IMG/VR virus record: IMGVR_UViG_3300044624_000193
Coordinates: 1 to 27,196 of that record
DNA: 27,196 bases
Strand: one strand, 5' to 3'
Source of the DNA: a virus
The notes under the pieces: model-generated
Database searches by the model: none
The model's input: the letters and a program-made list of their open reading frames with translations, nothing else
What the model was told of the DNA's origin: nothing
Program-made: the position numbers and the translations under genes
Shown: positions 1 to 27,196 of the stretch, piece by piece
Position numbering within the stretch: the first letter of the stretch is position 1
Layout: the number at the start of each line of letters is the position of its first letter

Positions 1-1145
1 CTTATCAGAATGCTCCTAAATTCAAATTCCTTTTCCACGTTTACTTTGAAATCGATAGAGATGCATTTTTGGGTTTTAACGGCGGCAGAACCGGCACCAA
101 TGTAAGTTTTGATACTAATTTTGGTATTTTAGTTAAAGACGTAAAACTTCCGTCTTATAGTATGAATACTGTTCAACTTAATCAGTATAATCGTAAAAGA
201 ATTATTCAAACAAAGATTAAGTATGATCCAGTAGACATTACTTTCCATGATGACAATGGTGACACTGTTAATGGTCTTTGGGAAGCATACTATCAATATT
301 ACTATAACGATAGCAAAAAGCCTGGTGTAGTGTTTGCCGGTAAAAGAGGAGGCGGACAAGCGCCTACTGGTACTGGTGTTAATGATTACAATACTAGAAA
401 TACATATCAACCATCAATCACCGGAGATGATGATTGGGGCTTCAACAGTGTTTCTGCTACTGATAGTGAAGTTAAACTTCCTTTCTTTAAGAATATTACT
501 ATATTTGGTTTTAATCAACACAACTTTACTGCATATACATTAGTAAATCCTATTATTACTTCATTTTCGCATGACACATACAATTACAATGAAGGTAATG
601 GTATCATGCAAAACAGAATGTCATTAGATTATGAAACAGTAGTATATAACTATGGTGCATTAGATGGTAGAGCACCGGGCGATATTGTCACTGGATTTGG
701 TGATGTTGCAACATATGACAGAACAGAAAGCCCAATTGCTAAATTAGGCTCAAACGGTACTATCCTTGGTCAAGGTGGTTTGATTGACGCAGCCGGTGGT
801 ACGTTAGATGCTCTTGGTAAGGGAGATATTCTCGGTGCAATTAAAACTGCTGGCACTGCATACAATACATTTAAGAATACTAATCTTAAAACTGTGTTAG
901 CAACTGAATTAACTACTGGATTACGTAATGCAACTTCAGGTACACCTAATGTAACACGTAATCAATTGTTTGACTTCCCTGCTCTTGGCGTACTACCAAG
1001 TTTAATCAATACTGCAAATGCTCCCGTAACGGCTGGCAGAACCGGACCCGCTCCTATTACACAAGAACCAGTAGCCGGTTCTCAATATAATGGGGAAAAC
1101 TTAACTACTGTACCAAGACCTAGAATCGGTGGACGCGGCGGATAA
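1..1145 (+). CDS. Tail-tube-fold baseplate/tube protein, 5' truncated
   Basis: The open frame runs in from the window edge (first full codon at base 3), so the start is missing; at least 380 residues are visible. The first visible residues (KFKFLFHVYFEI) and the segments VKLPSYSMNTVQLNQYNRK and VDITFHDDNGDTV, followed by FTAYTLVNPIITSFSHDTY, have the strand order of the T4 tail-tube superfamily (gp19, and the tube-like domains of gp48 and gp54). The tube-like part covers about the first 220 residues. The remaining C-terminal part is Gly/Ala/Thr-rich and looks like an extended tail. It is longer than gp19 (163 residues), so a baseplate tube initiator or cap role is more likely than the major tube subunit. 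Being directly upstream of gp4 fits a morphogenesis cluster. Fold assignment is moderately sure; the exact T4 counterpart is inferred. Confidence 0.55.
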   Translation, partial: YQNAPKFKFLFHVYFEIDRDAFLGFNGGRTGTNVSFDTNFGILVKDVKLPSYSMNTVQLNQYNRKRIIQTKIKYDPVDITFHDDNGDTVNGLWEAYYQYYYNDSKKPGVVFAGKRGGGQAPTGTGVNDYNTRNTYQPSITGDDDWGFNSVSATDSEVKLPFFKNITIFGFNQHNFTAYTLVNPIITSFSHDTYNYNEGNGIMQNRMSLDYETVVYNYGALDGRAPGDIVTGFGDVATYDRTESPIAKLGSNGTILGQGGLIDAAGGTLDALGKGDILGAIKTAGTAYNTFKNTNLKTVLATELTTGLRNATSGTPNVTRNQLFDFPALGVLPSLINTANAPVTAGRTGPAPITQEPVAGSQYNGENLTTVPRPRIGGRGG

Positions 1146-1174
1146 ATCGCCAAATTTGTAACAGATTAAAGTTG

Positions 1175-1182
1175 CATAAATA
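1175..1182 (+). promoter_or_regulatory. T4-late-type promoter box CATAAATA
   Basis: CATAAATA is followed by GTATT, close to the T4 late consensus TATAAATA-CTATT. Only 5 bases separate the box from the ATG at 1188. With T4 spacing (box at -13 to -6) transcription would start on the A of the start codon. No Shine-Dalgarno is visible. Confidence 0.6.
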
Positions 1183-1187
1183 GTATT

Positions 1188-1541
1188 ATGGCAACTATTC
1201 AACGACAAACAGATCAAACCGTACTCATTTACGACAACTTTTACAACATTAACCTTGTTGTAAACGCTGCCGACTATGATGTTGTGTATTCCTTTTTTAA
1301 GGGTGCATCAAAAAATTCTCAAATTGCAGGAAACTTTACTGTATTTCTTTTTAGAATCGCACAAGAAGCAAGCGTAAATGTACTTGAATTACTTGAAATC
1401 ATTAAAGGTCAACCAAACAAATTACAAATGAACAAAGTCATTTGCTATTACTTGAACTCATTCAAATCTAAAACAGCGTTATATGGTATCAGTTCCGTAC
1501 CTAGACCCAATGAATCTGTTCAAAGAAACATAGTGTTATGA
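1188..1541 (+). CDS. Small conserved phage protein, unknown function
   Basis: This 117-residue protein has no function I can name. It is soluble-looking, without signal peptide or membrane segment. It has a strand-rich N-terminus (TVLIYDNFYNINLVVNAADY), a helical centre (FTVFLFRIAQEA, VLELLEIIKG) and a basic C-terminus ending SVPRPNESVQRNIVL. From memory, similar small proteins occur next to baseplate or head-completion genes in aquatic T4-like phages, which suggests a virion or assembly role. The ATG lies immediately behind a late promoter box and lacks a Shine-Dalgarno, and the next gene begins one base after the stop. The gene is confident; the role is not. Confidence 0.75.
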   Translation: MATIQRQTDQTVLIYDNFYNINLVVNAADYDVVYSFFKGASKNSQIAGNFTVFLFRIAQEASVNVLELLEIIKGQPNKLQMNKVICYYLNSFKSKTALYGISSVPRPNESVQRNIVL

Positions 1542-1542
1542 T

Positions 1543-1983
1543 ATGGGTAATTGGGCACAAGGCTTCTTTCAACCAAAAAATCCTCAGAAATATGTAGGTA
1601 AACATAAGCCGAGATATCGTTCTGGTTGGGAACTTACCTTTATGACGTTCTGTGATACTAACAGAAACGTACTCTATTGGGCTAGTGAGTCAATGGCTAT
1701 CCCTTATCGTCACCCTATTACGGGTAAACCTGCTAATTATATCCCTGATTTTTTCGTAATGTATGAAAATAAGTTTGGCAAAAAGTTGGCAGAAGTAGTT
1801 GAAATCAAACCCAAAAAACAAAGTTTAATTGAAAGCAAAGCAGCCAATGCTAAAGATCGTATGGTTGTTGCTATTAATCATGCCAAGTGGGCAGCCGCAA
1901 TGGCCTATTGTAAAAGTCAAGGATTTTCTTTTAGAGTAATCACAGAAGATGATTTGTTTTACAATGGAAGAAAAAGAAAATAA
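1543..1983 (+). CDS. 4: Head completion protein gp4, PD-(D/E)XK nuclease-like
   Basis: In T4, gp4 acts late in head maturation, after DNA packaging, before tail joining. This 146-residue protein matches the family's usual length (about 150) and pattern: KYVGKHKPRYRSGWELTFM at residues 16-34, then W46-A-S-E49, Y66-I-P-D69-F, and V85-V-E87-I-K89-P-K-K. The spacing of E30, E49, D69, E87 and K89 fits a PD-(D/E)XK nuclease core, so the acidic and lysine residues expected for catalysis appear intact. The C-terminus contains FSFRVITEDDLF, also typical of gp4. The start ATG at 1543 follows the preceding stop by one base, and the gene sits inside a head/baseplate cluster. Confidence in the family is high; nuclease activity is inferred. 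Confidence 0.88.
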   Translation: MGNWAQGFFQPKNPQKYVGKHKPRYRSGWELTFMTFCDTNRNVLYWASESMAIPYRHPITGKPANYIPDFFVMYENKFGKKLAEVVEIKPKKQSLIESKAANAKDRMVVAINHAKWAAAMAYCKSQGFSFRVITEDDLFYNGRKRK

Positions 1984-1986
1984 ATA
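1979..1986 (+). promoter_or_regulatory. T4-late-type promoter box AATAAATA
   Basis: AATAAATAC overlaps the stop codon of the gp4 gene and is followed 5 bases later by the ATG at 1992. This is the same geometry as the box at 1175. T4 spacing predicts a leaderless message, and no Shine-Dalgarno is present. Confidence 0.6.
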
Positions 1987-1991
1987 CTTGC

Positions 1992-2474
1992 ATGACACGT
2001 AAATTAGAAGAACTTTTTGATATGGCAGCGGGCGAGAAGAACGACCTCACTGAACCACTGCCTGAACAAACACAAGAAGTAACAGCAGAAGCACTAAACA
2101 ACTTAGAAAAGATTGAAAATGCTCTTCCGCAAGTTAAAGGTTTAGAAGCCGCTGATACTGAAATGGATGAACTTGCAACATTAGCAACATCTAGTTATAA
2201 AGACTTAATGGATTTAGGAATGCAAGTAGATAGTCGTTTTGCTAGTGAAATCTTTAACAGTGCAAGTAGTTTCTTAGGACATGCTATCACTGCTAAGACT
2301 GCTAAAGTTAATAAAAAACTTAAAATGCTTGACTTACAGTTAAAGAAAGCAAGTTTGGATCAAAAGAATTCATCTAAATCAGAAGAAATTGAGAACACAC
2401 CGTTGGGAGAAGGCAAAGCCTTAGATCGTAATGAGTTGTTAAAGATGCTCAATGTAAAAACTGACAATAAATGA
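1992..2474 (+). CDS. Putative small terminase subunit, gp16-like
   Basis: This 160-residue acidic and helical protein has a core at residues 65-118 (YKDLMDLGMQVDSRFASEIF, then FLGHAITAKTAKVNKKLK). It resembles the central helices of T4 gp16, where a run of the type [20 protein letters not shown] is followed by FATLMGQM and a lysine-rich helix. gp16 forms rings that recognise DNA and regulate the large packaging ATPase gp17. The length is close to T4 gp16 (164 residues). Flanking sequence is disordered-looking, Glu/Gln-rich at the N-terminus. The large subunit does not follow here, which weakens the context. Its ATG lies 5 bases behind a late box, and its stop overlaps the next frame as ATGA. 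An unrelated coiled-coil assembly factor is the main alternative. Confidence 0.5.
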   Translation: MTRKLEELFDMAAGEKNDLTEPLPEQTQEVTAEALNNLEKIENALPQVKGLEAADTEMDELATLATSSYKDLMDLGMQVDSRFASEIFNSASSFLGHAITAKTAKVNKKLKMLDLQLKKASLDQKNSSKSEEIENTPLGEGKALDRNELLKMLNVKTDNK

Positions 2475-2480
2475 TAAATA
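2473..2480 (+). promoter_or_regulatory. T4-late-type promoter box GATAAATA
   Basis: GATAAATA overlaps the end of the gp16-like gene. With T4 spacing transcription starts near 2486. That excludes the upstream in-frame ATGs at 2471 and 2480 and favours the ATG at 2501. Confidence 0.55.
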
Positions 2481-2500
2481 TGTCATACGGGAAATCAAAT

Positions 2501-3124
2501 ATGAAAAGCCTTAAACAGTACATTACAGAAAGTGTTCATCTTTATGAATACACTATTAAAATCGCCGGTGAGTTCGATAAGAACTTCCTAGACCTATTTA
2601 AGTATAACTTAAATAAGTTTGATCCAGTTGAAATTGGTGAGCCAACTCAGACTCCTATTCAGAAGGACCCATATGGGTTTCCTAATCTGTCTAATCAGTC
2701 TGTAACTATCATTAAGTGCAAGTTTCGTTATCCAGCAACTGAGCCAATGGTACAGCAAATGGCACAATTACTTGGTCATCAAGTTGACTTTGTAAGATTG
2801 ATTAGCACTAAGTTCAACGATAGCATCAATGCAGAAGTTGAAGGCTATGCTAATGAAGCAAGTCACAGCCCATTGTTAATGCACACTGAATTAGAAGAAA
2901 TGCCTGGTGCTAAAGATGCATCAAAGGCTTATGGTGATTCATATTTGCAGAGCATTAAAGATCAGGCTCAAAAATCTAAAATGAATATTCCATATGCAGG
3001 TCAAAAGACTCCGGATGCATTTGATCCATTCAAACCATATTTGGATGACAAAAAGTTGGGCGACAATAGTCCAATGACTAAAATTTCTCGCCCCGCCAAA
3101 CCTCGTACTGGCGCAATGGGTTAA
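2501..3124 (+). CDS. Prohead/internal head protein candidate with capsid-targeting-like N-terminus
   Basis: Function is not established. I place the start at 2501, giving 207 residues that begin MKSLKQYITES. In-frame ATGs at 2471 and 2480 lie upstream of or within the predicted transcription start. The N-terminus closely resembles the T4 internal-protein capsid-targeting sequence MKTYQEFIAE-A, including a gp21-type cleavage site (I/L-x-E before a small residue, here ITE-S). The next 90 residues have alternating strand/helix character (EYTIKIAGEF, VTIIKCKFRYP, VDFVRLIST). The last 60 are Pro/Lys-rich and probably unfolded. It directly precedes a much larger protein with several similar peptides. 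I infer a virion or prohead role, possibly processed by the prohead protease. Confidence 0.6.
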   Translation: MKSLKQYITESVHLYEYTIKIAGEFDKNFLDLFKYNLNKFDPVEIGEPTQTPIQKDPYGFPNLSNQSVTIIKCKFRYPATEPMVQQMAQLLGHQVDFVRLISTKFNDSINAEVEGYANEASHSPLLMHTELEEMPGAKDASKAYGDSYLQSIKDQAQKSKMNIPYAGQKTPDAFDPFKPYLDDKKLGDNSPMTKISRPAKPRTGAMG

Positions 3125-3144
3125 ACACTTAAAGGAATACAAAA

Positions 3145-5787
3145 ATGAACTTCAAAGATATGCTCGAAAAGATTAGCCAGTTATCAGAGGCTACTGAAAA
3201 AACAAAGACAGGCACTAAGCACACTGCGGATGCAGGTGGCTATGGTCGTAGGTATGACGTTGACCAAGATGGTGAAGAAAAGAAAGATAAAGATCCTGCT
3301 GTAAAACGTGGTCGTGGACGTCCTGCTAAAGGCAGTGATGATACCGGCACTGTTAAGAAATATGACACTAAAGGTGTTGGTGATGTATTCGGCGGCGGCA
3401 AGAAGCCAAAGAAAGAAGTAGGCACTGTTTCTAAGAAGAATACTCTTAAAGATTGGTTCGAACATATGGAATCAAAGATGCTTGCAGAAGCAGAACAAGT
3501 AACTATGGAGCCAGCAAAGCAGAACACTCAAGTTATCAAGCAAGGTAGTAAAACAATAGGTACAGTTTCAAATCCACAGTTGGCTGCACAGATTAAGCAG
3601 TCAATTGGCAAGGGTGAAATGAGTCTTGCCGGTGACCAACTTGGTGAAGAAGAAGAAAATTACAGTGCTAAGAAAGCACGTGCTGGTAAAGATATTGGCA
3701 AGCCAGGCAAGAACTTTGCTAAGATTGCAAAATCAGCAGGCAAAAAGTATGGTTCTAAAGATGCAGGCGAACGTGTAGCAGGCGCTATTCTTGCTAAACT
3801 ACGTGGCGCACATGAAAGCGTAGAAGAAGCAGAGATTCCATCATCATCAGGCGTAGATACTATTGGTGCAGGCTTAGGTGCCGGTCGTAGTCAAACTACA
3901 CTTGAAGGTCGTGCTAAAGTAGGTGAGAAAAAGAAATTACCTTCAATGGCACACATTAAAAAAATGTGCAAAGACGGAAAGTCTGTAGCAGAAATTTGCA
4001 AAATGCATCCTGATTGTGATCAAAAAGAATTAAAACAAATGGTGGCTGATTGCAAAAAGACACTAGATGAAGCCTCAATGCCAATGAAAAAAGTCGATGG
4101 CAAAAGTGTCCCAGCGTTTGCGGCAGATGGCAAGGGTAAAAATGATTTAAAGAAAAAGAAGGCGGTAAAAGAAGGTATGAGCCATAGATTACAAGCGGCC
4201 CGTTTAGAGGGTAAAGCACACGGACTTAAGGGTCATTCACATTGCGGTAAAAATTATCAAGACATGGAAGAAGCACGTGTATATCACGAAGGCTACAAAG
4301 AAGGTCTAGATGAATGCTATGGTCAGATGCCAGTTCGAGGTCTAGTTGGTGAAGGTGATCCGGCAGCAACAGTTCCAGGCATGGATTCACAAGAAATGGA
4401 AACAATGACTACTATGGAAGACGATATGTACGAAATGGATAAAACTGCGTACATGAAGCAACAAGCAATCAAGACTCCAGGCAATACATTTAAAGCATTT
4501 GGTCAAACAATGCATGATAATGACGTTTTAGATGAATTTGCATTTGAAGCATGGGACAGAGAACTTAGCAATCTTCTTACCGAAGGTGAAGACAAGATTG
4601 AAGAAGGCATGACTGTTTCAATCAGTAAAGGTCAGCAAGGTGCTCCTGATTCAGTAAGCATTTCAGCACAAGATGCAGAAGCAGAACATCTACTAGCATT
4701 TGTAAAGAATGCAGGACTTGGTCTATTCGGCGATGACGCACAACACAGTGACTATGGCGCACCAAAAGGTGACAGTTCAGAAAAGAATGCACCAGGTGGT
4801 ATTGAAGTAGTTGGCGATCATGACGGCATGATGGGTATGCTACAGAAATTATCAGGCATTCAGCAATCAGGTGATGCAGAAGCCTCTGATTATGCTGACG
4901 AAGAAGGTCACGAAGACTCATGTAATGAGTGCGGTGGCATGATGGAAGCCGGTCATTCATGTGGTTCAAAAGAAATGGTTGATGAAGTAGAATCAGAAGA
5001 CCAAATGGAATTTGAAGTAGCAGAAGCAAACGCCCCTGACTCAGGTGAAGCAGAAGAGCGTGATGAAGAAACAACTGACGCTACACGTGATGCAGCCTTA
5101 GCAACAGCCGCTAGCCGGAACTTTGCTAACACTGATGCACCAGTCAGTGAAGAAGAAGTTGACGAAAGCGCACTACAAGCATACTTAGGTAACAAAAAGT
5201 ATGGAAAAGAAGGCATGGACGCATTGCGTAATGCAGGTCGTGAACATGCTAGTAAAGAAAAAATGGCAAATATTCGTGCCAAATATGACAAACTAGATGA
5301 AGAAGACGAAGATGACAAAGAAGTAAAAGAGGCTTATACATTTGAAAATATGTACAAGAAAATTGCAATGTTGTCAGAAGAGTCAACTTCTGAAAAAGAT
5401 GACAAGGCAGAAATAGCCGCTAAGAAAGTCGCTAAAGATATCGAATATGACGAAGATCATAAGGGCAAAGATGACAACCGTGCTGAAAAAGCCGGCGAAA
5501 AGGTCAAGAAAGATATCGAATACGATGATAAGAAAGACAAGAAAGAAAAGATTGATGAATGGGCAAACGAAGCAGGACCTGATAAAAGAGGTACAGAGGC
5601 TTCATTTGAAGAAGATATTGACTTTATGATGAATGTTATTAGTGGTGGATTGAATAAGCGTAAGTCAACTGGTCAAACAACAGTTCCTGTTGTTGCTAGT
5701 CAATTAAATCGCACTGTATCGCACAACACTACTGATATCAACGAGTCAGTAAATCAATGGAAGAAGTTAGCAGGCATTATCAAGTAA
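3145..5787 (+). CDS. Large acidic internal-head/scaffold-like protein with AT-hook and repeated processing motifs
   Basis: This 880-residue, highly charged, largely disordered-looking protein has no overall assignment. It begins FKDMLEKISQLSEA, an amphipathic helix ending in LSE-A like a T4 capsid-targeting peptide. Comparable helices recur at about residues 101-116 (ending LAE-A), 467-481 (LTE-G) and 733-747 (LSE-E). Other sites matching the T4 gp21 rule (L/I-x-E before G/A/S) are LDE-A at 307, IEE-G at 485 and INE-S at 865. Residues 54-63 (KRGRGRPAKG) form a textbook AT-hook. Two Cys/His-rich patches (about 274-303 and 593-606) could bind metal. The C-terminus is VNQWKKLAGIIK. The start has AAAGGA upstream, and a strong terminator follows. 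A processed core/scaffold or DNA-associated internal protein fits best; this is inference. Confidence 0.6.
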   Translation: MNFKDMLEKISQLSEATEKTKTGTKHTADAGGYGRRYDVDQDGEEKKDKDPAVKRGRGRPAKGSDDTGTVKKYDTKGVGDVFGGGKKPKKEVGTVSKKNTLKDWFEHMESKMLAEAEQVTMEPAKQNTQVIKQGSKTIGTVSNPQLAAQIKQSIGKGEMSLAGDQLGEEEENYSAKKARAGKDIGKPGKNFAKIAKSAGKKYGSKDAGERVAGAILAKLRGAHESVEEAEIPSSSGVDTIGAGLGAGRSQTTLEGRAKVGEKKKLPSMAHIKKMCKDGKSVAEICKMHPDCDQKELKQMVADCKKTLDEASMPMKKVDGKSVPAFAADGKGKNDLKKKKAVKEGMSHRLQAARLEGKAHGLKGHSHCGKNYQDMEEARVYHEGYKEGLDECYGQMPVRGLVGEGDPAATVPGMDSQEMETMTTMEDDMYEMDKTAYMKQQAIKTPGNTFKAFGQTMHDNDVLDEFAFEAWDRELSNLLTEGEDKIEEGMTVSISKGQQGAPDSVSISAQDAEAEHLLAFVKNAGLGLFGDDAQHSDYGAPKGDSSEKNAPGGIEVVGDHDGMMGMLQKLSGIQQSGDAEASDYADEEGHEDSCNECGGMMEAGHSCGSKEMVDEVESEDQMEFEVAEANAPDSGEAEERDEETTDATRDAALATAASRNFANTDAPVSEEEVDESALQAYLGNKKYGKEGMDALRNAGREHASKEKMANIRAKYDKLDEEDEDDKEVKEAYTFENMYKKIAMLSEESTSEKDDKAEIAAKKVAKDIEYDEDHKGKDDNRAEKAGEKVKKDIEYDDKKDKKEKIDEWANEAGPDKRGTEASFEEDIDFMMNVISGGLNKRKSTGQTTVPVVASQLNRTVSHNTTDINESVNQWKKLAGIIK

Positions 5788-5805
5788 AAACAAACACATT
5801 GTTTT

Positions 5806-5835
5806 AAATACCCGGCTTTAGTCGGGTATTTTTTT
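5806..5835 (+). terminator. Rho-independent terminator
   Basis: AAATACCCG pairs perfectly with CGGGTATTT around a short loop, followed by a run of T residues. It lies just after the stop of the 880-residue gene and before a new late promoter, separating the morphogenesis block from the fibre block. Confidence 0.9.
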
Positions 5836-5860
5836 GGCTGGACTACTTTAATCCAAAAAC

Positions 5861-5868
5861 GATAAATA
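5861..5868 (+). promoter_or_regulatory. T4-late-type promoter box GATAAATA
   Basis: GATAAATAC lies between the terminator and the fibre gene. A 21-base gap to the ATG leaves room for the Shine-Dalgarno AAGGTGA at about 5876-5882, so this is a conventional leader. Confidence 0.7.
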
Positions 5869-5889
5869 CAAACATAAGGTGATTATAAT

Positions 5890-8800
5890 ATGGCGCAACG
5901 TAACATTGATTTTGGAACATTTCCAGACGATCCAGATGCAGATGCTATTAGAACCGCATTTCAAAAAGTACAAGAAAACTTCTCAGAACTTTTCGGTGGA
6001 CTTCAAGACCAAGCGGTAATTTCAGTTAATAGAACTTCTGGTGCAGGTATAACAGTAAACTCTCCTACGGGAAACGTAGTAGTTACTGCTAATATTGCTT
6101 GTGTACAAGTACACACAAGTACTCTTAGCATTGGTAGAGATTCGAATGGTTCGCAAGATACCTCAATTACCAGTTCATCACAGGTTTTATGGGTCGATCT
6201 TCCTGCAAACATTGCAAACGTAGCAAACATTTACTTAACAGGTAACTTGTATGCAAATACTATTACTTCAAATTTACAGTTAAATGGTAACGTTGGAAAC
6301 TTCAGTGGCAATTTAACTGCGTCAAATTTAATTGCTAACTCAAGACTAGTAGTAACTGGCAATGCTAACGTAGGTAACTTGGGAACAACAACAGGTATCT
6401 TTACTGCTAACGTAGATGCAGTAAATTTCAATGGTACTAATGTAGTTGCTACTGGAAATGTATCAGGTTCTAGTGGCATCTTTGTTGGAAATATTTCAGC
6501 AGGTAATGCTAACTTAGGTAATTTAGTTACTGCTAACTATTTCTCAGGTGATGGTTCAAACTTATCTAACGTAGTTGCTGTCGCAGGTAATAAAATTGAA
6601 AATGGCGGAAGCAACGTAGTTGTAACTTTGAATGGTAACGTAACTACAACTGTTAATGGTTTTGTTGTTGAAGTAGTTACTACTGGTGGCGTCAATGTTA
6701 CTGGAACAGGCAACTTCACAGGAAGTCTTACTTCAGTAAATGCTAACTTAGGCAATAGTGTAACAGCAAATTATTTTGTTGGTAACTTATACGGCGCAGC
6801 CAATACAGCAACTAGTGCATCAACTGCTGGTACAGTAACAACCAATGCTCAACCTAACATTACATCAGTTGGAACACTGACTTCATTGACTGTATCAGGG
6901 AACGCAGGTGCAGGTAATGTTAACGCTGTTGGAGGTGTATTCACTTATGTGTCCGGTGATGGTGGAAATCTCAGCAACATCACAGGTGCTAATATTACTG
7001 GCGCTGTTGCTTTTGCAACTACTGCCAATGCAGTAGCAGGTGCTAACGTATCCGGTGAAGTAAACTATGCGGCTAATGCAAATAGTGTTGCAGGTGGAAA
7101 CGTATCTGGTGCTGTTGCATATGCAACTACTGCTAATAGTGTAGCCGGAGCAAATGTTTCAGGTGCAGTTGCTTTTGCAAATACTGCAAATGCAGTAGCC
7201 GGCGCTAATGTTAGCGGTACTGTTGCTAATGCAACATATGCTGTAACAGCAGGAACTGCTAATTCAGTAGCAGGCGCTAATGTCTCAGGTGCAGTATCAT
7301 TCGCAACAACAGCAAATGCAGTAGCGGGTGCTAACGTAAGCGGCGAAGTAGCAAACGCAACATTTGCAACAAGTGCTGGCACAGCAAACAGTGCAACTGT
7401 AGCGGCAAGTGCAAACGCAGTAGCCGGAGCAAATGTCTCAGGTGCAGTATCATTTGCAACAACAGCAAATGCAGTAGCAGGGGCTAACGTATCTGGTCAA
7501 GTAGGAAACGCATTAGTTGCAAGTACTGTGTATACTAATGCTCAATCAAATATCACTTCAGTTGGAACTTTGACTTCATTAGCAGTTACCGGTAATACTA
7601 CATCAGGTAATCTTTATGCTAACTCAGGTACAATCGGGGCTTCATTACTAACTGGTACACTAACTACAAATGCACAGCCAAATATTACATCAGTGGGTTC
7701 ATTGGCATCATTGACAGTTACAGGAAACATTGGTGCAGGTAATATTAACGGTGGAAATCTTGTCAGTGCTAGTTTCTTTAGTGGTGATGGTAGTGGATTA
7801 TATAATTTACCTGTTAGTGCCGGTACATTTATTAACAACGGTAATAGTAACGTTTGGTTAGATGCTAATGCTAATCTTAATGTAACTATTGCAGGTACGG
7901 CTAATGTAATGCGGGTTACTAGTACCGGAGCCAACATTACTGGCACATTAAACGTTACAAGCAATGCTAATGTAGGTAACTTGGGTGCTACTGGTGTAGT
8001 TGCTACTACTATTGCCGGTTCATTAACTACAGCAAGTCAACCAAACATTACATCATTTGGTACATTGACCGGACTTAATGTAGCAGGTACAAGTAACTTA
8101 GGTCCAAACAGTAATGTTATTATCACCGGTGGTAGTAACAATCAATTCTTATTATCAGATGGCACAGGTGGTGTCAAGTGGATTACTCCTGCAAACGTAA
8201 CCACTGCACCCGGTGCTAATACAAATATTATCTTTAACGATAATGGTAGCATCAATGCAACATCAGGATTAACATTCAATAAAACTACTAGTGCGTTAAG
8301 CGTAACTGGCAATGCAAACGTTGGCAACATCGGAGCAGCCGCAGGTGTGTTCACTACTGTAGCAGGTTCGTTGACTACAGCAAGTCAACCAAACGTCACC
8401 TCAGTTGGTACACTAACAACATTGGGTGTAAGTGGAAATATCACAGCAGCCAACATCACTGCTAACTCTGGTGTATTCACTGGCAATGGTAATGGATTAA
8501 CTAATATTCCGGGTGCTAATGTAACTGGAACTGTGGCAAACGCAACTTATGCAACAAGTGCAGGCACTGTAACAACTAATGCTCAGCCTAACATCACATC
8601 AGTTGGTGCATTGACTTCATTGATCGTGAGTGGAAATCTTAACGCAGGCAAAACAGCAATTTCAGCAGGAACAGTAACTTCTAATGTTCACGCATTAACT
8701 GTATTACAAACTTGGAATAACGCAGGTGTACAGTTTAGTGCAATTGAGGTAGATATTACTGACACCGCATCATCTGCAAACTCATTGTTATTAGATTTGC

Positions 8801-10107
8801 AAGTTGCAAACGTAAGTAAATTTGCAGTAAGTAAAGAAGGCAACATATTCTATTCCGGTGTAATCACGGGTAATGGTTCAGGTCTAAGTGCAATAGCCGG
8901 TGCTAATGTATCCGGTGCTGTATCTAGTGCTACAAGCGCAACTACTGCTGGAACAGTAACAACTGCGGCACAAGGTAATATTACTTCAGTCGGTACACTA
9001 ACAAGTTTAGCAGTAACTGGTAATATTAGTGCAGGTAACGTAAGTGCTACGACATTCACTGGTGCATTATCAGGTGCGGCAACAAGTGCAACTACTGCTG
9101 GTACAGTAACAACTGCGGCACAAGGTAATATTACATCAGTTGGTACGTTAACTTCATTAGCAGTAACTGGAAACATCAGTGCAGGTAATGTAAGTGCAAC
9201 AACATTTACAGGCGCACTAAGTGGCGCGGCAACAAGCGCAACAACAGCCGGTACAGTAACAACTAATGCTCAACCCAATATTACATCAACTGGTACATTG
9301 ACTTCATTAACAGTATCAGGTAATGTAAGTGCAGGTAATGTAAGTGCAACAACTTTCACTGGTGCATTATCAGGTGCGGCAACTACAGCAGGAACGGTTA
9401 CAACTAATGCTCAATCTAATATTACATCAGTTGGCACACTAACATCGTTGGGCGTAAGTGGAAATATCATTGCGGCTAACATTACTGCGAACTCCGGAGT
9501 ATTCACTGGTAATGGTTCAGGATTAAGTGCAATAGCAGGTGCTAATGTAAGTGGTGCAGTAAGTTATGCTACAACAGCAAACGCAGTAGCAGGTGGTAAT
9601 GTCTCTGGTAACGTCAATGCGGCATTGGTTGCATATTCTGTAGCAGGTGCTAACGTATCAGGTCAAGTAGGTAACGCATTAGTAGCAGGTACTGTTTATA
9701 CAAATGCTCAACCTAATATTACATCAACTGGTACATTAACAAGTGTATCAGTAACAGGAAATGCTAGTGCTAATAATTTTGTTGCAACAAGTTATCATAT
9801 TCGTTCTGTAGGTACTGGCATTTCAGCAGCCGGTTCAACACAAGGAACTGCAACAACAATCTCTAAAGAAATTAATATTGTTTCTACTGTAGCCTCAGGT
9901 GCTGGTGTTATTCTTCCAGCAGTAGCAGGTGCTGTAATTACAATCACTAATACTTCTGCTAACTCTTTGTTAGTATATCCTGCATCAGGAGCCGCAATCA
10001 ACTCATTAGCGGCAAACACAGGATTTACTCAGGGTGCAGGTTCAACCTTACAATTTATTGCCCCAACTACAACTCAGTACTATACAGTTGGCGCTACTTA
10101 TGCCTAA
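5890..10107 (+). CDS. Long repetitive tail-fibre-like protein
   Basis: This 1405-residue protein is rich in Ala, Gly, Asn, Thr, Ser and Val, with almost no Cys, Trp or His, as in trimeric beta-structured phage fibres. The N-terminus (NIDFGTFPDDPDADAIRTAF, then QKVQENFSELF) looks like a short helical attachment domain. Most of the rest is built from variants of NVSGNISAGN, FSGDGSGLSNI and AQPNITSVGTLTSLTVSGN. A 54-base repeat block (7033-7530) and 150-base repeats (8941-9390) lie within it. Residues about 915-985 form a non-repetitive island with LQTWNNAGVQFSAIEVDITD. The C-terminal 110 residues (from ATSYHIRSVGTG) are non-repetitive and are the likely tip domain. Start supported by AAGGTGA. 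Receptor binding or virion adhesion is inferred; no folding chaperone or endosialidase motif is seen. Confidence 0.8.
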   Translation: MAQRNIDFGTFPDDPDADAIRTAFQKVQENFSELFGGLQDQAVISVNRTSGAGITVNSPTGNVVVTANIACVQVHTSTLSIGRDSNGSQDTSITSSSQVLWVDLPANIANVANIYLTGNLYANTITSNLQLNGNVGNFSGNLTASNLIANSRLVVTGNANVGNLGTTTGIFTANVDAVNFNGTNVVATGNVSGSSGIFVGNISAGNANLGNLVTANYFSGDGSNLSNVVAVAGNKIENGGSNVVVTLNGNVTTTVNGFVVEVVTTGGVNVTGTGNFTGSLTSVNANLGNSVTANYFVGNLYGAANTATSASTAGTVTTNAQPNITSVGTLTSLTVSGNAGAGNVNAVGGVFTYVSGDGGNLSNITGANITGAVAFATTANAVAGANVSGEVNYAANANSVAGGNVSGAVAYATTANSVAGANVSGAVAFANTANAVAGANVSGTVANATYAVTAGTANSVAGANVSGAVSFATTANAVAGANVSGEVANATFATSAGTANSATVAASANAVAGANVSGAVSFATTANAVAGANVSGQVGNALVASTVYTNAQSNITSVGTLTSLAVTGNTTSGNLYANSGTIGASLLTGTLTTNAQPNITSVGSLASLTVTGNIGAGNINGGNLVSASFFSGDGSGLYNLPVSAGTFINNGNSNVWLDANANLNVTIAGTANVMRVTSTGANITGTLNVTSNANVGNLGATGVVATTIAGSLTTASQPNITSFGTLTGLNVAGTSNLGPNSNVIITGGSNNQFLLSDGTGGVKWITPANVTTAPGANTNIIFNDNGSINATSGLTFNKTTSALSVTGNANVGNIGAAAGVFTTVAGSLTTASQPNVTSVGTLTTLGVSGNITAANITANSGVFTGNGNGLTNIPGANVTGTVANATYATSAGTVTTNAQPNITSVGALTSLIVSGNLNAGKTAISAGTVTSNVHALTVLQTWNNAGVQFSAIEVDITDTASSANSLLLDLQVANVSKFAVSKEGNIFYSGVITGNGSGLSAIAGANVSGAVSSATSATTAGTVTTAAQGNITSVGTLTSLAVTGNISAGNVSATTFTGALSGAATSATTAGTVTTAAQGNITSVGTLTSLAVTGNISAGNVSATTFTGALSGAATSATTAGTVTTNAQPNITSTGTLTSLTVSGNVSAGNVSATTFTGALSGAATTAGTVTTNAQSNITSVGTLTSLGVSGNIIAANITANSGVFTGNGSGLSAIAGANVSGAVSYATTANAVAGGNVSGNVNAALVAYSVAGANVSGQVGNALVAGTVYTNAQPNITSTGTLTSVSVTGNASANNFVATSYHIRSVGTGISAAGSTQGTATTISKEINIVSTVASGAGVILPAVAGAVITITNTSANSLLVYPASGAAINSLAANTGFTQGAGSTLQFIAPTTTQYYTVGATYA
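7033..7530 (+). repeat. Eight copies of a 54-base coding repeat in the fibre gene
   Basis: Units begin at 7033, 7087, 7141, 7195, 7267, 7321, 7420 and 7474. Each encodes a variant of VAGANVSGAVAFATTANA. Most neighbours are exactly 54 bases apart, with inserts of 18 and 45 bases twice. The protein is strongly conserved while synonymous codons for V-A-G-A-N-V differ from copy to copy. Confidence 0.9.
8941..9390 (+). repeat. Tandem 150-base coding repeat in the fibre gene
   Basis: Units start at 8941, 9091 and 9241 with periods of 150, 150 and about 141 bases, then decay into related sequence. Each encodes a 50-residue unit containing AGTVTTAAQGNITSVGTLTS and GNVSATTFTGALSGAATSA. The third unit carries a 3-residue deletion at its end and a perfect 15-base tandem duplication (GGTAATGTAAGTGCA). 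Confidence 0.9.
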
Positions 10108-10121
10108 GAAAGGAATTATTA

Positions 10122-10286
10122 ATGGCTAAAGCAAAATCAGGTAACGGTAATCAAAAAGTCACATTCAGTGATCAAACAAAAGGAAAGACTACTATTGGAG
10201 CATCGCATAGTTCCATTAAGTTTTCTACTATGAATAAGCATAAGCGTACAAATTATAAAGCATATCGTGGTCAAGGTAGACCGTAA
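10122..10286 (+). CDS. Small basic conserved phage protein, 54 residues
   Basis: This short gene encodes a 54-residue, Lys/Arg/Thr/Ser-rich protein starting MAKAKSGNGNQKVTFSDQ and ending YKAYRGQGRP. The ATG is preceded by AAAGGA at 10108-10113, and the frame runs without interruption to TAA at 10284. Its composition (very basic, no hydrophobic core) suggests a disordered nucleic-acid-binding or structural peptide. From memory, similar short proteins with a C-terminal YRGQG signature occur in aquatic T4-like phages, but I cannot assign a role. Its place between a fibre gene and the endolysin points to late expression. Confidence 0.75.
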   Translation: MAKAKSGNGNQKVTFSDQTKGKTTIGASHSSIKFSTMNKHKRTNYKAYRGQGRP

Positions 10287-10302
10287 AAAAAGGATAAAAA
10301 GT

Positions 10303-10929
10303 ATGTCAAAAGTCACATTAGAATTATTAAAAGAAATTTGTCCTAAGACTAAATCAACAGTCTTAGCAAAATACGTAGAACCATTAAATGAAGTAGGCGA
10401 ACACTTTGGATTGTTTGAAAATCCAAAGAGAATGGCAGCATTCTTAGCACAAGTAGCACACGAATCTGGTGGTTTTAACTTTGTGAAAGAAGGATTAAGT
10501 TATTCAGCGGTTTCACTGAATAAAGTTTTCAAAAAGTATTTCCCAACAGTAGCAGCCGCAAAAGCATATGAACGTCAACCTGCAAAGATTGCAAATAAAG
10601 TTTATGCAAGTCGTATGGGCAATGGTCCAGAAAGTTCAGGTGATGGTTACAAGTTTTGCGGGCGCGGATTAATTCAATTAACCGGCAAAGACAACTATAC
10701 TCGTTTTGCTAAATCAATTGGTAAAACATTAGATGAAGCAGTTGCATATCTAGAAACTTCTGACGGCGCAGTAGCGAGTGCAGGTTGGTTTTGGGATGCA
10801 AACAAGTTAAGTGTTTATGCAGATAAAGGCGACTTCGTAGGTCTAACTAGACGTATCAATGGTGGTACTATTGGTCTTGCAGATAGACAACATCACTATG
10901 ATATTGCACTTAAGGCGTTAGCAGACTAA
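10303..10929 (+). CDS. GH19 chitinase-like endolysin
   Basis: This 208-residue enzyme belongs to glycoside hydrolase family 19 (chitinase/lysozyme fold), which in phages cleaves the peptidoglycan glycan chain. Visible landmarks are AFLAQVAHESGGF (E54), E63 nine residues later as in compact bacterial GH19 enzymes, SSGDGYKFCGRGLIQLTG at 111-128, ASAGWFWD, and RRINGGTIGLADR near the C-terminus. E54 and E63 are the expected acid/base pair. No signal peptide, membrane segment or separate cell-wall-binding domain is present, so a holin would be needed for release. I chose the ATG at 10303, 9 bases behind AAAAAAGGA. A GTG at 10267 would overlap the upstream gene. Its location inside a fibre cluster also leaves open a virion-associated lytic role. 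Confidence 0.88.
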   Translation: MSKVTLELLKEICPKTKSTVLAKYVEPLNEVGEHFGLFENPKRMAAFLAQVAHESGGFNFVKEGLSYSAVSLNKVFKKYFPTVAAAKAYERQPAKIANKVYASRMGNGPESSGDGYKFCGRGLIQLTGKDNYTRFAKSIGKTLDEAVAYLETSDGAVASAGWFWDANKLSVYADKGDFVGLTRRINGGTIGLADRQHHYDIALKALAD

Positions 10930-10937
10930 GGAATAAA

Positions 10938-13712
10938 ATGGCACAACCAATTTGGAATACTGCATCAGGCTCTATAGGAACTTTCCCTTCGGGAGTTGTT
11001 ATGGTTTATCAATTATCCGCATCGGCAGTTTTACCTGCCGTAACAGTAACCTATGCAGTTATTAGTGGTAGTTTACCTAATGGGGTAACAATGGATGAAG
11101 ATGGCTTGATCGCCGGTATTCCAACGTTGGTAACATCTGATGTTTCATACTCATTTGTAGTAAGAGCAACAGATAACTATGCAAATTTACGTGATAGAAC
11201 GTTTACTATCACTACATCAGGTGCCGCAGTTCCTCAGTTTACAACACCAACTGGAACAATTACTACGACATTAGACAGCACATGGATTGAAATTCCAGTT
11301 GAATATTTAAACCCGGTATCGACTAATCCAGTTAGTATTAGATTAATTCAAGGACAACTGCCTCCTGGCATTGAAATTAATACTACTGGGCTATTGCGTG
11401 GATATGCGGCACCCCCATTAATAAATTTAAATCTTGGGTTAGTAACTACTTCAGCAGTTGCATCTAGTTCAAATACTGTTGTATGTTTAAGTACATCTGG
11501 ATTTAGAGTAGGAAGACCGATACAGTTCACTGGTACTGTATTTGGTGGAGTCACCTTTGGACAAACATATTATATACAATCTATTATAGATGAATCTACC
11601 TTTACTATCTCAACAACAGTAGGCGGACCTGTATATCTATTAAGTGATGCTGTAGGATTTATGAACGTTACTCTTCCTAATATTTCTATTGGACAACCAA
11701 CTGTACAGACATATTCATTTACATTGAAACTTGAAAGTCCTTTAGGTAGCGACATTGAATCATACTCAATTACAGTAATTAATCAAAATGCTACTGGCGG
11801 AGAAGGCGGGCCATCGTTCCCACCTAATACCAGAGTTCCAACTATCTATAATACTAGACCATCTACCTATAATATTTCTGCTAACGAACAAGATTTTGGA
11901 TATTACGTATTGCCGCCTGACTCAGGCGGATTCACATATGCACCTTCTGAATTAGCATACATTGGAAAAATTACTAGTGATAATTATTTCACTTTTAGAA
12001 TGTTAGGTCATGATTTTGATGGCAATGCACTTGAGTATGTATTTGCTGATTTGCCTTTAGGTCTAGTAGGTAATATTACTACAGGTTGGATTGAAGGGAC
12101 TCCTATTATTGCAGATAATAGCATCAACGAATTTTCATTCAGTGTTGCAGTTCGTAAAGCCGCAAATCCAGCAATCACTACACCAAACTTTAATTTCTCA
12201 TTTAGAATTAGAAATGAAATCGTAGGTGATATCGCATGGTTGACCCCCTCAGATTTAGGTCAAATTTTTAACGGCACAGTAAGTACTGAAAGAGTCAAAG
12301 CAATCAGTGATGTTACATTACAATATAGATTGATTGGTGGTCAGTTACCACCTAACTTAACACTGTTATCTAATGGTGAAATCTCTGGTGTTGTGGCATA
12401 TCAGCCTACTGAGGTGTTCTTAGATCCAGGTCTTACTACTGATTTCTCATTTACTATTCAGGCGTACTCTCCTCAGTTCCCCGTAATACAAACTACTAGA
12501 ACGTTTACTTGGAGTGTTTATCAGGAATACAATCAACCAACAGATACACTGTATATTAAGTGTGTTCCATCTATTGCAGATAGAAGATTATTAGCATCAC
12601 TGTTAAACAGTACTTCATTGATTCCAGAAGACTCATTGTATAGGCCCAATGACCCATACTTTGGTAAAGCAACTAGTATCATCTATGAACATGCTTATGG
12701 TATCTATGCTAGTAGTTTTGAACAATATGTTGCGGCTATTACAAAGAATCACTATTGGAGAAACATTACATTAGGTGAATTAAAGACTGCTATTGCACGT
12801 GATGACAATGGCAACATCATTTATGAAGTCGTGTATAGTCAAGTGATTGATAACTTAGTTAATCCATCGGGAACTAGTATTCAAGAAGAAATTTATTGGC
12901 CAAGACCTATTCCATTAGAATTGGGTCCATGGTATACAAGTGAAACGAATTTGTTTACCAGTTATGTTTCAGCACCAAATGGTCAAGAGTTTTACACTAG
13001 TTTAACTCCGGGCTTTGCAAGAGTATTGTATCCTAACAGTTTGCCAAACATGCGTCAACGTGTAGGTCAAAATTTAGGACAAGAATTTGACTTTAGACTA
13101 TTGCCAAAGTGGATGACTTCACAGCAACGCAATGGTTCTACTTTGGGATATACCCCTGCTTGGGTAATTGCATATTGTGTACCGGGAATAGATTTATCTA
13201 TTGTTGCGTCACAAACTAATTCAATTACAAATGAAATTACAGTTACTTCAACAGAAGGTTTTGTAGTTGGCAGACAAATAACATTTACTGGAACTACATT
13301 TGGTGGAATCAGTACTAATAGCATTTATTATGTTAGAGAAGTCACTAGTCCAACTACATTTACAATAAGCATTGATCAAAACTTAGAACAAGAGTTTTCA
13401 TTAAGTACTGAGGTTGGTAGCATGAATGCAATATTACCTAGTGTCTCTTACGCAGAAGTAATTAAAGATAATATTAACACTAAATGGGTAAATCCAATTA
13501 CTAATACTCCATACACGTTAAACACAATCAATTTTACAATTGATAGATTTACAGTAGACAAGAGTATCACATTTAACTATGATACTAACGTCAGTCCTCC
13601 CGCATGGACTGGATTGCCTAGCGCAAGTCCTACACCTTCACCATTAGATTCGAAAGATTTCTATGTATTATATCCTAGAAAAACAATTTTACCGGATCAG
13701 ACACAGTACTAA
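10938..13712 (+). CDS. Large virion protein with putative Ig (He_PIG-like) repeats
   Basis: This 924-residue protein has at least four Ig-like repeats of the putative-Ig type, each with the signature G-x-LP-x-G followed by G-x-I/L-x-G. They lie at about residues 37-92 (SGSLPNGVTMDEDGLIAGIP), 100-282 (GQLPPGIEINTTGLLRG, split by an insert), 345-428 and 445-530 (GGQLPPNLTLLSNGEISG). Residues 540-750 are a non-repetitive, mixed domain with aromatic clusters (YWPRPIPLELGPWYTS). The C-terminal domain (836-882) contains INFTIDRFTVDKSITFNYD. Two related modules of about 80 residues sit at 172-247 and 753-834. No signal peptide. It probably decorates the baseplate or fibres. Start supported by AAGGAAT. 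The structural role is inferred from composition and position. Confidence 0.72.
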   Translation: MAQPIWNTASGSIGTFPSGVVMVYQLSASAVLPAVTVTYAVISGSLPNGVTMDEDGLIAGIPTLVTSDVSYSFVVRATDNYANLRDRTFTITTSGAAVPQFTTPTGTITTTLDSTWIEIPVEYLNPVSTNPVSIRLIQGQLPPGIEINTTGLLRGYAAPPLINLNLGLVTTSAVASSSNTVVCLSTSGFRVGRPIQFTGTVFGGVTFGQTYYIQSIIDESTFTISTTVGGPVYLLSDAVGFMNVTLPNISIGQPTVQTYSFTLKLESPLGSDIESYSITVINQNATGGEGGPSFPPNTRVPTIYNTRPSTYNISANEQDFGYYVLPPDSGGFTYAPSELAYIGKITSDNYFTFRMLGHDFDGNALEYVFADLPLGLVGNITTGWIEGTPIIADNSINEFSFSVAVRKAANPAITTPNFNFSFRIRNEIVGDIAWLTPSDLGQIFNGTVSTERVKAISDVTLQYRLIGGQLPPNLTLLSNGEISGVVAYQPTEVFLDPGLTTDFSFTIQAYSPQFPVIQTTRTFTWSVYQEYNQPTDTLYIKCVPSIADRRLLASLLNSTSLIPEDSLYRPNDPYFGKATSIIYEHAYGIYASSFEQYVAAITKNHYWRNITLGELKTAIARDDNGNIIYEVVYSQVIDNLVNPSGTSIQEEIYWPRPIPLELGPWYTSETNLFTSYVSAPNGQEFYTSLTPGFARVLYPNSLPNMRQRVGQNLGQEFDFRLLPKWMTSQQRNGSTLGYTPAWVIAYCVPGIDLSIVASQTNSITNEITVTSTEGFVVGRQITFTGTTFGGISTNSIYYVREVTSPTTFTISIDQNLEQEFSLSTEVGSMNAILPSVSYAEVIKDNINTKWVNPITNTPYTLNTINFTIDRFTVDKSITFNYDTNVSPPAWTGLPSASPTPSPLDSKDFYVLYPRKTILPDQTQY
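11451..11678 (+). repeat. Shared virion module, copy A
   Basis: This copy encodes residues 172-247 of the Ig-repeat protein. Its core is GFRVGRPIQFTGTVFGG, then YYIQSI, STFTIS and FMNVTLP. It interrupts the second Ig-like repeat between its G-L-L-R-G turn and its final strands. Copies B, C and D (13194, 14419, 14740) share the order G-F-x-V-x-x-x-I-x-F-x-G-T, Y-Y-V/I, T-F-T-I/V-S. Confidence 0.7.
13194..13439 (+). repeat. Shared virion module, copy B
   Basis: This copy encodes residues 753-834 of the same protein. Its core is GFVVGRQITFTGTTFGG, then YYVREV, TTFTIS and SMNAILP. It separates AWVIAYCVPG from YAEVIKDNIN, which read as parts of one domain. Confidence 0.7.
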
Positions 13713-13715
13713 ATA
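13708..13715 (+). promoter_or_regulatory. Late promoter box ACTAAATA
   Basis: CTAAATAC overlaps the stop codon of the Ig-repeat gene. A 19-base gap to the ATG at 13735 holds the Shine-Dalgarno GGAATGAGA. The box departs from GATAAATA at two positions but has the CTAAATA form seen in cyanophage late promoters. Confidence 0.5.
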
Positions 13716-13734
13716 CATTACGGAATGAGAAAAC

Positions 13735-15057
13735 ATGAGTCAAATTAACACAAATGGAATCGATGTAAATTATCCAATCCCCGGACAGAACAATAGTTCT
13801 CAAGGTTTTAGGGATAACTTTGCCCAAATTAGAACTAATCTTAATACTGCTGGAACTGAAATCACTGATTTGCAGACTAAGGTTGTAGTTAAAGCCGCAT
13901 TGGATAACACAACTATTGATAACAACATGGCTAATACTCTTATTAGCAATGCGGCAGTTAGAGGCTTCAGATCAACCACATACAATTTAGGCAATGCTAT
14001 CTCTGGCACATTGTTAGTAGATACGTCACTAGCAGACGTACAGTATGGCGCAGTAACTGGGAACACTACACTACAGTTTGGTGGATGGGCTCCTACTAAT
14101 ACAGAAAGCAGTATTACATTACGTCTTTCAATTTCTAATACTAGTGCAGTTATTTCATTGCCTTCAGCCGCAATCTCATCAAATAACAACTTTGGTGTTA
14201 CATTACTTGAGAATTATACTCAGATTGGTAACGTAGCAACATTCACTGCTCCTGCAAATACAACAATTTTAGAATTTGATATTACCACAGTTGATTGCGG
14301 TGTCTCTCTAACAGTTGAGCCAACCAATAGACCTTTCCAGTCAACACAGATTGTAACACGTGAGATTCCACCAACTGGTGTTCAAGGTGATACTAATGGA
14401 ACAGTGGCAGTGGGTCCTTCAGTTAATCAACTAGTAATTACTGGAGCAAACACTGACCCATACTTAACTACATCAGGTAATACTACACAGTTATATCCTG
14501 ACTTACCCGTTGTGTTCACGGGCACTTCACTTGCTGGCAACTTAGTAGTGGGAACAACATATTACGTAAGAAACGTTGTATCAAGCACTACGTTCACTGT
14601 ATCTTCAAGTATCGGCGGTGCAAACGTTGCTATCGGTGCTAATGCTAGTGGTACAACAATGTTAGCAAACCCTGCATCATATCTTTATATCTGCACTGAT
14701 ACATTTGATGCTAATGTAACCAATACATATGATGTTGTTAATGCATATGCAACAACTAATCGTGTAACAGTTGAGCCTACTACTGGCTTAGTTGTGAATG
14801 CACCAATTGTATTCAGTGGCAATACAGCAACACTTGATACAGCAAACACTAATATTCAACCAAATGTAGTTTACTATGTCAAGTCAATTATTGACGTAAG
14901 TTCTCCATCTGGAAATATTACTATCAGTCGTACAAGAAACAATGGCGTTGCAGGAACAGTTCACACAATTACTTCAAACAGTGGTCCAATGACAGCAACA
15001 TTAAGTTCCTATGTTGGTAGTGATATTTGGAAACGTGTGAACTTGAATTCATGGTAA
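13735..15057 (+). CDS. Fibre-like structural protein with two shared modules
   Basis: This 440-residue protein starts NGIDVNYPIPGQNNSSQGF, then RDNFAQIRTNL and TEITDLQTK, a short helical N-terminus resembling a fibre attachment segment. The 1405-residue fibre has an analogous RTAFQKVQENFSELF. Residues 55-200 form a strand-rich domain (TTLQFGGWAP, SITLRLSISNTSAVISLPS). The C-terminal domain is assembled from GVQGDTNGTVAVG, SYLYICTDTFD and SDIWKRVNLNSW, separated by module copies C (229-312) and D (336-424). Similar proteins are common virion components in aquatic T4-like phages. No enzyme motif is visible. A late promoter and GGA-type Shine-Dalgarno precede the start. Virion location is inferred. 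Confidence 0.72.
   Translation: MSQINTNGIDVNYPIPGQNNSSQGFRDNFAQIRTNLNTAGTEITDLQTKVVVKAALDNTTIDNNMANTLISNAAVRGFRSTTYNLGNAISGTLLVDTSLADVQYGAVTGNTTLQFGGWAPTNTESSITLRLSISNTSAVISLPSAAISSNNNFGVTLLENYTQIGNVATFTAPANTTILEFDITTVDCGVSLTVEPTNRPFQSTQIVTREIPPTGVQGDTNGTVAVGPSVNQLVITGANTDPYLTTSGNTTQLYPDLPVVFTGTSLAGNLVVGTTYYVRNVVSSTTFTVSSSIGGANVAIGANASGTTMLANPASYLYICTDTFDANVTNTYDVVNAYATTNRVTVEPTTGLVVNAPIVFSGNTATLDTANTNIQPNVVYYVKSIIDVSSPSGNITISRTRNNGVAGTVHTITSNSGPMTATLSSYVGSDIWKRVNLNSW
14419..14670 (+). repeat. Shared virion module, copy C
   Basis: This copy encodes residues 229-312 of the 440-residue protein. Its core is LPVVFTGTSLAGNLVVG, then YYVRNV and TTFTVS. It sits between NGTVAVG and SYLYICTD. Confidence 0.65.
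14740..15006 (+). repeat. Shared virion module, copy D
   Basis: This copy encodes residues 336-424 of the 440-residue protein. Its core is GLVVNAPIVFSGNT, then VVYYVKSIID and GNITIS, ending PMTATL. It separates YICTDTFDAN from GSDIWKRVNL. It is the most diverged copy. Confidence 0.6.
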
Positions 15058-15060
15058 ATA
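15053..15060 (+). promoter_or_regulatory. Late promoter box GGTAAATA
   Basis: GGTAAATA overlaps the preceding stop codon and lies 7 bases before the ATG at 15068, which has no Shine-Dalgarno. A leader of 0-2 bases is predicted. Confidence 0.45.
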
Positions 15061-15067
15061 TTAACTG

Positions 15068-15301
15068 ATGGAACATCCTTTTATCAACAACATATCAGAT
15101 AAAAGTTTAGAAGAATTACAAAACACTGTATCTGATTTAAATGGCAAATTATCGTTTGCGTATAGAACAGGTAATCAACCATTGATGCATCAGTTACAAA
15201 TGGCAATAGAAAGTTATCGTAATCAAATGAACAAGAAAATGGATGAGGTCTTTGCTAAACAAAAGATCAAAACTCAAATTAACATTCAGTCAGACAAATG
15301 A
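15068..15301 (+). CDS. Small helical conserved phage protein
   Basis: This 77-residue protein (MEHPFINNISDKSLEELQNT...) is predominantly helical and coiled-coil-like: LEELQNTVSDLNGKLSFAYR, then PLMHQLQMAIESYRNQMNKK. Related short proteins with HPFI near the start and an M-A-I-E-S/T-Y helix are, from memory, common in aquatic T4-like phages, but without known function. It follows a late box with almost no leader, and its stop overlaps the next start as ATGA, so the two are probably translationally coupled. Confidence 0.75.
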   Translation: MEHPFINNISDKSLEELQNTVSDLNGKLSFAYRTGNQPLMHQLQMAIESYRNQMNKKMDEVFAKQKIKTQINIQSDK

Positions 15302-15858
15302 ACGCAAGAATAGAAAAAGACTTTTATTTTCAAGCCGCTGTGCATTTTGAAGATAAATTTTACATTAATTCATATGATATTACATTATCTCTACTAGTAG
15401 AGACTGATTCTATTCGTGAACAAAACATTGCAATGGACCGTGTTACTCACTTCTTATCTGAAGTATTGCAAAATTCAATTCTAGTATATAATAAAGATAA
15501 AGAATCAATCGACAAATATAGAACCGCTGGCTTAAAAGTTTGTGAGTTGCCCGAAGAACCATATGACCAAATTTTGTCAATGATACTAATTCAAAAATTA
15601 AACACCATAATGGAAGATAGACTTAAAATCACTGACATGGTATTAGGTTCCGTGTTAAGTGATGGTGTAAGATACTCAATGGTAGCAGAAGTAGCAGAAG
15701 CAGTCCTGTCAGGAAATCACTGGTGGAACAAGTCAACTATCTGCATTAGCAATTCAGAAATGACTCCCGATATCGAAGGAGATAACATTGTCAAGTTATT
15801 CAACGATGAACATTGGGCAGATTTGGGTTTGACCTGGAAAGAAAAGGCTAAAAAATAA
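15298..15858 (+). CDS. Conserved hypothetical protein, 186 residues
   Basis: I do not recognise a named family. The protein begins MNARIEKDFYFQAAVHFEDKF and alternates strands with long helices (NIAMDRVTHFLSEVLQNSIL, PYDQILSMILIQKLNTIM), then has YSMVAEVAEAVLSG, a tryptophan pair HWWNKS and a Lys-rich end. The two-layer alpha/beta pattern is loosely like a T-fold enzyme (pterin synthase type), but the zinc-binding histidines of that family are not evident, so I do not assign it. Its ATG overlaps the previous stop, indicating coupled translation. Downstream is a separately promoted DnaE-like gene. Confidence 0.72.
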   Translation: MNARIEKDFYFQAAVHFEDKFYINSYDITLSLLVETDSIREQNIAMDRVTHFLSEVLQNSILVYNKDKESIDKYRTAGLKVCELPEEPYDQILSMILIQKLNTIMEDRLKITDMVLGSVLSDGVRYSMVAEVAEAVLSGNHWWNKSTICISNSEMTPDIEGDNIVKLFNDEHWADLGLTWKEKAKK

Positions 15859-15859
15859 G

Positions 15860-15888
15860 TTGACAGTATGTATCAATGGTGTTACAAT
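15860..15888 (+). promoter_or_regulatory. Sigma70-type promoter TTGACA-N17-TACAAT
   Basis: A perfect -35 hexamer, a 17-base spacer and a 5/6 -10 hexamer end 6 bases before the ATG at 15895. The expected transcription start falls on or next to that ATG. This is a host-polymerase-type promoter, unlike the surrounding late boxes. Confidence 0.8.
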
Positions 15889-15894
15889 AGTAAC

Positions 15895-16401
15895 ATGAAT
15901 AAAGATATATACGGGCAACATGTTTTCACAGAGAGGGATCTTTTCGATCTTTATCTAACCAACCCCGAATTATCACTTAAAAACACACTAGTTGTAGACA
16001 CGATTAAGTTTGACCCAGAACTTAACATTGAACAAATTCCCCAATTAATTGAATATACGTTAAGCGAAAAAACTATCGAACAGTTTGATGAAGATTGTCG
16101 TAGTCGTTGGTTTATTCCCAAAGAATATAATGATTTTGATATTGCCCAATTTGTATTGGCTCAGTGTAAAACAGATGCGGAACTTCAACGTGCAGGAGAA
16201 GAACTTCTACTATATCAAGAACGTGATATGTTTATATTATTGAAATATTTGAAGTATCTAGTAGACACACTTCGGACAAATAACATCGTTTGGGGTGTTG
16301 GTCGAGGTTCAAGTGTTGCTAGTTTTGTTTTGTATTTGATCGGTATCCATAGAATAAATAGTTTATACTATGATTTACCAATCACTGAGTTCTTAAAATA
16401 G
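15895..16401 (+). CDS. DnaE-like GRGS-motif fragment (Pol III alpha-related)
   Basis: This 168-residue protein has a C-terminal third that aligns by eye with the bacterial DNA polymerase III alpha subunit just before the catalytic aspartates. ERDMFILLKYLKYLVDTLR, then WGVGRGSSVASFVLYLIG (133-150) and INSLYYDLPITEFLK match the DnaE pattern GPGRGS-x-x-S-L-V-A-Y, D-P-L-x-x-D-L-L-F-E-R-F-L-N. The protein stops where DnaE continues into the PDFDVDF catalytic segment. It also lacks a PHP domain, fingers and beta-clamp tail, so it cannot be a polymerase alone. I chose ATG 15895 because the promoter ends at 15888; an upstream in-frame ATG at 15868 lies inside that promoter. Possible roles are a nucleotide-binding or regulatory module. 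Homology is fairly sure; function is unknown. Confidence 0.68.
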   Translation: MNKDIYGQHVFTERDLFDLYLTNPELSLKNTLVVDTIKFDPELNIEQIPQLIEYTLSEKTIEQFDEDCRSRWFIPKEYNDFDIAQFVLAQCKTDAELQRAGEELLLYQERDMFILLKYLKYLVDTLRTNNIVWGVGRGSSVASFVLYLIGIHRINSLYYDLPITEFLK

Positions 16402-16411
16402 GAGATAAAAC

Positions 16412-16843
16412 ATGTCAAAGGTATATAGAACGGCATTAGGAAAGACAATCGATATGTCTTCCCTAGCCTCAAAAAACGAACGAGTTCGTGCAGTAGGAAA
16501 TATGAATGTCAACGCTAGAGGTGACACGATTGATTCCTTTGGAAGAGTAATTGTTCCTGTTACTAAAAAAGTTGGTGACAAGTATCAAAAGACAGTATCC
16601 AATCGTGCGGCAAATGTAGTTAAAAACAGAGCAACAAATCTAAAACCAATTGAAACGGCACCAAAGCCAGAACATAAGATTGCAGTTACTCCCGAAGAAC
16701 TAGACTTAACAGCCGAAGAATTAGAGTTTGAAGACGATGCAGAAGCAGAAGCGATTGAAGCATTGAAGGCTGCACAATCTAAACAAGAATTTAAAGTTAA
16801 ACCCGCAAGTGAAGCACCTGATTTTTTTAAACCAGAAAAGTAA
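16412..16843 (+). CDS. Conserved phage protein with basic N-terminus and acidic C-terminus
   Basis: This 143-residue protein (MSKVYRTALGKTIDMSSLAS...) contains VRAVGNMNVNARGDTIDSFG at residues 26-45, which I recognise as a conserved segment of aquatic T4-like phage proteins without a settled function. Residues 50-80 are basic (KKVGDKYQKTVSNRAANVVK). Residues 90-125 are strongly acidic and helical (TPEELDLTAEELEFEDDAEA). The charge split suggests a disordered scaffold or binding protein. TAGGAGA, overlapping the previous stop, provides the Shine-Dalgarno. It lies 3 bases upstream of the GroES-like gene, so the two are probably co-transcribed. Confidence 0.75.
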   Translation: MSKVYRTALGKTIDMSSLASKNERVRAVGNMNVNARGDTIDSFGRVIVPVTKKVGDKYQKTVSNRAANVVKNRATNLKPIETAPKPEHKIAVTPEELDLTAEELEFEDDAEAEAIEALKAAQSKQEFKVKPASEAPDFFKPEK

Positions 16844-16846
16844 AAA

Positions 16847-17203
16847 ATGGCATCTATCAATAAAGTAAAAGTAAACAAACTTATACCACTACACGATACT
16901 ATCATTGTATCCGATATGGAATTCACTGAACGTATCAGTAATGGTGGTATTATCATTCTTAATGACGATATGAAAAGCGCAGGCATTCGCCCACGTTGGG
17001 GGAAGGTCTATGCAATAGGACCAAAGGTAAAAGACATTGAAGTAGGACAATATATTATGATAGCACACGGTCGCTGGACACGTGGTATCACTATTGATAC
17101 TCCTGAAGGCGAGAAAGTAATCCGTAAAGTTGATAACCAAGATATTTTATTAGTCAGTGAAGACAAACCACAAGACGAAACAATGAGTGACAAGGTATAT
17201 TAA
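16847..17203 (+). CDS. 31: GroES/gp31-like co-chaperonin
   Basis: This 118-residue protein has GroES topology. PLHDTIIVSDMEF begins the barrel, ERISNGGIIILNDD contains the hydrophobic mobile-loop tripeptide followed by the next strand, and WGKVYAIGPKVKDIEVGQYI corresponds to the GroES region G-x-V-x-A-V-G followed by V-x-V-G-D. NQDILLVSED matches the final strand. The length is close to T4 gp31 (111) and longer than GroES (97), mainly through a C-terminal acidic tail. In T4, gp31 replaces GroES on host GroEL and enlarges the cage so that the major capsid protein can fold; the same role is likely here. Mobile-loop specificity cannot be judged without structure comparison. Confidence 0.85.
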   Translation: MASINKVKVNKLIPLHDTIIVSDMEFTERISNGGIIILNDDMKSAGIRPRWGKVYAIGPKVKDIEVGQYIMIAHGRWTRGITIDTPEGEKVIRKVDNQDILLVSEDKPQDETMSDKVY

Positions 17204-17228
17204 GTATGGGGGCATATGTCCCCATACT
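17203..17228 (+). other. Strong hairpin without U-tract
   Basis: AGTATGGGG and CCCCATACT form a perfect 9-base stem, extended by G-U and C-G pairs around ATAT. It begins at the stop codon of the GroES-like gene. The tail ATTCACATTC is not a good U-run, so it may be a weak terminator, a stabiliser of the upstream mRNA 3' end or a processing site. Confidence 0.7.
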
Positions 17229-17251
17229 ATTCACATTCAGAAAGGTAAATA

Positions 17252-17932
17252 ATGTTTAATACGCACGTTTATAGGTCAGCATCAGAAGTTAACAGTTCTA
17301 TGCTACGAGTTTACAATCATATGACTCTAGCAGTTATTGTTAGTATGTTGGTCAGTTATTTTGTAGGCAGTTCACCTGAACTATTAGCCTTTTTCTTTAC
17401 GGGCATTATGAAATGGATCACTATCTTTGCTCCACTGGTAGCAGTATTTGCAATTTCATATGTTCTCAATGACAACCGATCAGTAGGTTCTGCACAGTTA
17501 ATGTTACATGGCTTTGCTACATTAATGGGCTTGAGTTTTTCTGTTATCTTTGCTGTATATCAAATGGGTAGTATTGTATCAGCGTTTATGGGAGCGGCAA
17601 TCTTATTTGGAGTTATGAGTTTTTATGGATATTTCACGAAGAAAAATCTCGATAGTATTGGTAAGTTTATGTTTGTTGGGCTTATTGCTATCATCATTGC
17701 CAGTATTATTAATATTTTTATTGGTAGTAGTGTGGCTTCTATGGTCATAAGTGCATTAGCAATCATTATCTTTTTGGGTCTAACTGCTTACGATACCCAA
17801 AAGATTCGTGAAGAACTTAGCGTTTCGGGTAATAATGATGTTGCGGAAGTCCGAGGGGCATTGACATTGTACCTAGATTTCATTAATATGTTTATTAATC
17901 TACTATCACTATTCGGAATAAAGAAGGATTAA
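17252..17932 (+). CDS. Bax inhibitor-1/YccA-like integral membrane protein
   Basis: This 226-residue, very hydrophobic protein has about seven predicted membrane segments (roughly 24-38, 47-71, 86-104, 107-127, 138-156, 160-179, 205-222). Family hallmarks are present: GLTAYDTQKI at 176-185 and ALTLYLDFINMFINLLSLFG at 203-222, matching the BI-1/TMBIM signatures. D181 and D209 correspond to the aspartate pair that forms the pH-sensitive latch in bacterial BsYetJ. In E. coli, family member YccA is a substrate and inhibitor of the membrane protease FtsH; others conduct calcium. AAAGG precedes the ATG. A gene for a single-span membrane protein follows after 4 bases. FtsH modulation or membrane-leak control during infection is inference. 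Family assignment is strong. Confidence 0.88.
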   Translation: MFNTHVYRSASEVNSSMLRVYNHMTLAVIVSMLVSYFVGSSPELLAFFFTGIMKWITIFAPLVAVFAISYVLNDNRSVGSAQLMLHGFATLMGLSFSVIFAVYQMGSIVSAFMGAAILFGVMSFYGYFTKKNLDSIGKFMFVGLIAIIIASIINIFIGSSVASMVISALAIIIFLGLTAYDTQKIREELSVSGNNDVAEVRGALTLYLDFINMFINLLSLFGIKKD

Positions 17933-17936
17933 CACG

Positions 17937-18143
17937 TTGAAAGACAATTTGAAACACACGATTGCAACAGCGATTCCATATGTTGCAGTGTTTGGTGCAA
18001 CTGGTGCGGCTATATACGTATTTGCTAAAGCATACAGTGCAATTAAAGATATTGGAAATCTTACACTAGATTTCAGTGATGAAGAAGCATTAGATTTCGG
18101 CAATGACGAATCTCTCAGTAAACATTTTAACAAAGATCAGTAA
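17937..18143 (+). CDS. Small single-span membrane protein, TTG start
   Basis: This 68-residue protein starts at TTG 17937, 8 bases after AAGAAGGA; there is no other in-frame Met. It has one hydrophobic span at residues 9-30 (ATAIPYVAVFGATGAAIYVF) and a soluble, acidic tail (LTLDFSDEEALDFGNDESLS). It is too short and too acidic to assign to a family. It lies 4 bases after the BI-1-like gene and 2 bases before the clamp loader gene, so it is probably co-expressed with both. A membrane partner of the BI-1-like protein, or an anchor, is possible but unproven. Confidence 0.65.
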   Translation: MKDNLKHTIATAIPYVAVFGATGAAIYVFAKAYSAIKDIGNLTLDFSDEEALDFGNDESLSKHFNKDQ

Positions 18144-18145
18144 TT

Positions 18146-19072
18146 ATGAAAAATCAATTGTGGGTTGAAAAGTATCGCCCTAGTAAGGTAGAAGATTATG
18201 TTTTCGTTGACGACCGTCAGAAGGAAATTGTACAAAGATGGATTAGTGATAAGTCCATTCCTCATCTATTGCTTTCAGGTGACCCTGGCACAGGCAAGAC
18301 AACGTTGGCTAAAGTTCTAATCAATGAACTTGGTGTTGAAGAGTTTGACGTACTAGAAATTAATGCGTCACGTGAAAACGGCGTAGATACTGTTAAGGAA
18401 AAAATTCATAACTTTGCACAAACTATTCCGTTTGGTACATTCAAGGTTATTCTATTAGATGAAGCAGATTACACATCTCCTGCATTTCAGGCTGCATTGC
18501 GTAATGATATGGAAGCGTATGCTTCTACTGTTCGCTTCATTCTAACTTGTAACTACGAACACAAGATCATTCCAGCATTGCGTGAAAGTCGTTGCTTTAA
18601 GTTTCATATTGCAAAGCCCGATATGACTGACTTCACAGCACGTGCGGCTACAGTTCTGATCACTGAAAATGTTGAGTTTGATTTAGAAGTGTTAGACACG
18701 TATGTTCGTAGTTCATATCCAGATTTGCGTAAGTGTTTGAATCAACTACAGAATAACTCTAAGAGCGGTAAGTTGGCTCCTCCTCATAGCGAAGGCAATG
18801 GTGAAGACGAGATTCTACTGACTGCAACAGAACTATTCAAAGCAGGTAAAATTCTTGAAGGTCGTCAGCAGTTGATGCAACATATTGCATTATATCCAAC
18901 ACGTATTGAAGACACATATCGTTGGATGTATGACAATCTTGATTTATGGGGCAACTCACAGGAAAAGAAAGATGCAAGTATCATTATCATTCGTAATGGT
19001 CTAGCGAATCTTCCACTAGTTGGCATCCCTGAAATCAGTATGGCTGCAACATTGGTAGAATTAACATCATAG
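18146..19072 (+). CDS. 44: Sliding clamp loader ATPase subunit, gp44/RFC-like
   Basis: This 308-residue AAA+ protein corresponds to T4 gp44 (319 residues). With gp62 it loads the gp45 sliding clamp for DNA replication and for late transcription. LWVEKYRPSKVEDYV at 5-19 is the typical clamp-loader N-terminus. Walker A is GDPGTGKT (45-52), Walker B is ILLDEAD (102-108), the sensor-1 region is FILTCNY (131-137) and the SRC arginine-finger motif is at 148-150. The C-terminal 90 residues form the helical collar domain. The partner subunit gp62 and clamp gp45, often adjacent, are absent from the window; the next gene is unrelated. All catalytic motifs look intact. Confidence 0.93.
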   Translation: MKNQLWVEKYRPSKVEDYVFVDDRQKEIVQRWISDKSIPHLLLSGDPGTGKTTLAKVLINELGVEEFDVLEINASRENGVDTVKEKIHNFAQTIPFGTFKVILLDEADYTSPAFQAALRNDMEAYASTVRFILTCNYEHKIIPALRESRCFKFHIAKPDMTDFTARAATVLITENVEFDLEVLDTYVRSSYPDLRKCLNQLQNNSKSGKLAPPHSEGNGEDEILLTATELFKAGKILEGRQQLMQHIALYPTRIEDTYRWMYDNLDLWGNSQEKKDASIIIIRNGLANLPLVGIPEISMAATLVELTS

Positions 19073-19081
19073 GAGAAAATC

Positions 19082-19468
19082 ATGTCTTGGCAAACAACAT
19101 TAACTATTAATAATAACACTGCATACAACATTACGGTAACACACAATAACATCGGTGACTTGACTACTATTGAACCTAATAGTTCTTGGTCTAACACGGA
19201 TCAAGAAAGTACTCCTAATAACACTAATGCATTGAAGTTTTGGCAGCAACCTAATGTATGGTTCATGCAAGGATCAGCATCATTTGGGCCTACTGCTGGA
19301 GTGTACGTTGATCGTGGTTGGATGGATCCAAACGCACAGACGATCAAGATGACTGCTAATGCAAACGGTAAAGAATGGGTTCAAACTCAAAACGGTGGAG
19401 AAACGCTACTTGCCTGGAATGAGTTTGAGCAGGGCGGTACAATTACTCTTACTTTTGATCCTGAGTAA
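19082..19468 (+). CDS. Beta-rich protein of unknown function
   Basis: This 128-residue protein starts MSWQTTLTINNNTAYNITVT and consists of short polar strands with many Asn, Thr and Trp residues (IEPNSSWSN, KFWQQPNVWFMQG). The end, GGTITLTFDPE, looks like a final strand. The composition suggests a compact beta-sandwich such as a lectin-like or pore-toxin-like (aegerolysin/actinoporin-type) fold, but I see no diagnostic motif and do not assign one. No signal peptide or Cys. TAGGAGA precedes the ATG, immediately after the clamp-loader stop. It looks like an accessory gene between conserved core genes. Confidence 0.65.
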   Translation: MSWQTTLTINNNTAYNITVTHNNIGDLTTIEPNSSWSNTDQESTPNNTNALKFWQQPNVWFMQGSASFGPTAGVYVDRGWMDPNAQTIKMTANANGKEWVQTQNGGETLLAWNEFEQGGTITLTFDPE

Positions 19469-19474
19469 AATGTA

Positions 19475-19774
19475 ATGAGATACCTTTTAATTTCATTTAT
19501 GAGAAAAGCGGGCGGACAGATTGATGAAATGGTATCTGTCTCAAAGCGTGTACGAACATCAGACTTGCAATCATGCAATGTTATTTTAGACTTTGCAGAT
19601 AAAAAGGTTCACAAGTGTGTTATTGAGGGTAAGGTTCATGAGACTACGTTTGAACAAATGCGTGAATACTACGCAAGAATCTATCCCCAATTGGTTACGC
19701 AACTAGAGCGTGAAGCACCAATCGACAAGGGCCTAGCAAAACTAGAGGCTAAAATTAGCCCAGGCAAGAAATGA
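19475..19774 (+). CDS. Conserved phage hypothetical protein, 99 residues
   Basis: This small alpha/beta protein begins MRYLLISFMRKAGGQIDEMV. Its centre, RVRTSDLQSCNVILDFADKK, is followed by VHKCVIEGKVHETTFEQMRE and a basic C-terminus. From memory, very similar proteins with the R-T-S-D-L-Q-x-C-N-V-I-L-D-F segment occur in many aquatic T4-like phages near replication genes, without an assigned function. The gene ends directly at the terminator shared with phoH. Confidence 0.75.
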   Translation: MRYLLISFMRKAGGQIDEMVSVSKRVRTSDLQSCNVILDFADKKVHKCVIEGKVHETTFEQMREYYARIYPQLVTQLEREAPIDKGLAKLEAKISPGKK

Positions 19775-19799
19775 TAAACGGGGCTTTCGCCCCGTTTAT
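19774..19799. terminator. Bidirectional terminator between convergent genes
   Basis: TAAACGGGGC and GCCCCGTTTA form a perfect 10-base stem around TTTC, extendable by an A-T pair. T residues follow on the + strand (TATTTTAT) and A/T-rich sequence on the minus strand. It serves the + strand 99-residue gene and the minus-strand phoH. Confidence 0.9.
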
Positions 19800-19800
19800 T

Positions 19801-20583
19801 TTATGAGTACATCTTTAGAATGTGTTCAATAATTGAGTGCCTCCTAATGTCTTTCATGTCGAATTCGCAAGCAGTCATGCCTGGTACACGATTAGTTTGA
19901 ATTTTCGCTTTTAAGTCTAACAACCCGTTGTCAGGTGTTTTGCGGTCGGTCTGTTCTACGTCACCAGTAATGACAATCTTACTGCCCTCACCAATTCTTG
20001 TCATTAGCATTTTCATCTGGTTAGGAGTAGCATTCTGTGCCTCGTCTAAAATAATCCAACTGTGTTTAAAGTTACGACCACGACAGAATGCGAGTGGTGT
20101 AATTTCAATGATTTGTTCTTCTAACATATGTTCGATTTCTTTTGCGCTATAGTACTCCCTTAAAATATCTAGTAATGGTCTGACCCATGGTTCCATTTTC
20201 TGATTCAAATCACCGGGTAAAAACCCGTGTTTTTCATCGTCCACTGCAACTGCTGGGCGAGTCAAAATTATTCTATCACAGTCGCCTGCTCTCATAGCCT
20301 TAATCGCCGCTAACATAGCGAGATAAGTTTTACCAGTACCCGCAGGTCCACTCACCATAACGATATCAGTTTCAGGGTCAGTTAATGCTATGATATATTT
20401 TTCCTGATTAATACTCTTAGGTATCAGATCGATGGGTTTTCGTGAACGCTTTTGCGTCTGGGCTTGATTGAAGTCGATAGTTTTAGATTCATTCATATAG
20501 AATGCTTGACTTTCATAGTTTTGAGTTTTTTTAGAGTAACGTGTGTCTTTCTGTCTGAGTGCGCTTGTTTTACGTTTGGTCAA
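19801..20583 (-). CDS. phoH: PhoH-like ATPase
   Basis: This 260-residue P-loop ATPase of the PhoH family has Walker A GPAGTGKT (79-86), RPAVAVDDEKHGFLPGD (109-125), FCRGRNF (166-172), Walker B WIILDEAQNATPNQ (176-189) and VITGDVEQTD (203-212); all are characteristic. PhoH-domain proteins are widespread in aquatic phages; proposed roles involve RNA or phosphate-stress metabolism, unproven in phages. The N-terminal 50 residues are basic and Gln/Lys-rich. The start is TTG at 20583, 7 bases after AGGAG. The next in-frame Met is residue 30, so the TTG start is well supported. It is the only minus-strand gene here, with its own terminator and a hairpin-bearing leader, suggesting separate regulation. 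Confidence 0.92.
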   Translation of the reverse strand: MTKRKTSALRQKDTRYSKKTQNYESQAFYMNESKTIDFNQAQTQKRSRKPIDLIPKSINQEKYIIALTDPETDIVMVSGPAGTGKTYLAMLAAIKAMRAGDCDRIILTRPAVAVDDEKHGFLPGDLNQKMEPWVRPLLDILREYYSAKEIEHMLEEQIIEITPLAFCRGRNFKHSWIILDEAQNATPNQMKMLMTRIGEGSKIVITGDVEQTDRKTPDNGLLDLKAKIQTNRVPGMTACEFDMKDIRRHSIIEHILKMYS

Positions 20584-20615
20584 AGTGTTTCTCCTAATTC
20601 GTTTGATACACTGTT

Positions 20616-20639
20616 TTTGAGAGACAATCTTCTCTCAAA
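20616..20639. promoter_or_regulatory. 9-base inverted repeat upstream of phoH
   Basis: TTTGAGAGA and TCTCTCAAA are perfect inverted halves around CAATCT. The repeat lies about 33 bases upstream of the phoH start. It could be an operator or a leader hairpin of the phoH mRNA. It is too far from a T-run to be called a terminator. Confidence 0.55.
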
Positions 20640-20675
20640 GATATTTAAAGTAGGATGTTGAGTAAACAATGCACT

Positions 20676-20693
20676 GGTTAAAGTTGGTTAACC
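20676..20693. promoter_or_regulatory. Paired GGTTAA sites in the divergent intergenic region
   Basis: GGTTAA occurs at 20676 and 20686, exactly 10 bases apart, and the second copy is part of the palindrome GGTTAACC. One helical turn spacing is typical of protein-binding sites. It lies just upstream of the late box at 20697. Confidence 0.3.
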
Positions 20694-20696
20694 TGT

Positions 20697-20704
20697 GATA
20701 AATA
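20697..20704 (+). promoter_or_regulatory. T4-late-type promoter box GATAAATA (distal)
   Basis: GATAAATATTATG is the first of two identical boxes 65 bases apart before the 20774 gene. Transcription from it would carry a leader of about 64 bases. Confidence 0.55.
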
Positions 20705-20761
20705 TTATGCTAACCCCAGTAGAGATTCCTAATGTAGGATTCTTTATTAAAGTCTTAAGAA

Positions 20762-20769
20762 GATAAATA
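20762..20769 (+). promoter_or_regulatory. T4-late-type promoter box GATAAATA (proximal)
   Basis: GATAAATAC ends 4 bases before the ATG at 20774. T4 spacing puts the transcription start at the second base of the start codon, so an essentially leaderless mRNA is predicted. No Shine-Dalgarno sits in range. Confidence 0.6.
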
Positions 20770-20773
20770 CAGT

Positions 20774-21379
20774 ATGAAAACCTTACCCGCAGACAAATTC
20801 TTTAATGACATTAACTTTGTTAGTATCATCGATACTATCAAGGGCGTATACATGTCAGATGGCGCAATGTCAACCCTTCTCGACTATGAACGAGTTCTAG
20901 ACGAAGCCGACGTTTATGCCTTTAAAAACTGGGTTATTGGGGAATTAGTGCAAGGTCCGGTTATCGGTAGATATAACGCTAAATGTGTGTTTATGTGGCC
21001 TTATAAACTAATGCCCGATCCACGTGGAGCATTAAGACTTACTAACATCGGTTGCGAAGTTAAATTCGCTAAATCAAGTATTAGAGTTCCAGTAGAAGTA
21101 GAAGACTATGATGATTTTCAACCCGGAACTCGTTATCCAAAGATGACTAAAAAGTCTATTTGGTTCGTTGAAATTACTATTCCATTCGCATTGATGGATG
21201 ATATTAAAGAAGGTTCTATTGACCTTGCTGACCAAACTATTGACTTGTCTGATATCGAAGATGCTTATGATGAAGACTTAGATGATAACACCAGCGAAGG
21301 TGATTCAGCACAACAAGAAGCCGCCAACAATGACCAAGGTAAAATGGGCGATGAACAACAACAGCAGATGGGCGTATAA
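20774..21379 (+). CDS. Conserved T4-like phage protein, possible head/neck component
   Basis: The 201-residue protein has an ordered N-terminal 140 residues: KTLPADKFFNDINFVSIIDT, then YERVLDEADVYAFKNWVIGE, CVFMWPYKLMPDPRGALRL and GCEVKFAKSS. The acidic, Gln-rich tail (DAYDEDLDDNTSEG, EQQQQMGV) is unfolded-looking. From memory, proteins with the W/Y-P-Y-K-x-M-P-D-P segment are conserved in aquatic T4-like phages near head genes, but none has a settled function. The gene has two late boxes and overlaps the next start by one base (TAATG), indicating coupled translation with the 179-residue protein. No catalytic motif is visible. Confidence 0.75.
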   Translation: MKTLPADKFFNDINFVSIIDTIKGVYMSDGAMSTLLDYERVLDEADVYAFKNWVIGELVQGPVIGRYNAKCVFMWPYKLMPDPRGALRLTNIGCEVKFAKSSIRVPVEVEDYDDFQPGTRYPKMTKKSIWFVEITIPFALMDDIKEGSIDLADQTIDLSDIEDAYDEDLDDNTSEGDSAQQEAANNDQGKMGDEQQQQMGV

Positions 21380-21918
21380 TGACTATTTTAAACGAGAGCC
21401 TCGATTACATGGACATGGATGGTCAGATATCTGACAAGATCACTGTTGATGAATATGCCGCAAAGATGGGCAAAGATAAAGATATTGTAACAATTACATT
21501 CAAAGTTAATTCAGAATTAGCAGCCAACGATTTAGTAACATGGTTTGAAAGAGGTTACGATTTTGTATTAGACGCTAGTGTTAGTGACGGTGAAATTGAA
21601 CCGGGTACATATCTAGTGTTCGTTGAAATGGAACGTAGAAGTAGAGTTCCTGAAAGAATATTACGTCTGTTATCAGACCTTGAAACACTAACAGGTTTCA
21701 AACTAAAAGATTGGATCGTAGAAATCGAAAATGAAACATACGATGCCGATGAATCTGTGATTCGTCAAGCCATGATTCTTAATCCAAATGAATATAAAAT
21801 GGAAAAAGAAAAAGACGAAAAGTTGAATGAGTATAGACAAATCGCAGGACTAGCCACTAAGCCCCTTTATAAAGAGGATGCTTATATAAGAAAAATAAAA
21901 ACCATGGCGGGGATGTAA
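21379..21918 (+). CDS. Conserved T4-like phage protein with prohead-type C-terminal motifs
   Basis: This 179-residue protein starts MTILNESLDYMDMDGQ. The central part (VTITFKVNSELAANDLVTWF, GTYLVFVEMERRSRVPERIL, FKLKDWIVEIENETY) is a compact alpha/beta domain. The end, LNEYRQIAGLATKPLYKEDA and IRKIKTMAGM, carries two short helices of the form basic-x-x-hydrophobic-A-G-hydrophobic. The same form closes the 880-residue internal-head-like protein (QWKKLAGIIK). I infer a shared morphogenesis partner. Translation is coupled to the preceding gene through a one-base overlap. Exact function unknown. Confidence 0.72.
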   Translation: MTILNESLDYMDMDGQISDKITVDEYAAKMGKDKDIVTITFKVNSELAANDLVTWFERGYDFVLDASVSDGEIEPGTYLVFVEMERRSRVPERILRLLSDLETLTGFKLKDWIVEIENETYDADESVIRQAMILNPNEYKMEKEKDEKLNEYRQIAGLATKPLYKEDAYIRKIKTMAGM

Positions 21919-21921
21919 CTT

Positions 21922-22443
21922 ATGGGTACAATTTTAACACGTAGATATGAAGAAGAAGAAATGCAAATCATTGCGAAAAATGATGAGCATCACTCCTCTA
22001 TGGTCGAAGATAAGGAGTTTTACAAACAAATGGAACAACGAAATCAGCAGGCCAATCAGATACTAAATCTGACACAAGCAGGTAACAATGCCGCACAGAA
22101 CGCAGAAGTTCTCGTAAAGCATACTAAAGAAAGTGAAGACTGGATCAATAAAAAGTGGAGACCAGCAATGGGTTGGATGTACATGACTGTATGTATTACA
22201 GACTTTGTAATATTCCCAATTCTATGGTCAGTTCTACAGGCAATTGGTGCCGGTCAAGTCACAAGTCAATGGCAACCAGTAACTCTTATGGGTGCTGGTC
22301 TATTCCATATCTCAATGGGTGCAGTTCTTGGTATTGCGGCTTATGGTCGTACTAAAGAAAAGATTGAAGGTGCATCTAACAATGACACTTCAGTTGGTGC
22401 AACAGCACCGGCAGCCCCATCATTGGGCGGAATGTTAAAATAA
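21922..22443 (+). CDS. Putative holin-like membrane protein
   Basis: This 173-residue protein has an N-terminal charged amphipathic helix (residues 1-75, Glu/Gln-rich), then KKWRPAMGWMYM leading into membrane segments at about 83-109 and 118-141, and a short basic/polar end. The W-R-P entry, two-span hairpin and AAYGRTKEKIEG exit resemble the 3TM holin family found in gene-transfer agents and phages. Holins perforate the inner membrane to release endolysin; the GH19 enzyme in this window lacks its own secretion signal and would need one. It is about 11 kb away from that gene, so pairing is inferred. A virion or membrane-tethered structural protein is the main alternative. Confidence 0.5.
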   Translation: MGTILTRRYEEEEMQIIAKNDEHHSSMVEDKEFYKQMEQRNQQANQILNLTQAGNNAAQNAEVLVKHTKESEDWINKKWRPAMGWMYMTVCITDFVIFPILWSVLQAIGAGQVTSQWQPVTLMGAGLFHISMGAVLGIAAYGRTKEKIEGASNNDTSVGATAPAAPSLGGMLK

Positions 22444-22447
22444 ACAC

Positions 22448-22476
22448 TTGACAAATAGTTCCCAGTGTGCTAATAT
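22448..22476 (+). promoter_or_regulatory. Sigma70-type promoter TTGACA-N17-TAATAT
   Basis: A perfect -35, 17-base spacer and a 4/6 -10 hexamer end 6 bases before the ATG at 22483, the same geometry as at 15860. The predicted mRNA is leaderless, and no Shine-Dalgarno is present. Confidence 0.7.
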
Positions 22477-22482
22477 CTAACA

Positions 22483-23283
22483 ATGGATCATTATAGCACA
22501 CTGGGAATTCCACGTACGGCTTCTCCCGAAGAAATCAAAAAAGCATATCGCAAACTTGCGATGGAACATCATCCTGATCGTGGAGGTGATAATGTTAAAT
22601 TCCAAGAACTTAGTATAGCGTATAACACGTTAAGCGACCCAGATAAGAAGGCTGCTTACGATAATCCACAGGCTCAATTCGGTGGTTTCAACTTTGGCCC
22701 AAATGGTTTTGACTTTCAAGATATCTTTAAAGCATTCAATCAACAACAGACTAATCCATTTGAAGCATATGTCCGTCAACAGAATCAACAGCAACAAATG
22801 TATCGTACAAGAGTTACAGTATCATTAGTTGATGCATATAATGGAACCGAACAAGTATTAAAATTGAATACTCCTCAAGGTCTAAAAGTAGTCAATCTTA
22901 AATTGCCTCGAGGTGTAAAAACCGGAGACAATATGCGTTATGATAACGTAGTTAACGGAGCAATGTTACTGATTGAATTCGTAGTATTATCTGACTTACG
23001 TTTTGATAGAAGGGACGATGACTTGTATGCTAATTTACCTATATCAGTATTAGATTTAATTGTTGGAACAACTATTCAATTTACTACTATAGGTAAGAAA
23101 ACACTTGAAGTTACAATTAAGCCGGGAACGCAACCATATATGCAACTAAAGATTCCAGGAGAAGGTATGCCTTCCCGAAACGGTGGAGTAGGTGACCAAA
23201 TACTCTTGCTAAAACCCTTCATACCTGATAATATAGATACTGATATAATAGAAAGTATCAAGCGAGCCTATCAAAATAAATAG
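22483..23283 (+). CDS. DnaJ/CbpA-like J-domain co-chaperone
   Basis: This 266-residue Hsp40 has a J-domain at residues 1-63 (DHYSTLGIPRTASPEEIKKA, with H30-P31-D32 intact), the residue triad that stimulates DnaK ATPase. A short Gly/Phe and Gln-rich linker follows (GGFNFGPNGF, then QQNQQQQM). The C-terminal substrate-binding domains (108-250) contain VTVSLVDAYNGTEQVLKL and IKIPGEGMP-like LKIPGEGMPSRNGG. The zinc-finger cysteines of DnaJ are absent, so it is a class B (CbpA-type) protein. It could direct host DnaK toward phage proteins or feed clients to the ClpA-like unfoldase encoded next, whose promoter overlaps this stop. The start is chosen by the promoter geometry and the intact J-domain. 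Confidence 0.93.
   Translation: MDHYSTLGIPRTASPEEIKKAYRKLAMEHHPDRGGDNVKFQELSIAYNTLSDPDKKAAYDNPQAQFGGFNFGPNGFDFQDIFKAFNQQQTNPFEAYVRQQNQQQQMYRTRVTVSLVDAYNGTEQVLKLNTPQGLKVVNLKLPRGVKTGDNMRYDNVVNGAMLLIEFVVLSDLRFDRRDDDLYANLPISVLDLIVGTTIQFTTIGKKTLEVTIKPGTQPYMQLKIPGEGMPSRNGGVGDQILLLKPFIPDNIDTDIIESIKRAYQNK
23275..23282 (+). promoter_or_regulatory. T4-late-type promoter box AATAAATA
   Basis: AATAAATAGTATTA overlaps the dnaJ-like stop codon. The 21-base gap to the TTG at 23304 holds the Shine-Dalgarno AAAGGA. This box allows late expression of the unfoldase separate from the J-domain gene. Confidence 0.6.
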
Positions 23284-23303
23284 TATTACTAAAGGAAATA
23301 AAA

Positions 23304-25586
23304 TTGCAACAATCACCAGAAATTGAAAACATTATTGAACGTGCTATTGAAGCCGCAAAGGGACGCCAACATGAATATGTTACAGTAGAACATTTGCTAC
23401 TGTCTCTTATCTCACATCCTCCCTTCAAGAAATGTTTGAATCAATTCAACGTTGATACAGATTTAATGATTTCGGAAGTAGAAGCATATCTTAATGGATT
23501 ACATGCTATCGAATCAAAAGAACCCGGCATTCAGCCAAAGCGTACCAATACACTTGAGCGTGTTATGAATCGTTCAGTAACACAAGTATTGTTTACTGGT
23601 CGTAGGCAAGTTACTACAGTTGACTTGTATCTTTCTATTGCTAGTGAAGGTAACTCACATGCACATTACTTTCTATTAAAGTACGGCGTCACTAAAGGTG
23701 ATTTTGTTAATCACTGGCAGAAGGTATATAAGGGAAGTGATTTCACCGCTAATCTAACTGATAATCAAGCAGATGAAATTCTTGAAGAATATACGATTAA
23801 TCTTACACAAATGGCCCGTGAAGATAAACTAGAACCGGTCATTGGTCGCAGTAAAGAAATCGATGACATTATCAATGTCCTCGCAAAGCGTTTCAAGTCA
23901 AACGTATTAATGGTCGGTGACCCAGGGGTTGGTAAAACTGCAATCGCAGAAGGTATTGCTAACGCTATTGTTGCGGGAGAAGTTCCTGAGTTCTTAGAAG
24001 GATATGAACTATTCTCACTTGAGATTGGTTCATTACTAGCAGGATCTAAGTATCGTGGCGACTTTGAAGAAAAGGTAAAGGCTGTACTTGATGCTCTAAC
24101 CATTAAGAAGAAGGCTATTCTTTTCATTGACGAAGCACATACTATGCAAGGTGCGGGTGCATCCAGCAATGGTTCACTAGACTTTGCAAATATGATTAAG
24201 CCTGCAATTACTAAAGGCACATTAAAAGTTATTGCAAGCACAACATGGGAAGAGTTCTACGAAAGTTTTGAAAAGGATCGTGCATTGATGCGCCGATTCT
24301 ATAAGGTAACTATTGATGAACCTTCAACTGAATCTACGATTCGTATTTTGTCAGGACTATCAACTCGCCTCAACGACTTCCACAATGTAAAGATCACGGA
24401 CGAAGCAATCGAAGCCGCAGTAGAAAGTTCAGCACGTTATATTCACGACCGCAAGAATCCTGATAAGTCAATTGACTTACTTGATGCGGCTTGTGCAAAG
24501 CAACGTGTTTTAGGTAATGAAGAAGCAATCATTACTAAGCAATTGATTCACGAACAGGTTGAAAAGTTTACAGGCGTCCCTGCTGATAAGTTGTCAGGAG
24601 ACAACATGGATCGTATTCAGAACCTTGAAATTAATGTTAAGAGTAAGTTGTATGGTCAAGATGCGACCGTAGAACAAGTTCTTGAGCGTGTGTATGTTTC
24701 GTTCGCTGGCATTGGCAACGACACTAAGCCGATTGCAAGTTTCTTGTTCTTGGGCCCAACGGGTACAGGTAAAACAGAACTGGCGAAATTGCTGTCCAAG
24801 AATTTGGATATGCCGCTTCTCAAGTATGACATGTCGGAGTACAGCGAGAAGCACAGTGTAAGCAGTTTGATTGGCCCGCCCCCTGGCTACGTAGGCTTTG
24901 GCGATTCACAAGTACAAGGTGGACGCCTAATTTCAGACTTGAGCAAGAATCCGCACTCAATCTTATTGTTTGACGAAGTTGAAAAGGCTCATCCAGATAT
25001 CTTCAATATTTTCTTGCAGATTCTAGATGAGGGAACTATCACTGGATCAAATGGTAAGCAGGTTTCATGTAAGAATACGCTAATCGTTCTAACATCTAAC
25101 TTGGGTTCAGCGGACAGCGAACGGAACAACATTGGATTTGGTACACAAGAAAAGTCAGGTGAAGATGACAAGGCTCTTAAGCAATTCTTCAAGCCTGAAT
25201 TTAGAAATCGTCTTGATATGGTTTGTAAGTTCAATAAGTTGGACACCCTTTCAATTAAAAAGATTGTTGTCAAGTTCACTGATGACCTTAAGAAGTCATT
25301 ACTAGAAAAGCATAACATCACATTAAACTTTAGTGAACCTGCTATTGAACATCTAGCAGAAGTTGGCTACGATAGTAAAATGGGCGCACGTCCACTTGCA
25401 CGTAAGATTGATGAACTAATTCGTGTACCACTGTCAAAGAAGATTTTGTTTGAACGTGTTTCAAATGCAAATATCATGGCAGTAATGGATGGTGATAAGA
25501 TTGATTTCACTATCTCTAATAAGAAAACAGCGAGAGTAGGTGAAGATGGCATTATCGAAGTTGAAAGTGAACCAGGTAGACCGTGA
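23304..25586 (+). CDS. clpA: ClpA-type AAA+ unfoldase
   Basis: At 760 residues it matches E. coli ClpA (758) and lacks the ClpB middle domain. The N-domain begins PEIENIIERAIEAAKGRQHE, then YVTVEHLLLSLI. D1 has Walker A GDPGVGKT (205-212), pore loop SKYRGDFE (248-255), Walker B LFIDEAH (273-279) and arginine fingers at R330/R331. D2 has Walker A GPTGTGKT (484-491), GYVGF pore loop (528-532), Walker B LLFDEVEKA (554-562), and sensor-2 GARPL (694-698). I610-G611-F612 occupies the position of the ClpA IGL loop and fits the ClpP-binding consensus. TTG is the start, 7 bases after AAAGGA; no nearby ATG exists. It probably unfolds proteins for host ClpP. No phage ClpP is seen here. Confidence 0.92.
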   Translation: MQQSPEIENIIERAIEAAKGRQHEYVTVEHLLLSLISHPPFKKCLNQFNVDTDLMISEVEAYLNGLHAIESKEPGIQPKRTNTLERVMNRSVTQVLFTGRRQVTTVDLYLSIASEGNSHAHYFLLKYGVTKGDFVNHWQKVYKGSDFTANLTDNQADEILEEYTINLTQMAREDKLEPVIGRSKEIDDIINVLAKRFKSNVLMVGDPGVGKTAIAEGIANAIVAGEVPEFLEGYELFSLEIGSLLAGSKYRGDFEEKVKAVLDALTIKKKAILFIDEAHTMQGAGASSNGSLDFANMIKPAITKGTLKVIASTTWEEFYESFEKDRALMRRFYKVTIDEPSTESTIRILSGLSTRLNDFHNVKITDEAIEAAVESSARYIHDRKNPDKSIDLLDAACAKQRVLGNEEAIITKQLIHEQVEKFTGVPADKLSGDNMDRIQNLEINVKSKLYGQDATVEQVLERVYVSFAGIGNDTKPIASFLFLGPTGTGKTELAKLLSKNLDMPLLKYDMSEYSEKHSVSSLIGPPPGYVGFGDSQVQGGRLISDLSKNPHSILLFDEVEKAHPDIFNIFLQILDEGTITGSNGKQVSCKNTLIVLTSNLGSADSERNNIGFGTQEKSGEDDKALKQFFKPEFRNRLDMVCKFNKLDTLSIKKIVVKFTDDLKKSLLEKHNITLNFSEPAIEHLAEVGYDSKMGARPLARKIDELIRVPLSKKILFERVSNANIMAVMDGDKIDFTISNKKTARVGEDGIIEVESEPGRP

Positions 25587-26223
25587 AAAGTTGTACTTTA
25601 ATAAGTACACCTATCGCGGAATATTTGAAACTAAACATCTGTACTATATCTATGATGCAAAGACTATAGATGAATACCGAAGTAACCTATCACAGGCTAG
25701 GGATAACTCAGTACGGTACAGTTGGCGTAAGACTATATTAGATGATACAAAAATTGATTTTGATTTGATCGAAAAGATTATTACATTTAAACGTAAGTAT
25801 TCAGGTAAGAATATCACATTTAGATGTGAGGGTGATAAAATGTCAGTGTTCTCTAATGATGACAAGGTATTGTCTGATATGGTGAAGATTCAGCCCAATG
25901 CAAAGTTAGTAAAGATTTTACCAAGTCCTGTTGGTATCAAATACTTTAAGAAGGAGCCTCCTTCAAAGTATCGTATATATCTTAAAAGTAGTAGAATATC
26001 TGAAGATACTAGGGATTCACTACGTGCATTTATTAGCAGAGACTTAGCCATGCCCAGTGAGTCATTAAGTCGTTCATTAGCAAGTCAAAATCAGTGGAAA
26101 TGGTCTTATGTTCACGATGGTCACTTTATCAATTATAATGAAGAAACTACACTAAGTTACATGGGTTTGATGTTTTCTGAATTAATTGGTAAGGTTTACA
26201 AATTAGAAAAGAAAACGGACTAA
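25546..26223 (+). CDS. Conserved hypothetical protein overlapping clpA
   Basis: This 225-residue protein (from ATG 25546, with an in-frame GTG at 25540 as alternative) overlaps the clpA-like gene by 41 bases. The body is rich in Tyr, Lys and Arg: LYFNKYTYRGIFETKHLYYI, FDLIEKIITFKRKYSG, VLSDMVKIQPNAKLVKILP, then YFKKEPPSKYRIYLKSSRIS and a final helix, LSYMGLMFSELIGKVYKLEK. This is a soluble alpha/beta protein with strongly basic patches, compatible with nucleic-acid or polymerase binding. From memory, similar proteins are found in aquatic T4-like phages, without function. Translation may be coupled to clpA. I assign no role. Confidence 0.7.
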   Translation: MALSKLKVNQVDREKLYFNKYTYRGIFETKHLYYIYDAKTIDEYRSNLSQARDNSVRYSWRKTILDDTKIDFDLIEKIITFKRKYSGKNITFRCEGDKMSVFSNDDKVLSDMVKIQPNAKLVKILPSPVGIKYFKKEPPSKYRIYLKSSRISEDTRDSLRAFISRDLAMPSESLSRSLASQNQWKWSYVHDGHFINYNEETTLSYMGLMFSELIGKVYKLEKKTD

Positions 26224-26231
26224 GATAAATA
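26224..26231 (+). promoter_or_regulatory. T4-late-type promoter box GATAAATA
   Basis: GATAAATAC lies right after the preceding stop. A 23-base leader region to the ATG at 26255 contains the Shine-Dalgarno-like AATGGAG. Confidence 0.65.
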
Positions 26232-26254
26232 CTCTAATACAATGGAGTATTTTC

Positions 26255-26419
26255 ATGGCAAAATTAGTCGAAGATGTAGTAGTAATCAAGTTATCAAAAC
26301 TTATCAAAGATAACGATCCGGCAGATGTAATCGTTACTGACGAAGTACAAACTGCATTAGAACAAGTAGCACAAGAATTAGCCGGCACCGGGGTCTTAGT
26401 AGAAGTAACGAGAGCGTAA
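26255..26419 (+). CDS. Small conserved phage protein, 54 residues
   Basis: This short gene encodes MAKLVEDVVVIKLSKLIKDN..., 54 residues, ending VEVTRA. It has a strand-helix-strand pattern (VVVIKLSKLI; EVQTALEQVAQELAG; VLVEVTR) typical of a tiny alpha/beta domain. AATGGAG precedes the ATG, a late box lies upstream, and the stop is one base before the next ATG. Similar short proteins occur, from memory, in aquatic T4-like phages beside structural genes. No function is assigned. Confidence 0.72.
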   Translation: MAKLVEDVVVIKLSKLIKDNDPADVIVTDEVQTALEQVAQELAGTGVLVEVTRA

Positions 26420-26420
26420 T

Positions 26421-26807
26421 ATGTCTCAATCTACTACTTTAATCCTGTTCCCGCAGACAACCTATTTGAATCCGGGCAACGGAGCACCTTATACTGTCAC
26501 TAGTAATTCACAGCCCGCGGCTGCATATTACTTGGGTAATAGAGATTTGCAAACTGTGCAATATAGTCTAACAAATTGCACAGGGAATCTTATCATTGAA
26601 GCAAGTCTTGCTTCTACACCAACATCAACTGACTGGTTCAGTGTATATGAATTAGAAGCAAATGCTAATGCTACTGCTAATTCGGCTCCGCAGATTGCAA
26701 GTAATGCAATCGCATACACTAACATCGAAGGCAACTTTGTTTATATCAGAGCAAAGATGGAAGACTTCCAAGGTGGTGGAATCAATTTCGTTAAGGTAAG
26801 TTACTAA
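26421..26807 (+). CDS. Small beta-rich virion-like protein
   Basis: This 128-residue protein (MSQSTTLILFPQTTYLNPGN...) has the look of a single beta-sandwich: VQYSLTNCTGNLIIEASLAS, then DWFSVYELE, and the ending NFVYIRAKMEDFQGGGINFV. No signal peptide. The sequence of alternating strands with Asn, Thr and Ser, its neighbours and its late-gene setting suggest a structural or decoration protein. The start follows the previous stop by one base, and the stop directly abuts the next start (TAAATG). Confidence 0.7.
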   Translation: MSQSTTLILFPQTTYLNPGNGAPYTVTSNSQPAAAYYLGNRDLQTVQYSLTNCTGNLIIEASLASTPTSTDWFSVYELEANANATANSAPQIASNAIAYTNIEGNFVYIRAKMEDFQGGGINFVKVSY

Positions 26808-27196
26808 ATGAGTACAGTTGTCATTATGCCTGGTGGCTTTCACCCCTTCCATGCAGGTCATATGGCACTGTATAATTCAGCACGTGAAGCATTTCCTAAT
26901 GCAGAAGTGTTTGTAGCCGCAACTAATGACACAAAGACAAGACCTTTTCCCTTTGCTGTTAAAGAGAAACTAGCAAAAGTTGCTGGAGTAGAACCAGGCC
27001 ATTTTGTACAAGTAAAGAGTCCTTTTCAACCTAAAGAAATTACACAAAATTATAATCCAGACGAAGATATAGTTATTTTTGTTCGTAGCCAGAAGGACAT
27101 GAAAGAAAGTCCTATTCCAGGTGGTGTTAAAAAGAATGGTGAGCCAGCATATTTTCAACCATTCAAGCGTGGTGAACTAGAACCATTTGGTAAACA
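26808..27196 (+). CDS. Nucleotidyltransferase (HxGH superfamily), 3' truncated
   Basis: The 129 visible residues start MSTVVIMPGGFHPFHAGHMA. G-G-F-H-P-F-H15-A-G-H18 is the nucleotide-binding HxGH motif of the cytidylyltransferase/adenylyltransferase superfamily, placed after the first strand as expected. The next strand AEVFVAATND and the segment DEDIVIFVRSQKDM fit the Rossmann-like fold. The frame is open to the window edge. The ATG abuts the previous stop. In aquatic T4-like phages such domains can be fused to long C-terminal extensions; whether that holds here cannot be seen. Substrate (nucleotide cofactor or sugar/lipid precursor) is unknown. Confidence 0.82.
   Translation, partial: MSTVVIMPGGFHPFHAGHMALYNSAREAFPNAEVFVAATNDTKTRPFPFAVKEKLAKVAGVEPGHFVQVKSPFQPKEITQNYNPDEDIVIFVRSQKDMKESPIPGGVKKNGEPAYFQPFKRGELEPFGK

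Follow-up and report, generated by a model that had tools for sequence, protein, structure and literature searches.

The window, i.e. the whole stretch of DNA that was analysed, is a 27,196-nt fragment of an IMG/VR virus record. It carries two adjacent genes, here called gene 1 and gene 2, within which one small module occurs four times (Table 1). Upstream lie genes for tail tube, head-closure, 1405-aa tail-fibre-like and endolysin-like proteins. The clamp loader encoded in the window shares 53% identity with its counterpart in Pseudomonas jumbo phages (about 285 kb) and the longest orthologous contigs reach 333 kb, so we take the window to belong to a T4-related jumbo phage. The 1405-aa tail-fibre-like ORF (5890-10107) consists of repeated NITSVGTLTSLTVTGN-type units, with a 150-bp spacing near the end of the ORF. 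Further downstream, host-like genes (16847-17932 and 22483-25586) encode a GroES-like Cpn10, a membrane protein of the Bax1-inhibitor family, a DnaJ with C-terminal domain and a ClpA/ClpB-type ATPase, while a PhoH-like ATPase gene (19801-20583) is on the minus strand, with its neighbours on the other strand. A three-transmembrane holin of the gene-transfer-release type (GTA_holin_3TM, E=1.3e-9; 21922-22443) is encoded apart from the endolysin-like gene (10267-10929).

In the product of gene 1, Ig domains of He_PIG/cadherin-like type form a chain (three stretches match He_PIG, E=1.6e-9), which is combined with a conserved C-terminal half, homologous to proteins of the phages Phosso and Atu_ph07. 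Both homologues (Phosso, L001, 3349-7212; Atu_ph07, L002, 2234-5989) are annotated as serine peptidase; since the homology to gene 1 is confined to the C-terminal half of the Phosso/Atu_ph07 protein, the peptidase part apparently has no counterpart in gene 1 of the window. A Foldseek search with the gene-1 model returned cadherin/Ig chains, which arise from the host domains and say nothing on the module. In gene 2, residues 1-222 form the conserved N-terminal part and the C-terminal unit has three strands, GTVAV / SYLYICT / DIWKRV. Among the BFVD matches of gene 2 are tail fibre and Major tropism determinant N-terminal proteins.

Table 1 Features of the window and giant open reading frames of related contigs.
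Feature	Sequence	Position	Strand	Residues and context	Evidence
Gene 1, virion protein	Window	10938..13712	+	924 aa; hosts copies 1 and 2	ORF
Copy 1	Window	11424..11681	+	aa ~163-248, core aa 173-242; inside second Ig-like domain of gene 1	Profile E=9e-28
Fifth insertion site	Window	12978..12992	+	Near aa 681-685 of gene 1, before EFYTSLTPG; empty in window	Module present in L080, L100 and kin
Copy 2	Window	13188..13448	+	aa ~751-837, core 759-829; between strand AWVIAYC and helix YAEVIKDNIN of gene 1	Profile E=4e-23
Gene 2, tail-fibre-like	Window	13735..15057	+	440 aa	ORF, alignment, AF2 model
Copy 3	Window	14413..14676	+	aa ~227-314, core 239-306; between strands GTVAV and SYLYICT of gene 2	Profile E=1e-21
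Copy 4	Window	14710..15018	+	aa ~326-428, core 336-419; between strands SYLYICT and DIWKRV of gene 2	Profile E=1e-18
Giant ORF	L144	524-19981		Open at end of fetched stretch	
Giant ORF	L145	536-19795			
Giant ORF	L146	964-19758	-		
Giant ORF	L147	557-19447			

Four copies of one module

A sequence-only reading of this DNA had described the four copies, two in each gene, and alignment against shuffles together with an iterated profile confirmed them at the places where it had put them. The copy pairs 1-2, 1-3, 1-4, 2-3 and 2-4 align locally at 7.4-19.5 s.d. above the mean, with 0 of 2000 shuffles scoring as high. Compared directly by local alignment, copies 3 and 4 show no significant similarity (113 of 2000 shuffles as high); they are linked only through one common iterated profile, whose E-values for all four copies are listed in Table 1. 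Chance or low-complexity similarity among the copies is ruled out by the shuffles and these E-values. The core covers about 71 profile positions, the domain has about 75 residues, and the inserted stretch is 86-103 residues long. The profile found no further copies among the window ORFs of at least 250 aa, and a search of the PDB with it gave nothing beyond chance matches to nanobody and capsid chains. A second, related module type (VISGTFGGTGSITGY-DPTTYYI) occurs in tandem inside the copy-3 or copy-4 site in gene 2 of L044, L068, L023, L041 and L208.

Alleles without the module

Relatives were collected as 80 IMG/VR loci with gene 1, and more were obtained by scans with divergent members of the gene-1 and gene-2 families. 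Each copy had been proposed to interrupt a recognisable unit, a claim that natural alleles lacking the copy bear out at 4 of 4 sites: orthologues without individual copies, with clean junctions and continuous flanks, were found for every one of them. Copy 1 is present in all main-clade orthologues of gene 1 and missing only in an outgroup clade (L108, L109 and L111), whose sequences run continuously across the site as ...GVISGYPVPPVA-INGSPTSKRSDFTI.... Copy 2 occurs in 12 of 118 distinct gene-1 sequences, and most orthologues have only a short empty loop at this site (AWVIAYC-PG/YAE; ...KPG/YAE...). Seven other sequences among the 118 carry the module at a fifth site, for which the model of the window protein shows a loop with pLDDT < 50 (aa 656-694).

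In gene 2, L066 reads GTMCSDSSYLYVCTGTYNGSTAIWKRISLSAF and has neither copy 3 nor copy 4, which indicates that these copies occupy two turns of one three-strand unit. Seven alleles are empty at both sites, leaving out L278, which is cut by the contig end, and L328, in which the site-4 module is present; about 50 alleles lack copy 3 only, and some contain additional tandem modules. Copy 4 is missing in L066/L152, L267, L183, L336, L169, L108 and L109, the last two being empty in gene 2 as well as in gene 1. For the copies of the window itself there is no near-identical empty allele; the nearest genome that differs at site 2 is about 68% identical. A scan of viral contigs with the Phosso protein did not find intermediates, and a search of genome contigs yielded one fragment, in a Synechococcus MAG.

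The host domain at the copy-1 site becomes continuous when the copy is removed, as had been anticipated. The Pfam Ig family He_PIG is not detected in aa 96-290 of the window gene 1, appears at 17.2 bits with a match spanning the junction when the flanks of copy 1 are joined, and reaches 38.8 bits, above the cut-off of 24, in the naturally empty L108. AlphaFold models (mean pLDDT 78 for gene 1 and 77 for gene 2) show the copies as compact strand-only units, with their own strand sets between host elements and pLDDT mostly 86-92 in the blocks of copies 1, 2 and 4. The module is thus modelled as a separate strand set rather than as an integral part of the host domain, and is predicted to be a small autonomous beta-barrel-like domain sitting in loops.

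Direction of change and turnover

The gene-1 tree was rooted on Agrobacterium phage Atu_ph07 and Sinorhizobium phage Phosso, both of which run through the copy-2 site without an insert. In this tree L108/L109 are sister to all module-bearing proteins (support 88/84), and the position of this module-free clade as sister to the rest means that the copies are gains. The view of the modules as integral domains is rejected in the light of the empty alleles and the rooting.

The module was gained at all four sites of the window, and at some of these, most strongly at that of copy 3, it appears and disappears repeatedly. On host trees from which the module columns were excluded, copy-3 occupancy changes about 22 times, at least 11 of these changes being forced by well-supported branches. 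There are 4 changes for copy 2, 2 for site 5 and about 3 for copy 4, a count that may be slightly high because L328 was scored as empty there. In the main clade, copy 1 is an old, fixed feature and copy 4 is almost fixed; turnover is restricted to sites 2, 3 and 5. L079, empty at site 2 within an occupied clade, indicates that losses or back-replacements also occur. A tree of the modules themselves, built on 71 columns and too short for naming donors, groups largely by site, which indicates vertical inheritance between exchange events.

Near-isogenic alleles and exchange between phages

The best-resolved junction comes from L173 and L223. These two contigs agree at 99.7% identity across the 1836 bp that precede the copy-3 site and at 99.6% across the 1880 bp that follow it. 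Between these flanks lie 23 bp in L173 and 284 bp in L223; the difference amounts to precisely copy 3, in frame, and both ORFs are intact. No target duplication was found at this junction, and the neighbouring host strand has also changed, from YLYVC to YMYIA, a pattern that fits allele replacement, with recombination in the conserved flanks, better than a bare insertion. A gain in L223 is suggested by L197 and L331, the next closest relatives, both of which are empty. A BLAST search for the donor of the L223 copy 3 gave no match above about 70% identity.

The pattern is seen again in L299 and L322. Here the C-terminal cassette of gene 2, bounded by the GD-x-x-G strand and a position close to the DIWKR strand, has been swapped, and the sequences on its two sides are 94.2% identical (4.2 kb) and 93.1% identical (3.5 kb). 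Moreover, copy 3 of L056 is 78% identical to that of the window, with 62% identity in the host part; compared with its close relative L049, the host part of L056 is 88% identical and copy 3 only 57%. The sequence-only reading had pictured a domain that spreads by in-frame insertion. In-frame gains at all four sites, established by the empty alleles and the rooting, uphold the insertion part of this picture; free spreading does not fit the best-resolved move, that between L173 and L223, which looks like a recombinational swap of alleles.

The module in related jumbo-phage genomes

Related genomes contain many further copies of the module, most of them in a single giant virion protein. The module profile gave 3-25 matches in each of 12 related contigs, and the six longest (174-333 kb) have 17-25 modules each. 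In each of four contigs that were read, L144-L147, a single giant ORF (6,265-6,486 residues, or more) contains 14-17 matches to the module. In the ORF tested, that of L147, the N-terminal half matches the virion structural protein family phrog_10938 with 759 bits. At one site of the giant protein the module is present in 2 of the 4 genomes and the remaining two lack any residue there; at another site it is doubled in one of the four. A protein of about 420-455 aa with two modules recurs in related contigs, and a related module is found in a virion structural protein of cyanophage Sf-CH11.

Discussion

The explanation that best joins these results, to which we give a probability of about 0.8, is that an autonomous barrel-like domain has been inserted into loops of virion proteins of T4-related jumbo phages, moves mainly by recombination and would decorate the virion surface. 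Our analysis supports the earlier interpretation in amended form: copies 1 and 4 are old, movement at allelic sites is best seen as recombinational replacement, and adhesion is a hypothetical role. Most movement at the allelic sites would come from recombination of related phages with one another, the breakpoints lying in conserved strands on either side of the loop, and an occupied loop would replace an empty or different one in a single step. Such exchanges would preserve the reading frame, since the sequence on both sides is conserved and coding. To reach a new site for the first time, the module would need rarer illegitimate recombination or duplication within the genome. The least certain step concerns function: as the loops tolerate the domain, the module could decorate the surface of the virion and make variable, weak contacts with host-surface glycans or with neighbouring subunits.

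The alternative that survives best concerns this last step, and holds that the module is a structural spacer or clamp, which stabilises neighbouring subunits or lengthens a fibre, and not an adhesive decoration. For similar domains added to phage tail sheaths, either cell binding or a stabilising effect on the virion has been suggested (PMC9230969), and the repetition of modules along the giant virion protein also agrees with a clamp. However, the high turnover of copy 3 and swaps between phages would be more expected of a surface-exposed, host-facing part. A clamp is a possibility to be taken seriously, though not the probable one, and judging from the sequence patterns of turnover and exchange we favour a surface, host-facing role. 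The decoration reading could be extended to a virion-wide diversification scheme, in which strand-coding landing sites allow occupied, empty and double loops to be exchanged as cassettes among co-infecting phages and the giant protein (~6,300 aa or more) provides a genomic store of modules; we consider this extension unlikely.

It is very unlikely that the modules are ancestral and integral and that the empty alleles are deletions. Copy 1 is indeed found in every main-clade orthologue, and L079, whose nearest relatives are occupied at site 2, tells that losses occur. However, the clade free of all copies is the outgroup, the distant Atu_ph07 and Phosso lack copy 2, the He_PIG domain is intact without copy 1, and one and the same loop is filled in scattered lineages. 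Nor is it credible, beyond a slight chance, that the near-isogenic pair and the other differences are products of chimeric metagenome assembly. The relatives are all metagenome contigs and repeats such as the module could be misjoined, but the junctions are in frame in intact ORFs, the pattern recurs independently, as in L299/L322 with their collinear flanks of 4.2 and 3.5 kb, and all-empty alleles stand in complete gene pairs. Finally, a selfish or self-mobilising element of transposon, intein or homing type, which the many copies per genome and the repeated hits on the same loops might recall, is extremely improbable for a unit of about 80-100 codons, too small for a mobility enzyme, whose best-resolved junction (L173/L223) has no target duplication and includes an exchanged neighbouring strand.

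Domain shuffling in phages is usually inferred from distant comparisons. Here, a single module is seen in occupied and empty states at five mapped loops in two genes; the outgroup is module-free, the direction of change is rooted, the turnover has been counted, and the junction of a near-isogenic pair is defined at the base level. The remodelling of outer virion proteins can thus be followed almost step by step. It becomes testable how a domain can be added inside a working structural protein without breaking it, and whether the decoration of a loop has an effect on adsorption or on virion stability.

Comparison with known domains and systems

The fold similarity of the module points weakly to two barrels, and its scores place it in neither of the corresponding Pfam families. 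Copy 1 resembles End_beta_barrel (PF12195) at 15.3 bits (E=0.02) without reaching the gathering score of 35 bits, and the best match among the relatives, 18.4 bits, is also below this cut-off. The endosialidase barrel is looped into a propeller. Insertion into another domain is likewise a property of the module, as seen in the empty alleles and the models, and its position would be at the surface. In the phage K1F tailspike, the endosialidase beta-barrel provides a polysialic-acid site that discriminates hosts (PMC12632334). The module differs from it by scores far below the Pfam cut-off and by the lack of an enzyme context. The other barrel came from a Foldseek search with gene 2, which listed many UBA1 chains with probabilities up to 0.72 but E-values of at least 0.06, a hint of an FCCH-like fold. 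The FCCH barrel of ubiquitin E1 enzymes is also set inside another domain. The Pfam model E1_FCCH (PF16190) has no match in the window and reaches at best 18.1 bits in the relatives, against a gathering score of 29.5. A literature search on FCCH in phages and on giant jumbo-phage proteins found nothing relevant.

The module can also be compared with the Ig-like domains of phages, as known from tail sheaths (PMC9230969) and Hoc (PMC10385173). Both are small beta domains of virion proteins, patchy among relatives, exchanged and with a proposed surface role; patchy presence and exchange between phages are displayed by the module in the changes of copy 3, in L056 and in L173/L223. Unlike these accessory domains, the module alone is not detected as a member of any Ig family in Pfam or PHROGs, it lies inside host domains and loops, and several sites per protein and near-isogenic alleles are documented for it.

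Recent exchange of fragments across phage lineages has been described in receptor-binding and neck proteins (Smug et al. 2023, PMC10684548), and the exchange reported here likewise concerns phage proteins that would face the host. The present case differs from that shuffling in that one looped-in module is followed through empty alleles, with site-by-site turnover on a host tree. Modular virion proteins were thus already known (PMC10684548); what is new is a looped-in barrel with high turnover, for which empty alleles at five sites and near-isogenic variants are at hand.

Follow-up and report, generated by a model that had tools for sequence, protein, structure and literature searches.

In the current study, the clpA gene of a 27,196-base fragment of phage DNA (the window) was found to encode an unfoldase that probably belongs to a ClpAP(S) protease encoded by the phage itself, a reading to which we assign a probability of roughly 70%. 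The unfoldase would dock on ClpP by means of an IGF tripeptide, a phage ClpP being its most likely partner and a phage ClpS its adaptor. The case is built on the identity of the protein and of the loop that bears the tripeptide, on the selective conservation of that tripeptide, and on the co-occurrence of ClpP, ClpS and ClpX in related phages. Docking of ClpA on ClpP through IGF is strongly supported by these sequence comparisons, and it is probable that this partner is a phage ClpP.

Concerning the identity of the protein, clpA (23304..25586, plus strand) begins with a TTG codon and specifies a 760 amino acid (aa) ClpA-type Hsp100 unfoldase made up of an N domain, D1, D2 and D2-small, and Pfam matches (Clp_N, AAA, AAA_lid_9, AAA_2 and ClpB_D2-small) extend over its full length. 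The protein matches phrog_4871 (‘ATP-dependent protease’) with an E value of 1.7e-237, its top NCBIfam model is ClpA (E 1e-235, 784 bits) and its best-matching PDB chain by sequence, as identified using phmmer, is E. coli ClpA. Since 784 bits is below the 993-bit cut-off of the ClpA equivalog TIGR02639, the protein is to be regarded as a ClpA-family phage protein that lies outside the curated bacterial equivalog. At the position of the TTG codon, 32 of 80 relatives also have TTG, while 37 have ATG and 10 have GTG, which supports the residue numbering adopted in the first-pass annotation of this DNA.

When aligned with other phage proteins and with E. coli ClpA, the window protein proved to have both AAA+ motif sets intact (GDPGVGKT/FIDEAH and GPTGTGKT/LLFDEVEKAH), as are the pore-loop tyrosines (KYRG and GYVG). 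All of the mapped motifs lie on the plus strand: the Walker A motif of D1 corresponds to aa 205–212 (23916..23939), while D2 contains its Walker A motif at aa 484–491 (24753..24776), the GYVG pore loop, invariant in a 33-sequence alignment, at aa 528–531 (24885..24896), and the Walker B motif FDEVEKAH at aa 556–563 (24969..24992). The middle domain of the ClpB/ClpC type is missing, and this alignment, together with the domain and family matches, the PDB match and the tree described below, upholds the first-pass view of a ClpA-like rather than ClpB-like protein devoid of the ClpB middle domain. ClpB disaggregase resembles the window protein in having an N domain and two AAA+ rings, from which the latter is distinguished by the lack of the middle domain, the presence of the IGF loop and its position on the ClpA side of the tree. 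The E. coli ClpAP-ClpS system is the closer likeness, as domain order, Walker A and B sets, pore loops, the position of an IGL-type loop and the lack of a middle domain are all shared, at approximately 42% identity between the two ClpA proteins. The N-domain acidic residues E23 and E28 of E. coli ClpA, which we take to be ClpS contacts, are kept as E24 and E29. Differences from E. coli are that the window protein has the ClpX form of the tripeptide (IGF) in place of IGL, that four residues are inserted downstream of its D2 pore loop (GFGDSQVQGG), and that its gene adjoins dnaJ and not clpS.

The predicted ClpP-docking tripeptide I610-G611-F612 (25131..25139, plus strand) lies between the D2 Walker B motif and FKPEFRNRLD (aa 629–638) and, as had been claimed from the sequence alone, stands opposite the IGL of E. 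coli ClpA when compared with PDB chains by phmmer. Hydrophobic clefts on ClpP are the docking sites of IGL and IGF tripeptides, as established by cryo-EM (PMC7707817). IGF was present in each of 81 close ClpAs (that of the window and 80 IMG/VR loci of at least 77% identity), although its codons vary among them (ATT, ATC or ATA; GGT, GGA or GGC; TTC or TTT). A second scan, for which the ClpA of Pseudomonas phage Paride was the query, yielded 79 more distant phage ClpAs, all of which have [IVL]GF (76 IGF, two VGF and one LGF). Across 33 aligned ClpAs with 40–83% identity to that of the window, an alignment that excludes loci interrupted by a stop codon within the coordinates used, G611 and F612 are invariant and residue 610 is I, V or L, whereas the other columns of the surrounding 28-residue loop are variable (mean entropy 1.5 bits). 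Triples of loop columns drawn at random matched the conservation of IGF in 0.056% of draws, and the conservation of the tripeptide thus exceeds chance. A conserved loop predicted to dock on ClpP is accordingly present in close and distant ClpAs alike, as the first-pass annotation had proposed for the window protein.

The AlphaFold2 model of the window protein, calculated with no partner included (mean pLDDT 82, pTM 0.54), presents aa 606–620 (25119..25163, plus strand) as a low-confidence coil (pLDDT below 50, without secondary structure) flanked by confident D2 elements. Such a coil is as expected of a flexible docking loop and argues, at the level of a model, against a buried core position; burial of the tripeptide had been named beforehand as the outcome that would speak against docking, and the loop is predicted to be disordered and not core-packed. 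Foldseek matches of the model in the PDB include many ClpAP and ClpC-ClpP complexes.

In a tree of 59 proteins, in which bacterial ClpA was represented by two sequences only (E. coli and Acinetobacter), phage ClpAs of this kind formed one clade (100/99) beside the two bacterial proteins; a 100/100 branch united these two with all phage ClpAs, and the phage clade was placed apart from ClpB and ClpC. Since the phage ClpAs form a single clade, the docking loop appears to have survived a long divergence. No close cellular relative of the window protein was found among the matches listed in a scan of genome contigs, these being mostly ClpC-type proteins of 33–41% identity, and the 3′ half of the window had no DNA-level match in the phage collection. 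A double AAA+ protein encoded in the 735-kb record LR756501.1 (L126), which is also without a middle domain and has QGM where IGF stands, might be taken for a phage ClpA from which the loop has disappeared; this was rejected because the tree groups it with ClpB/ClpC, and the protein consequently serves as an outgroup control only. Neither a ClpP nor a ClpS match was found in LR756501.1. Viral scans with this protein and with the ClpA of phage RaK2 returned only the queries themselves, near-copies or one weak fragment.

Any clpP region of the window phage would lie outside the fragment, and partner genes were surveyed in 20 related records, seven of which exceed 200 kb. ClpP is encoded in all seven of these long records and in three of the 13 shorter ones, and each of the seven also encodes ClpS and a ClpX of approximately 390–410 aa. 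The order clpX-clpS-clpP was observed in 10 of 10 regions read, and coordinates place this cluster some 35–66 kb from dnaJ-clpA in the relatives, whose ClpX proteins also bear IGF. Since the long-contig relatives all possess ClpP, ClpS and an IGF-bearing ClpX, the natural partner of the window ClpA is probably a phage ClpP, and the window phage presumably has a clpP gene of its own.

The ClpPs of the window clade are 60–65% identical to E. coli ClpP, match PF00574 with E values of about 1e-80, retain Y62, F82 and L114, and mostly begin at the position of the mature N terminus of the E. coli protein; the Ser97/His122/Asp171 triad is kept in all aligned phage ClpPs. A function of the window-clade proteins as prohead proteases was set aside on the basis of this identity, the strength of the ClpP match and the mature-type N terminus, while for the proteins of the RaK2 group (33–35% identical) its rejection stands on less firm ground. 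The ClpS proteins of the regions read keep the Asn34-Asp35 and His66 positions, presumably part of the N-degron pocket. Three further observations concern individual records. ClpP matches were absent from a 270-kb record (G028) and from two records of 188–195 kb (G029 and G026), all of which have an IGF-type ClpA; either host ClpP would have to serve in these phages or the records are incomplete. A record of 524,565 bases (G010) contains two copies each of clpA, clpX, clpS and clpP, possibly because two genomes were joined in assembly. Near the clpP of one related phage, a tandem-repeat protein with units like GPAVEYADGTRYWYLNGQRHRED is encoded (L084, 774..1352, minus strand).

Isolated jumbo phages of the ClpA clade present a similar picture, as a ClpP-family gene was found in all eight (E values of 1e-61 to 1e-81 for Phosso, Atu_ph07 and Paride, and of 1e-41 to 1e-46 for RaK2, PBECO4, GAP32, CBB and Vibrio 2.275), and all eight also gave ClpS matches. 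The ClpA tripeptide is IGF in the first three of these phages and IGV, IGM or LGM in the other five. In the aligned ClpPs of four RaK2-group phages the cleft is changed (L114 to G or T, with F82 also changed) while the catalytic triad is kept. From these sequences, a joint change of tripeptide and ClpP cleft in the RaK2 group is suggestive, and no stronger, since it rests on one divergent group and has one exception, Paride, in which an IGF ClpA occurs together with ClpP L114S.

Agrobacterium phage Atu_ph07 and Sinorhizobium phage Phosso (phrog_4871) resemble the window phage in having dnaJ upstream of clpA, an IGF tripeptide and their own ClpP and ClpS, although in Phosso a peptide deformylase gene lies between dnaJ and clpA, and their ClpAs are 38–40% identical to that of the window. 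The PA5oct-like phage Paride shares with the window the arrangement of PhoH (on the minus strand), two structural genes, a small gene and clpA, as well as IGF and a ClpP of its own, but it has no dnaJ there, its ClpA is 40% identical and its ClpP is annotated as a ‘head maturation protease’. The same label is attached to ClpP homologues in NC_042013, NC_071039, OR805295 and others, and on some phage ClpPs it probably hides the other half of a ClpA-ClpP machine.

According to the reading that we prefer, a ClpA hexamer would bind a ClpP tetradecamer, usually the phage’s own, through the IGF loop on the D2 ring, and would unfold substrates and thread them through to the ClpP chamber, where they would be degraded. 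Phage ClpS would bring some of the substrates to the ClpA N domain, and DnaJ may hand over misfolded proteins either to ClpA or to the DnaK of the host. The putative substrates are host or defence proteins, or else the machine may provide protein quality control during infection. The arrangement of the genes stands against this reading, as clpA lies beside dnaJ and structural genes, in an operon separate from that of clpP. The three IGF-bearing records that lack a ClpP match and the NCBIfam score under the equivalog cut-off also weigh against it.

It is also conceivable, although in our estimation unlikely, that host ClpP is the main docking partner of phage ClpA, which would thereby redirect host proteolysis during infection. 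The IGF loop would suit the general ClpP cleft, ClpP is present in most bacteria, as judged from control genomes, and IGF-type ClpAs occur in long records in which no clpP was found, such as the 270-kb record. The complete set of ClpP, ClpS and ClpX in every long record of the window clade, the ClpP-family gene of every isolated phage of the ClpA clade, and the joint shift of tripeptide and cleft in the RaK2 group all point away from it. The first-pass suggestion that the enzyme could capture the host peptidase is hence borne out as regards docking on ClpP, whereas host ClpP is probably not the main route, given that all seven long relatives possess a ClpP. Capture of host ClpP may nonetheless occur, and those few ClpA phages in which no clpP was found would depend on it.

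Less probable still is that ClpA acts independently of ClpP, as a chaperone or disaggregase which cooperates with host DnaK and the DnaJ encoded beside it in virion assembly or refolding. The dnaJ gene (22483..23283, plus strand) encodes a 266-aa J-domain co-chaperone with an HPD motif (Pfam DnaJ, E 6e-22; DnaJ_C, E 4e-23) and is located directly upstream of clpA in all 77 relatives with room for it; clpA also adjoins structural genes, and a GroES-like gene is close by. This explanation is nevertheless difficult to reconcile with the missing middle domain, the module through which ClpB contacts DnaK, with the co-occurrence of ClpP and ClpS, and with IGF itself, which a disaggregase would not need and which is yet kept throughout the clade with synonymous change; the QGM-bearing protein of LR756501.1, for its part, sits in a record without ClpP or ClpS. 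That IGF is a passive and functionless leftover of a bacterial ClpA ancestor may be dismissed almost entirely. The bacterial ClpAs compared have the tripeptide, and descent alone accounts for its first presence; yet in a clade of approximately 40% identity, in which loop neighbours and codons vary, none of 33 diverse ClpAs departs from the G or the F.

At the level of annotation, phage ClpA, ClpP and ClpS are already known. The annotation of Atu_ph07 lists ClpA, ClpP, ClpS, ClpX and DnaJ (PMC6102473), ClpA is a core gene of the aquatic ‘moraphages’ (PMC12619734), and a survey of jumbo phages mentioned ClpP and ClpS separately, proposing that ClpS serves host ClpAP and suggesting that ClpA is a translocase or assembly aid (PMC7824862). 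Among the open-access papers searched, none was found in which a phage ClpA-ClpP pair was tested or spelled out, nor any functional study of the ClpAs of Atu_ph07 and Phosso. In contrast to the separate roles envisaged in that survey, a ClpP loop so strictly kept, in phages that also encode ClpP and ClpS, is suggestive of a single phage protease. As a tentative extension, which we consider somewhat doubtful, large phages may maintain a private, virus-lineage ClpA-ClpP-ClpS system, with ClpX acting on the same ClpP, whose ClpA would stem from one old acquisition and co-evolve with ClpP at the docking cleft, and which would permit N-degron-type removal of chosen host or defence proteins independently of host ClpP.

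Further genes of the window are of note in their own right. The GroES/Cpn10-like protein of 118 aa (16847..17203, plus strand; PF00166, E 6e-6) is encoded in 58 of 60 relatives, and its gene, dnaJ and clpA constitute a chaperone-rich region. A 226-aa membrane protein of the Bax inhibitor-1/YccA family (17252..17932, plus strand; PF01027, E 1.7e-53) is encoded in 11 of 60 relatives with room for it; E. coli YccA is a modulator of the FtsH protease, and the phage gene may be another proteostasis gene. A 177-aa DNA-polymerase-like protein (15868..16401, plus strand; phrog_11127), kept in 57 of 59 relatives, may represent one fragment of a split polymerase, while a 146-aa protein encoded among the tail genes (1543..1983, plus strand) has a TnsA-like endonuclease domain at its N terminus (PF08722, E 3e-19).
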